The notes under the pieces: generated by a model
Told to the model about the DNA's origin: nothing
The model's input: the letters and a program-made list of their open reading frames with translations, nothing else
Database searches by the model: none
Made by a program: the position numbers and the translations under genes
NCBI GenBank assembly: GCA_025331445.1
Contig: JAIWNE010000103.1
Location: forward strand, 56,183-120,182
Reading direction: 5' to 3'
Source: Blakeslea trispora
Lineage: Eukaryota > Mucoromycota > Mucoromycetes > Mucorales > Choanephoraceae
DNA: 64,000 nucleotides
Shown: in pieces, positions 1 to 64,000 of the stretch
Position numbering within the stretch: position 1 is the first letter of the stretch
Layout of the letters: every line of letters begins with the position of its first letter

Positions 1-327
1 AATATTTGAAGTTCAGTCAGCACCAAATAAGGAAATACAGTTAAAGATATAGATATAATAGAATATGAGAAATAAGATAATGTTCTTTATTGCTTTGACT
101 ATGAGTATTTATAAGTTTTCGTATTAATAATATGTGGTGATAATAATTCGGATGGATTCGTTGTTAACAGTAAAATTTCATCAGGTTGTTTTTTGCTTGT
201 CTTGTATTACAACAATGATTATCGTTTGCATGTTGTAGCAATTAAAGGCAAAGGCTTGTTACCTATTCTGAGCAGTACATCATTGTTGCGAAATGAAATA
301 GGAAGGAATATATTGACATCATTAGCA

Positions 328-678
328 CTATACACTACAATTTGGTACACCAAAAGTACATGAAGTAGCCTGGGTACAATAAAGGGCATTAGGCCAATGA
401 GATTCGCTGACAAACGTGTTGACATCAAAGCAAGTTTTAGCACTGTCTACTTCTTCTGTAACGCCATAACAGATTCTTTCTCTACAATCATCTAAATCAT
501 ACGCATAACTAACAATTTGAGCTATGAAAGAAGACCCACCGTTTAGACAGACACATCTACAGATGAATGCTATGTAGCTCCCAAAATCTTCAAGTTTGCA
601 TGATACAGCTTGCCATGCATTTGCATCATTACGATTGTTCGATTCCGCTTCTCCTCTAAGCCATATATGTATCTGCAT
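328..678 (-). CDS. possible small cysteine-rich protein, 3' exon
   Basis: This is an open frame of 116 codons with ten cysteines spaced through it, including a CRCVC cluster and a CTQATSC motif near the end. That pattern suggests a disulfide-rich secreted protein. The frame's own first ATG is preceded directly by a stop and no signal peptide follows it. If the gene is real, a first exon with the signal peptide probably lies upstream at about 700-900 on the minus strand, but no convincing donor/acceptor pair was found. I do not recognise the family. It could also be a chance ORF; the cysteine content is the only argument for it. Confidence 0.3.
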   Translation of the reverse strand: MQIHIWLRGEAESNNRNDANAWQAVSCKLEDFGSYIAFICRCVCLNGGSSFIAQIVSYAYDLDDCRERICYGVTEEVDSAKTCFDVNTFVSESHWPNALYCTQATSCTFGVPNCSV

Positions 679-937
679 ATTTCAACACGCGCATTTCTCT
701 TTTTTCTGTCTGTACTTTGTTGAGTGCTTCCTGTGGCTATAGTCATCAAGGGTGCTATTTTCAAATTTGTTTAAACAGTAGATTGCAGTAGGGAGGATAA
801 AGGATTTCCTTCTTCTTATATCTATCTCCCAACACTTTTATGCATTGAAGAGAGTGAGAATGTTTGACTAGGATAACAAAAAGCAACAAGTTAGATCGGT
901 AAATAGCAAATCAAAGGCATCATGCTTTCCTAATATT

Positions 938-939
<2 letters not shown>

Positions 940-972
<33 letters not shown>
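940..972. repeat. (GA)n microsatellite
   Basis: This is an uninterrupted run of AG/GA dinucleotides of about 32 nt in intergenic DNA. Confidence 0.9.
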
Positions 973-974
<2 letters not shown>

Positions 975-2580
975 ATAAGTCTGAGAAATACCACCTCTCT
1001 GTCTGCGAACAGAATTGTGTAATGTTATTATGTGAGGCCGCCAAAAGAGTTCTAGACAGAAAATACTTAATCATATTTCAAGCCATACAAAGCAAGACTT
1101 TGAAATCAAGCTTTTTGTTTTACACAAACATTTAATTTTTCCGCAAGGACTTTGGATTTGCTACAGCCTACTACCTCTTCTCCATTTTGAAGCGGATTGA
1201 AGAAAGCTAATATGTACCCACTTTCACTTTATTTTTGCATTTTGTCCTCCTTAAGAAAGTTCTTTAGTTATCTTCTTAATATTTGTTCTAGCTTGAGCAA
1301 TGAAGGTAGCATATCACCATGTGCTCACTTGAGTCTTGTAAACATTTTCTTAAAGGAAATTCAGTCTATGGCTATGTAGAGGCCTTTTTAGGATCTATCG
1401 CTTTGGGCTTAGGAATGATGAGGATATTACACATTTTTATACGGAACAAATGTATGAGAAAACCAAAGTGAAACAACAAAATAGAGCTGACAGGCTATAG
1501 TGGCTATATGTAACACACAACTACACCAACCACATAGTCATTACATAAGTAAACAAGAATGTACTACATGGCCTGATCTAGAAAACCAAAGGTTGAGATC
1601 AATATAAAGAAGGATAGCAACAGATCGGGCAAAAGAAAGCAAGAAGAAATGCATTTACCGTATTTATATACGGCTTTGCTCGTATGGCGTCTGTTTAGAA
1701 GACCTTTGCAGACTCTGTCACAGAGCTTTAAGTATGGTCGAATAAAGACACATTCTCTAAAATTTCGCAGCTGTGCAATTGATTTCCTGATAGCACGCAA
1801 TCTCTCTCTCTCTCAAAGATACAATCTCTATTGTTTGTCAGTACAATCCAAATAATTTCTTGATGAAGCCTGTTCCTCTTGATATGAAACCTATTTCTGG
1901 AAATGGTGTAATAAAAAAAAGGGGAGGGCAAATGTGTTTATATGTACAAAAAAAGAAGTCATCAAGATAAACATGGCAAGTCAATAAGCAGACAATATCA
2001 GCCATGACGATCTTTTTTTTTTCTTTTGCTCATAAACAGAAAAAGGCGTGGCTTTACCTTGTTTAAATAAAACAACACTTCTTGTTATAATCAAACTCAT
2101 TATGTTCTTTTTTGTCTTTTGTCTTCCTTGCTCCAATCTCTTCTTTTTGTCTTGGGTGAATACAATTAAAAGTGAAATTTTTACAAAAAAAAGAAGTTGT
2201 TGACAGATTAAATTCAGCCACAGCCAGTTTCCAAATAATAACAAATTTCTCTTTTTCATTTGACAAGTAAATCTTTTTGCTTCACTATATAACTTGTTGA
2301 ATAATAAACTTTTTTTTTTGACTATGTAGTCTAATTTTGTTTCTTTTTTATCGGATGGTCCATTGTTATTTTTTGGCATTCTGTTTCCTGGCAACGCTTT
2401 ATTACAGCATAATAAACTTAAACATTACTTTTCACACACAACAAAATTTAGATCTTTTTTTTTTTTAAAAAAAAGAGGGCTATCATTTTATTTTTTCTTC
2501 AGCCTTGTTACTCTTTTTTTTTTAGAATCCTTTCAATAAGCGAAATGTTGATAATAGACCATCTCTTTCATTTGGCTTTT
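973..2580. other. intergenic, no supportable gene
   Basis: AT-rich DNA with several poly-A/T runs. The open frames here are short or are Lys/Leu-rich low-complexity readings of A/T tracts, such as the minus-strand one at 1981-2394. The last 200 nt are pyrimidine-rich and lead into the C2H2 gene, so they probably hold its promoter and 5' leader. Confidence 0.6.
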
Positions 2581-2604
2581 TCTTTCTTTCTTTCTTTCTT
2601 TCTC
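2581..2604 (+). repeat. (TTTC)n tract in 5' leader of C2H2 gene
   Basis: About six TTTC units lie some 20 nt upstream of the ATG at 2623. Pyrimidine-rich leaders precede several genes in this window. The SKN7-like gene has the same tetranucleotide on its sense strand ahead of its start. Confidence 0.8.
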
Positions 2605-2622
2605 GCTATTTTTTTTTATTAA

Positions 2623-3693
2623 ATGAATAAAGTCAATTCACCACCTTTAAATCATAACAATAAAGATTTTTCTCCACCGCCTTTAATTTCCCTGTCTATT
2701 TCACAAGATGATGTCAGTCCAATTAAGGAACAATTTATCATGAAAATCGATTCAAATCAACAACAACAAACGAACTTGCATTCACAAAAGTCACCAACAC
2801 CTGTGACACCTACACAAGATTTCAGTTCATTGTTTGGTCAATTCTCTTTAAAGACAATACCACTGAGTCCTTATGAAAACCAAAAGATGTTTACTTGCAT
2901 TGTATGTGACCAGACCTTCCATCGGGCTCATAATCTCAAATCTCATATGGCAACACATTCAGCCACAAAGCCATTTCAGGTAAGGTAATACAAAGAATAA
3001 AATCAAGAGAAAGGAGCCTTTTTTTTTTGTAATTAACTCTGTCTAAAAAAAAAAAAAGTGTGATGATTGTGGTAAACAGTTTTTAAGATTTCATGATTTG
3101 AAAAGACATCAAAAATTACATACAGGAGAAAGACCTCATCACTGTCCAAATTGTAAACGATCCTTCAGTCGCCTGGATGCATTGAATCGACACAAAAAGA
3201 CAGAAGGTGGGTCAGCCTGTTTACGCTCAACCAAAAGCAAAAACACCATTGCTACTGTCTCTATGCCTTCCATGACAACCCAATGGCAAGTTCAACCTAA
3301 AGCTTTACCAAATCCATTCTTCTCTTCATCTTCATCTTCCAATCTATCTTCATCATCTTCATCACCTCCTACCTTACCAGCACCTATACTTTCCACTTCT
3401 TCTTCTTCATCTCCACCTTTGGCTCCTTTACAGCCACAACCTTCCATGGCTACTTCTTTGCCTCCTTTCATCATTCCTTTCTCTAACAGTACACCAGATC
3501 AAGATGAAATCGATGTCCTTAAACAACGCATTCATGATTTGGAAGTAGAGGTAAAGTGATATTGTTCTTGTTTGAGCATGTAAGAAAGACATCTAATGTG
3601 TCCATCCGATTCTAGAATCGTGTCTTGCGATCTTTACTCTGTAACAAAGACGATGATGATCTCGGTAAACCCAAGAGACAACGATCACCTTGA
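2623..3693 (+). CDS. C2H2 zinc-finger transcription factor (three fingers)
   Basis: Three exons join in frame: 2623-2979, 3059-3550 and 3616-3693, giving about 308 aa. Finger 1 (CIVCDQTF...HNLKSHMATH) sits at about residues 90-112 in exon 1. Finger 2 begins exactly at the exon 2 boundary (CDDCGKQF...KRHQKLH), and the TGERP linker leads into finger 3 (CPNCKRSF...LNRHKK). The N-terminal 85 residues are Ser/Pro/Gln-rich. A Ser/Pro-rich region of about 90 residues follows the fingers, then a short acidic heptad-like helix (DEIDVLKQRIHDLEVEV) and a basic end (KPKRQR). Expected to be a nuclear DNA-binding regulator. The finger layout resembles Msn2-like or MST-type fungal factors but is not specific enough to name the orthologue or its targets. 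Confidence 0.85.
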
Positions 3694-4187
3694 AAGAAGA
3701 AATTTGTTTTTCTATGTCTATATGAATGACCAACTCTATCCTACTTATGCTTTTCTTTATGTCACCCTTTCTTTATCTTTCCTTTCTTTTGTCAATTCTT
3801 CACCCACCTCTCTCTTTAATTAACCAAAAAAAAAAAAAATGTACATGGTATGCCTTGAATAAATAGTTTTTTTTTTTTTTTGAATATTGACAACAATTTC
3901 TCTTGACACAAATGACAAAAATGTTGACATGATTGCCTTGGTCTGAACTCAATTGTATCACTTGAATTATAGGCAAACCAAAGCTTAATTGATTGTGATA
4001 CTTTGATACCTTCTATCTCTCTATTTTCATATGGAACAAGATTTGTCTATACTGGAGAATTGTTTGAGCAATTGTTCGATCTTGGTATGTTTCTCTTGAA
4101 GCATAAGCACCCTTCATCCCTCTTTCTCCTCCCTTCCCCCTCTTTTTTTTTTCTTCCCTCTTTACCCTTTTTACATAAATAATCAAC

Positions 4188-4406
4188 ATGTCATTTTCGG
4201 AAATAAAAAGACAAAATGTAGATAAAAAGAAAAAGAAACAATCTCCTTTTAATAGTGGAATTACAAGATCTTTATTCGTATTAGCTTTCTCTCTTATGGT
4301 TTCTTCCCCTCCTTTGGCTTTACATTTCCCAAGACATATGTTCTTATCAAAAATATTGCAGCAATTGAGGAGTGATACTGCCCTACTCCTCTTCCAAGAG
4401 CACTAG
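4188..4406 (+). CDS. hypothetical small protein with one hydrophobic segment
   Basis: A 72-codon frame opens with ATG in a good context (CAAC before ATG), directly after a long pyrimidine tract of the type seen ahead of other genes here. It has a charged N-terminus with a KKKKK run, then a hydrophobic stretch (LFVLAFSLMVSSPPLALHF) that could be a single membrane anchor. No family is recognised. It may have further exons, or be a chance ORF in the 3' flank of the C2H2 gene. Confidence 0.3.
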   Translation: MSFSEIKRQNVDKKKKKQSPFNSGITRSLFVLAFSLMVSSPPLALHFPRHMFLSKILQQLRSDTALLLFQEH

Positions 4407-4651
4407 GTAAAATGGGTTATTTACTACATGATTTATTTTTATTGGACAAAAGATGGATAAACCAATGTTAAACTGAATTACACAATAGATTAGTAATATT
4501 TTATTATTCATTAAGGATTGCGTTTTTAGAAATAAATTAAGGTGTTTTTTTTTATGGCATAGATAGTTATAGACAATGATATGATTACAAAGAAAGAAAG
4601 AGAGAGAGAGTGAGAGTGAGGGCATAATAAATTAAGTAAAAGGAATGGGCT

Positions 4652-6487
4652 TTAAGAAATGCAACAAGTAGCAGGTGTTTGATTAGAGGAAGAGTGAGTA
4701 GACGATGAGTTGTTTAAAAAGACAGACCATTGACTCTCGAATCGATCAATACGGGAAATGATCACCAAGACGCGTTCACGGAGAGTACGCATGGCTATCA
4801 GAGAAACCTTTTCATCTTCACTCAAGGGCATCATGTTAATGACCCACCAAGTCAAGATGACTCGATCGCGTTGAGGACCACGTAATGTAGGAGGATCACC
4901 CAAGGCACTTAGCCAAGTAGACATGCTGTCATTAGGATTAGCATTCTTATGACATAATAATTTTTCAACAAAAGCTGTTAGTTCATCAATCATCTCTTCA
5001 GTCGTCTGTTCTTGACGATTCTTGACTGTTTTTTCGGGTATAATAGGGATGTTGTGAGATTGCTGTTGTTGCTGCTGCTGTTGTTGTTGTTGTTGTAATT
5101 GAGGCTTAGATCGTTGAGCAGATAGACCTTGAACATGCATTTGAAGCCAAGGAGCTCGACTAACAGGTGCTTGTGTCTGAGGATGAGCACGTTGAGCCCA
5201 GGATTGACGAGCATTGTTGGGTTCCATGCTAGCATTTGTAGCTTGAGGTCTAACTTGATGGGGCATTGGGCGACCCATGGGTGCGCGAACGGCTGGGTTA
5301 GATCTGGATGCCATACTGGCGGGTCTAGCGATCATACTGGCGGGTCTGGCCATCATGCTGGCGGGTCTAGCGATCATACTAGCGGGTCTGGCCATCATAC
5401 TAGCGGGTTGAGTCATTGTAGTATTCGTAGTAGTGGTCATTGGTCGAACGGAAGGAGATGCAGGTGCAGTAGATAATGAATTGGCAGGTCTTTGTTGTTG
5501 ACGTGCACGAGACGCACTGGCTCTCAAGATCTGTTGTCGTTCAAGCATGTTTTCTTGCTCACCATCAATATCATCAATTCTTTCAATGGAAGCCATATGA
5601 TAACCATCTGTCAATTCATAGTCGAGGACCTTGAAGCGATGCGAGCCAATGGCTTCTACCAAAGAACGACCATCAGGCAAAGTTTGAACATGGGTCAATT
5701 CAAGCATAGTGCCATATTCGTAAAATGGAGCTTGCCCTTCTGATCTGTTTCGACGAGCAATACACATGGCAAATCGACGACGGTTGGACTGCATGATACG
5801 ACGAAGCATAAGACGATAGCGAGGTTCAAACACATGAATGGCACATTTGACATGAGGAAAGGCCAGGTTGCCAATCAACAAGGGAACACGGACATCTTGA
5901 TCAAGCATGGCCAGTGCATCTTCATCAGCTTCTGCATCATCAGCATACAGTTGAGAGAGAATGTCACACAAGATTTTGGCTGGTGGAGGACAGAAATCGA
6001 GATTGTCGCGACAAAAGGGGCAAGAGCGTTGATGGTCAAGTGAGCGAATCAGACAGTTTCTGCAAAAGGTGTGTCCACATGGAGTAGTTGTTGGATTGTT
6101 GAAGCGAGAACAACAGATGGGACATTCGGTGGATGAATCGAGTGTGAGACGTAAAGTGTCGAGTGTTCGAGATGCTTCTGCACTGACTACAATGGCTTGC
6201 AATGCCTGAATAGTGACACTCGGTTGAAGTGCGATTGTATGCAGGCGATCACAAGTAGGTGATATACATTGTTGTGATGAAGCCACACAGGCATGACAAG
6301 CTGTAAAGCCACAAGGCAAAGTGGTTGGTTTATTCAATTTGCCATGACAAGAAGGACATCGAGTGAATGCTTCTACAACTACAGAGGGTGAAAATACATC
6401 GATCTGCTTTTGCTTCTTATTGAATTGTCCTACAGGTAAAGTGTCGACCTGGTCGCGGGATCGTTTATGTTGTTGTATGCTTTGCAC
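4652..6487 (-). CDS. RING-finger and LON N-terminal-domain protein (LONRF-like E3 ligase)
   Basis: The frame covers about 611 codons. A first RING-like motif at about 44-80 (CPSC...PCGFTACHAC...) has Phe where RINGs have the metal-binding His. A canonical C3HC4 RING follows at about 122-160 (CPIC...PCGHTFCRNC...CPFC). A LON substrate-binding (PUA-like) domain runs from about 199 to 310 (VPLLIGNLAFPHVKC, FEPRYRLMLRR). The C-terminal half is low complexity, with four or five copies of ARPASM and an 11-residue poly-Gln, then a helical tail. RING plus LON without protease domains is the LONRF layout, so a ubiquitin ligase for protein quality control is inferred. The frame begins with GTG; an in-frame stop lies just upstream and there is no ATG before the RINGs. 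An AACAG acceptor sits at the start, so a 5' exon with the true start is probably missing from this call. Confidence 0.85.
   Translation of the reverse strand: MQSIQQHKRSRDQVDTLPVGQFNKKQKQIDVFSPSVVVEAFTRCPSCHGKLNKPTTLPCGFTACHACVASSQQCISPTCDRLHTIALQPSVTIQALQAIVVSAEASRTLDTLRLTLDSSTECPICCSRFNNPTTTPCGHTFCRNCLIRSLDHQRSCPFCRDNLDFCPPPAKILCDILSQLYADDAEADEDALAMLDQDVRVPLLIGNLAFPHVKCAIHVFEPRYRLMLRRIMQSNRRRFAMCIARRNRSEGQAPFYEYGTMLELTHVQTLPDGRSLVEAIGSHRFKVLDYELTDGYHMASIERIDDIDGEQENMLERQQILRASASRARQQQRPANSLSTAPASPSVRPMTTTTNTTMTQPASMMARPASMIARPASMMARPASMIARPASMASRSNPAVRAPMGRPMPHQVRPQATNASMEPNNARQSWAQRAHPQTQAPVSRAPWLQMHVQGLSAQRSKPQLQQQQQQQQQQQQSHNIPIIPEKTVKNRQEQTTEEMIDELTAFVEKLLCHKNANPNDSMSTWLSALGDPPTLRGPQRDRVILTWWVINMMPLSEDEKVSLIAMRTLRERVLVIISRIDRFESQWSVFLNNSSSTHSSSNQTPATCCIS
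5325..5405 (-). repeat. in-frame 21-bp tandem repeat (ARPASMx unit)
   Basis: About four near-identical 21-nt units inside the LONRF-like gene encode ARPASM followed by Met or Ile. Alternate units differ at the same position, which suggests duplication of a two-unit block. Confidence 0.8.
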
Positions 6488-7589
6488 TGTTGATAATTCT
6501 CAAAAGAAAAAAAAAAAAAAGAAAAAGAATTGAAGCAAAAATTTTTTTTCCTTGAAAATAATGAATTGAAACAATAGAATCGAAGCTTGAATTGCTTTAA
6601 CTAAAAATAAAATAAAAAAATAGAGTCAATAAATGTCTTGTATTAAAAAAAAAAAAGAAGGAAATTTACAAGAAATGTTATAAATTCACCATATGTGAAG
6701 ATAACTAATGGAAAAAAAAAAAAGAAAAAGAAATAATTAAAAAAAAAAGAAAAAAAAAAAAATTCATTTTTATATATTTTATGCCAAAAAAAAATCGAAA
6801 TTTCGATCGATCTTATTTTTTACATTGAATTTCTCTCTCAGCAATTTACTCCATTTTTAGCATTTACTATTTTTGAAATAACAAACATGGTTGCTTTTTG
6901 ATCTTTCTGATCTTAAAGCCAATAAGAAAAAAAACTCTATCATTACAAAAAAGGCCAAAAAAAAAAAGAATCGATCAAGCGTTAAAAAAGCCCTTTTTTT
7001 TTTGAGAGAGAATCAGAAAGCTTAATTAATTTTGCGTCATTGTCAAAATGGTTTCCTTGTAGTCATGCTATCATTCTTTCTTAATCATTTATCTTGTGAT
7101 CGACAAATCAACCCCGCCCTTCTGAGGGAAATCCTCTTTCTTCATGATCGATAATTACCAAAAGTGTATAAATTTGAGCCTGGCGATAAATCAGTCATTT
7201 TAGGAGTCTCTTCTCTTGCTCTTTATTAGTGGATCGAGCTACTCAAAACGTAGGCTTTTTTTTTTGGGAGATCAGAAAGGACTTTTAGAGCGCTTTTATA
7301 TCAGGAAGGTTTGAACAGAAAACTCTTGTAGTCAAACAAAGTTGGTTTGGAATTGATTTTCATAGTCTTGGGCTTTACAACAGTTTCACGATCAGAAAAG
7401 AGAAGTGTCCGAGTTACACCTATCACGATTCAAAAACCAACACCGACATACATTACCTATCAAAGCGTTTTCGGTGAAATTAAATTAAATCCAAACTGAA
7501 AACAAAAGTTTGAAAGCATGGCCAAAACACGTCCATGATGCAAAACAGATCAAAAAAAGTGTCTTCTTTATTAAAATAAAATAAGAAAA
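6488..7589. other. intergenic region with an orphan TATA-like promoter
   Basis: Many poly-A runs and no open frame. A 14-bp perfect palindrome (ATCGAAATTTCGAT) lies at 6794-6807. A TATA box in good context (GTGTATAAATTTG) is at about 7165, with a CCCCGCCC element about 50 nt upstream, but no coding region follows on the plus strand before the Tc1 relic. Confidence 0.5.
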
Positions 7590-8402
7590 TTGGTTTTTTA
7601 GTATCTTGTATGCCCGCCCGCCTTTGGCCTTTATGACAGCTGCACATCTATTTGGCATACTTTCGACTAAAGTGTCCTATTCTTGATGGATGAGGGGCTG
7701 CCAATTCCTTCACATTTTGGACGATATGTTTTTCGGCAGCCAATCTTCTCTCCAACTGCCACCAAGGGACCAAAACTGCTAGCCCAAAAACATGCCCATA
7801 ACATGACCGTACTTGATAGTTTCGAGGATATTCCTCTCCTCTAGCGTGTCCCCCCTTCTTACAGATTACCCGGGAGGTCACAGTCGTTGTTTCTCCACTC
7901 GGAAACGAGACTCATCCGACCAGATGACACCCTCCTACTGGTAACTGGTCCAGTTTGTGTGGGTAAGTGCCCAATCCAGTCGTTTTGCCTTGGGTCTATC
8001 CGTCAGCTTTGGTCTATGAGCTGTCCAGATCGAATGGAAGCCATTCTGGGCTAGATAGCCGATGATTGTGTCTTTGGACGTATCAAACCCAAAGGCCTTG
8101 GCTTGTGTCTGAATTTTGGCAAAGCTATCAAAAAGGTTCTGTGCTACATATAGCAACAATGAACGAATGTACTCGCTCAGAAGCCTTCTTAGGTCTTCCA
8201 GGCAACTTGGCTTTCTCTGCAGATCCTCTTTTCTGTATAATCTTGACTATACTGCGTGCATAGCTTAGTTTCATTCCTGTTTGCTTCTCAATGTGCGAGT
8301 ATATTCAACCATTCATTCGCAAGTGATAAAGGACTCCTCCGACAAAGTCATTGTGATGTTCATACTTTGCAGACTTAGAGCTTTCGGTTGATGTGGTTTT
8401 CA
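7590..8402 (-). mobile_element. decayed Tc1/mariner transposase
   Basis: Read on the minus strand, fragments in shifting frames give the order of a Tc1-family transposase. From the 5' end there is a start near 8397, a paired-type HTH part (YSHIEKQTGMKLSYARSIVK), and a GRPKK linker. Next come a KLTDRPKAKRLDWALTHTNW segment and WSDESRF, holding the first two DDE-region landmarks. The C-terminal PNRCAAVIKAKGG ending lies near 7600. Several stops and frameshifts interrupt it, so it cannot encode an active enzyme. Clear terminal inverted repeats were not found by eye. This is a dead copy of a DNA transposon. Confidence 0.8.
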
Positions 8403-9187
8403 TGTTATGTAATCGATGTTGAGTTGAATAAAAAGATAAAAGAATGTCCATGCAAATCAGGGATTTTATCTTTTGATGAAACCACTTCTTCCTTCAGGAA
8501 CTGATTTTATTGCTCTAACTTGTTGGCAAAGTCAACAAGTTTGTCTGGCTTTAGCAAGACGTTTTGCGATTCATTCATAACAGCTCTTTGGAGCATGAGT
8601 TGCACCTGGTTCAAAGAAATATTAATAAATTGGCTATTCATTTTAAAGCGTGTTGGTTGCGTAAGTCTTGTTGAAAAATAAAGAAGACGCGTAAAAGAAA
8701 AGTTGTATTATATTTACTATGATTGGTTCAGAGTTAGAATTACATATGCAATACACAACAATCAAAGGCACAAAAATGGAGAAAATCTATATTTCACAGC
8801 AAATTCAGCTCTTTTTGAAGACTAGGCAAGATTTTCTGTCAAGGATCGGAATGCCAGTTAGTCTTACCTACCTTAATTGTTTAACATGGATAAATTTAAC
8901 TATCCTTTTTTTTTTATTTTCCAGAACAATCCTATTTCTAGAATTCTTTCCAATGTAAGTCTGAAAATGTACTATAGCCTATCAAACTGGCTTATACATT
9001 CCATACAAAAGAGCTCATAATAATAACAATAACGAAAAAACCCAAATGTATATATTTCTCAGTGCAATACATGGCCTTATTTGTTTATCAGATTTTTTTT
9101 TGGAGTTCGAATTTTAAAGAAGATTCTATCGAGATTTCTAATAAAAAAAAATAATAATCGATCTCCTATTTATCATTGGCTTACTAT
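8403..9187. other. intergenic between Tc1 relic and fucosyltransferase-like gene
   Basis: No strongly supported gene. It holds a 44-codon minus-strand ORF (8507-8641, listed separately), an inverted repeat (ACTTGTTG...CAACAAGT) at about 8518-8540, and poly-A/T runs. Confidence 0.5.
8507..8641 (-). CDS. very small ORF, possibly a remnant
   Basis: A 44-aa ATG-initiated frame has a balanced, helix-like composition (NQVQLMLQRAVMNESQ, KPDKLVDFANKLEQ) unlike the low-complexity chance ORFs nearby. It sits beside the Tc1 relic and could be a leftover of another gene or element. No family is recognised. Confidence 0.2.
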   Translation of the reverse strand: MNSQFINISLNQVQLMLQRAVMNESQNVLLKPDKLVDFANKLEQ

Positions 9188-10768
9188 TTATGGGCTGGGT
9201 GCACCCAAAAGTTCAATTGGACGATGAGTATAAGCAGGGTGAAGTTGTCTTTCAATATAGGTAGAGAAGGTACTAGAGTTTGTGCCATAGAATGTATGTC
9301 CTTGTGCAGAAATGATGGCATCCACCATAGGAATCAAATAAGACTCTAATTTAACTTTTTCTTGCATGACCTCAATTTTACTAAGCTCCGCCAGGTCATC
9401 CTTAAAATCGGACAGCACAAAGGTGCAGGGGAATACCGCAAACAGCTTGCGTAACAACGGATGTGCCCTTGGTTGAGGGCAGTCCGTAGCAATAAAAACA
9501 GTGGTTTTTGCAAATCGATCGTTCCTGCCGTCGCCAGGCTGACAAGCTAATTGCAATGATTGCGAACGCGTTCCTAAAAACTCCTGGATGTTGGCTGGAT
9601 GTTGTACACGGATCGGCATATCAAAGCCGTCTGTTGCATTCTGATAGTCTTCACGGAGTTGTCTGATTTCATATTCGTTGTTTTCTTTTCGATCTTGATC
9701 ATGCTCTCTGTCGTAGATATTTTCAAGTTCCGACTCCGTCAAGTCCGTAAAGTCATCGACCAACCGGTGAAAGAGATCGTCTATCTGGATAGATGCACGG
9801 ACCTTGAAAAGCCCGTCTCCTACACGGACATGAAGACCCACAAATGAACCAACTCCGCCTAATTTCTCTACAATGCGTGAAGCAACAGTCATCAGTGTGG
9901 GGTTTGTGAAAATCATGTCTTTTCGAACCAGTTTTAGCAGCTCTCTGTGTTCTTCTGTCTGAGCCAAAACACGATAAGAGCCAAAGACGGAACCGAAATG
10001 AAGTACCTTCTCTTCAATCGCTTCCAGTGCTGCCAGTTCAATTCGATTCACAAAACGAGTTAAAGGTGTTTTTGACTCGGGCATATCATAGATGCGATAG
10101 TCGAATGGCGAATAGTCTTTAAAGAGATAGATATCTTTCTCTGTTGCATTCAGATGATCCTGAATCCACTCTAGGCTGAGATCGTCTCGAAAAACAATGC
10201 GTACATGTTTCTGAAGTTGATTGAAATCATAAAAAAACGTCCAAGGAATAGCTGTCCACTGTTTGTAGTTTAGACACTCTGAAGGTGCAGGTTCATTCTC
10301 TCGAATCTGATGACAATAGTCCAGTCCATTTTTTGTCTGCAGCAAGAGACGCTCATACATCTTGTCAAATCTCAGCCATGGAAAAGCTGGGTTTCCTAGA
10401 TAGACAGAAGGCAGCAATAGAGTACGGTTGAGATAGGCAGCCAGCAAGAAGGCATTTTCCAGTTCAATACGTTGGTTGTGAAACCCAGAATGAGGCAAAT
10501 AGGTTACATATTTCTCGTTAGGCGTTACTGAGTGAAACTCAAATGGATCAGGATAGATGACAGGGATGATTGACTTGTTGAGTTCATCTTGCTTTCGAGC
10601 TGGTTTGAAGGAATTGTTTTTAGAGTCATCGCGTCTGACTGAAGGTGGCTGGGTATAGATCCAATAAGCAAGTACAATACAAGAAATCAAGATACAAGCA
10701 ATAACCCCTTTTCTATTTCGTTGCTTGTTAGTTGCAATGATGTCTAGAGGATGAGGTTTTTTGGACAT
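9188..10768 (-). CDS. O-fucosyltransferase-like type II membrane glycosyltransferase
   Basis: An intronless frame of 526 aa from the ATG at 10768; the frame extends upstream only through a TTG. It has a short basic cytosolic tail, a single signal-anchor (GVIACILISCIVLAYWIY, about residues 20-38), a stem, then a lumenal catalytic region. Motifs recall the GDP-fucose O-fucosyltransferase fold: FHNQRIELENAFLLAAYLNR near the donor-site start, GLHVRVGDG in the middle, a FIATDCP segment, and a late SAQGHTFYGTNSSTFSTYIE motif. In this fold such motifs bind GDP-sugar; the acceptor cannot be read from sequence. It should sit in the Golgi or ER membrane. It diverges from the FYRN/FYRC gene across about 300 bp. 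Confidence 0.8.
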   Translation of the reverse strand: MSKKPHPLDIIATNKQRNRKGVIACILISCIVLAYWIYTQPPSVRRDDSKNNSFKPARKQDELNKSIIPVIYPDPFEFHSVTPNEKYVTYLPHSGFHNQRIELENAFLLAAYLNRTLLLPSVYLGNPAFPWLRFDKMYERLLLQTKNGLDYCHQIRENEPAPSECLNYKQWTAIPWTFFYDFNQLQKHVRIVFRDDLSLEWIQDHLNATEKDIYLFKDYSPFDYRIYDMPESKTPLTRFVNRIELAALEAIEEKVLHFGSVFGSYRVLAQTEEHRELLKLVRKDMIFTNPTLMTVASRIVEKLGGVGSFVGLHVRVGDGLFKVRASIQIDDLFHRLVDDFTDLTESELENIYDREHDQDRKENNEYEIRQLREDYQNATDGFDMPIRVQHPANIQEFLGTRSQSLQLACQPGDGRNDRFAKTTVFIATDCPQPRAHPLLRKLFAVFPCTFVLSDFKDDLAELSKIEVMQEKVKLESYLIPMVDAIISAQGHTFYGTNSSTFSTYIERQLHPAYTHRPIELLGAPSP

Positions 10769-11069
10769 GCTGAGATTAGATACATGACTATGAATTTCAT
10801 ACAAAAAGTAGAAAAAAATTTAAATCAGCCTATAAAATGAATGGTGTGACAAGTATTCCTATTTCAGCAAGAGAGAGAAGGAGAGAAGAAAAAAAAAGGG
10901 GGGGGGGAACACCCTTTTGTTTTATATGTACTTGGTGAGACCTTAAAAGACAGAGGGGTGACCTTCTTTTTTTCTGCTGATACACTTGTTTGTTCCTCTT
11001 TTTCTATATGCGAATGATTTATTCTCAAGTATTTTCCCTTTTTCTCTTGTTTTTTTTTATTCTGCACCC
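10769..11069. promoter_or_regulatory. divergent intergenic promoter region
   Basis: A 301-bp gap separates two divergent genes, the fucosyltransferase-like gene (-) and the FYRN/FYRC gene (+). It contains GA-rich and A-rich tracts and a run of eight or nine G at about 10900-10908. Both promoters must lie here; no specific site is recognised. Confidence 0.45.
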
Positions 11070-12318
11070 ATGAATTCAGTTACCAGTCAAGATAAATATG
11101 AGAGGATGAAGCGAAAACTGAGAGAAGCATTTGAGGTTTGATTTTCCTTTTTATCAATGGCTGCATAAAGTCTTATTTGTTTTCTTTCTCTTTTTTTTTT
11201 TATAGCTGAATGAAGCACTTTCGAAAGGCTTTGTTCGAGCCAAAAAGAAGATTCGTACTTTAACTTTTGAGAAAAAGTAAGTCTTTGTGAATTTTAGAGT
11301 ATATGCTTATGCATCCATCTATGTAGTCTTTTATTAGATACTATTGCACGCTTAAATCATTCAATGGCAATCAATGGTGATAATGTAAATGATAGCAATC
11401 CTAAGGGTTATCTAATCGAGACCACAGAAGACAGTAATAGTGAAACCGAGAGTGAGTTAAAGAAATTTCCTTCTACTAAGCTATACTTGATATTCATATT
11501 TTCTTTTTCAAGCATTCATTACTCTTAAGCCTGCTCATTCATTAAGCAGTAAAGAGAGTTCGCAGCCTACATTAACGACAGTAGCTTCTGCACCACCTAA
11601 ACGATCGAAAATTAACCGAGTAAACATAAAGACTCGTCGCGTACAGCCTATTGAAAGGGACAGCGAAGGAAAACCTATTTTGCCACAACAAATTGGTGTC
11701 TTGACTGTCCTTAATCTGGGTACCATAATTACAGACCGTGACACATTTCACAATGAGCGTTACATTTTCCCTGTTGGGTATACGGTGCGCAGAACATATC
11801 CAAGCATGACTGATCCTAATAGCAATACAATCATTACATCAACTATTTTAGATGGAGGTGATGGTCCTCGTTTTCATGTGGTAGCGGCTGATCAACCGGA
11901 TGAGCCAATCATTGCCAACTCAGCTACAGGAGCCTGGACAGTCGTTGTACGTCGTTCAAACGAAATTCGACATCGAGATCACTCAAACTCGGCTAGTGGT
12001 CCTGATTACTATGGATTTAAGCATCCTACCATTGCCAAGATGATCCAAGATCTACCAAATACACGTCACCTAAAGAATTACGTTTGGCAAAACTTTGAGG
12101 AGATGGAACTAAAGGCTGCTAAAGGTGTCATGGCTGCGGCCGAAAAGAAGAGAGACAATTTGGAGCATATGGGCAATGCTAATCGAAAGCCATCTCAGTA
12201 CTTTCCTATAGAAGAATATCACTCTCATCCATATTATGTTCAGCCTTCTCATCCAGTCAGATTAAATCAATCAGATGAAGAGATATATGGATTAGGTAGC
12301 AGCAAGACAGAATCTTGA
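11070..12318 (+). CDS. FYRN/FYRC-domain nuclear protein (TBRG1-like)
   Basis: Four exons keep one frame: 11070-11135, 11206-11276, 11327-11451 and 11513-12318, giving 355 aa. The N-terminus is a short coiled coil (YERMKRKLREAFELNEALSK) with basic patches. An FYRN domain follows from about residue 145 (GVLTVLNLGTI, YIFPVGYTVRRTYPS) and an FYRC domain to about 260 (DGPRFHVVAADQP, ATGAWTVVVRR). The end is Lys/Glu-helical. Coiled coil plus FYRN-FYRC without a SET or JmjC domain matches the TBRG1 class, thought to act in chromatin or transcription control. The third acceptor was chosen (ATGTAG at 11321-11326) because two nearer AGs lead to stops and this one restores a continuous helix. Confidence 0.85.
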
Positions 12319-12711
12319 TGATCGCTCTTTCCCCCAAGTATTTATTTATACCTTTCAGTTTTTTTTTTCTTCTTCTGCGTGTGTGCATGTGGCCGCTCTT
12401 TTTTTTTTTTTTTTTTTTACTTTTTTACATGCTTATACATTATTTATTTTCTACGACCTTTCTCTTCTGCTATCATAATATACGTCATATTCTATTCCTG
12501 TATTCTAATACTCTCTTAACTGAATAAACAATGCATCATTCAATTCATCAATATAAAAGAACTCGATTAAATAATGTTTATAAATCAATTCGGTAGAAGA
12601 AATACCAATGCCTTGTATAGCACATTGGTCTGAAAGTCTCCCTTAAGATTGGCCAAAAAGTATAGACAGAATATGGTGTTTTGCATAGTTAGGTATTTAT
12701 AAGTCTTGATT

Positions 12712-14529
12712 TCAAACAAAAACTAGTTGGATATCACCATTAAGCGCAATTGCATTGAGATTTCCATCAGGTTTCTTGCCTATACCGCGTGTTTTGTATC
12801 GATTGCCACTAACTTTGCCATAGTTTGCCTTTTCGACATGTGTCCATCGATATGGGTCAATGAGTTGCAGGTTATCGATTTTATGTGATTCAAGAGAAAA
12901 GATGCCTTCAAATTCAATAGGCTAATAATGATATATACTCAGTCTTCTCAAATGGATGCTTATGCTTTGTATATATAAAAAAAAAAGAGGATGGCTTACC
13001 ATATCAAGAGCAAGATTTCCTTGGCCTGTGAAAACATATACATGTGCATCGATTTTGTCTTGTACTTGCATCTGTACATATCCCTTATTCGTTTGCACAT
13101 TCATACTAGAGTTGATTGTACATGTATTAATATCGATATTGCCTTCTAAGGTTTTAATGCTGCCATAGTCTACTTGAGCGTCATTGACTGTAATGCTTCC
13201 ATAAGTGTTGGAGATAACCAAGTTGTTAGCAATCAAGGTATTTTCGGAGCGGATGACTCCATTTTTGTTGTTCAATTCCATATGTTTTAGTGCCTTGGCA
13301 CTATCCTTAAATAAAATCATGCCGTAGGATGTATAGATGCCAATGTCTTGTTTAGCATAGAGCTTTCTGGACACTTCGATAGCCGCATTACTTGTGATAA
13401 GTACTAAATCTTCACCTTCCCAGTCTGACATCATCTCAATGCCTGAGTTGCTAGTTGATAAGATGAGTTGATCGATATAGATTTTATCACTATATTTGAC
13501 TTGAATATTTGAATCAGGCGCATTAATGGACAAGCGCTGCATCTTTTTAGGTATATATACAATAGCATGGAGATCTACACATGAACTCGGTCTATTATGT
13601 GGTATATTGATCTGAACATTAACAGTATCGTCATCACGTGTTATACTATAAGACAATTCAGGATCATCAAGAAAGCTTTTAGGTGATGCTACAAAGACAG
13701 ATTGAAACGAGCCTTCTAAAATGCCCTGTTTTCTGTCAAAATCATCTAAAGCCTTAATAGTGATCATGCCCGTGCTCAATCGTCCACCCACTATATTGAG
13801 ATCGAAGCTGCCATTGCCAAAATTGATTTGTTTGTCAAGACCTTCCCATACGAAGCCATGAGAGCAATTGTCTGGAGTACCGGGTGCACCAAAGAATGCT
13901 TGTATGATCCGAAGAACGAGGCTGATACAAAGCAAGAGCATAAGGCATTTTGCAAGGTAGTCACAAAAGCTGTTTATTCTCTTTTTGTTTTGTTGATTTG
14001 GTGACGATGGTGGCTGTGTTGGTAAGGGTTGTGGTGGATTAGAATTAGGTGAGCCTAACGAATTTTTTTTTTAAGATTGAGATTGAATAGCCTTCAAGAA
14101 AACATGCCTCTTTTTTTTTTTCTTACCTATAAAACTTGGCGTTACGTGCCAAGGCCAATGATGATCTGATGTTGTGCTTGAAGGATGGATAGGTGAAATA
14201 GTACCATACCGACTTCCGCTTGCCTGTGGTAACTGTGGTACATTTTGTTGATATGGTAAACTATCAGATGATGAATGAAGAGGAAACGGTTCGTTTAAAG
14301 TGTGAGAATCATCTGTTAGTTCTAAAGGTGGTGCACTTGGATTTGTAGATATATCTGAAGATGCATAAGGTGGCGGAGGTTGATTCCAATATGATTCTTG
14401 GTTAAGGGTATAGTTTGAGTCGATATCTTTGCTTTTCTTTTTTTGGTTAACAGAGGGGGATCCAAAAAAATTGGCGGAAATCCTATTATCTGTATTTCTG
14501 TCAGAGTCGGATGAGCTATTTGGTATCAT
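12712..14529 (-). CDS. single-pass membrane protein with PPxY tail and repetitive beta ectodomain
   Basis: Three exons join in frame: 14127-14529, 13000-14054 and 12712-12921, giving 555 aa. The N-terminal 175 residues are disordered, Ser/Pro-rich, and hold a QPPPPYASS stretch with a PPxY motif, the usual ligand of WW domains in Rsp5/Nedd4 ligases. One membrane helix follows (CLMLLLCISLVLRIIQAFFG). The remaining 350 residues are rich in short Val/Ile-Asn-Gly strands (LVISNTYGSITVNDAQ, NKNGVIRSENT), resembling DUF4097-type adhesin-like beta-helices. No signal peptide is present, so type II topology with the beta region outside is inferred. The substrate or partner is unknown. Similar predicted proteins are, to my knowledge, common but uncharacterised in fungi. 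Confidence 0.75.
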
Positions 14530-14795
14530 GGTTCAACGACAGAGTAGAAATAATAGTAACAATAAAGAAGAAGAAATGTATAGAGAAAGAGAAAGAGAGA
14601 GAAAGAAAGAGAGAAAAGAGCGCAGTTTCTTTTGACCAGTGCATAAAGCTCTTTTTTTTTGTTTTTGTTTTTGGAGATATCAAATGATTTCTAGATTCAT
14701 TGCCCGCAACACTTGCTTATTTTTTCACGCGTTGAGACATCCATTCTAATCCTTTTCTTTCCCCCCTTTTTTTTTATTGTATATAACTTGAGTTG

Positions 14796-17700
14796 ATGGC
14801 TCGACTTCAAAACTATTTGAGTTCAGAATTCCTCGCCTCTGGACTCAGTCTTGAATTCAATGATTTTGTCAACAAAGTTACAAAAGCAAAAAGCAAAACA
14901 GTAATCCTCAGTCCCCTAAAGATTCTAAATAGCTTCAAAAGCTTACAAGACAGTAATTATTAGGAAGAAGCAAGTCATGTTGACGAAGAATTGCAACGAT
15001 TGTCTACACGTATAAGCTTACCGGACGTAACTTCGGTAGGAGATAGATTGAAAGAGATGAGATTCAAATATCTTAACTTTTAAAAAGTCAAAGATGAAAG
15101 ATTATTTGATTCGACTTGTGCACTGCTATATGCTTGGATATGATGTAGACTTTAGTATTATTCATGCGATTATGGCAACACAAAGTGGAGAAACAGCAAT
15201 GGAGAGGCGTGTTGGTAATGCTTAGATATTTAAAAGAAAAGGCAGCTAAACATATGGACTGATGGTGATCCAACAGGATACCTTGCTTGTATCTTGTTTT
15301 TAGGACATGCGCATGAACTAGTCATCATGCTCATCAACTCATTGCAAAGAGATCTTAAAAGCCAGAATTACCTCGATCAATGTGCTGCCTTGAATGCAGT
15401 GTGTTACCTGGATCACACTGAATTGTTAGATAACGTACTTGATATAGTGATTCAATTGTCAACATATCAAAAGTAAGGCTCTTCTTTTTTCTTCTGGGCA
15501 AAGCAAACACATTTTTATCTTTTTTTTCTTTTTATGATGATAGACAGATAGTGCGCAAAAAAGCTGTACTTGCTCTTTGCTTTCTCTATAAAAAGACAGA
15601 CTTGAGCATCGAGCGCATTGAGCCTGTGTTACGAGGTGCTTTAGAGGACAAAGACACAAGTGTAGTTTTTGCAGCTTTGTCTGTTTGGAAGATTATTTTA
15701 ACGGTAAGCTAGCTTAGAGAATGATTTGAGAAGAGTTGCTGACACCTATAGTTTAGGAAAATGTGTCTCAGTACCAGGATTTAGTTCCAACGTTTATCAA
15801 AATTCATAGACAAATTCTTGAAAAGCGAATTCACAATCGTTTGTGTACCATGGTGTTTTGGCGCCCTGGGCTCAATTAGAGTGCCTTGGTATCTACAGAT
15901 TATATCAACAGTCGAATATTGGGTAACCTTGGGCTAGCTCTATAAACATGATGTTGTACATACTCATTCTTATTGTTTGCAGGTCATCCGATGATATTTG
16001 CTCTATTGTGATCGACTGTTTAAAGAGCATGGAGAAAAAAGTAGACACGGCATTCGGTAATACACTATATCACATATCGCTGTGATTCAATATTGATGTG
16101 TCCATGCAGCTATTGTATTAGAATGTATAAAAATCTTAGCGTGTATGGATACTGCTTATTCAAGAAAATTAGCATCTGAAGAGACGAGTCCTTTTCGAGA
16201 TGTTTTGGAGCCTTACCTTTCGGCAAGCAATCACAATATCAAATATCTGGGGCTTGTAGGCATGTCCCATATTAGTACAGACATATGGGACTCGAGTTGG
16301 CTAAATGGGGCCTTATTGTCCAAGATTATCTGTGACTCATATAGCGATATCACTGTGATAACACAAGCTATAGAGAATTTGGACAGAATCATCTGTACTG
16401 ACGTACTAAAGGCAATCAGTTCAACTCTAACAGAAGCATTGAACCGAAGTTGCGAGATGAAAGGCTGCAACACAGCCCTTGGTTATTGGCTTATCAATCG
16501 AATGGTAGAACACAAGACAGATGAAAGTTGGTTTATGGAAACAATGATGGGCTTAATGGCTGGAACACGAAAAAATCTAGATGACGATTATATGGAGACA
16601 CAGTGTAACGTTTTGAAAGAAAGTAAGGTACAGCAGAAGATAAAGATGACCTCATCATTCATGACAATGTGCTCTTTATTTTTCTTATATCAGTGCTTGA
16701 TGAAGAAACTGAGGCAGACTCACTGAGAAAGACTTCTGTCAATACTTCCTATCGACTCTTGAGAAAGACAAGTTCCAATGTCCTTTCTCCTTTATTTGTT
16801 CAGTTTATGTTTTGGGTAAACACACAAGAAGAGCATATATACCCAATTTATTCATCTTGATGATAGACACTAGGAGAGAACGGCTATTTGAGTAGAGAAT
16901 ATAATGATATAGACATTATGAAGCAACTTCAGAAATGGATTTTGTTAGTTCAAGGTAAATACCATTCATTTCGAAAAAGCTGCTTTCTCAACAAGCACTA
17001 TTATGCTAGATGATTACCTGCAAATACATGGACTCAAGTCGATCAAGCAATGCATAAAAAGATCCAACAAGTGGCTATCAAGTTTCGACAGAATTTCAAA
17101 AGAATATCGAAAATCGCCTTTACCGGAAAAACAAGAGGCAAAATATTTTTATGTGCAAAAAAAAACAAAGTAGGTTGACTCATTAATCTGATGTTATAGG
17201 TGGCTCAAGAAATACTCCTTCTTATTCAAGATCCTAATTTTGAGAAAGAGATATACGACATAAGCCTATCAGATATGCAATCTTCGTTCAATGTAATGAA
17301 AAAAAAAAAAGCAAAGAGAGACAACATATCTTTTTGACGCTAATGCTTTGATTGTTAGTTGACCGAGAATCCCAACCAGCCAACCAATGTTAGAAAATAT
17401 CCTGCTAATGATAGTAACTAGAAAATCTGTGATAGTTTCAGACGCACTGACATGCTTATTGTTTTAGGTCATCGTGAGAGACAATCGTCCCTTTCATCAC
17501 CATCCTCTTCAACTTCTTCTTTATATCGAAATGAGTAAGTGTGCATTAATTATACAGAAAAAAAAACCCCCCCATCTCAACTGTCTCTCCTATTTGTTGA
17601 CCCGTAAGGCTGAAGAATCTCGTATCCACAGGTAACGTGTTTCATGTAACATCGTGTAATATTAACCTTGCACACTCACACGCATCTTCAGAAGGTTACA

Positions 17701-18139
17701 CACAGTCGACAAAAAAGGTATAGTATAGCACAGAAGGCCCAGAAAGGCTGACTTCATCTTCTTGTGTGTTTATTTGTAGAATAAGCATGACCTTGTATCC
17801 AGTCTTATCGAACTAGAACTGGACGATAGTGTGCAGATGACAACAGAGAAGTTTGGAGAACTATGGCTTCAGTATGCTGTAGAAAGAAAGCTGAGATTTG
17901 AATGCTCTATTACTAATTGTGAGAAGTTGGCAAGAAAGTTAATTAAATCCTGGCGCATTATAGTTATTCAGGTGATTGGACAAGAGTTTATTGCAGTAGA
18001 AGCAATAACAAACACTGCTCAACCAGTTCCGGATGTGTTGGTTCATGTTGCTTTACTAGACAATCAACTTGAATTGACTCTTAAAGCCAAACAATCTGAC
18101 AAACCAATATCGAGATTCTTAGCGCAAAGACGTTTATAA
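14796..18139 (+). CDS. AP-4 adaptor complex epsilon subunit, with an apparent frameshift
   Basis: A multi-exon gene for the large epsilon subunit of AP-4, a coat adaptor for sorting at the trans-Golgi network. Ten in-phase exons could be traced: 14796-14900, 14964-15035, 15088-15214, 15277-15472, 15544-15703, 15757-15922, 15983-16056, 16110-16622, 16694-16815 and 16867-16954. They encode the adaptin trunk, including ERRVGYLACILFLGHAHELV, SLQRDLKSQNYL.QCAALNAV and ASNHNIKYLGLVGM. The final exon (about 17779-18139) carries the AP4E C-terminal domain (FGELWLQYA...). In exon 6 the frame breaks between about 15816 and 15846: one missing base near 15843 would rejoin it, and the downstream exon phases agree. 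Exons from 16955 to 17778 are uncertain. Either the gene is newly broken or the assembly has an error. Confidence 0.85.
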
Positions 18140-18332
18140 AGAGATATCGCTTATAATAATGACAATTTTACTATTTTCGTAAATTAAGCAGGATTGTTTT
18201 CGTATAATAACAAAGAAAAAAAAAAGAGGGAGAAAAGGATAAAGAGGGGGGGAAATAACAAGACATACACACGTACACACATATGAAAACACAAAAAAAA
18301 AACACTTATAAAAAGAGAGAAATGAGGGAGTA

Positions 18333-18903
18333 TTAGGAGGGCTGCTGATTTCCATTTTCAACCATCGTGTTATCAGGGGCATTTAAGCAAGATTGGATTA
18401 GATTCTTTCCTTCTGGCTTCGTGACAAGAGGCTGTAATTTTGGTGTTGTGAAGGTATATACAAGGCCAGTTTCTGATACAACAAGTAATAGCACCTGTGT
18501 GCCTGTCAACGTACTGAGCTCATAAGCCTAATCACAAACAAAAAATGAAGTTAGCTACTTGACTTTAAAGTAATATTCTTCTGTTTGAGCATCTCCTATC
18601 ACTCTAACTATTTACCTTTTTCATGATACCAGCCTTACGTTTAGAGAAGGTGATATGCCGTCTTGTCTTGTCTTCAATATATTCAATTTTGATTTTACGA
18701 CGACCTGAACGTCTAGAAGGCTTTTTGTCATCGTCGTCTTCGTCATCTTCGTCAAGATCTTGACCATTGTCCATAATAACCTGATTTATCTGTTGTTGTT
18801 GTTGTTGTTGGTGTTGCATAGGCATTTGTTGCCTTGTAGTAGGCTGCACCATATATTGCTGAGGGTGCTGAGCGGGTGTATAGTAACCAGTTGTTGACTG
18901 CAT
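18333..18903 (-). CDS. SRF/Mcm1-type MADS-box transcription factor
   Basis: Two exons, 18616-18903 and 18333-18527, join exactly and give 160 aa. A Gln-rich N-terminus and an acidic block (DEDDEDDDDKK) precede the MADS box at about residues 65-120. It contains GRRKIKIEYIEDKTRRHITF, then SKRKAGIMKK, split by the intron from AYELSTLTGTQVLLLVVSET. The SAM-like extension follows (GLVYTFTTPKLQPLV, LIQSCLNAPD). This is the SRF/Mcm1 subtype rather than MEF2, as shown by the GTQVLLLVVSETG sequence. It should dimerise on CC(A/T)6GG boxes and recruit partner regulators. The protein is short, with almost nothing after the extension. Its 3' end converges with AP-4 epsilon at a 193-bp gap. Confidence 0.93.
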
Positions 18904-19071
18904 TTAGAATAATCCAGTCTAAAGTGTGAAAAGAAAGTAAGAAAAGAGAGAAGAAAAAAGAAAAAAAAAAAAGGACATTGTTTGGAACCTTATTATCAAT
19001 TGTGTTGCATGTATTTTGCGTGTGTGTGTGTGTGCGCATTCTTTTTATATCTATTTCTTGAAATCTACACC

Positions 19072-19083
19072 ATTTCCGGAAAT
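19072..19083. promoter_or_regulatory. 12-bp palindrome upstream of the MADS gene
   Basis: ATTTCCGGAAAT is a perfect palindrome about 170 nt upstream of the MADS start, beside a (TG)n tract at 19019-19034. A dimeric-factor site is possible. It lacks the AT-rich core of a Mcm1/SRF box, so autoregulation is not claimed. Confidence 0.3.
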
Positions 19084-19215
19084 AGATGGCAAAAAAGATT
19101 GCACAATAAAAAAAAAAAAATTAGATGGCGCTACCGAGAAAAAAAAAAAAATAACACCTGAACACTCTTTTTTTTTTTTTCTTCAAGCAGATTACACACA
19201 AGAAAAACATAACAA

Positions 19216-20090
19216 ATGAGCATCGGAATTGTCCAAGAAGAAGAAAAGGCGATGTCTTTGATGAGCCTGTTGAGATGAGTGTTGGCAATTTTGACACCTA
19301 CATGGACTTGAAGTTGCTTGAAAGATCAGAAAAGATGGAGATGACGCTGATCGAGGTCAGAGGCGATAAGAAGAAGCACTTTTTTTTTTTCACTTGGTCT
19401 ACGACAGAGGCTTTAAGACTTCTGAAGCAACAAAAAAAGCTGGATGCACCTAGACATACCGCTTATGATTGGTTCAAAAGGGAAGAAGGTGCAGCTCGAA
19501 AATGGCTGAAGGAGCCCCAGCTAGTTCAAGAAGAAAAAGTTAGGCACCTAAAGGTTCTGAATGACGAACATACAAGCATTTCTTGTTTCAGAGATGCAAC
19601 AATAAATGAAGCGATGAAGAGTCTTACCAGCCAATTCAAAAGCCTCAAAATTTCGAAAACTGTTGTCCATGATTTTATGGTCAACGACTGTGCTCTTATC
19701 ATCAAGAATGGTCGCTTTGAGAATAAAGAAATTCTCTTGCACACTTCTTCAAATGAACAGAAAATCTGATGAAAACAGATATTGATTTCCACAAACCAAA
19801 GGCAAAAAAAAAGAGAGAGAGAATAGGCACTGTTCTTGGTCATCATTTCTAAATGCACTTGATGGACATGAGTGATTCAAAAGATGTCTTCTCCAAAGAC
19901 AATAGAAACCGCGAATGAGACCATCCTTGATTTTTTCTTTGTCACAGTATCATCTACTGTTTGTCCAAGTCTTACTAGTGTGATGGTCGAGATGGCAATA
20001 CTATTGATCCCCCCCCCCCTGAAAAATTGGCTTACGGATGAACCGGCTGATAGTTTTCATTCAAGTTCTTAAATCGATGGTCCGCATAAT
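19216..20090 (+). mobile_element. decayed Tc1/mariner-like transposase, N-terminal half readable
   Basis: The frame 19275-19769 (164 codons) holds an HTH-like start (AYDWFKREEGAARKWLKE). A second region is typical of zygomycete Tc1-like transposases just ahead of the catalytic core (INEAMKSLTSQFKSLKISKT, VVHDFMVNDCALIIKNGRF). After the stop at 19769 only shifted scraps continue (VLGHHF, then ALDGHE), and a 10-nt C run lies at about 20011-20020. The DDE catalytic region is destroyed. Both ends are uncertain and no terminal repeats were recognised. Confidence 0.6.
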
Positions 20091-20734
20091 TGTAACGATA
20101 ATTGATCACAAAAAAAAAAGACAAGTATTACGGATTGCACACTCAAGCAGTAGGTATTGCACATCTCTGGACAATAAAGTAGTCCATTGAAGCTTTTTTA
20201 TAAAATAAAATAAAAAAAAAGTGCTAAATCATCATGGCACCAAAGAGATAAAGGCTGCTAATATCAAGTGCAAAGGTTGCCGTTCATTTAATAATAATAA
20301 TAAAAATCCAACCGATGGTATTATAATTCACTAAGGAACCTTTTTATTCATGTTACTGGCAGATGTCATAGCTATTACTTTTATGTATCAAAACGCTCAA
20401 GCTCTGGGGCTTAGATGTTGTGAAGTGATTTTCTATAGTATGATTCTTGACTCGCATAGATTAGCCTTGAAACATGTTTTCGAAGCAGTTCATTTTAAAT
20501 GGGCTATTGATATGTGTTCCTAATCTCTTGATCAGTATGGTTTTGAGTTGTTTATCAATCAATACTACAAGTCAACCAAGAATAGGCCCGAGCATGCTCA
20601 CAAGTATGCCAGCTTTACTAGATTGCTTATAATTTCTGAACAAGAACAAAAAAAACAGGCCTACTGCTACTCCCTCAATATCTGATTAGATTTAGCAACG
20701 ACTATATATGCCTATTTACATCATAACGTTTATT
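20091..20734. other. intergenic, probable transposon debris
   Basis: Plus-strand reading from about 20347 to 20685 is nearly open with one stop and has protein-like composition (AHKYASFTRLLIISEQEQKK), but no start, splice signals or family are evident. It is probably the tail of a degraded element and ends where the SKN7-like gene's 3' end begins. Confidence 0.35.
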
Positions 20735-22785
20735 TTATAAATTAGTGTTGCTATTCATACTGTCAATTCTAGGTCTCTTTTGATTAGTATAAAGGTACCA
20801 TTCTTGCTGCTGCTGTGTTGGCAAAGCACTGGGTTGCGCTAATTGGGGTATAATATTGAGTTGGGAATACAGAGCTTGTTCTTGTGGTTGTGGCAATGAT
20901 ACAGATGGTTGTGATGATGTTTGCATAATGGCTGCAACTGCATTGTTGTTGTTATTGTCACTATTGAAAGTCTGTGATGGGACAAACGTTAAGTTTGCAG
21001 TATTATCATCTATACAGCTGGGTTTCTTCTTTTTATCTTCATCTTCGTCTTCAATCAAAGTCAGTTGTGGTGTCATTATACTGCTATCAAGTAATGTATT
21101 GTTTAACGAATAATTCTGTTGCAGCAAATGAAGTTGTTGCTGATGTTGTCTTTGCACAACTAAATGTGCACAATATCTTTCCAACAAGCTTCCGAGCGAT
21201 CCTTGATTGAACGGTTTAGGCAAGACATCTGTCATGCCGCTCATGAAATATTGCTGAATAGCTTGATCTGTTGTATTTGAAGTCATTGAAATGATGGGTG
21301 TCCAGGTATCGTATTGACGAATATTTCGAGTAGCTGACATACCGTCCAATTTTGGCATCATAATGTCCTTTGATGTCGAGTTTAGCAACAGGAAGCATTA
21401 TTTGGTCAATAGGCAAAAGAACTTACCATCAATACTAGATCGTACTTTCCACTTCCAAGCTTCTTTACGGCTTCCATACCGTCAACAGCTACATCAATTG
21501 TACAACCAGCAATCTGAAGTAGCCGAGTAGACAATCTTCGAAAGATAGAGTCATCATCCACTAATAAAACACGAGGTGGTACTGTCCACCCTAATTGTAT
21601 ACGCTTTCTTTTTCGGCTAATAGGCGCTGATCCATTGACAATAGGCACAATTGAGTTGTTGTTGTTACCATTGTTATCGACAGCATTACTGCCATTGTTA
21701 TTTACTTGTTGTAGTTGTTGTGGCTGAGGAGAAGATTGGTCCATTTGAGTGTCTACAGTCATGGTTCGGTTCATTGTGATGGGTGCTGCTGAATTAAGTG
21801 GAGTGGTACCATTCGTTACTGTCTCTGCCAATCGATCAAGCTGCATTTCGCCTGTGTTAGCAGCATGATTATATGCTTGGACCACTTTCTCTAACTCGTC
21901 GGCGTTTTTATTGTTTTGCTGCTTTACAAACGCTACAATCTCACGCATAACTGTGTCTTGTTCTTCCATGCTCTTTCTAAACCCCTGAATACTGTCCAAG
22001 ACAACATTGTATTTTTTATCAAATCCTTTGATTTTGTCTGTCATTTTCTTCTGTGTCTCTTTCAGTTGGGTGATTTCAGTTTGAAGGGTATTGGTAAGTG
22101 TTCTAAGTTCTTCAGTAACACTAGCGCTTGCTGAATCTAAGCGACCAGGTGTACTAGCTGATGGTGTAGATACGGCACTCTGTCCAGCTGTTTGGGACGA
22201 TTTTCCTGTCGGCTTTCTCTATAGAAACGATTTGCTTAGTTTGTTTGAAATAAGAATAGGTTGAGCTTTTTTTTTTCTTACTTTGATTTCTTCCAACAAT
22301 TCTCTTCGGTTGTATTTGAAGTTAGGATGCTGAAACTCCCATGCCTAAAGAGAGAAAATTCGTTTAGTTTTCTTTTTCTTTTTGAAGCCTGTGTTTCAAA
22401 GACCAAAGCCTTTTTTTTTTTTCTTTACCTGATCTCCATATATGCGTTGCCCATCTTCTGGCATCCTTAGTTTATGAAAGTCATATTTGTTTAACTGTCG
22501 GACAAAACTAGCAAAGTTGGAATGCTTAAAATGTTTTGGAAGAATATGGCGAGCAAACTCATTTGGATCCTTGACAACAAATGTGTTTCCATCGATTCCC
22601 CATGAAAACACTTGCGGGTATGTGTTTTCTTCCAACATACTATGGCACTATAAGTGTACGTTTTTTTTTTTGAAATAACAACTGTGGCTTTACCTAAACA
22701 GCTTCTTTACAAATTCAGGTATGTTGTTAGAATTTGGTAGATTTGACTGATGATTATCATTTATGGCAGGCGAAGAGCTTAGCAT
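20735..22785 (-). CDS. SKN7: SKN7-like HSF-domain response regulator
   Basis: Five exons give 596 aa in one frame: 22694-22785, 22429-22639, 22282-22344, 21427-22218 and 20735-21367. An HSF-type DNA-binding domain covers about residues 20-122 ([52 protein letters not shown]). A coiled coil follows at about 150-200, then a Gln/Asn-rich linker and a CheY-type receiver at about 315-440. Receiver residues visible are VLLVDDDS (acidic pocket), [14 protein letters not shown] (phospho-acceptor Asp, across an intron), MTSN (Thr/Ser) and LPKPF (Lys). The C-terminus is Gln-rich. HSF plus receiver in one chain is diagnostic of Skn7/Prr1, the output of the fungal histidine phosphorelay in oxidative and cell-wall stress. 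The short linker before the last exon uses acceptor ATCAAAG. Confidence 0.95.
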
Positions 22786-22817
22786 AGTTATGTGGTTTAG
22801 ATACTGTAAAAAGCGAA

Positions 22818-22854
22818 CAGAAAAAAAAGAAAGAAAGAAAGAAAGAAAGAAAGG
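22818..22854 (-). repeat. (TTTC)n tract in 5' leader of SKN7-like gene
   Basis: Written as (GAAA)n on the plus strand, about seven units lie 35-70 nt ahead of the SKN7-like start and read as TTTC on its sense strand, as at 2581-2604 ahead of the C2H2 gene. Confidence 0.8.
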
Positions 22855-23179
22855 GAAGTGTAACAAGTTAGTATTCCTTTTGAAGGATTTTAAAATCTAT
22901 TTTTGGATAAACCGATGATTTAAACACCGCGCTGGTCCTTCAGTCCTGGAAATAGAGTCTTTACTAACATTTCTCTCGCTTACAAACTCAAGGAAAGGAG
23001 CAATCTCAAAGACTGGTTGATGCTTATCTGATTGTATCATACATCTAACTTGGCTGCTTTTTTTCTTTTCTCAACTCAATAAAGAACAAAATTGAGAGAG
23101 AAAAGCACACAAGTGAATTGTAAGCTAAAAACAAAAAAAAACGCTCTTTTTCATTGTTCCAGATTCAATGCTTAATCTA

Positions 23180-24063
23180 GAGTGCATCTATTTTATAATC
23201 AGAATTTTTTGAGAAACGGACATTTTCGAGAATTACAAACTCCGAACCCAAATAAATAAATTTAAAGTCAGAAATGGTTTTCATTGGTTAATTCCGAGCT
23301 TTCGGTGAGACTTGTGGAGCTTGGAGAATTGCTCCACAAGAGCAAAGGCCTCTTGAACATTGTTGCCTTGGGCGTAGGAGAAGCTCTTGTTGTAGTATCT
23401 CCTAATCGTCAAGGGAGCTTCTCCAACTGGGTCGACACTGTCCAAGAAACGATCAATGTTGCCATTAAGACCTTCAAAAGAATAGTCGCATTCTTGGCGA
23501 GCTTCTCTTTTGGCTGCACCCCAGTACCGTTCAATCCAATTACATTCACAATAGTACTTGGGGGTACAGCTCGAAAATAATGCCCTTGGCTTCTATGACT
23601 TCTGCAAGGATAGACTTTTGATTGGCAAATTCTGGTTGCTGCTCCAAGTCCTTTGATTTGTCTCAATCTTTGCTTTTGCTTTGAAATTTTTGGCATTTTA
23701 AGTGTAATTAGATGAAAAGCTGTTTATTCTGTCAAGTCACCAAAAGCAAACATTAAGATGGTCTTCTGTACTACACTATGACTACAGTCGCCGCTTGAAA
23801 TAAAGCAATATTATTGGCTGATATAGTGAAATTAAGAGGACATATTCTTGCCTCCCTGCTTAAGATACTCATCTTTGAAGACATTTCACTTTTTAAAAAA
23901 TCAAGTTTTTGTAACTTTTCGTCCACCATCTTGTAGAGAGTCACATTTTGAACAGAATAGTGTCAACAGGAACGAAAAAAAGTCAAGTCCCCACTTCCCT
24001 ATACGTTTCTAAAAAAGTCAAAAAAAATTGCAAAAAATTTCGGACCATAAAATAGATGCACTC
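23180..24063 (-). mobile_element. deleted DNA transposon with TIRs and TA target duplication
   Basis: The ends match as inverted repeats: GAGTGCATCTATTTTAT at 23180-23196 and its complement at 24047-24063, with weaker similarity continuing inward (AATTTTTT). TA lies immediately outside both ends (23178-23179, 24064-24065), the Tc1/mariner-type target duplication. On the minus strand, 23640-23290 encodes a transposase C-terminus (CECNWIERYWGAAKREARQE, CDYSFEGLN) with one extra C in a CCCCC run at about 23547 breaking the frame. An upstream scrap reads LEQQPEFANQKSILAEV. The catalytic core is missing, so this 884-bp copy is an internal-deletion derivative that could only move with help in trans. 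Confidence 0.85.
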
Positions 24064-24065
24064 TA

Positions 24066-27000
24066 GCCTTTAGTACGGCTTTTGAAAATCAAAACTCTAC
24101 TTGTGTTGATTAGAAGGTAAGCGTTGATTCCATCAAGTCCCAAGTCCTCGATTTTTGTTAGCTTTTTTATTTTTTCGAAAAGGATGCTTGGAGACAACCA
24201 AATTCCTAAAAAAGGGATAGTCTATACTAGTCTTTGGTCCCAGAATTGTGCTTGTTACCCTATTTTTTCCTTATGCGCTTAAGGATAGATGCAGTTTCGT
24301 TTGTAGAGATAGATTGTGAATCAAATTAACTACTAAATTGAGAACTGTAAGTTGAGGTACAAAATAAGCTAGATTCGATGAAATACAAAAACATAACAAC
24401 TGAAGCCGTGCGAGCGTATACTCACTAGGCACAGGCAGAAAGACAGAGAGTCCTCCATCCAAAAAAAAAAAAAAAAAAAAAAGAATGCCTTTCTTGAAAA
24501 TTTACTATCCCAAAGCGGCTTTACAAAGGTAATTTCCAACATAATAGCAAATAAATTAATTTTGTAACTTTTTTTTTTTTTCAAATTAAGTCAAGGGTAA
24601 TCTTGATAAGAGTTAATAAAGCAAGCGCCATTTTGTCCCATTCGCCTCTAATCCAAGAGCCTTTGATTGAGGTGACTCTTGTGTCTCCATAGTGTGTGCA
24701 CTGAGACCGGGAAAAGTAAGAAAAAAAAACTAATGACGAACGAAATCAAGAATTGACAGCAATTGAAGGGCTCGTCCCCTAGACAAAAAAAGGTAGCGCC
24801 GATCAATTCCTTATGCACGATTAGGAGAACATAGGCAAAATTTTCCGACAGACAAGTGTAACTTTAGCGGTTATCTGATCTCAACAAACAAAAAGTGAAA
24901 TAAAAAAAAAAAAAGACATACGCCATTTCCAGAAAAAGATTTGCCAACTGAGACTTGAGAAATATGATTGTTTTGCTCCCATTTTCTTGTTACTCCATAC
25001 CAGTAAAAAAAAAACAATAACATGTGCAATTGGTCTTTGAGTACAAGGTCAAAAATGGAGAGGAGGGTGGGCCATCAAATTTATCATGTTGATGTCCAAG
25101 TTAACAATTCAAGTGTTGAGAAACTCGGGTGCAAGACAAGGCATATAGGTTCACATGGTCTTTTTTTTTTTTTTTTTTAGTCGAGGCTGTTTCCCGCAAT
25201 CGCTTTTGAACGTTTTGACACCTTTCCGCAAGTATATCAAAAGTCTTTGTGGATCGCCGCAATCAAGTTATCAATACAGCACTTGAAATATTAGAGCTCC
25301 TATAAGTCTTAGGAAATGCTTGAGTATTGAGTAAAACTATGTATTGCAACGGGAAACCTTTCATTGCTTAAAGTTTTTATCCCCTCCAAGCTAAAGAAAA
25401 GAGAGAGAAATCTTCTAGTGTAGTTTCATTGTTATTGCTTAAGCAACTTCAGGTAGCAATCAGTCCAACTTTGTTTTGATCACCTTTACATAATGAAGTT
25501 GCTATTTGATTTGTCATCTAGCCTTTATGAGATATTTTCTTGAAGCATTGTCTTCAAGTAGCTGGCCTGAACTTCATTCTATAAGTTAATGTTATACATT
25601 TGAAGCATATAAGCAAAATACAAATAGTTTGATATTATTTCAGTATTGCACTTTATTTACAGCTTGCCCACTTAAGATATTATAAGCCGAGTTGCTTTGG
25701 AGAGCTCCAAGTGAAGTTTTGAACCAATCAGTTGGTTTCTAATGCTTTTGGAAATGATACAATTACAATTTATATAGGAATGATTCATCTGTATCTTCTC
25801 AAAAATTTCTTATGGCCTCAAGTCTGAAGGCATGTTATCCAGTAGTAAGAAAAAAAAAGGGGGGAGCCTTCAGCTGAATGCGATATCAAGAGATTGACAA
25901 AAAATGAAATTGTTTGATTCAAGCGTCAAAAACTTTTGAGAATTTATGACAGTGGTAGTGTATCTTTTTTTTTTTTTTACCTCCCACTACAAATGTTGGA
26001 TTTTTGTATGCAGCTTTTACAACATTAATCAGACTCTTTTTCTACATTACTTTATATTAACCTGGCATGATGCCTCTTCGTTTCTTTTTTGCTTTTTTAC
26101 ATTTGTTTTAGGGTCATTTAATACACTGTATACATTATGAAACAAACAGCAACGTTTATATCGTGTTATTTCTTTTTATCTCTTGGCTATATGCTTACTA
26201 TACCTTGTCTTCTTCTTGTGTTGATTCTTTTCCTTCCTATTGATAGTATATTGGTTATAAGTTTGCTATTGTTGTTATCACAAGAAGTGTTCAGTACCTT
26301 TGGTCTTGTCCTGTATTGAATGATACCCCTTTTTCTTTGGACAACCTTGTTGATGACTTCACCTGATAATCATTTGATGGATCAAGCTAGTACAATGAAT
26401 GATTTGAATAAAAATCAGTAATACGTACTTTTTTTTTTTAGTATGACCTGTTAATGAGGTCTCAACATTGATTCTTCCAAGCTTGGGCCTAGCAAAAGAG
26501 GAGGCGATACTTGAGGGCAACCATCATAAACACAGAGTCAGTTGATTGAGAAAAGAAATAAACTAAAGCGCCTGTATCTTAATGATCAGTATTACCTTCT
26601 TCTTAAAAGAAAAGTCGCATTCATATGACTTTTTTTTTTTTGGTGAAAGATTTCTCATTGTGAAGACTTTTGGGTAGCCTATTGTAAGTCGGTTCTTAGA
26701 TCAATTTTACAACTTTGAAGCGTTCTAAATCTCAGGACAATTAGCTTCCACATAAATTGCTATTTTGTTATCAAATTTAGGGAGGTGCTGGCGAATAACC
26801 ATGACTTGAACAGATTTCGGATTTGCTAACATTCTGTAGAGAACTGATTGACACATACTTCCGACGATAGCAGCTGATCAGTGATACTAAGATCGAGGTA
26901 ATGACCCTTTCAACAAGATGATTTCTTATATTCTCAACTTCTATATTTACTTGGACAAGTGTAAGAATCAGCAGAAAGGGCTTTGTTGAAATAGAAATAT

Positions 27001-27303
27001 TGGCTCATACTCCTTCTTGCCCAATTCGATCTTAGTTGAAGCGTTTTACCTTTCCGTGCATATAATCTAATTTCCTTAGAAATCATGTGATTTGGAGCTG
27101 TGTCTTAGTGCCTGATTTTTATGGTATTGTCTATAGCTCTGTTGTTGTTTCCTTCTATGGTTACAGATGCCATTGATATCGGTCTTATACAAGGCAGACA
27201 AGGAAAGAAAGAAAAAAGCAATCTTGTTTGACAAAACATAAATGCGGTGATCAATGATTTTCTTGCATATGCAGCATGAAATTATATCATGATTTGTTCT
27301 TTT

Positions 27304-27336
<33 letters not shown>

Positions 27337-29130
27337 CACTCTCCTCTTGAGCACTTTTCATGTCAGCCACATCTTAAATCTTATGGGGTATGTTTAGTGA
27401 AAACGAAATTCATTGAGCTACAGCTTCCTGAAACAAAGTCTAGTCTCTTCTTAGTCATCGCTACACTCTCAAATGAGTTTGCAAAGTCTAATCTGTAGGT
27501 ATGAGAATCCATATACCTGAGCAGCCTCTCTTGATTGCCCTCTTGACAAATCTATTTCAGTAATGGAATGCATAGGTAATCCTTACTTCTCAGGAGCCAT
27601 TGAAGTAAAAATAGAATCTGATTGTGACTTTGTTGAACTTGTTGCCGAATGCATAAATCTCCTCAAGTATTGCCTAATCTCTTTATGAACTAAAGTCTAA
27701 GGTAGTGCTTAAAAAGTCCTTTATTACTAGAGTATCACGACAAGTAAGGAGAAAGCCTAGTGTATCTGAAATACTGAAACAATAGGGGGTCTTTTTTTTT
27801 TCTTACAAAGATTTTACAGGGCCTAGTGGCAATAAAAGTAAAAAGCCATATTGAAATGATGAAATGAATGCAAGCTATATTGATAAGAGTATGCATCTCC
27901 TTCAGCTCCACCTTTTTTCTTTAGTATGCTTTGAAAATAAGCTCAGAACTAAAAAGAGAGAAAAAAGGAGGTTGGGTATGGCTTGAAAAAGAAAATATTC
28001 TCAAGTAAATAGGCAAATCAGTGCTGTCTACTTGTTCATCCAGTAGCACTTGTAACAATTACAAGACTATCTCTGTTCTCTTTGCAAATCCCCTAATAAA
28101 ATTAAGAGAGGTACTATTCATTTTAGCTAAACATTTTAAAAGAAACAATGATTGCCGCCACCACAAAAAAAGAAAAACTTAAATGAGCTTATCACTATTT
28201 TATTGAGAAAATGACTACAAGTATTTACAATCGAAGTAGGTATAGAGATATAAATCTGAGTGCAGACAATCAAGACATGAATAAGAATAGACTCTCTTCA
28301 ATGCAATGCTGAGAGTAAGGTAGAACCTAAACAGACTTTCCTTGATTTGAATGTGTTAGCTTGGTACATTTCAACAGATATCTTATTTCTTAAAAGCTCC
28401 TCTGTGGAAAGGGCCACAATTAGCACTAAGCAAGAGGGACATTTTTCTTTATTATATGGCGAGTTGAGCATCGTATATAAGAACGCTTGAAGACTTTATT
28501 TCCTGGCAAATACTAACTCATCAGCCAGCTGTTGTTTTAGGCACTGAATGAAGTGGTTCCATTTCAACACCTCTCACTTGCAATAGCTTGTCATTTATTG
28601 ACTAATGGAGGATTTTAAGTCCAGAATGCATGCCATGAATGTATTGTCTTGAAGATATGAAAACAAGCAGTAAAAAAGAATTCTTTCTTCAGCAATTGCG
28701 ATTGTAGCTCTGTGAATGCAAAATATATTGTTTTTTAAGGTTCGGAAAGGTGCCCAGTGTCTCTTTGTTCGCATTTCTCGTTATTTCTAACAAAGGCATA
28801 GAATGCTTCACTTTCACCTTTTAAACAATGGACAGTCGGACATCCATTTCGGCATGAACTATGTACATTCAAACTGTTACATGAAGATCCAGCTATGTGT
28901 CCTTCTGTTTGCTTCCTCCTATTCTAAGCAGTAATCAGTACTATTGCTTTCATAGGCATTCATGATTGTGCTTGAATAGATCATACGAATATAGAGTTCT
29001 TCTTTTCTTGCCAGAGCCATTCATAATAGATATAACAGTCACAAGTACGTCATCATTGAAGTATCATATGTGTTCTGTCTTCTTTTTTTTTTTGGTAAAA
29101 ACTTAGAGAATTTTAAAAAAAAAATGAAGC
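24066..29130. other. 5-kb gene-poor region
   Basis: No open frame here has convincing composition, start context and splice signals. There are long homopolymers (22 A at about 24462-24483, 31 A at 27305-27335). A few hydrophobic short ORFs, such as the plus-strand ones at 25946-26319, are explained by T-rich DNA. It may hold old transposon sequence, but nothing recognisable was seen. Confidence 0.5.
27305..27335. repeat. 31-nt poly-A tract
   Basis: An uninterrupted run of 31 A. No gene-like sequence is recognisable upstream, so it is not obviously a retroposed poly-A tail. Confidence 0.9.
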
Positions 29131-29172
29131 TTTTGCTTGAAAGTTGGTCTTATTAAGCGATCTGCATACAAC

Positions 29173-29728
29173 ATGCCCAAGATCAGAACCTCAAGAACGA
29201 AGCGCCCCCCTGAAGGGTTTGACGAAATAGAGCCTACTCTTGAAGAGTTTTCAAGAAAGATGAGAGAAGGTAATGGCAATAAACAGCGCTGTGCACATAC
29301 AATGATTGATTCTCTATTTATTGTAGTCGAGAACGAGTCTCACGAAGGCAAGCGTATTGTGGAGAGCTCTTGGCCTGTTTTCCGTATACACCACCAACGC
29401 TCACGTTATATATATGACTTGTTTTACAAGAGAAAATTAATCTCACGCGAATTGTACGATTATTTGCTCAAAAACAAGTATGCTGACGCCAATCTGATTG
29501 CAAAATGGAAAAAGGTAAATAGAATATGATGTATCATCTGGGAACCCCTCAGACTCATTCATTTAATAGCCTGGATTCGAAAAACTATGCTGCCTGAGAT
29601 GCATTCAGCCCAAGGATACCAATTTTGGTACAACATGTATCTGTAGAGTTCCAAAAGAAAAGTTAGAAGAAGGAAAAATGATCGAATGCGTTCATTGCGG
29701 TTGTAGAGGTTGCGCAAGTGGTGATTAA
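29173..29728 (+). CDS. BUD31: BUD31/G10 spliceosome-associated protein
   Basis: Three exons, 29173-29269, 29327-29514 and 29570-29728, give 147 aa, close to the usual 144. The start is the ATG beginning [20 protein letters not shown]. Highly conserved parts follow: [37 protein letters not shown]. The Cys-rich end is [20 protein letters not shown] then [13 protein letters not shown], where cysteines bind zinc. BUD31 is a core component of activated spliceosomes and helps define the catalytic RNA geometry. The first intron is 57 nt, a multiple of three without a stop, so the unspliced frame stays open; removing it restores the family's spacing between MRE and the HEGKR block. Confidence 0.95.
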
Positions 29729-30145
29729 AATGTGTCAGGTAGAAATAGCGTGTGTAAACAAGGAAGTTACCGTAGAAACAAAGGAAAGACAAGAATAATA
29801 AAAAAAAAAGGGTTTTCCATGGCAACAAATATCCGAATAAGAAAACGAAGATCTTCAAATCATAGCTGCTTTTTCTTTGTCTAATTTAGAGTTTTCTGAG
29901 TCGGCTTTAAAAAAAAATAGAAAAAAAGAAAGAGGGAATAAGAATGTTCTCAAATTTCCAGCCTTATGTGCTTCGAATCAAGGATGAATCCAAGGCTTCC
30001 TATGCATAACTTTGGATCCTTTTTAATATGTACCCCCCTCCTTTTATTTTATCTGCTTTCACTCATCCTTTTTATTGTATAAATAGATCTCTTTTTTCTT
30101 CTTTTTTTTTTTCTTCTTCTTCTATTATCATTTCTTATACTAATC
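29729..30145. promoter_or_regulatory. intergenic and pyrimidine-rich leader before the short calcineurin-like gene
   Basis: The final 80 nt are a CT/T-rich tract followed by ATCATTTCTTATACTAATC just before the ATG, like leaders of other genes here. Upstream DNA has no sequence for a calcineurin phosphatase domain in any frame. Confidence 0.45.
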
Positions 30146-30468
30146 ATGTCTCTTGCTATCATCAACAATAACACTATGGACGAGTTTTCATTAAACGGTC
30201 AAGCTTCATTAGACTCTCACCGTAGACAAATCATAAAAAGAAAGGTACTTGCTATTGGAAAGATGTCAAGATCCTATACTGTCCTGAAAGAACATCCTCA
30301 ACTTGTGCAACAACTGAAGGCCCTTAGCAATGGTCGATTACCTGTTGGTACTTTGGCTTCTGGTGAAAAGGGTATTCGAGAAGGTATATGTGCGCGCCAA
30401 TAAATGATGACACATATTGTTCCCTTTTTTTCTCCTTTTGTCTAAAAAAAGAAGCATCTACTTGTTAG
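30146..30468 (+). CDS. stand-alone calcineurin A-like calmodulin-binding protein
   Basis: An ATG-initiated frame with donor GTATAT at 30384 and acceptor AAAAAAAG before 30452 gives about 84 aa (30146-30383 and 30452-30468); unspliced it would end at 30403 with 85 aa. After 25 unfamiliar residues, the rest closely follows the region of calcineurin A that lies C-terminal to the phosphatase domain. It reads RRQIIKRKVLAIGKMSRSYT, VLKEHPQLVQQLKAL, then GRLPVGTLASGEKGIRE. In calcineurin A the first segment is the calmodulin-binding helix. No phosphatase or calcineurin-B-binding sequence is present upstream, and the flanking genes are unrelated. It may bind calmodulin or compete with calcineurin, or it may be a gene fragment. 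A pyrimidine-rich leader and good start context favour expression. The comparison is from memory of the family. Confidence 0.7.
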
Positions 30469-30857
30469 CCATCATTCAAAAGACAATGAGCTATGAACTA
30501 TCAAAACTGAAGGAACAAAAAGACCTTGCACCAAATTTATATCATCACCAACCAACACCCAACATTAAAATGGGATCAAGAGAGGGTCAAGTCTAAAACA
30601 ATCAAAAAAAAATATCTGTATATACATTTTCATTAGCACATTTACTTCATATATTCGCTTCTTTTTTTTTTATTCTTTTCAGTCTATTTATTCCAATTGT
30701 TAAACACCAATAAAGCCTAAACATTTCGATCAAACAGTATCACACTGAATGCACATTTCTCCCCTGAAAGTAATATGACAAACCAAAATGCTTTATTTGT
30801 TATGTGAGAGATGGAAATAAATAAACAATTATGATGAAAATGTACAAATTGAAAAAA
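30469..30857. other. intergenic between convergent genes
   Basis: AT-rich 3' flanks of the short calcineurin-like gene (+) and EAF1-like gene (-), with AATAAA-like poly(A) signals on either strand. No further gene is seen. Confidence 0.5.
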
Positions 30858-33800
30858 TTAACCTAAATTTGTATTATTATTATTATTAGTCGTACCACTG
30901 TTGGCACTAGTAGTATGAGCACTTGTGTTTGCATTGTTATTGCCATTATTGGTATTCATATTGGTATTTGTAGGAGTGCTTCTCTGAAGTAGCTGTTGTT
31001 GTTGAAGTTGTTGTTGCAACTGTAGTTGCTGCTGCATTTGAACTGCTTGTAGCCGCTGTTGCTGTTGAACTAACAATTGCTGCTGTTGTTGAGGAGTTAG
31101 GCTGTTCAGCATTTGTTGTTGCAACTGTTGCTGAAGCTGAGGTGAGAGCCCCATCGCATGGTTATTGTTAGCATTATTACCGCTATTGTTGTTAGTGTTG
31201 CCGTTTGCATTATTCCGTAGCTGTAATTGGGCAATATATCGTTGCAAATTGGCCTGTTGATTCAATGGTAATTGGCCAAGCGTTTGGATTGGATATCCAA
31301 GTTGTGCTAGCTGTGCCGCAAGAGCCAAAGCATTCGCTGTCTGTTGCTGTTGCTGTGGTTGTTGTGTGTGTTGCATAGCAGGAGATGCTTGTTGAGCTTG
31401 ATTGACGTTATTGTCTGTTGCATTTGTGTTGGTATTAGTGAGATTGCTATTGTTGTTTGCATTACTCATTTGTGCTTGTAGCGCTAGAATGACAAGGAGA
31501 GAGAAAAAGAAAAGCGAATAAGTATTTAATGACACAAAATGTATATAATTCATTTTACCTTGAGCTTGAGAGGCTAGTACATTGGCAAATCTCTGTTGCA
31601 TAGGCATTGATGTTGGCATACGGACTTGGCCTTGCTGTGGTAGTCCCTGTTGTTGCTGTTGCTGTTGTTGTTGTTGAGCAGCAGCAGCAGCAGCGGCCAT
31701 CAATGCCATTTGTTGTTGACGCAATAAGTGTAGTTGTGCAGCGGGGTATCGACTTTGTATGTTGTTTGCAACTGGACTGTTTGCAGCATTAGCAGCACTT
31801 ACTGCATTTAATTGAGCCTGTAGTTGAGCTTGTAACTGTTGTTGAGCTATCATCTGCTGCAATTGCTGCTGTTGCATCTGAGGTTGCTGCTGTGGTGACT
31901 GTTGCTGTGATTGAGATTGTTGTATCTGTTGCTGTGATTGGGATGGAGGTTGCTGCACTTGAGGCTGTGGGGTTTGAGATGGCGGTTGCTGCACCTGTTG
32001 CGATGCTTGTGGTTGCTGCTGTTGAGCAGCCTGTTGTGCTTGAATAGCCGCTTGCTGTTGAGCAGTAATAGCCTGTTGTTGTTGTTGTTGTTGTTGTACG
32101 GTCGATGGTGATTGAGCTTGCTGTTGTGCTTTTATTTGTGTTTGATGCTGAGTGAGAGCAGATGGTTGATTGGCTTGGAAAGGTGGTGTGAGCTTAGGTA
32201 GTCCCCTATTAGTCACTGCTGTTTGTGTAGTATTCTGGTTTACTGCTACAGTTGAAGTCCTCATTTGAGATGCAGCAGCAGCGGCGGCGGCGGCGGCAGC
32301 TGCTGCTGCTGCTGCTGCTGCTACTGATGAAGATGGTTGAGCTAAACCGTTTGCCTATATAGAATAAGTTGATTGTATTAGTACACGCCAAAAAAATGGA
32401 TAAACATAAACAAATAAACATAAACAAATAGAAGAACAGAAAATCCTTACGTTAGAAGCAGCAAAATTCTGCGACAACTGTCTTTGCTCTATCAAAGCCT
32501 GTGCCATCTGTCTTTCTCTTTGTATCTTATGAAGACTTAACTCCATAGCAGAAGGCAATCTCTGACCTTGCGAACTCATACCATGTGTCTCTATCACACT
32601 ACGTGGAGGTGCAGAAATAGCTAGGTAGAAAGGAAAAAGTCAGTATCGAACTAAGCTTATACTAAAATCTATTTTAGGCTTTTCGTTCTTCTTACGTTTA
32701 GATTTGATAGAATCTTCTCTTTTCTTTTGTGTCTTTTTGATAGCCTCAAACATATTGTACTGTCTCTGCCTCTTTTTTGCAGAATCGAACTTGAGGGGTA
32801 CGGGTCTCCTTGAGAGATCCTTCTTCATCTTCATTACATAAGCTAAAATGACAGTGAACATCAATAGGTTACTTCTTTTTCTTTTTAACTTTGCTTACTT
32901 GAGTTGATCTGACCGGAAAGAGAAGTGAGATTATTCTGCTTCCATCTTTCGTAACACTCCCAAGGAGTACGCTTCCCACCAATAACAGATGCTCGTGTAG
33001 CATTGAAAGCATCGCAGATCAAATCCCAATTGAAAGAATATTGAAGAATGAGTTGGATCAGACACAAATCGTCATCTTCCGACCAATTGCCAATGTGTTT
33101 CGTTCCATGCGGAGGCTGAGGACTAGACGGCTGGGTGATGAACATCTCTTTTGATTTTTTGGGTGCAAACAGAGCTATTAAAAAAACAAATAACGTGAGT
33201 GATTATGTAATCTATTGTTACGCAGAACAACTCACAATCATTCTGAGGAATATTATCATGATATGGTACCAGCCCTTCTTGCTCTTCTCTATCCGGATCT
33301 TGGATTTGCTCAAATTCATCATCGGAAGCAGTCATTTTGTATTCACCATTGTGTTGCCGTTTGTTGGAAAAGCGCTTGTTCTTTTGAAACTTGATTTTTT
33401 GAGTAGAAAGTTTAAAAGGAGTGATGCGGTTGTATTCGGCCTCATCAAAGTAAGCATCATTGCCAATACAGTCAGGGTCAGGTGCTGTGTACAGTAATAA
33501 TTCTGGTAAAAAGGATGTCATATCGGCCTCCATATTTTCGTCAAATGAGAATGTGAGCTGGTCAGAAGTCAGGCTTTGAATGATCTGTCTATACTGGTTA
33601 GCGATTTCAGAAGACACTGCATTGTGTTGACCTTGATAATCGTCATCTTCGTCTTCCTCATCTTCATCTATGACTGATGATTCGGCAGTACCTTTATCGC
33701 CTGTCTCCAAGTCCATGGATGTCATTGAAGCGTCTTGCAGCTCAAGAGCAGGTTCTACCTCATTTGTACTTACAGCATCTTGTTGCTCGGATGGCTCTGC

Positions 33801-35339
33801 CAGTGCATCTTGAATCTGTTTCTCCTTATCATCTGGCTCTACTTCCATACGCTCATCCAAAGGTATGATTGGTTTTGTCTGTATTCTGACATTTCAGAAT
33901 AATGTACAAATCTCGCAACAACATACACTTACCTTTATACACAAACTCGACTTATCTTCTGACTTATGCCATGCTTCAACCGCTTTCGCTAATACATATG
34001 CACCTGCCATTTTCCATTTTCTTTCTTCCTTGAAGTCTGTTCTCATCCATTTCTATGTTTTGAAACAAGACTATACATCAGTATATAATGGTGATAAAAA
34101 ACTAGTCTTCGTCGCCTCCTCATCTCTGTCTCTCTCTCTCTTTTTACCATTTCGTCCACAAGTAAATCCCAGTGCGTCTTCGTTCTAGGAATCATTTTTT
34201 GCCGCTTTGGCTGTCTTTGACTCCATAGGTTTTTCTTTTTCAAATCCTCAATACTCGTGATGGTTTTGATTGACTTTAATTCATCCCTAGCAAGCTTTTT
34301 TGTGTATCTTTTGTTTAATATGGTGTATCGAGCAGATTGAAACACTGATGAGACAGACTTACCATCCAATCATGTGTAGTCAAAACTTTCCTAGCCTGCT
34401 GGAGCTGTTTATACAATGGTTGAAATTGTGCTTTTAACTGCCAAGCATACAAATCAAACCTTGATGGCTTATCATTTCGTTCATCCACTAGTTTATGCCC
34501 ATTATACATTTGTACAGGATGATGATTTGACTCAGATCGTCTTGGCAGTGTTGTTGTTAAATAAGATACTGGCGTTTTCCGCTTTATTTGATTCTCCTTG
34601 TTTGTTTAGAGAGGAAAGTACAAAGGATAAGATGATATGCACATAATGACATCCATGTCTAATGATACTATTACTTACGGGATTCTCTATCACTTGTTCA
34701 GGCACTGGATCCGTTAAAGGCCCTTCCGGCTCCTGCTCAGTTTTAGATTCCGTGTTGCTTGTAGTTGTGTTGTCATGATTGTTGTCTTCAAGATCTGTGC
34801 TATCGATTTTGTCGTCTGGCAACTGCATGGATACTGCTTCAATTTCTGCTGCAGGCAATAGTGATGGAATTATACCATCTCTGTAATATACAATTCACAA
34901 TTAGCTTGAAACCGCTTTGACTCAAATTATATAATCACCTGATTTGATGGCGCTCAAGAAATACTTTCTCGCGTAAAAGGTCTCTTTCTGATAAGTTTTC
35001 CTTGTCGTTAAGGAACGCCATCACGTCTTCTTTTTCTTTTGTCAGCAAAAAAAGCTCTTTGAGTAAGCGCACTCTGCGCGTCTCAATACTCCTAGATGGT
35101 CATCGTGAGCCTTCAAGTGGGTTTCTTTTTCTTTTCTTTTTTATAAAAACTATAGCAAACCTTTGACTTTCCCTTCGTTCGTTTTGTGCCTTAGAGCGTA
35201 AGCTTTGGATGTCAATCTGAAGGAAGCGATGATGAGAAAATGTCGAGCCCTAATCGAAAAGTCAACTCACCGGTTGGTTATGGTCCGATTCGTCAACAGA
35301 TGAGTATGTATTGGTGGGTAAGGAAGTATCTTTAGTCAT
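30858..35339 (-). CDS. EAF1: EAF1/VID21-like scaffold of NuA4 histone acetyltransferase (HSA and SANT domains)
   Basis: A long multi-exon gene. The first exons are 35271-35339 and 35161-35216, then an exon starting near 35091 (RSIETRRVRLLKELFLLTKE) and one from about 34880. An HSA domain spans 34190-33950, with HWDLLVDEM spliced to KWMRTDFKEERKWKMAGAYV; in the family it recruits actin and Arp4. An acidic stretch follows. A SANT/Myb domain lies at 33110-32900 (GNWSEDDDLCLIQLILQYSF, NWDLICDAFNA, TPWECYERWK). The C-terminal third is Gln-, Asn- and Ala-rich, with poly-Gln blocks and one Ala tract near 32270-32330. HSA then SANT without a Swi2/Snf2 ATPase identifies fungal Eaf1/Vid21 rather than Swr1 or EP400. 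It acts in the nucleus as the platform that assembles NuA4. Internal exon edges were not all resolved. Confidence 0.9.
31680..32340 (-). repeat. CAG/GCN trinucleotide tracts coding poly-Gln and poly-Ala in EAF1
   Basis: Dense CAA/CAG codon runs, plus a GCN run near 32270-32330 that encodes about 17 alanines within the EAF1-like C-terminal region. Slippage-prone; lengths probably vary between strains. Confidence 0.8.
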
Positions 35340-36448
35340 AGCATAAGTAGTGTGTTAAAATTGATTTAAAATTTCCAAATTAAAGCTGGGCCAGCCAGGG
35401 GTTAAAATCAATCTGCTAATATCAAAAGTGTGTATAAGTACAAATGCCTATATGAACGTGTGCTAATTGAAGTTTAGAAAGACAGCAGAAGGAAAGAAAG
35501 AAAAAGAAGGAGAGAGCGAAAGAAAGAAAGAAAGACTACACGAAAAAATGACTCGAGATGAGACTACATATATATATATATGCTAGATATGAGTGTGAGA
35601 TAGGAAGGAATAGAAGTCTTCGTACAAGTCAACCAAGGGCTTCCCAAACTTAATGAAGAAAGCTGGCTTGATGCTGCAGTCACTTCTCCTGCTTTCTCGG
35701 TCTAGATGGGCTTCATGGGCACTGAACTCTAATAGCTATAATTTGCTCGAACCTTTTCGTCTTCCTTTCTTTTTTCGTCTGTCCGCCTTTGCTAAAGAAG
35801 AAAAAAAGGAGGGGGTTTCTTTTGTGTCGATAGCCTACCTAAGAGCACAATTAAGCTATACAAGTACTTTCGCAGTTGATATGGAACACTCAATTAGGCC
35901 AAAAAGCAGAGAATAATTATATGAGCATGTGCTCTGTGGACTTTAAAACAAGTCACATAAGACAGCATTGATTTGGTTTTAAGATATACCTATAGTTGAA
36001 GTTGATAACTAGGTCTATCTATTTCATAGCTTCTAGTTGATAAGATAAAGTCAGCGGTATATATATATACAAAAGCAGAGCATATAATTGCAGAAAAAAA
36101 CGAAGAAGAAGCTTGTATGCTTAGACAAAAAAAAAGCATTATTTAGATATTAGAGCTAATGCAAAGTATAAAACACTTGAATAAAGAAGCTAAAATAAAG
36201 CAGCGAATATAGGCAAACCTCTAATATAGTGTCAATGCGCTATTTGGCATCCTGAGCAACCAAATTTATCTAAAACGAACCCTTCTTTTTGAATGCACTG
36301 AATATCAAGACGTTTGCTCAAATTGATTTTTATGTGCTGGTTTAGAATAGCGTAGATTCAACAGCAGCAAAGAATTTTTTAATAATTTTCTCTGTTCTTT
36401 TTTTTTTTTTTTTTTTTTTTTACTTCTCTTCAACTTTGGCCCATCACA
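35340..36448. other. intergenic between EAF1 (-) and SmF (+)
   Basis: This 1.1-kb divergent gap has GAAA-type purine repeats (35490-35535), a short (TA)n at about 35570-35582, another at 36059-36068, and a 23-nt poly-T just ahead of SmF. An 87-codon plus-strand ORF at 35653-35916 lacks any recognisable feature. Confidence 0.5.
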
Positions 36449-36917
36449 ATGTCTGCTGTAAGTAATCGAGATCTTTTTGTTTGTCTAACTATTCTTGTCT
36501 AATTCAAGCGCTTATTGACTCTGCCAACATCTTCCTGCCAACTTTGTGCTCTAGTTTGTTCCTGTCAATCCCAAGCCTTTCTTAAACGACCTTACTGGTA
36601 AGCCCGTTGCTGTCAAGTTGAAGTGGGGTGGTGAATATCAAGGTTATCTTGTCTCAGTCGACAATTATATGAATCTTCAGGTAAATAAGTAAGAAATTTC
36701 TAAACGCGTCTTGGCTACTAACTTTTTACCTTTACTCAAGTTGGCCAACACAGAAGAATTCCAAAACGGCGTTTCAGTCGGCACACTCGGTGAAGTGTTA
36801 ATTAGGTACATACAGCACTAAATTGCTTGGTATAGACAACTAACAGATAATCCTAGATGTAACAATGTTCTTTATATTCGTGGAGTAGAAGCAGATAACG
36901 ATGTCAAGATGGAATAG
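36449..36917 (+). CDS. SMF: Sm protein F of the spliceosomal snRNP core
   Basis: Four exons (36449-36457, 36555-36680, 36741-36805, 36857-36917) give 86 aa, exactly the length typical of SmF. The Sm fold is complete: [20 protein letters not shown], then [20 protein letters not shown] (Sm1, with the conserved D-x-x-M-N-L), and the Sm2 end [12 protein letters not shown]. SmF joins the heptameric ring around U1, U2, U4 and U5 snRNAs. The first coding exon is only 9 nt (Met-Ser-Ala), so automatic predictors may miss it. A poly-T leader precedes the ATG. Confidence 0.95.
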
Positions 36918-37033
36918 ACAATAAATCATACAATAGTTAAATAGGAAGATAATCGATTCAAGCATACATGCTCTTTTTATTATGATTATTAATGGTATCA
37001 ATAAGGTGAATGGATTGCGCATATAAGCGAAGT

Positions 37034-37039
<6 letters not shown>

Positions 37040-37072
<33 letters not shown>
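37040..37072. repeat. (GA)n microsatellite
   Basis: About 16 GA units lie between the convergent 3' ends of SmF and the 2H-like gene. Confidence 0.9.
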
Positions 37073-37073
<1 letters not shown>

Positions 37074-37134
37074 ATGTGGATTATGTGGATTATGGATATC
37101 ATCTATATTTGCTTTTATATATATGCATATATTG

Positions 37135-38091
37135 TTAACGTTCTGGAGATTTTTTGTTACGTAAGACCATGGCGTTTGTAGGCTGTTGCGCCATCACTAT
37201 CTTCTTTGCAGACATGAAGGTTGAGTTCTTGAACCAAGAAGATAGGAAAGACAGTTTAATTCGAAGAGATACAGGTAATGTTGATGAGAGCTTAAATTCA
37301 TCATTTTGGATCATTTGGATAGGCCAAGTTTTTAGAACTGTCATCTGGTGCTGAACACCTACCACTTGGCTTTCAACCATGACTTCGTATAGTGTGAGTC
37401 TCCATGATCCACCTGTTTTGACCCAATCATAGAAATCGATGGTTGCCTCGGCCTTATCCTTCATGTGTTTTAGTGTAGGCTTGGGTATTGACTTGAGTAC
37501 ATTGTAAGCTAGGTGAAGGCGGTCCATTGGACTAGATTCTAATGCATTACATTTTGGTTTCATTTCGTCCACAATGGCCCGTGCTAAATATCCATAATCT
37601 TTATTGAGTCTGACATTCATAACAAGCGATTTTGTTGGCTTATCCATAATTTCAAAACCAGTGAATTCAGGTGGTCTAAGTTGGTAATGCTTGATTTCTT
37701 TGTCTATCGTTGCAATCAGCTCGTCTATGACGCTCCATTTGGTACTAAAATCTGACCCACGCTCGATTAGAATACGTCCAAAAATAGAAATATGAGGAGG
37801 GGTATTGTGCGCTTGGTTAGGACCGAATTCGACAAACGATCTTTCCTGAAAGTCTTTGAGCGAAGTATGAATAGGTGTCTCAGGATCTGGCTCGAGATAC
37901 AAGACAAGAGAGCGGCGAGCTTCTCGAAGTCTATGTGGTGCAGGCGTAATTTCGGGTGAAGCATTCATTTTGAAGCTTTCGAGTTTGAATTCTGTGAAAT
38001 CGGGAACACCCTCATTGTTGTGGCGCCGAATTGTATTCTGTGCAGGAGCGCTTATGGTCGAGCGATTGTCTATGACTTCTGGAAAAGGCAT
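37135..38091 (-). CDS. 2H phosphoesterase-like protein
   Basis: An intronless frame of 318 aa with ATG at 38091. Two spaced His motifs suggest the 2H phosphoesterase fold (the family of 2'-5' RNA ligases and cyclic phosphodiesterases): PHISIFGRI at about residue 99 (H-x-S form) and DRLHLAYNV at about 195. The separation of about 95 residues fits the two-lobed fold. The second motif has Ala where Ser/Thr is usual, so activity is uncertain. The C-terminal 70 residues are basic and loosely conserved-looking. RNA-end or nucleotide processing is a guess from the fold. Its 3' end converges with SmF. Confidence 0.5.
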   Translation of the reverse strand: MPFPEVIDNRSTISAPAQNTIRRHNNEGVPDFTEFKLESFKMNASPEITPAPHRLREARRSLVLYLEPDPETPIHTSLKDFQERSFVEFGPNQAHNTPPHISIFGRILIERGSDFSTKWSVIDELIATIDKEIKHYQLRPPEFTGFEIMDKPTKSLVMNVRLNKDYGYLARAIVDEMKPKCNALESSPMDRLHLAYNVLKSIPKPTLKHMKDKAEATIDFYDWVKTGGSWRLTLYEVMVESQVVGVQHQMTVLKTWPIQMIQNDEFKLSSTLPVSLRIKLSFLSSWFKNSTFMSAKKIVMAQQPTNAMVLRNKKSPER

Positions 38092-40730
38092 ATTGTTATT
38101 CGAGAGAAAACAACAAAAAAGAAAAAAAAAGATTAAAAAAAAATAAAGACTGTTATTTTTTTATTACTAGTTTTTTTTTTCTATGCTACACAAGAACGAG
38201 GAAAAAAATGAAGCTGTTATTAAACAGCTTGAATAAATAAATAGAGTAATTATTGTTTCCAAAAAGAAACAAATACCACTAACTTAGATCAAAACTATCT
38301 CCAGTACAGTTAGTGCTGTTATTTTTCTATGTTTACTTTGTTTCAATACTTGCATGAAACGGCCAAAATGATGACCTTATTCAATAGTTTATTTCCTTCA
38401 GAGGTTTTTGTATTTTCTGATGAACAATAGACTTATCCACATAGCTGTCTCTCAAGGACTCTTTGAAAATCCCAAAAAGAAGATCAGTATTGATAACTGA
38501 TTGTGGCTTTATGAACTTATCTTTCATGTTGTGCTTTTTTGTCCAACGCATAATATATTTTCATGCTTCCACTTTTTATATTCGTTCTACAGATAGGTGA
38601 ACATCACCAATAAGCTTACAAATAAACTTGTTAGATATACCAGTTCTTTGACAGTGCATCTAACAATCAAATGACAAAGCAGCTACTAATATTTTAGGTA
38701 ACGATAAGCTCTGTCGTTATAGTTAAGCGAAAACTACTTTCTGTCGTATATTTGACTCCTTGTAGTTAAACTTCTGACAGGAACTCTAGCACATAATTAT
38801 GTTATGTATAGCGCATATATGATACAACTCAATAAATCAATTATGTTCTTACTGTGGCTTACGTAAAAGAAGAAAAATCCTTGTATAAATTTGATACTAT
38901 AATAGCTTTACAAGTAAAGTTTTGGCCTAGAGACAGTAAAAATGGCAAGAAAACATAAAAATCATATTGACTGTGTCCAAAAGGACAGGGTCAAGATTCA
39001 AAAAAGGCGATCACTTGCTAACAAGCAAACCATTATCTCTTGGTTAGTGATAAAATAAAAAAAAAAAGCCAAAACAACAGATAGCCTCTTTTTGAAGCAT
39101 GGTATGCTTGATCTTACTCTCAAGATGCACCATATGATAACATTAACTAGCTCTTTGTATACACAATTCTTCCTTATTTAGTAACAGCTATATTACTTTG
39201 GGCTTCTTCCTTCTTTTTCTTCAAAAAAAAAAAACCGTATCTCCGCAACTACCAAAGAGATGGAACAAAACAGTCATTGTTTGCTGAAATTAAGTTGAAG
39301 CAATTAGGAAGCTTACCTAAAACATACGATAAATCAGATGACTCTTGAAATGAAATCGACTACTACTGATTCGCAGAGCTTGGATGAGATGATGATGATA
39401 AAGGAATTATTCCTTTGCTAATAAGTGTACTCAACGCAAGTAGAACCAGTTGTAGACAGTCTGGGTTTATTAGAAGACTGTCATATGAGAGTAAAAAACC
39501 ACACAAAACAGCAGCAAGGTGATACAAGCTGCATTGTCAGTTTGAGTATAGATCAGGATCTGTAGACTTACTTATAGAGGTCTTCCGCGGAATAGATACA
39601 AAACAACTGACAACCCAATCAGTCTGATTCCGGGTCGTATCACCACTTTGTTAAGAAAGCATATGCTAGAGCAAAGCCAAATTGTTATTCCGCACATCTA
39701 TCAATTTCTTTGATCTTCAGATACAATAGCCTTGTCGATGAGCTACTCATTAGTCATGTACTCTTCTAGCTTCACTTTTCATACATTCACAATAAAATAG
39801 ACATATCTTTCAATACTAATAAACCTATGTCTATCCCTTTCTGTTGTCTAGCAAGATACATTGTTTGACATTCCAATTTTTTCTATCAACACTTATGTCC
39901 AAGCCTTCTCAATGTGTTTATTAAAAACAATAGTACCCCGTTTGATGATTACGTTAGACGCAACTGATAGTGTAGCAGGTTTTAACCATTCGAATGATCA
40001 TATGTCGCTTTCCCATGTCCTAAGAAATTATGCTAATGAATGAAATTAACATATTACTTCTTTTGGGAGTGCTTGAGCTAACAAAACAAAGCAGATTTGT
40101 TTTTCAAAGTCCATCTCATGTGCAAACTGCTCCTAAAACACGATTAGCTGATGAAGACTAATAAATTTATCCAATGTGTTACAAACTGACAGTTGAATAG
40201 ATGACAAAGGCAACGTTTGACTATTACACAATTTACATAAGCTGGCTTACGTAAATCACACTGATATCCCATTTTTCTTTTTTTTTTAAAGTATAACGAA
40301 AAAATCAAATGTGGATTGAAAGTGGTTGAGAATGATAGTTGGTAATATTTATTTGGTTTGATATAGAATAGTACAATGATAAAGAAAGTCAAGAACTGGT
40401 CAATTCTGTATCAGTTGGAATAGTCTCAAACAATATTGTTCTATAATCTAAAGCCAAAAGTACTCATTAGCTCTAATCTCTTGTACTACACCCTTTCTGT
40501 GTAAGATTTCATGGTTACCTGTAAACAGAGATGTATTCGTATGCATAATTATCATATAATTTAGACAACAATGACAACTGAAACAGCATTATTGCTCAGG
40601 TAATCATGATCTTGTCCTCTTTGATCTCTTTAGCCTGATTCTTTGAATTTACTTTCTATATAAATAAGCACATCTCCTCATTTGTGTGCTTCAATTCGTC
40701 TTTTTTTTTAACTTCCTTTGATCCTGTGAA
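38092..40730. other. 2.6-kb intergenic region
   Basis: AT-rich with poly-A/T runs directly upstream of the 2H-like gene. Short open frames occur, for example at 38942 on the plus strand (MARKHKNHIDCVQKDRVK), but none has supporting domain or splice evidence. The last 100 nt (TATATAAATAAG at about 40658) look like a chitinase promoter. Confidence 0.5.
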
Positions 40731-42240
40731 ATGCTCTTCAAGACTCTCGAAATGTTTACTTTGATAGTCACCATCATGAGTGGTGTCCAAGCAAAATATA
40801 GTAGTAATGGGCCTAATGTGTTTTACTATTGGGGTCAGGTAATGGTATAAACAGACTTGTGCATTGTATTGTTGTACTGACATGTGAGACTTTAGAATTC
40901 AGCTGGAGGGTCGTCTACACAATCTTCATTAGCAGACTATTGTAATTCTGGGCTGGCTGATGGCATCATACTCTCATTCCTTAATGTTTTTAATGTGGGC
41001 AACGACCCTGGGATGAATTTTGCAGGTGCCTGTAAAACAACTTTCACAGGTTCAGATCTTCTTTCGTGTCCAACCATCGCTTCAGGTATGGAGTAACAAG
41101 CTTGCATATATCTTTCTTGGCTAAACCCTTAATGATTAGATATAAAGTCCTGCCAGTCAAAGGGCGTCAAAGTGCTTCTGTCTTTGGGTGGTGCAGCTGG
41201 TGCATATGGTTTTGATAGCGACTCTCAAGCTGAAACATTTGCTACTACTCTATGGAATCTCTTTGGTGGTGGATCAGCTAAGAACCGACCTTTTGGTGAT
41301 GCTGAGATTGATGGCATTGACCTTGATATTGAAGGTGGTCAGCCTACAGGATATGTTGTAAGCATAGTTAAAAAACTACATTTGAATTGAAGAATATGTA
41401 CTCATAGTCGTTGTATAGTCACTTGTCAGAGCCGTCCGTTCTAAATTCGGTTCAGGTTTCTTAGTCGGTGCAGCACCTCAATGTCCTTTTCCTGATGTTA
41501 TTCTTGGTTCAGTTATCGATTCTATAGGATTTGACTATGTTAATGTGCAATTCTACAATAACTATTGCTCTGCAGCTGGAGGATCTTTTAATTATGATAC
41601 ATGGGCAAATTGGGCTACTTCTACATCACCAAACAAAGATGTTAAAGTGTTTCTCACTATTCCTGGCTCTAATACCGCTGCAGGAACAGGCTATGCTCCT
41701 ATATCTACTATCCAATCTGTTGTATCAAAAATTTCTTCTCAATATCCTGGTACTTTTGGTGGGGTCTCTGTGTGGGATGCTTCTCAAGCATGGAACAACG
41801 GCGACTTTGCGTCCGCGCTCTATAATTCTGTCAAGTCAGGCAGTAGCTCGCCTTCTCATCCAAACTATAAGAAATCTTCATCAAGCAGCGTGCTGCTTAC
41901 AATGATTACCGCTACCACCACCACTACCGCCACCACTACCGCCACCACTACCGCCACCACTACCGCCACCATTACCGCCACCACTACCGCCACCATTACC
42001 GCCACCACTACCGCCACCACTACTGCTACCATTACCACATCCTCCTCAGCTGCTACTGTCATTGAAACAAACAGATCGTCTGTTACAGTTCCTACCGTAA
42101 CTGGTAATACTAAAAGCCAAAATCAACACATGAGGACAAATCGCTTGTGTCTTAAGCTATCAAAGACTAAATCAATCAAGTCCTGTAAACAGCAACTTGA
42201 AAACACCAATAGACAAACTGACTCATCTAAAGAGAAATGA
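40731..42240 (+). CDS. GH18 class III-type chitinase with Thr/Ala-rich tail
   Basis: Four exons (40731-40838, 40896-41085, 41140-41357, 41419-42240) give 445 aa. A signal peptide (about residues 1-21, cleaved after SGVQA) leads into the GH18 barrel: [31 protein letters not shown], the catalytic [10 protein letters not shown] (D-x-x-D-x-D-x-E, Glu as acid), and [23 protein letters not shown] is the closing Trp strand. It hydrolyses chitin outside the cell or in the wall. After residue 325 comes a Ser-rich linker and a stretch of (TATT)-type repeats likely to be O-glycosylated, then a basic tail without a GPI signal or chitin-binding module. Confidence 0.93.
41910..42030 (+). repeat. short tandem repeat coding the chitinase Thr/Ala tail
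   Basis: Nine-nucleotide units of the type ACTACCGCC repeat about a dozen times with a few ACT to ATT changes, giving Thr-Ala-Thr-Thr runs. Two other frames are also open across it. Confidence 0.85.
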
Positions 42241-43088
42241 AGAGAGATGTGACATAACTAAAGTAACTGAGTTTGTTTCCCGAAGCGTAGGCTGTGTATG
42301 AGCCCAAGTACATATTGTATTATACCTTAATAAATAAGTTGAAAGTCATCTTATACAAGCGTCTTAACTTTCAGAAAAAAAAAAGTTTACTGAAGTTTCA
42401 AGATTGAATAAAGTTTTTCCTTTGAAAGATTATCGCTCTCTTTTACACACCTCATCAATTCTAGCATGAGAAACGAATCTTCTTGTTGCTTGCCATCCTT
42501 GTTCCAATCTTTTCTTGTCTGGTTTAAAGTTTTAATTGTAGCCATGCCTATTGTTGGTCATCACCTCTGTTCCTGTGTCATATCCACCTCTATCATAAGT
42601 AACGACAAAGTCTTAAACAGGTATCTATCATTTTTTTCTCCACTTTGCACGATTATTTGTTTGGCTTTGATGTACCTTCTTTTCATGATATCGGTTTTTC
42701 ACAAAGGATTTCTAATAGTCTATGAGAAAAAATATATTGTATATAGCATCCTTTTTGTTTTGACATATCGCATAAGGCTATCATTACATGAACCGTTTTT
42801 GAGAATCTGTACAAGCATGTTTTGTTCGTTAGCATGCGAAGACAATAATGGCTATATGCTCAGTGTTTATTCAAATGCAATGTATGTGGTATATATGGGT
42901 GGTTTTGAGCTGTGGATTTATAATTTACAATAACAGAAAGAGAATTTGTACACATACACATGATGATGTATAATAAAAGGCTACAAATGAAGATATAAAG
43001 ATGGATTGGCAGTAAGATTGGCTTTGTTGGCTACTCAATGAAAAGTGAATTAGCATTGAACTGCTCAAGCAAGACGCATTCAGTAAAA
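42241..43088. other. intergenic between chitinase and EPL1
   Basis: The 3' flanks of two convergent genes. A 155-codon plus-strand ORF (42466-42933) is hydrophobic, has no splice or leader evidence, and is judged more likely to be chance. Confidence 0.45.
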
Positions 43089-45218
43089 TTACTTGCCACT
43101 ATTTAACTGTTGCTGATGCTGAGCTGCAGCCATTGCCATCTGTATTGCGGTTTTTCCTGTATTTGAAGGGTTGTGAACGGCAGCAGTCATGTTGGCAGCA
43201 ATCATACCACTAGCCATAGCTAAAGATGCTTGCTGAGGTGTCATTTTAGTACGGCCACTGTTTTGACGCTTTATTGGTATAGTAGCACCACTCATAAGAT
43301 TGTTTGATTGTTGCTTTGGCTGCTGTTGCTGGTTAGCAAAAGTCTGCGATAGACGATTATCTGAACTACCAAAAGCAGCAACAGCATGTCTGACTTGATT
43401 CATACTCATTATATTATTTGGCGTCAAAAAAGGAATGGTAACAAGGTTTCTGAGTTCAGTCTCTGTAAGAAGCTGTGCTCTATGTTTCAAGAACAGGCTG
43501 CCCATTTCATATATTTCAATCTCATTGTCTTCATTGTCGCTCACGTCTGAATCAAATCGCGATGGGTCATACAGGAGAGATCCAGGTTTTGTCTTGCCGC
43601 TATCTGAGAGTTTTGAGGAAAAACTTATACGATCAATAAATAGGCGGCCATTTCTTCCCATTCTCTTTCGAAATCTTGGGCCAATGGGCTTTGTCTTGCC
43701 AGATACTGAAAGTGGTTGATAAAACAGCTGTGGTGTTGTTGGAGTGAAAGGTTGATAGCCAAGCTGATATAAGAGAAGGTTAGTTTGATTCTTCAACCTG
43801 TTATCATTCCATACCTCTGTAACATCTTCATACAAAGCATCGGCTTCTCTTTTGCGAGATAGTTCAGCCTCAATTGCAATTTGAGTAGGCGACTTGTCAA
43901 ATCGAATGTTGTTTTTCAACTTATGAACAGGTATCTTGATGGTAGCACTATGAACACGAGGTATTTAAAGTCAATAAAAAAAATAATCGCAGACGTGATG
44001 TAGTACAATACCCAGAGCCTTCTAAAGAAGTTCTTTGTTTTTTCTTGGGAAGCAAGAGATCCTCGTCTTCTCTAATTCCTAAAATGCGCTGGTACTCATA
44101 AAGTGCACATCTCTTTTCAAATACAGCGTGTTCAATAACAAGGCATTCTTTTCGAATCTTTTCACGGCGTAGCACTCTTTCGAGTAAGTTGCGAGCCATT
44201 TCCATTTCCAAACGAAGGTTACGAAGACGCTCCAAAGACTGCTGGTCTGAACGTCTTGTTTTACGTCCTGGCTTTGTCTCTCTTTTACGAAAGCAGACAT
44301 AAGGGTCCATTTCATTTTTATATGCTTCTTCAGATTTAAGGGAGGGTATCACAGATTTGCCTTCTCTCTTTTGTCGTCTTCTACTCCAATGGTTGTATAT
44401 GATAGACAGATTGAGAACATTTTTAAGTTTAGAATAACTAGGAATATGTCCTAGGAACACTTTGTACTCAGGTATTTGTGGGTCCTATTTTCGATATTTC
44501 AGTATGATAGCAGACTCTTTTTTCTTTCTTTCTACATACCAATGCAAGGTGTGGCCATTGTTGATTTGTGATAGACTCCAGTTCCCACATGATGCTTTCA
44601 AATGAATCTTCAGAAAGGATTTCTCTAGGGTGTTGCTTGTTATAGTCTTCCAGAAAGCTATCATCCTCTTCGTCCATAAGATAAGGACAGCCAATAGAAT
44701 CTTCTACTGTAGATGAGAACCGTATCAGCGTAGAGGGGTCTTTATGATTTTTCTTGTATAAAGCAGTATATTCTTCATCTGGAATACGTCGAGATGCATC
44801 AGGAATAGGAATATATTTTTCTACATTGGCTCCAGTAGTAACAGCAGCTTGAGCTGCAGAGATAGCAGCCTGTAGGTCATGCTATGAACGGGAACCCCCC
44901 GAAAAAATGTATTAGTATCGGACATTTGTTTTGCCTGAGGAAATGATATTATGAGCGCCAAGTTACGCAGCAACTCTTAAAAAAAACATGTATATATGCG
45001 TAGTCTCCCCCAGAAAAATACATGATATGTATATGTAATTAAAGCAAACCTACCTCTTCTTCTTCTTCTTTCTCAACACCTGTTTCTATTTGGGGTACTG
45101 CTCTTTGTATATTAGTGGCGTCCGAAAGGTCAGGAAGTTGATATTCTTTGTATACAGGTAGTGGGTGCTTTGGTGAGAGCTTTTTGACTCGGAATCGAGA
45201 CACCATCTGGTTGACCAT
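43089..45218 (-). CDS. EPL1: EPL1, enhancer-of-polycomb-like NuA4 subunit
   Basis: A multi-exon gene starting at the ATG at 45218 (MVNQMVSRFRVKKLSPKHPL; a second ATG at 45206 is also possible). The EPcA domain follows across exons: VYKEYQLPDLSD, VEKYIPIPDASRRIPDEEY, then a PREILSEDSFESIMWELE block and PEYKVFLGHIP. A basic helical part (DPYVCFRKRETKPGRKTRRS, RNLRLEMEMARNLLERVLRR) comes next, and the C-terminus is Gln/Ala-rich. In yeast Epl1 holds the Esa1-Yng2-Eaf6 catalytic module of NuA4 (Piccolo) to the nucleosome and to the Eaf1 scaffold. Main exons lie at about 45218-45055, 44885-44540, 44490-44010, 43945-43780 and 43765-43089; edges are approximate. The EAF1 gene lies 7.8 kb away. Confidence 0.92.
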
Positions 45219-45405
45219 AGTACTGAGACAAAGAAGCAAGCTTTTAACTAATAAAAACTAGAGAAGTAGCTTACTCAAAGTTGTGTATTTGAAGCCAAAA
45301 TAATTGTTAAAATACAAGGACTTGGTTTCTTTTTTCTTTTTTTTTCGCTCTATTTTTCTATCATTTTCCAAAGGAGAGTTTTTTTTTGGCCCCCTCAGCT
45401 ATAGT

Positions 45406-45418
45406 TGACGTCACGCGT
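45406..45418. promoter_or_regulatory. overlapping CRE and MluI cell-cycle box upstream of EPL1
   Basis: TGACGTCA (full CRE, 45406-45413) overlaps ACGCGT (MCB, 45413-45418) about 190 nt upstream of the EPL1 start. CRE is bound by ATF/CREB-type bZIP factors, MCB by MBF-type Swi6/Mbp1 complexes. Both are short motifs and their use here is inference. Confidence 0.5.
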
Positions 45419-47597
45419 ACACTTAGGCTTATTAAAGTTGGAACAAATTTATTCCCAATTTGGCACACAATCAAAACGACTGTACTTTCTATGCTCACCA
45501 ATCAAGATTGAAGGCCTACCTACTGGTCTGATGCTGCCAGAAGCTCTCTGAATGAGCTCCTGAGAATCCAAAGCATCTTTCTTTTTGAGTTAGTTTTATA
45601 CTGTTTGAGCATTGAGATTGAGCATCAATAACAGCAGCAGCATGAACACTTGTTTCTTTCTCTCTCATCACAAAAAAGAAGTCTCACTTTCTCAATATTT
45701 CCATAATGCTTGTACGTTTTTCTTTGTTATCTTAATTGTTTGTGTTGGGCTCTGCTGAACTATTAAATCTGTACAGCTATTGTGGTTTGTTATGCTTTCA
45801 AATTTCATGACTTTGTTGCTCTAGATGTCTTTGAAAAATAACGCTGTCCATTTTCAATAAGATAAGATAGAAAAACAGAACTTATTTCTCTTCTGAAAAA
45901 AGTATAAAGACTAAAGAATCTCTTACTGCTGCCAAAGAAAACTACTATGCGGTCAGACACAAAAGGCTTTGCTGCTTGAAATGTAGACAAATCTGGGACT
46001 TAACTCTTCCCAAGCAAGTCAAACAATTGCCATCGGGAGCAGGTAGTCAACTCGTTTGATCAAAATCTGACAACAACAATTGATGGATTAGTTGAGATCT
46101 TTGAGAATATTTTGTATAAAGAATGTGGCATTTCCCTATACATCCTATAGCCAAGTCGAATTAGATTACACCTATAATTACTAAAAACCTTCTAATACAA
46201 TGCTAACATCATATTAGAAGGTAGAAATCATATAAATAGTTCTATACATGTTATTGGTACTGAATTTAAATTACGAGAGATTGATTTCCATTTACTTTTG
46301 ACTTGTGTATCTTTCCTTACTTTTAATAAAGGATGAAAGGTGGTAAAGTGGGGGGTACCTACTTCCCAAATGATATTTTGTCTTCTTTCCTTTTCATGTA
46401 ACAATAACACCCTTATAAAATGCAATACTTCAATTGACCTACTTTTCTCTTCTTTGGGAATTATCCAGATATCTCGAGAATTAGAAAAGTAGGCAATTTC
46501 ACATATAATTATCCAAGTTATCATATATTATCATCATGTTATTAACCTAAATAAAGCTTATTATAATTATCCCAAAATTAATATAGTTCAGTTCTATCTC
46601 GCAGTTTGTTAAAAATCTATAATTTCCCATATTTCAAGGATTAAAGGAGACTCATTTCGCTTAGCCGACTCATAACACAACTTATTGACTCATAAATTCA
46701 AACAACACAAAGAAGTTCGGATTCGCAAAATAAGAGAAATACCACCATTTAATGATATGAAGCCAGAAAAGAATAAGCTATCTTAAGCACTACTTTTTTC
46801 GGATTGAGGCAGGGATTTGATATCGATATGTCTTGTAAAGGAGCTTTGTCTTCATCCAGTAAACCAGCAGTTATTAAGACCAACTTAACCAAGGCTATAT
46901 TACGTGTTGTGTTGAGCTATATCCAGTTCTAGTGTTGTTTGACTATGCTTTAAGAAGTGCACATAGTTGCATAATGAGTTAGCCAGTTGGGCTGAATTAT
47001 CCTTACAATTTGACGGAGACATTAGAGGCTTTCGCATCTGTTCATCACTATTGATCTTATGGTCAACCTCTGACCTGCATCATTGGAGAGCTTACCTAGC
47101 TACCTATTTAAAGGTCAGTTGTAGTCCCTCATTTTGTAAAAAGGCTTGGTGAACCCGAAGACAAGCAAAGGCCTACACTAGTCCCAGCTTTGTCTTTGGA
47201 TTGTGCTAGTCTCTCCCTTTCTCAAGACAATTTTAGGAAGAAAATAAAAAACTAGATTGAACATAACAATGAAGTTTGAGGTGACAAGGAAGAAAGTCAA
47301 TAGGAATCACCAATGAAATGTACACCTCCATTATCGCTTTTTGTCTTTGCGTTCCTTACAGAAAGCCAAGCTTACACTTGTTGCTTGACATTCAAGTCTA
47401 GCCATTTGACATGTAACTATTGATACTTATTTATTAACAAAAATAAGTCTACTGAAAGAAACTAAAGCGAGTGAAGTTATCAAAGGAAGGGTAAATAGAG
47501 GGTGAAAGCATTATACACAATAAAAGCTCAATAAAGCATAAGCAAAAAGGAAGAGAGAGATTGAATGTCAAAGTCAGCCGGATTGTAGAGTCAGACA
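45419..47597. other. 2.2-kb intergenic region
   Basis: Upstream flank of EPL1 and 3' flank of the RhoGEF gene. There is no convincing open frame. At about 46186-46222 a pair of short repeats (CTTCTAATA...TATTAGAAGG) forms an imperfect hairpin. Confidence 0.5.
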
Positions 47598-49331
47598 CTA
47601 AGCTGTGCTCTCTTGAATTTGCGCCGAATTGACTCCTGGTTTCCTGGAAGATTCAGATGCAGCTGCTTTTCTTAGCTTGGATTGCCTAGAATTTTCAAGC
47701 TGAGCAATTAGTTTTTCAATACATGTAACCCAATGTGTTTGATCTCGTGGGCTGGCAGTACGAAAAATGTGAACTGTAGGGCCACCCATAAACGTTGTGT
47801 TTAAAGAATCAACACCCTGAAAAGAAGATGTGATCTCTATCGACCAATCTTCTAGACCGGATTCTTCAGTAGTCAATGCTCTTACTTTAGCCTTGTCCAA
47901 AACAATATGTCCTTTGTACTGAAGACCGCCATTACCCTTCTTTCGAGCAAAAACGATAATGTCAGAGAACAAGAAATAGGATCTATCTTCGCCTGCTAGT
48001 CGGATTACTTTGTCAAAATGATTTTGGAGATGGAGTCTACGTTCAGCTTTGACACCGAATGGTTGTCCTGACATAGAGTTTAGAATGTCATACACATCAT
48101 CCACATTTTTGGTATCTTCAATTCTATTTATGTATGTTGTCACGTTGGTTATTCTTGTGCACTCTAAAGATCATATTAAATAAGCAAATGATGGTCTCAC
48201 CTGTACTTAAATTCTTCGACAATCGCCTTAATTCGTGTTTTGCATTGCATTAAGCCAATGTAATCCGGATGTAGAGAAGATGTACTTTCGGAAAGTGTTG
48301 TCAACAATTCAGCATAGCGTGGAATGCATGCACTGGGTGCTCTTAACAAAGATAGTAGTGATTGGTCTTGCAAATTGTTTTTTTTATCGACAGTCTTAGT
48401 ATGGTTGCCATTAGTTAGAACAAAAAAAGTTACGCTAGCATTATTTGTACCTCTTACCTCTACAAATTTCTTGAATGGCTGATATCGCATCATTCTTTCA
48501 AAGGTAGTGATAGATACATCGTATTGACCAAGATAAGCATGGTAATGCTGTTGCAACCTAGGGAACTGTGTTTGGAGTTAGTCTTATTTTTCAGGCGGAC
48601 TCTTGTTTATTTATTTTTGGCACTTACCCATGTCTGGATAACATCTGATATGATTTGTGTCGGTCCCCAAATGCTTAAACTATTTAACATTACTTTAGTT
48701 ACCATAAATCAAAGGTAGTGCAAAGTATATGTATTAGTTACCGTGCTTCTAAGCTCTTTACAACATCAGAATGAAACTGATAAATGTCTTCCAAGTTGCC
48801 AAATAGCCAAAGCATCTCTTTCTCTGTACATAGAGGCTTTTTTGACCCCAAGAACTTGATGGTGTGCTGCTTGTTGTGTCTTAATGGCTGTATAAATAAA
48901 TTTGTGATTGCCTCCAACCTGTCAAGATATCTTCTCTCGGTTTCGTATAACTGTCGAATCAAACTATCTCTTTGTTGGTGTACCATTTCTTGATCTAGCA
49001 GAAACAGATCAAATGGTCTCTTAATATTCTCACACTCTTCTCTTCAACAACATGACCCAATTCTCTTCTACGCTTGCTTACCTATTAATGTACTGTCAAC
49101 ATCATCGAAATCGAGACTATCAATTATGTCAAAGTCATCGAGTCCGGCTGGTACAAACGTCTGCTCGAACGATGCAGCTATCGACCCATTTTGTTGTACG
49201 TATGAGCCGCTGCTAGTAGAGGTGTGAATGCTTATAGGGTCAGACATGGTAGATTGTGTTCTAGATGCTGAATGATAGGAATCGATATCAACACAATCGT
49301 CTGATGTTTGTGTATTCTTTGAGAATGGCAT
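47598..49331 (-). CDS. DH-PH Rho guanine nucleotide exchange factor
   Basis: A multi-exon gene from the ATG at 49331; the frame's more distal start is a TTG. A 90-residue acidic Ser-rich N-terminus precedes a DH domain: RDSLIRQLYETERRYLDRLE (CR1), FGNLEDIYQFHSDVVKSLEA, FERMMRYQPFKKFVE, then ACIPRYAELLTTLSES and a long helix. A PH domain ends the protein (FDKVIRLAGEDRSYFLFSDI, YKGHIVLDKAKVR, TASPRDQTHWVTCIEKLIAQ). DH catalyses GDP release from Rho-family GTPases and PH tunes membrane binding. No BAR, CNH or SH3 module is visible, so this is a compact GEF whose target GTPase cannot be told. An in-frame intron near 48360-48440 makes one segment look longer than it is. Confidence 0.88.
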
Positions 49332-49632
49332 TGTTATTTCGGGCAACAATAAGTATATATAAAGAGAGATGTGTATTATGAGAGAGCAAAAGGCAAAAGA
49401 AGTCAGAGCGAAAGAGAAAGCACGTTATTGTTGATCATCGTCACAAACTTTTTTTTTTTACATTGTACAAAAAGACTAAACATAAAAATGGCACTTGTGC
49501 CCGCTAAAATTGTCATTCATTGCAATAAGTGTCAGTATGAGGTCCGCAAAAGTGGCCATTTTCCTCTGACTTTCTTTTTTGTTTTTGGGTGGGACAAAGA
49601 AACCTTTTTTTTTCTTAATTTTCATACTTTAA
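49332..49632. promoter_or_regulatory. bidirectional promoter of RhoGEF and DOA10-like genes
   Basis: A 301-bp gap between divergent genes with GA-rich and T-rich tracts. A short plus-strand ATG frame at 49488 (MALVPAKIVIHCNKCQYE) lies in the probable 5' leader of the DOA10-like gene and may be an upstream ORF. Confidence 0.45.
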
Positions 49633-52600
49633 ATGAAAGACGAACAAGGTATCCTTGAGAACTCTTTACACTATCAATCCTTTTTCTAGTTTAGCAGACT
49701 AAACAGTGACAAAAGCTATTTGTAGAGTATGTAGATCTGGACCAACGACTAGCCAACCTTTATTTCATCCTTGCAAGTGTTCCGGAAGCATTCGCTTTGT
49801 TCATCACGATTGGTACTCGAAATTGCATTGTTTCTTAAAGACAACCAAGTTAACTATAGTATCAATATAGCCTATCTCGATGGCTTTCTCATAGCAACAA
49901 AAAGTAAGCAGAAAATTCTTCTGGATGTTTCTAAAGCCTTGATCTGAAACGAATTTGTTTATGTCAAGTTACTGTGAATTATGCAATCATCGCTTTATCT
50001 TTACACCTATATATCGACATGATATGCCTGCTCGAATTCCTTTACGCATACTGTTACGCCAATCAATATATTATACATTCAGTGCTACTCTTTTTTGTAT
50101 TCGTTTCGGACTTGCAGTGCTTATCTGGCTTTTTTTGATACCTGTTCTCACCACTTGGACATGGCGATTTTATTTTTGGACTGGATCACATAGTTTGCAA
50201 GGAAACAAAGAAATAAAAAAAGGCTTGCTTGATTACGGATGGAGGTAATTACTGGCTGCTTCGAAGGAAAGAAAGAAAGACTGACTGCCTTTTGTTATAG
50301 TGAAGCATTGGCTGATTGCCTTCAGGGGCTTTCTATCACGGCCACAGTTGTTGTCTTGTTTGTTGCAGCCTACCTCTTTCGAGATTGGGTTATTCGAAAT
50401 ACCGCTAGTATTCAGTCAGAGCAACAGATGCTACAACCAGAGCGCGATAGAGGAAGACAACTCGCAACACGTCTGGAGGCACTTCGCCAAGAACTTGAGC
50501 AACGAAGAAATGAAATGGAAATAGAAGAAGTCAGTGGATATAACAACCCATATGCTACTAGTGTTTCACCTTACGAGGCGCAAAACAGACTCTTATCCAA
50601 TCTAATTGATGAAGGTGATATACCTCTGAATCCCCCTAGTGGGACGCAGTCTCCTTTTGCTAGTTGGAGAGACTACCAACAGGGAAATAGCAATAGTAGC
50701 TTGAACGATCACACGATAGACCATGCAAATCAAAAGGGTTTGTCCAGATCAACTAGCATGCTTAGACTGCAAGAACCGATAGACTATTTTGGAAGTTCAT
50801 CAGTGACTCCAATACAACCAGTATCACTAAATCAAGAGCTCACGGCTTCACAGCCAAACCATCAACCTCAGGAGCTCGACACTGGAAATCCAAATGCTGA
50901 TGATCAAGAACCATTTAATTTTTCAGAAAATATGGATAGTTTTCTGGAAGCTATAGGCATGCGAGGAAATATACTGACACTTATAAAAAACGCTGTGTTA
51001 ATGACGTTGATGATCAACCTGTGTTTGTGGATTATTATATGGATTCCTTATGTTATTGGAAGTTCAATCATTTCAGTGAGCATCATATATACTTTCTTTT
51101 AGCTTGTGTTTTTCTTAACTTGTTACTTTTTTGAAAAAAAAAAAAAAAGATTGATTTTGTAAACTTGATGGATATCTCAGCAAATACGATATATTCCATG
51201 CTGGATTCAATCATTAGCCTTTTTCTGGACAAGGCCATCATACCTCTTTACACTCAGACTGGAATAACGGTTAGCTTGGCTCTGCCCAGTTCTATTGCAT
51301 TGGCTCTTCGAAGTGCTCAAAACAATCTTGTTGCCAGTCTTCATTTTACTTTCGAGTCAATTCACATCTTGCTTATGAGTGATTGTTCTCTCTTAGGAAG
51401 ATGTTTCGCGCTATTAAGCTCTGACATCAAGCCCCTAGTCAATGCTAGCAACTGGGAATTGATTCGTTCAAGCGTTCATTCAATACTCATAGCTATCTTT
51501 AGACGATGGAAGCAATGTGCAACTGGTCAAAGCTATCTTGATCGCTCAATATGTACGCTTACAGGCTACACCGTTTTAATCTCTATTGGATCATGGTACG
51601 TGGCAAGGACGCGTCGTTCCGATGAACCTACAAGTCAGGCATTTCGTCAGCAGTGGGTTTTCTTAAAAGTATTGTTTTTTATTTCTCTTGAGCTCGTAGT
51701 CCTTCCGACCCTGTACGGTATTTTGTTAGACATCTCAACATTGCCTCTTTTCACTGATCAGTCTATCAAAACTCGCTTTCATTTTGTATTACTCAATCCT
51801 TATTCAGGCATACTCATACATTGGTTCATTGGGACAGGGCTTGTGCTTCAATTCTCCATTTTTATCGAACTCATAAGAGAAGTTGTAAGACCAGGTGTAT
51901 TGTATTTCCTGCCTGATCCCAAGGATCTTCGCTATCGACCTATTCAAGATATTGCAGAACAGCCAGTCTTGCTCTTGATTAAGAAGATGTGTCGCGTGGC
52001 TTTTGTTTATTTTATGCTGATTTTAGTTGGTATGGGGATAGTAACCATCATCGTTAGTAAATACAGTGGCATCTATCCCATCATCTGGACATTTAGGTTT
52101 GTTTGTCTATAATATCACTACTGCATATCTTGACTAATTTGATTTTGCTAGTAATCCCATCATGCCAATTCCTATTGATCTGCTTATTATCCAGTTCTTG
52201 TTACCGCCTGCCATGAAATATCTTGTGCCTCGAGAATTTTCTAAAAAATCTGTTACAACTTGGTGGCATATTGTGTCTAGACACCTTCGATTATCATCGT
52301 ACATGTTTGGCGGTAGATACCCTAGGGAAGAAGGTACATTTGTCTCTCGATCGAGATATGGCTGGCTACGATATCGCTTTTACCGCCTATATAATCAAGA
52401 TATTGCTTTTCAAAAGGACAACGGTAGGCTAATGCGCGTTCCGTCTCACGATCATGTTCCACTTGTCCTGCTTAGTCGAAGAATGATTGTTCCGGTAGAT
52501 GAAGTAACGCTCGAGCCTCTGGATCCAACAGAACGTAGATTAATGCATCCAGCCGTGACTAAGTTTGGAAGTGTGGAAGCGGATACAACTGTTGTCTACA

Positions 52601-53744
52601 TTCCTTCCCGTTTCAAGCTTCGTATCTCTATGTTTGTCTTTCTTATTTGGGTGACAGGTTCTATCTTGATGTGTTCAATCACGGTTGTACCATGTAAGCA
52701 TATATTCTAATCTCATAAAAAAAGAAATGCGCGCTCGCTTGCTAACTGATATATAGTGCTTTTAGGACGTCTCCTATTCTCTAAATTGCAATCTGAGCAA
52801 ACCATAGTTATTCATGACCTTTATTCTTTCACATTGGGAGCCTGTGTAATGATCTCATTGTATTTCTTGCTCAACTCTATTGTGCAGAAATACCAGTCAA
52901 TACGCCAAAATCGTATGATTGTTAATTGGAGATCTCTTGGAACAAAAGCTAGAGAGGTAGATAGTTTATCATGGCTATTGAAGAAATTGTCTTGATGTTT
53001 TTTTTCCCTTTTGCTAGATCGTTGTATTTACGTATATGGCTTTTATGTTTGGACTACTAATACCTCTTATGTTGGGCATTGTGCTTGATCTGTACTTATT
53101 CTCATCCTTGAGGTATTACAATGAAGGTGAATATGCTGTTGAGCTATACTTGGTAGCGGTAAGTTGAATCAGTTTTGGCTTTTCAACAGACCTTGTCATA
53201 CTCATCTTTTTGCAACTCTTCCTTTTTGATCATATGCTGCTTGCCTCTTTTTTTTTTTCAAAAAGGACTGGGCCTTGGGTCTTGCAGGAATGAACATGTT
53301 TCATGGAATAATTTGCACCTCATCATCTCGTTTTAGCCCAACCTTGCGTGAACGGTTTATACAGTTAAATTTAAGCAACTTCACTAATTTGAATATAGGA
53401 CATGTCAGCAAAAATGTGATAGCTCCTTTGGCTATGTGTCTTTTTCTTATCATTCTTCTACCAAGTATTACTTGTGCAGTAGTAATATACACTTTTGGTA
53501 AGCTTACAAATACATTGTTCTTTTTTGGACTCTTACATTAATCAGCAAATGCCTTAAAATTTTAGCCATATATGACCCTGTGCTTAAGCTATTGATATTC
53601 CGCTATGCCCATATTTTTTATCTTTGTGGGGCCTGCTGCTCAGCTGTTGCTTATGGCTGTCTCGTTTTATCTCGATACATTGTGCATCGCATGCGTAATG
53701 ATGTGTATCTTGTAGGCCAAAAGCTTCACAACATGGAAGAGTGA
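49633..53744 (+). CDS. DOA10: DOA10/SSM4/MARCH6-type ER membrane RING-CH ubiquitin ligase
   Basis: About ten exons, with a 16-nt first coding exon (49633-49648) spliced to 49716-49812, 49871-49903, 49969-50244, 50301-51075, 51150-52096, 52152-52693 and others to 53744; roughly 1,140 aa. The N-terminal RING-CH domain is complete: ICRVCRSG, HPCKCSGSIRFVHHDCLSRW and YCELCNHRFIFTPIYRHDMP. Many transmembrane segments follow, with the conserved TD-like core. Visible family blocks are ALADCLQGLSITATVVVLFV, LREVVRPGVLYFLPDPKDLR-type (seen as LIREVVRPGVLYFLPDPKD), and HRMRNDVYLVGQKLHN at the end. Doa10 marks misfolded ER and nuclear-envelope proteins for degradation. It is shorter than yeast Ssm4 (about 1,300 aa) but keeps both ends. 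Confidence 0.93.
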
Positions 53745-53885
53745 ACTTGAATATTCTTTCGGACATTGTAAACAGATGTTTCTTTCAATTTTTAACTTTT
53801 TATCATTTCTCCGCAATAAAGTAACATAAGATAAATATACATTACATAAAAGGTATTCTTTTTCGTTTTATTTCAGTTTTTGAAC

Positions 53886-54377
53886 ATGCCTATTCTTGAA
53901 ATCGTTTCTGCTACTGCCCCCAAAGATGTCAACGCCTTTACTAAGCGTTTGAGTGCTGTCTTTGCCGAATACATTGGCAAGCCCGAAAGTGTAATATTGT
54001 TTTCGTCAACTACTTTCAACAAAATACTTATTGCATGACTATCTTTCTTCTCTTTCATTCGAAATAGTATTGTTTGGTTACCTTTACCAAAACCGATAGC
54101 CTTACTTTTGCTGGATCCGATGAACCTGGCTTCTTTGCCAAAGTCACCTCTATTGGCCATATTGGTAAGTTGGATTATCTTAAAATACGCGTATCACTCA
54201 TTTTTTTTTCCAGACAATGAGCGCAACTCAAAGTTAACTAAGGCTATTACAGAAGAGCTTCAAAAAGAATTGGGTGTTGCCGACGATCGTGGTTACTTTT
54301 ACTTCATGGACGCCCCTGGCGCAAACATTGGTTTTAGAAAAGACACCTTTGCTAACATTGCTAGTAAAACATTCTAA
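53886..54377 (+). CDS. MIF-like tautomerase-superfamily protein
   Basis: Three exons (53886-53990, 54068-54164, 54214-54377) give 121 aa, the usual MIF length. Pro follows the initiator Met (MPILEIVSATAPKD), the catalytic base of the superfamily after Met removal. SLTFAGSDEPGFFAKVTSIG and DNERNSKLTKAITEELQKEL match the MIF fold, ending in YFYFMDAPGANIGFRKDTFA. MIF proteins form trimers with keto-enol tautomerase activity and act as cytokines in animals; the fungal role is unknown. No signal peptide, as for other MIFs. It lies 141 bp after the DOA10-like gene on the same strand. Confidence 0.93.
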
Positions 54378-55363
54378 ACTATGTAATAAAAGTGTAAATG
54401 AAATTCGAGAAAATTACTTTATGTAGCTCTGGATTGAAGGAATACACTTCAAATTAGAAAGATGAACCGCATTTTTATATTAGTAAAGGAAAGCATTATA
54501 GTTGTTTGGGATACTGATCTTGATTTTCTTTGGGAAAGTATCTGCGTCTTCAAGCTCTTGCTACTTTTTTGTTGTTGTTGTTGTTGTTATATAACAATCA
54601 GCCCTTCTAGCAAACCTATAGGCTTTGTAGTTAACAAGCAACGGTGATTTGGAGTGCTTGAAGCTATTTCAATAGCTGCTAACAAAATTCATGCAAACAG
54701 CTAGCTTAATTTTTGTCATGAGTGGACCTTACAAATTAATCTCAATCAATGTGCATACAAAGCACTAACAAACCTAACAATCAGGAAATCTTTTTCGAAA
54801 AGCTTGCTCATGGTTATTTGTTCACAATCTTTCCCTGGAAGATAATTTAGCACAGGCATTCCTCAAGTACAATGACAAATTAACCAGTATAATCAGGTCA
54901 AACCTCGATCATCATAAAGTACTCGAATCTGATGTTATTCGTGTGATCCTGACTGGCATTGAGGTTCAAACAAAGAACAAGTCAGTCAGTCGATGTATAT
55001 TGCATAAGAATTAAGTAATGTGGTAGCTGTGAATTGAACAAGCCTACACATTATAAGCAGTATATGAACCATTCGAATGAAGGGACGAAGTACAATAAGT
55101 ATAACTAAGTAATCCCAAACATGCTAACATAGCATCTTTGATTAGATGACCTAATTCTTGGCTGCTACGACTAAACAGTACCTTTGGACTTTGACCTGGC
55201 TTATTCGCATCTCAAGTTGGTATCAGATTATGTTTCGTTAATAGGGACATTTACATTTTTCTCTATGATCTGCATGCTAGTATGTTGCTAATCAATAGTT
55301 GTAAGAAATTGGCCAAGTACAAAAAAAAAAAGCAAAAGTACAATATAAAAAGTCTCATCTAAA
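54378..55363. other. intergenic
   Basis: No gene is seen. A short (GTT)n tract lies at about 54570-54588; the ORFs here are short and unsupported. Confidence 0.5.
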
Positions 55364-55524
55364 TTTTTATCCGTATGTAAAATTGCTTTTCAAGAAAAAA
55401 AAAATAGATGCAGCAGTCAAATAGCTTTGATAGAAGCACAAAAATAGAGGCTGCCTAACGTTGTTAATCTGGCTGTTGCATCTATCTTTTTTTCTTGAAG
55501 AGCAATTTTACGTACGGATAAAAA
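55364..55524. mobile_element. foldback (MITE-like) element with 55-nt inverted arms
   Basis: Left arm 55364-55418 and right arm 55470-55524 are near-perfect inverted copies, with a 51-nt loop. Shared blocks in order from the outside are TTTTTATCCGTA, GTAAAATTGC, TTCAAGAAAAAAA and TAGATGCA. Mismatches are few (T/C, T/C, A-run length, G/A, T/C). The whole could fold as a single hairpin RNA or DNA. There is no coding sequence. It is either a miniature inverted-repeat transposable element or a snap-back repeat. Confidence 0.75.
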
Positions 55525-56167
55525 GCTTGACAATACTTTTTAAATATATCTTTATGATAGAAAGCTTTTTTCAAATAATCTTAACCTGTCGTGAGTGCAT
55601 AAACAATCGGTCATTTAATCTGCGTTTTATTGTATGTAGCAACAATTTTTAGGGAAATCTAAATTCGATACAAGTAACAATCCCTATATACACTTTCGAA
55701 AGATTCTAATCGGAAAATCTTCAGCCAATGAGGAGTAAGGTTTCTTGAACCGAACTATGTCAAAGAAGCCATTGCCTTGCTACTTTCTTTTTGCGATAAT
55801 TGAATCTCAATTATTTCAATTAGTTTTAAACCAGAAATGGCTATGGATTGATTTAGCGATACGTTACATTTTTCTCGAGTTGTACATTCTGCAAAGAGGA
55901 ACAGTAAATCTGTTGAATATAGAAACTATTAACCAAATAAAGACAAAACTTATAATAAGTTATTAAACTTCATTTTTTTTTCTTGCACTACCATGTCGTA
56001 AGCAATAAACAAAAGATCAAAAAAAAAAGTTTAAAAGTTGGACTGAGCTTTTTTTTTTGTATTTCTTTATCTCTTTTCTTTTTTCTTATTGAAATATTAA
56101 CGGCCTGGTGCCTTACAATCCTTTTTATTTGACCCATTACATCTCATTTCATAATTAAAAGTTCACA
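55525..56167. other. intergenic, promoter of the Lys-rich protein gene at its end
   Basis: AT-rich, with T-rich runs at about 56050-56100. One 73-codon plus-strand ORF (55745) is unsupported. Confidence 0.45.
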
Positions 56168-57037
56168 ATGCGCTTTACTCATTCCTCTCTTTTCGCTTTG
56201 ACTACAGTCATTACATCCTCCTTGCTTTATCAGGCACAATCGGCTCCATTGACTGAAGTTGATATCGTCACAGATAAAGACCATCGCGTTGTTGCATTGG
56301 ACACGCAATCCCACAACCAACACTCTAGCTTGAATGAATGGACACAACATTTAGAAAAACGATGTGGTCACAACCATGCTGCTGCCAAGAGAAAGGCATC
56401 TAAAAAGAAGACTACCAGAAGAAAGTCATCCAAAAAGAAGACCACCAAGAGAAAGTCATCCAAAAAGAGAGCTGCTAAGAAAACCACCAAGAAGAAGACT
56501 ACTACCAAAAAGAAGACTACTACCAAAAAGAAGACCACCACCAAAAAGAAGACTACTACCAAAAAGAAGACTACTACCAAGAAGAAGACCACCACCAAGA
56601 AGAAGACCACTACCAAGAAGAAGACTACTACCAAGAAGAAGACTACTACCAAGAAGAGCTCAGGTTCCTCAAGTCAAAAATTCAGCGGTGATGGTACTTA
56701 CTATACTCCTGGTCTTGGCTCCTGTGGTATCACAAGCACAGAAAGCGAAATGGTGGCTGCTATGGTAAGCATAAAGAATAATTACACAGCATCAAATATT
56801 AATTGTTTGTTTGTCATTTAGAATGCCCCTCAAATGAACAATGGTGCCAACCCTAACCTTAATCCACTTTGTGGCAAATACATTACAGTCACGGGCCCCA
56901 AGGGCTCCGTCCGTGTTAAGATTGTGGATACTTGTCCACCTTGTTCCAAGGGCGATATCGACTTGAGTGTTGGTGCATTCGGCAAAGTTGGCAGCTATAT
57001 TGATGGCCGTATTCCAATCTCTTGGGAATGGTCTTGA
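56168..57037 (+). CDS. secreted Lys-rich double-psi-beta-barrel (expansin/barwin-like) protein
   Basis: Two exons (56168-56764, 56822-57037) give 270 aa. A signal peptide (about 1-25, ending QAQSA) is followed by a short propeptide-like part ending LEKRC, a Kex2-type Lys-Arg site. Residues 72-165 are almost only Lys, Thr, Ser and Arg: three SKKKTT-type units, then nine perfect KKKTTT hexapeptides. The C-terminal 100 residues form a DPBB domain: FSGDGTYYTPGLGSCG, LNPLCGKYITVTGPKGSVRV, KIVDTCPPCSKGDIDLSVGA. This domain occurs in expansins, barwin and papain-inhibitor-like fungal proteins and often binds polysaccharide. The Lys tract, histone-H1-like in look, could bind anionic polymers. Function is not known. 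Confidence 0.88.
56486..56654 (+). repeat. 18-bp in-frame tandem repeat (KKKTTT)
   Basis: About nine units of AAGAAGACTACTACCAAA type, differing mainly at third codon positions. The opposite strand is open for 94 codons across it as a mirror of the repeat. Confidence 0.9.
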
Positions 57038-60000
57038 GAATCTTCGTGTATTATCCAATTAAACTAATAAATGACCTCTTACTTTTTTATTTTCTTGTTA
57101 ATGCATACTGCTTAATTGGCATGAGGCAGCAATTCCTTTTTTGTCAAATGCAATTTTTTAGAGTTTACTAATTACTATTGTCAACAAAGCCTTTTTCTTC
57201 TTTTTCTTCTGTTAATTCTATTCATTGCTAATCGGTGTTTCTTGACCGAAAGGTTTGTTTCGGGTTATCGTTTCATGTTTGTTTCCTTTCTCTTCATAAA
57301 AAAAAAAGAGGGGGTATTTGCTGCGCTCGCTTAGACTGGTGAATTTAGTACACTGAGCATTGTGCCAATTTAGTTTGCTAAGCAATGCAATACTAGTGTT
57401 TCTTTCTGACTGGACATAGATAGTTACACAGTTTGTGTTGTCTCTAAAAGGAAAACATATACTGGTTGCTATTTGTTGCATCTTAGCCAACCTTCTTGAA
57501 ACTATGGTTTTGGCCTAATTAAGATAGGACTACAGCCCAACATTTGGCTAATAATACTTCAACATGTAAAACAAGAATTTCACGCCATTTTCGAATATCT
57601 AACAAATCCTATAGCATTAGCTTTACATATGTCCTATCTATTTGTTGAATTGAGTGTATCCCTGGATAGATTTCCATTATGAGCTCAAGGCCTTGACAGG
57701 ATGAGCGAGAGTTGAACCTAGTTGTTATTTAATGTTTGAATGGTTTTTTGATGCTTAGAACTGCCCTTGTGTGTATGTTTCTTTAACAGAACGATCGCTT
57801 CCTTGCTGTCTCTTGCAAGACACAAAAGATCGAGAATAAATAGACCACGAATGGCAAAGTCGGCTCCAAAGCTCTTTCCGTATTGAAATTGAGAAATCAC
57901 TCCAGCTTTCTTTTACAAACTTGAGAGTCACTGGTCTATGAGTATTGTAGTACATGGACTTTTAGATATTAAATAACATTTTATAGTGAGTATCTGACAG
58001 AGATGTATATATTTTCAATTTTACTGTTTTACCCAAGAAGATATGAAGTACTGATAACGAAGTATAATGAAAACTTGGATTTGGCTTACTATGAATTTGA
58101 ATGTTTATTTTCTTTAGCATTGAAAAGTTGCATGTCAGAGAACTAAGAACACTAAAGACTACAATGCACTATTAACTCAAGGATATGTACTTTTTCCAAG
58201 TCTTCATTGATTACTAGAGGAGTTTTTTTTTTTGTTTGTTTGCTATCAAAAGTAAGAAGAGCTCTCTGGAAATTTCAAGAAATGAGGCCCCCTTTTGCTT
58301 TTTAAATTGTAGAAAAAACAAGATTTGAGCGCTTTTTAATAGTCAACACAACTCTTGGTTCTGAGAGGGTTATAACTTCTTAGGGTCCAAGCGTTTCAAT
58401 GTGTCAAAAAGGTTTTGATTGTTAATCAACGCAACGTTTGCTGATTGTTATTGAAAGACTTCTGTTTCGTTCTTGATTCAGATTAATTAAAAACCCGTTA
58501 TCAGTACTAAATCAAGAACAGCCGGGTAAAATGTCTTTTTATATCAATTAAGTCGCTACCACATGCATGGGCCAGTCATGTTTGTTAAACTTGTAATATT
58601 AAAACATCATACAATAATACAGTCATTATTTGAAAGATTTATACGCAATATTTGATGAGCGTCTTGCAGGCAAGTTTAGCCTACCATTATCTTCATATGT
58701 AAGGTAAGTGTTTCTTTATGAAGATGTAGCCCCTTTTGGTTTAAGAAATACAAAAAAAAAATTTTTTTTTTCAAAAGAACGAGGCGTTGTTTCAGTACAA
58801 AGTAAATGAAGGTGGAAATAAGAGCTTTCCATATAAACGATTACTTTAGAATTTCTATTGCTAGGATTAATTCGAGAAACACAAGCATAACAAACTTGTC
58901 ATATTTTGAAGAAAACATAAGCCAAAGTAATTTGAGTTAGTTAAAGTATGGTTGATGATGCATGCAAAGAATAAAGCATTGCCAAGCGTTAAGCTCAAAT
59001 GAATGAATTCACAACTTCGAGATTCGATGCAATCAAGGGATCAACGACTATATGATTTTCTTTTGTCAAGCATCAGTATGGTCTATGGCTAGTGGTACAA
59101 GAGTTCTACCATATTTTTTTTGTTTTGTTTCGGAAGCTAACTTATTTAAGAAAGAGTAAAAAATGGAAGTAAATGGTGCTTGCCATGCAAATATTTGTTT
59201 CTCAAAAGAGATTGACACTTACTCGTTAAGCGGAATTAATTTGATTGGTAAGTTCATTTACTTTGATAACACAATTTATTAACAAAATGGTTCATGAAAA
59301 GCAAACCAGCATGCTTTGACGCACGTCTGCAAAATTAATTAATAATGAACTAGTTAATGACAACTGCAGGTGAACTCTTCTAGGTACATGGCCAATGAAA
59401 TGTCTAAAAGTTAGTAAGCAACCGTGTAACTTTGTCAGTAGTCTTCAAACTGATAGATTCGGTGCTTTCGAATAGAAAGACAAAGCATTGACTTGTTTAT
59501 TTTTAGAAAAAGATAGTCAATCGTTTATTTTGAATTTACAATTGTTTTCGGGCAGGTAAAAAAAAAAAAAATAAAGAGGAAGAAACAAAGATGTTGCTGG
59601 GATAAAGAATCAACAACAAAGAGAGTCTCAAATAAAAGCCAAAGAAAGTCATAGCGAAGGAAATAAATTTGATGTAAGCGAATACTGATGCAATTGATGT
59701 GAAATAAAAATCAAAAGTCTAACAACATATCAAACGCAAGATTAAAATGAAGGCAACAGGATGGTGACAAATGTGTTACGAAATCAACTCTGAATTGACA
59801 GCAAAATGAACGAGTTCAATGCTTGCCTTGTTTTTATTGGTTATGGCCGTTGGTAGCAGCAGCAACTTAATTAGGTCAGACTGTATTAGTTTTTAGTGGA
59901 GGAAATCTGTTTCGAAAAATGTCAGCTATTTTTATAAGAGCGTTCATCATTTCATTTTTGGGATTATGTTCTGTACAAGAAGGTCAATTAATTTTCTTTC

Positions 60001-61044
60001 CAAGCCTAACCTATTTTTTCTTTTTGGAAAGATGCACAAATGGTATCAATCCAAGAAACAGATCCTTTAAGAAAATTGGTGTGACACTGAAATCACATCA
60101 TTCATGTTTTGTATATATTCTCAGAATTCATTATTTTGATTTCCGATAGTTGTAGTTACAAATAAGGGGATATGAAACAGGGGGGAAGGAAAGCTCTGGA
60201 GTCAAGAAATATACTCTATTACGTAAGTATACGGATGTTAAGATGAGACGCTCAAGGAAAGCCTGGACATTATCAACGCCACGTGGAATTTGGCTCTCCG
60301 CACAGTAGGAGTCAACAAAGCAAGATTGTACAAACTTTTTTTTTTACACTGATGATAGAATCAAAAGAAGAGTTAAGAGGAGTCAATGCTGTAACTAAGT
60401 CAATTGACTAAAGCAAACAAAACTCTATCAAGAAAGAAGAGCGAAAACAAGTAGAACAAACTGATTTACAAAAATAGAATATCACCTTACTCCAATTGTA
60501 TAAGGTGCAGAACCACTATTTGAAGTAGGACAAGTTGCACACAAATAACACGTTGTATCCATTTCTGAAAGAACAATGATCCCCGAGCAGAATGAGGTCA
60601 AGAAGCTTAATCAGTTGTCACCTTCAAAACCCTGTTGGCGTAACAACTATTCTGTACGTGTATTTTCTATTGTCAGTATTCCTTGACCAATTTAGAGTCC
60701 TCTTTAAAAAAGAAATCTTTTTTGTAAATCACTGCAATTTAATGTTAGTACAACATATGGTTGTTCCATATCAAGTAACCAGGCGAATAGCTTTATTATG
60801 ATTTCCTTTATAAAATAATAATAATAAGAGACTATCGATTTCATTTATTTAAGCTATAATAATTTCGATTACTTTCTTTTTCTTTTTTTCGTTTCATTTT
60901 GTTCTTTGTTTCTTTTTCTTTATATACCTTTTATATTTCGTTATTTATTTCTTTATATTATTTATTTAAGCACACACACACATATATACACATTATACAT
61001 TACAACCATACGCATTTCACTTTATTACTTTCATCTAAGATCCA
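57038..61044. other. 4-kb intergenic region
   Basis: No open frame with convincing composition or splice structure. A near-symmetric A9/T9 junction occurs at about 58751-58770. A 76-codon plus-strand ORF at 59919 and a 69-codon one at 60592 are unsupported. The last 160 nt (60880-61044) are T/CT-rich, with a CA/TA-repeat segment, and act as leader and promoter for the Zn2Cys6 gene. Confidence 0.5.
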
Positions 61045-62213
61045 ATGGACCCAACTACAACAACTGATTATGAACAATCGCCTCCTACATTCTATGCAAC
61101 TGCATCATATCAGGATGCTATGTTCTCGGCCGAAACCGACTTTGATTCTATAGAGCTATCATACCCCAGTGCATCGACAACAGCAAAAATCAACAAGCGC
61201 AGAAGCCAAGTCAAGAATGCATGTGGTAAGTTGCGTTCTCCTGTCTTATATTTTTTCTTTGTTACACTCTGTTTCACGTGCTGATATATACTTTAGTCAA
61301 TTGCCAAAAGGCCTGCAAGAAATGTGATGAAGGTCGCCCTTGTCAGCGTTGTATCAAGCTCGGTATCACAGATACATGTATCAATTCTCCTAGAAAAGAA
61401 CGCAAAAAAGGTTTCAAGAGAGGGCCCTACAAGAAGAAAATCCCTCAATTAAGTCAGCAAGCAACACCTAGAAAAGGTATGTAACTTACTTGAACAATTG
61501 ATTGATGTGTGTTTATTGACTTTCTTTCAGTACCTAAAACACAAAAGTCTCCTGGTCTCAGTCCAGCTGCTAAACCAAAAGCAAGAACAGCTAGCAATGC
61601 ATCTTCATTGTCGTATTCTCCTCCACTAGTTGATTGGCCACTCGATTACTCACCCATCCTTCATAACCCTTCGGTAGTACAGGGTGCAGCTATGTCTTCC
61701 GAATATCATCCTTCGTCCTTGACACCACCTTATAGAAACACTTTCAATCTGGCTGAACAAAGCTTCTATGATTTCTACAACAACGGCAGCCATGGAAACA
61801 ACAATCATAGCCCTTATTCTGATAATTATTACAAACAACAAGAAACTACCATCAAAGAGTGCTACGATCCTTGTGTCCCTGTAATTGATTACAACAGCCT
61901 GACTATCCAGCAAGATTTTTTGCTTTCCATTGACCAACAAAGCAATCCTTCTTGTTATGCTGAAGATTTCACAGTCTATCATAAGCCACTGACTACCTCA
62001 CAACTCTTGCCAAAATTAGAACCTTATAATTGCGGCGGAATCACTTCATCAGAATATGATGCCGTGGTAAATCGAATTGAATTTACCGACAATTACTCAA
62101 ATAGTAAATATTGTCAACATGAAAACAATTTCCTTTATAATCAGTGGCCAAAAGAGCAATTTCCATTGGATCAACAAAATATTTATGCTACTTATGACAG
62201 TCAGTTCTTTTAA
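61045..62213 (+). CDS. Zn2Cys6 transcription factor (ERT1/AcuK-like binding domain)
   Basis: Three exons (61045-61225, 61297-61476, 61531-62213) give 347 aa. The Zn2Cys6 cluster at about residues 60-88 straddles the first intron. Read across it, C-VN-C-QKACKK-C-DEGRP-C-QR-C-IKLGITDT-C gives the C-x2-C-x6-C-x5-C-x2-C-x8-C pattern. It is followed by a strongly basic segment (RKERKKGFKRGPYKKK). The RPCQRCIKLG...C...RK pattern recalls the ERT1/AcuK/Rds2 group of gluconeogenesis and carbon-source regulators, but an extra Cys replaces the usual His/Leu in the x6 loop and no PAS domain is visible. The rest is Ser/Tyr/Asn-rich, with possible activation function. Nuclear. Targets unknown. Confidence 0.88.
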
Positions 62214-64000
62214 ATTATGTCAGCTCAAAGCTACAACTCGACTTTATGAAAAAAGAAAAGCCAGCCTTTATGCCTTATGAAAATCAATATAACTACCCTA
62301 TGATAACTTACAAAATATTTTTACTTCTAATATGTACATTATGCCCTCAACATCTTTTTTATGATAATAAATATATATATATGATATGAATTCTTTCATC
62401 TTATGCTCTGAATTTGTCTGTTGATAAAGGTGCAAACTCTCTAACTATACGAGAGCTTTTTTTTCCGCTTTTTTTCTATGGTTCCATGATGTGTATCAGA
62501 GGAACATTACTTTTTGAATCAAATCAAAAGAAACTTATTGGATGCTATGGCCTTGCTTGTGATCTTACCACACAAGACCCTTTACGACAAGTTTTCTTTT
62601 TTCTTATTTCACGTTGTTTTTTGCCTTGTTGGGTTGTTCTATTATAGCTTACAGATGCAAAAGGTCACGGATAAACGATAACAAAAGCCTAAGAATATTG
62701 CGCTTGAACGGATGATCAGCTTTCTTAAGCTCTCAAGCTAAAGGGAAAATAAAATCTAGAGTCTCAAGGGATGAAACAGAAAAGGGTGTTTTGCACCTTC
62801 TCATGCCTAAGGATCAAAGCAGCAGTTACTTCTATCTTTGGTAAAATGCCGGTAGGTAACTTTCAGCTGAGTTAGAATATAAAACATAGGCAATAGTCAC
62901 TGATCATTTCGATAATATGTCAGTGACCAATCAAGCCAATCCCTATAAGGACATTTCTTTGTCAACTATCTGTCTGATGCCTTCTTTGATGTCTTGATTT
63001 CTCTGAAGCTTTCTTCTATCTTATAGCTGTAACTGATACACTTTTGAATATCTGAAAGGCTCACATCTTCCAACACTAGCCCTATATGTCATTAGCTATG
63101 CTGTACCAAAGTAATTTTAGAACGTCTAGCAGAAGAGTCCCTCGTTTACAAAATAGGTAGTCCTTGTCTTTTTTCGTCCCTTTTCTATAGCAGTTTTCTT
63201 TATTTGTATGTTGTTTGTTTTGTTGAGTACCGCTCTCTTTGTCTAAAGAAGTATTTGTAGTATACAAAACTCTTTTCAAGAAATCAAATGTTGAAAAAAT
63301 CAAAGAGAAATTATTTCAATCTTTCAAGGTATACTTATTAGACTATCGAGTCTCTCAACCATTAAGCATCTTCTTGTTTTCGACTGGCTACAAGCAGCAA
63401 TAAAAAAAAGGGAATATATTTAGTTGTTAACAGATATGAGGGCTATTTTTCTACAACGAGTGGATATAAGTAGCTACAAGATTTATCAGGCATTTTGCTT
63501 TAGACCACTTCTAATTGTGACTATGGCATAACCTCATTTAGTTTAAATTTGATGGTCTCTCATTGCTGTTTCCTCTAGACATAATTTTTAAGGCTTTCTG
63601 CAGGTACCTGTCCCCTTTTTTTTATCCTTTATATCAGCAACCCATTGATTATTGAATGAGAAGCAGCTCGTTCGTTGATCTGTATTTTCAAAGACTTTAT
63701 CTCAAAAGCTATCAAAACATCTGACACTTGCATTGTCATTTTTTTTCCTGCAGACTGAACCCAATATTTTGTTAGCCAAGTAATACTTAGTTGAATACAG
63801 TCATGATTAGAAGTCCACTATGTATGGGTTCTATCTCCATTGGTATTTAAACAGCCTCAACCAACTACTTGATGGCAAACAAATTAGTTTAAGTATTTGC
63901 TCATCCGAAAAAAAAAAACTTAATAAGCGAATCAATGTATCATGTTAATCGATTGATACCATACATCCTACCAACTCTTCCTTATCGTAGATGGTCAGTT
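62214..64000. other. intergenic to window end
   Basis: No supportable gene. Short AT-rich ORFs only. An (AT)n tract at about 62370-62380 lies in the 3' flank of the Zn2Cys6 gene. Confidence 0.5.

What the first reader, a model, noticed from the sequence alone, without database searches (positions are those of the whole stretch)
30146..30468. A stand-alone calcineurin A calmodulin-binding tail without the phosphatase
The predicted 84-85 aa protein matches, from about residue 26 to the end, only the calcineurin A region after the phosphatase domain: the calmodulin-binding helix (RRQIIKRKVLAIGKMSR) and the following GRLPVGTLASGEKGIRE block. It has its own ATG, a pyrimidine-rich leader and a plausible intron. 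No catalytic domain lies upstream. Such a micro-protein could sequester calmodulin or modulate calcineurin, which controls dimorphism in Mucorales. I do not know of a description of it.
Basis: partly seen in the sequence, partly recalled or inferred. Interest (0 to 1): 0.75.

Follow-up and report, generated by a model that had tools for sequence, protein, structure and literature searches.

The report
Calcineurin tail as a separate gene
This fungus carries a small, separate gene that makes only the calcium-switch tail of the enzyme calcineurin, without the enzyme itself; relatives of the gene are found in many related moulds, so it is probably a working regulator of calcium signalling.

Summary
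Window 30146-30596 (+) encodes a two-exon, 121-aa protein (85-nt phase-1 intron 30384-30468), not 84-85 aa; it matches a 121-aa Choanephora protein end to end. Homology to calcineurin A (CnA) starts at residue 1, not 26: exon 1 equals one CnA exon, beginning at the same Met and ending at the same intron position and phase as in the three full CnA genes of this genome (very probably Blakeslea trispora). No phosphatase match lies on this contig. Stand-alone relatives make up 51 of 83 database hits, 32 of them from 22 named genera (all Mucorales, recalled). The 33 tested form one clade (100/97) on the CnaC side of the CnA tree. They keep the calmodulin-binding helix and the region after it, where the autoinhibitory segment (AIS) lies; the phosphatase, nearly all of the CnB-binding helix and the autoinhibitory domain (AID motifs 0 of 33) are gone. 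It is a conserved CnA-derived microprotein, not a relic or artefact. Most likely it binds Ca2+/calmodulin and damps calcineurin in trans, perhaps also docking on calcineurin. Binding, expression and phenotype are untested. Nine searches of a partial library showed no description.

The parts
30078..30086 (+). TATA-like element TATAAATAG, about 60 nt before the ATG, followed by a pyrimidine-rich leader
   Evidence: read directly from the sequence; promoter function not tested
30146..30383 (+). exon 1, codons 1-79 and first base of codon 80; corresponds to one CnA exon (last residues of the CnB-binding helix, linker, calmodulin-binding helix, block after it)
30221..30292 (+). calmodulin-binding helix, residues 26-49 (RRQIIKRKVLAIGKMSRSYTVLKE), with anchors I30, V34, I37, Y44, L47
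   Evidence: aligned with human CnA; anchor positions from PMC6151454 passages; predicted helix 24-49 in the Choanephora orthologue
30329..30382 (+). block after the helix, residues 62-79 (NGRLPVGTLASGEKGIRE), taken by position as the AIS region; motif P.G.L..GE in 32 of 33 stand-alone proteins and 1 of 84 CnA tails
   Evidence: AIS role in calcineurin from PMC6506691 passages; the exact AIS limits were not seen in a source
30384..30468 (+). 85-nt GT..AG intron, phase 1, same position and phase as an intron in the three full CnA genes of this genome
   Evidence: the same junction is read through into Gly in 19 database ORFs (17 by script, 2 by eye)
30469..30596 (+). exon 2, rest of codon 80 to residue 121 and TAA; stands where CnA has the AID exon (no FEEA, no DxxNER) and ends in a family-specific tail TPNxK..REGQV
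30709..30714 (+). AATAAA, possible polyadenylation signal
   Evidence: read directly from the sequence

Best explanation
A conserved trans-acting microprotein made from the regulatory tail of calcineurin A. Shown by sequence: it descends from a DNA-level partial copy of a CnaC-type CnA gene that kept the exon with the calmodulin-binding helix and the block after it, together with the intron downstream; the frame starts at the Met at the head of that exon; the AID motifs are lost, a new C-terminal motif is shared by most members, and the gene occurs in 22 other genera. Inferred: the protein binds Ca2+/calmodulin through residues 26-49 when Ca2+ rises and so competes with full calcineurin (and other calmodulin targets) for calmodulin. 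At rest its AIS region may also occupy the LxVP substrate groove of the CnA-CnB dimer. The net effect would be to raise the threshold for, or shorten, calcineurin signalling. It has no catalytic domain and no AID to block the active site.
For: Same exon start, same downstream intron position and phase 1 in the window gene and in the three CnA genes of this genome. 51 of 83 profile hits (E up to 1) are of this type, 32 of them from 22 named genera (two of the 51 classed by eye). The 33 stand-alone rows tested are one side of a branch, 100/97, and lie with 31 CnaC-side CnA rows apart from 53 others, 100/96. Calmodulin anchors: position 30 Ile in 32 of 33 (Val in 1), V34, I37 and L47 in 33 of 33, position 44 Tyr 21, Leu 8, Phe 4. 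Position 32, Asn in 68 of 84 CnA tails, is Lys or Arg in 32 of 33. P.G.L..G in 32 of 33. AF2 of the Choanephora orthologue: 55 of 121 residues at pLDDT 90 or more, helices 24-49, 51-60, 74-97. Identity to the own CnaC-type exon over 54 codons 0.54/0.81/0.46 by codon position, 17 codons synonymously different, which fits purifying selection. Reported affinities of calcineurin or its calmodulin-binding region for Ca2+/calmodulin run from about 16 nM to about 1 pM (PMC7456046 passages).
Against: No binding, expression, localisation or phenotype data. The genome also has a calcipressin (RCAN-like) gene, so an inhibitor of calcineurin is not missing. Mucor has nine calmodulin genes (PMC3764228 passages), which could make a calmodulin sink ineffective. 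Stand-alone proteins vary more than the CnA tails used here (mean entropy 0.72 against 0.54 in the helix, 0.93 against 0.66 after it; anchors 0.30 against 0.33; sets not matched for relatedness). Net helix charge +6.9 against +6.1 on average, with the same range 5 to 8. The Phe410 anchor position is Leu in 8 of 33. Strict PxIxIT docking motif in the C-terminal part: 0 of 33. The C-terminal motif has no explanation here; 8 of 33 lack [ST]PN.
Confidence: 0.6

Rival explanations
1. Calcineurin-docking regulator: the AIS region, not calmodulin binding, is the effector. The protein sits in the LxVP groove of CnA-CnB in trans and blocks or selects substrates; Ca2+/calmodulin removes it.
For: A pure calmodulin sink would need only the helix, yet P.G.L..G is kept in 32 of 33, with a Glu giving P.G.L..GE in 32 of 33 against 1 of 84 CnA tails. 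In calcineurin the AIS leaves the LxVP pocket when calmodulin binds (PMC6506691 passages).
Against: In trans the segment loses the high local concentration it has in cis. The AIS limits were not seen in a source (PMC4783466 not held). No complex was modelled. Strict PxIxIT 0 of 33.
Confidence: 0.25
2. It binds calmodulin but acts elsewhere: the conserved C-terminal motif recruits another partner and calmodulin regulates that, so calcineurin is not the target.
For: [ST]PN in 25 of 33 and an EG[HQ]V-like end in 20 of 33, against 3 of 84 and 0 of 84 CnA tails.
Against: No known motif assigned; no Pfam or NCBIfam family for the protein; the motif is absent in several gene models.
Confidence: 0.15
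3. Pseudogene or decaying fragment of a CnA duplicate.
For: It is a truncated paralogue without catalytic domain.
Against: Open frame and the same short protein in 22 other genera, with 16 invariant columns among 37 sequences; third codon position is the most diverged against each of the three own CnA exons.
Confidence: 0.02
4. Assembly break or annotation error that removed an upstream phosphatase-coding region.
For: None found.
Against: BUD31 lies directly upstream; no N in the window; none of 32 phosphatase matches on contig C6; same short protein in other deposited genomes.
Confidence: 0.01

Closest known systems
Calcineurin A catalytic subunit, CnaC type (Mucor CnaC P0088; own genome contig C201)
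   Same: Exon 1 of the window gene equals one exon of CnA: same first Met, same end intron and phase, calmodulin-binding helix and the block after it
   Different: No phosphatase domain, only the last residues of the CnB-binding helix, no AID motifs, own C-terminal motif, 121 aa against 511-549 aa for the nearest complete CnaC-side records
trans-microProteins (definition in PMC5381583, passages)
   Same: Small protein with its own gene, derived from a larger multidomain protein by duplication and loss of domains
   Different: Well-known cases are mostly plant dimerisation domains (recalled); here the kept part is a calmodulin-binding regulatory tail in early-diverging fungi. Interference with the parent is not shown
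RCAN / calcipressin (Rcn1, CbpA)
   Same: Proposed outcome, endogenous control of calcineurin (recalled; PMC4358225 seen only in a search listing)
   Different: No calcipressin family hit for the window protein, and a separate calcipressin-like gene exists in this genome
PEP-19 / neurogranin type calmodulin buffers (recalled)
   Same: Small protein thought to tune calmodulin availability
   Different: Those use IQ motifs and are animal proteins (recalled); no IQ family hit here

Membership tests
Calcineurin A catalytic subunit | Metallophosphatase catalytic domain | tested here: not met
   0 Pfam families in the 121-aa protein at E up to 0.01; none of 32 PF00149 matches on contig C6
Calcineurin A catalytic subunit | Calcineurin B-binding helix | tested here: not met
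   only the last residues (MSLAIIN aligned with MLLTILN) are present
Calcineurin A catalytic subunit | Calmodulin-binding helix with conserved anchors | tested here: met
   by sequence only; pattern in 31 of 33. Binding itself not tested
Calcineurin A catalytic subunit | Autoinhibitory segment (AIS) between helix and AID | tested here: inconclusive
   the block at that position is kept, P.G.L..G in 32 of 33 and 84 of 84 CnA tails, but the exact AIS limits were not seen in a source
Calcineurin A catalytic subunit | Autoinhibitory domain (FEEA...DxxNERLP) | tested here: not met
   0 of 33 stand-alone proteins, 84 of 84 CnA tails
trans-microProtein | Small protein (140 aa at most in PMC5381583) encoded by its own transcription unit | tested here: inconclusive
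   121 aa with own ATG and splice sites; transcription not tested
trans-microProtein | Evolved from a larger protein by duplication and domain loss | tested here: met
   shared exon borders and intron phase, one clade on the CnaC side
trans-microProtein | Engages the parent protein or its partner and alters its function | not testable with these tools
   no binding or activity data
RCAN / calcipressin | Calcipressin domain PF04847 | tested here: not met
   0 Pfam families at E up to 0.01 for the window protein
PEP-19 / neurogranin | IQ motif | tested here: not met
   0 Pfam families at E up to 0.01; short motifs can escape such a scan

The most novel reading that the evidence does not exclude
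Mucorales have split calcineurin's calcium gate off as an independent gene: a CnaC-derived protein carrying the calmodulin-binding helix plus the AIS region works in trans on calcineurin holoenzymes, docking at the LxVP groove at rest and capturing Ca2+/calmodulin on stimulation, as an order-wide extra layer of control over the pathway that governs hyphal-yeast dimorphism.
Probability: 0.25. Interest if true: 0.85.

Novelty: new variant of a known kind. Interest (0 to 1): 0.62.

Why it matters
Calcineurin controls hyphal growth and dimorphism in Mucor, which has three catalytic A genes, one B gene and nine calmodulins (PMC3764228, passages). A further CnA-derived gene that makes only the calmodulin-responsive tail would be an unrecognised component of that pathway. 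It may have been overlooked because it is short and most of the named records call it hypothetical, uncharacterized or unnamed, a few by a phosphodiesterase name. It also gives a natural test of whether calcineurin's calmodulin-binding and AIS regions work in trans, a question usually approached with peptides (recalled).

Tried and rejected
Rejected models of the 3' end: unspliced reading (85 aa, ends GICARQ) and acceptors at 30451 or 30454 (79-85 aa in all six pairings with three donors). With the acceptor at 30468, donors at 30372 and 30390 give 117 and 123 aa, with a deletion or an insertion that relatives do not have; the donor at 30384 gives the conserved 121 aa.

Considered and rejected: pseudogene and assembly break (see rivals). 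Replacement for a missing RCAN: a calcipressin match above the curated cut-off lies at C227:49088-49279. A PxIxIT docking motif in the C-terminus: strict pattern 0 of 33; a relaxed pattern that I widened after seeing the sequences matches 20 of 33 (such as PNIKMG, PNYKVA, PNYKIT), so it is only a lead. The sigma-70 promoter scan does not suit a fungus and gave nothing above shuffles. Pfam and NCBIfam found no family for the protein.

Other short CnA-tail records exist that keep AID motifs, such as P0057 (unnamed), P0058 (Umbelopsis, 156 aa) and P0074 (Drosophila rhopaloa, 151 aa). I took them as partial gene models or fragments of full CnA genes; that was not tested.

Absence of the gene from Umbelopsis, Mortierella, Phycomyces, Backusella or Syncephalastrum is not shown; I only saw no stand-alone record of them in the lists.

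Rows dropped: tree and motif counts use 33 of 52 stand-alone sequences (the window and the 32 named of 51; 19 without an organism name left out) and 84 CnA tails: 81 of the 88 records P0084-P0171, from the 120 listed of 206, plus 3 own. Seven were skipped as too short or without the exon-start motif; P0172-P0203 were not used. Of the 117 rows, 99 are different. The CnA tails came from a search whose query includes the AID, so 84 of 84 for the AID is expected. The own CnA proteins were spliced by a script; two junctions each in C201, C249 and C227 stayed unresolved, all outside the tail, and at least one further C249 junction outside the tail looks wrong.

Full report
What is there. Reading the window and testing nearby GT-AG pairs (three donors, three acceptors) gives one gene model that fits relatives: ATG 30146, exon 1 to 30383, an 85-nt intron, exon 2 from 30469 to the TAA at 30594-30596, 121 aa. 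Choanephora cucurbitarum (P0001) and Gilbertella (P0002) have 121-aa proteins that are 94% identical to it over the first 80 residues and have the same kind of C-terminus. A TATA-like element lies at 30078-30086 and AATAAA at 30709-30714.

Surroundings. Upstream is BUD31 (Pfam PF01125, E 3.4e-73, + strand, stop at about 29726-29728); downstream is a minus-strand gene with glutamine-rich runs and a Myb-like domain in the ORF 32885-33202. In the 37.2-Mb assembly the metallophosphatase family PF00149 gave 32 matches at E up to 0.001, none on contig C6, which holds the window. The 80-aa peptide matched four places: the window and contigs C201, C249 and C227, each of which carries a CnA gene whose exons can be read. 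A Blakeslea trispora CnA record (P0159) comes from a contig of 233,280 bases, the length of C227, and is identical to C227 over the columns of the tree. The genome is therefore very probably Blakeslea trispora, Mucorales (lineage). This name is an inference.

Origin. In the three CnA genes of this genome the tail exon starts, after a phase-1 intron, with codons read as I-T-(T or D)-M-L and ends with a phase-1 intron after GLRK, GIKS or GLKS, followed by A-I-T-(T or S)-F-E-E-A. The window gene starts at the equivalent Met and has its intron at the same place in the same phase, followed by A-I-I-Q. This points to a DNA-level partial copy, not retroposition. Among the 51 database relatives, 19 run into Gly exactly at this junction, as reading through the intron would give (17 by script; P0047 and P0048 by eye). 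In Apophysomyces the N-terminus MSLAILNVCPDELN is still recognisable as CnA MLLAILNICS-EEL.

Distribution and tree. The profile search gave 83 proteins at E up to 1; I class 51 as stand-alone type (49 by script, P0055 and P0078 by eye), 26 as CnA exons or fragments and 6 as unclear. The 32 with an organism name come from 22 genera: Choanephora, Gilbertella, Mucor, Pilaira, Parasitella, Pilobolus, Hesseltinella, Absidia, Rhizopus, Chlamydoabsidia, Mycotypha, Halteromyces, Gongronella, Cunninghamella, Benjaminiella, Cokeromyces, Apophysomyces, Sporodiniella, Lichtheimia, Phascolomyces, Zychaea and Dichotomocladium. That these are Mucorales is recalled; only Blakeslea was looked up. In a tree of 117 tails (99 different, 65 columns) the 33 stand-alone rows are one side of a branch with support 100/97. 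A 100/96 branch puts them with 31 CnA rows, including the record named CnaC of Mucor (P0088) and own C201, apart from 53 rows that hold own C227 and C249, Umbelopsis and Glomeromycotina (kinds of organism from the names). The program warns of few columns and some long rows (Dichotomocladium, P0171, R. stolonifer), so the exact attachment on the CnaC side is unsure.

What is kept and lost. Calmodulin anchors of human CnA are Ile396, Ile400, Ile403, Phe410 and Leu413 (PMC6151454, abstract and passages). By the alignment they are I30, V34, I37, Y44 and L47 here. Position 30 is Ile in 32 of 33 (Val in one); V34, I37 and L47 are 33 of 33; position 44 is Tyr 21, Leu 8, Phe 4. Asn at position 32 in 68 of 84 CnA tails has become Lys or Arg in 32 of 33. 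In the block after the helix P.G.L..G is kept in 32 of 33, and P.G.L..GE is in 32 of 33 against 1 of 84 CnA tails. AID motifs are in 0 of 33 against 84 of 84. Exon 2 still starts A-I in most (A 29, I 26 of 33) and Phe of FEEA stands at its column in 8 of 33, so exon 2 looks like a decayed AID exon with a new C-terminus: [ST]PN (searched over the whole tail) in 25 of 33, EG[HQ]V-like end in 20 of 33. Three of 33 lack residues 4-7: the two Rhizopus and the Sporodiniella proteins.

Structure. AlphaFold2 on P0001 with 37 sequences gave mean pLDDT 73.3, pTM 0.51, and helices 24-49, 51-60 and 74-97; block means are 84-96 from residue 21 to 90 and below 55 at both ends. In the PDB alignment residue 77 pairs with human alpha CnA 444, so the third helix starts about where the distal helix of human calcineurin (441-458, PMC7456046 passages) starts; the sequences do not align beyond that point.

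Selection. Over 54 codons, identity to the own CnA exons by codon position is 0.54/0.81/0.46 (C201), 0.56/0.76/0.41 (C249) and 0.54/0.72/0.37 (C227) (one gap placed by hand). With conservation over many genera this fits purifying selection. The stand-alone rows vary more than the CnA rows (mean entropy 0.72 against 0.54 in the helix, 0.93 against 0.66 after it); the sets are not matched for relatedness.

How it most likely works. In calcineurin, Ca2+/calmodulin binding frees the AIS from the LxVP pocket and moves the AID away from the catalytic site (PMC6506691 and PMC7456046, passages). Reported affinities for Ca2+/calmodulin run from about 16 nM to about 1 pM (PMC7456046, passages). A separate protein with the same helix should be a strong Ca2+-dependent calmodulin ligand, and so a competitor of calcineurin. 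Retention of the block after the helix, which by its position between helix and AID I take as the AIS region (order of domains in PMC11662586, passages; the paper that defines the AIS is not held), suggests a second contact, possibly the LxVP groove of the holoenzyme. Loss of the AID says it is not an active-site inhibitor. These steps are inferred; only anatomy, origin and conservation are shown.

Literature. Nine searches of the held open-access library were made: calcineurin with Mucor cna names; microprotein with calmodulin-binding; autoinhibitory segment; cooperative autoinhibition; trans-microProtein; Mucorales small protein; six locus tags of the orthologues; dominant-negative calmodulin-binding domain; Blakeslea with calcineurin. 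In the listings (only the top papers of each) and in the passages I read, none describes this protein. The main Mucor study reports three CnA genes, one CnB and nine calmodulins, and the word truncated has no occurrence in its main text (PMC3764228, passages). The locus-tag search returned 0 papers. Most subscription papers are not held, so this does not show that nothing is in print. Some records call these proteins 3',5'-cyclic-nucleotide phosphodiesterase, but full-length CnAs carry the same name, so it looks like a borrowed label.

Verdict. A real, conserved and, as far as searched, undescribed CnA-derived microprotein family. The kind is known (microProteins, calmodulin ligands); the parent, the retained module and the lineage are new to me. 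Function is inferred, not shown.

Noticed in passing
L028/L029 (G000:C227:48772-49279) and L027 (G000:C227:61500-66500): The calcipressin (RCAN-like) gene and one calcineurin A gene lie within about 15 kb of each other on the same contig.
   Followed up: no
database proteins P0017, P0020, P0022: Parasitella parasitica, a parasite of other Mucorales (recalled), has three divergent records of the stand-alone tail protein, while this genome has one; their C-termini lack the EG[HQ]V form. Whether they are three genes of one strain was not checked.
   Followed up: no
window 29173-29728, + strand: BUD31 splicing factor gene with introns directly upstream of the finding.
   Followed up: partly
window 30858-33893, - strand: ORFs with long glutamine- and alanine-rich runs and a Myb-like domain, possibly one gene for the NuA4 subunit Vid21/Eaf1 (recalled resemblance only).
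   Followed up: no
window 4652-6499, - strand: RING finger plus LON substrate-binding domain protein.
   Followed up: no
window 9188-10819, - strand: Protein with a GDP-fucose protein O-fucosyltransferase domain.
   Followed up: no
window 11491-12318, + strand: FYRN and FYRC domains, as in some chromatin proteins.
   Followed up: no
database names of P0049, P0051 and full-length CnAs P0091, P0101, P0115, P0117: Calcineurin A proteins and stand-alone tails are named 3',5'-cyclic-nucleotide phosphodiesterase in several records, an apparent propagated misannotation.
   Followed up: partly
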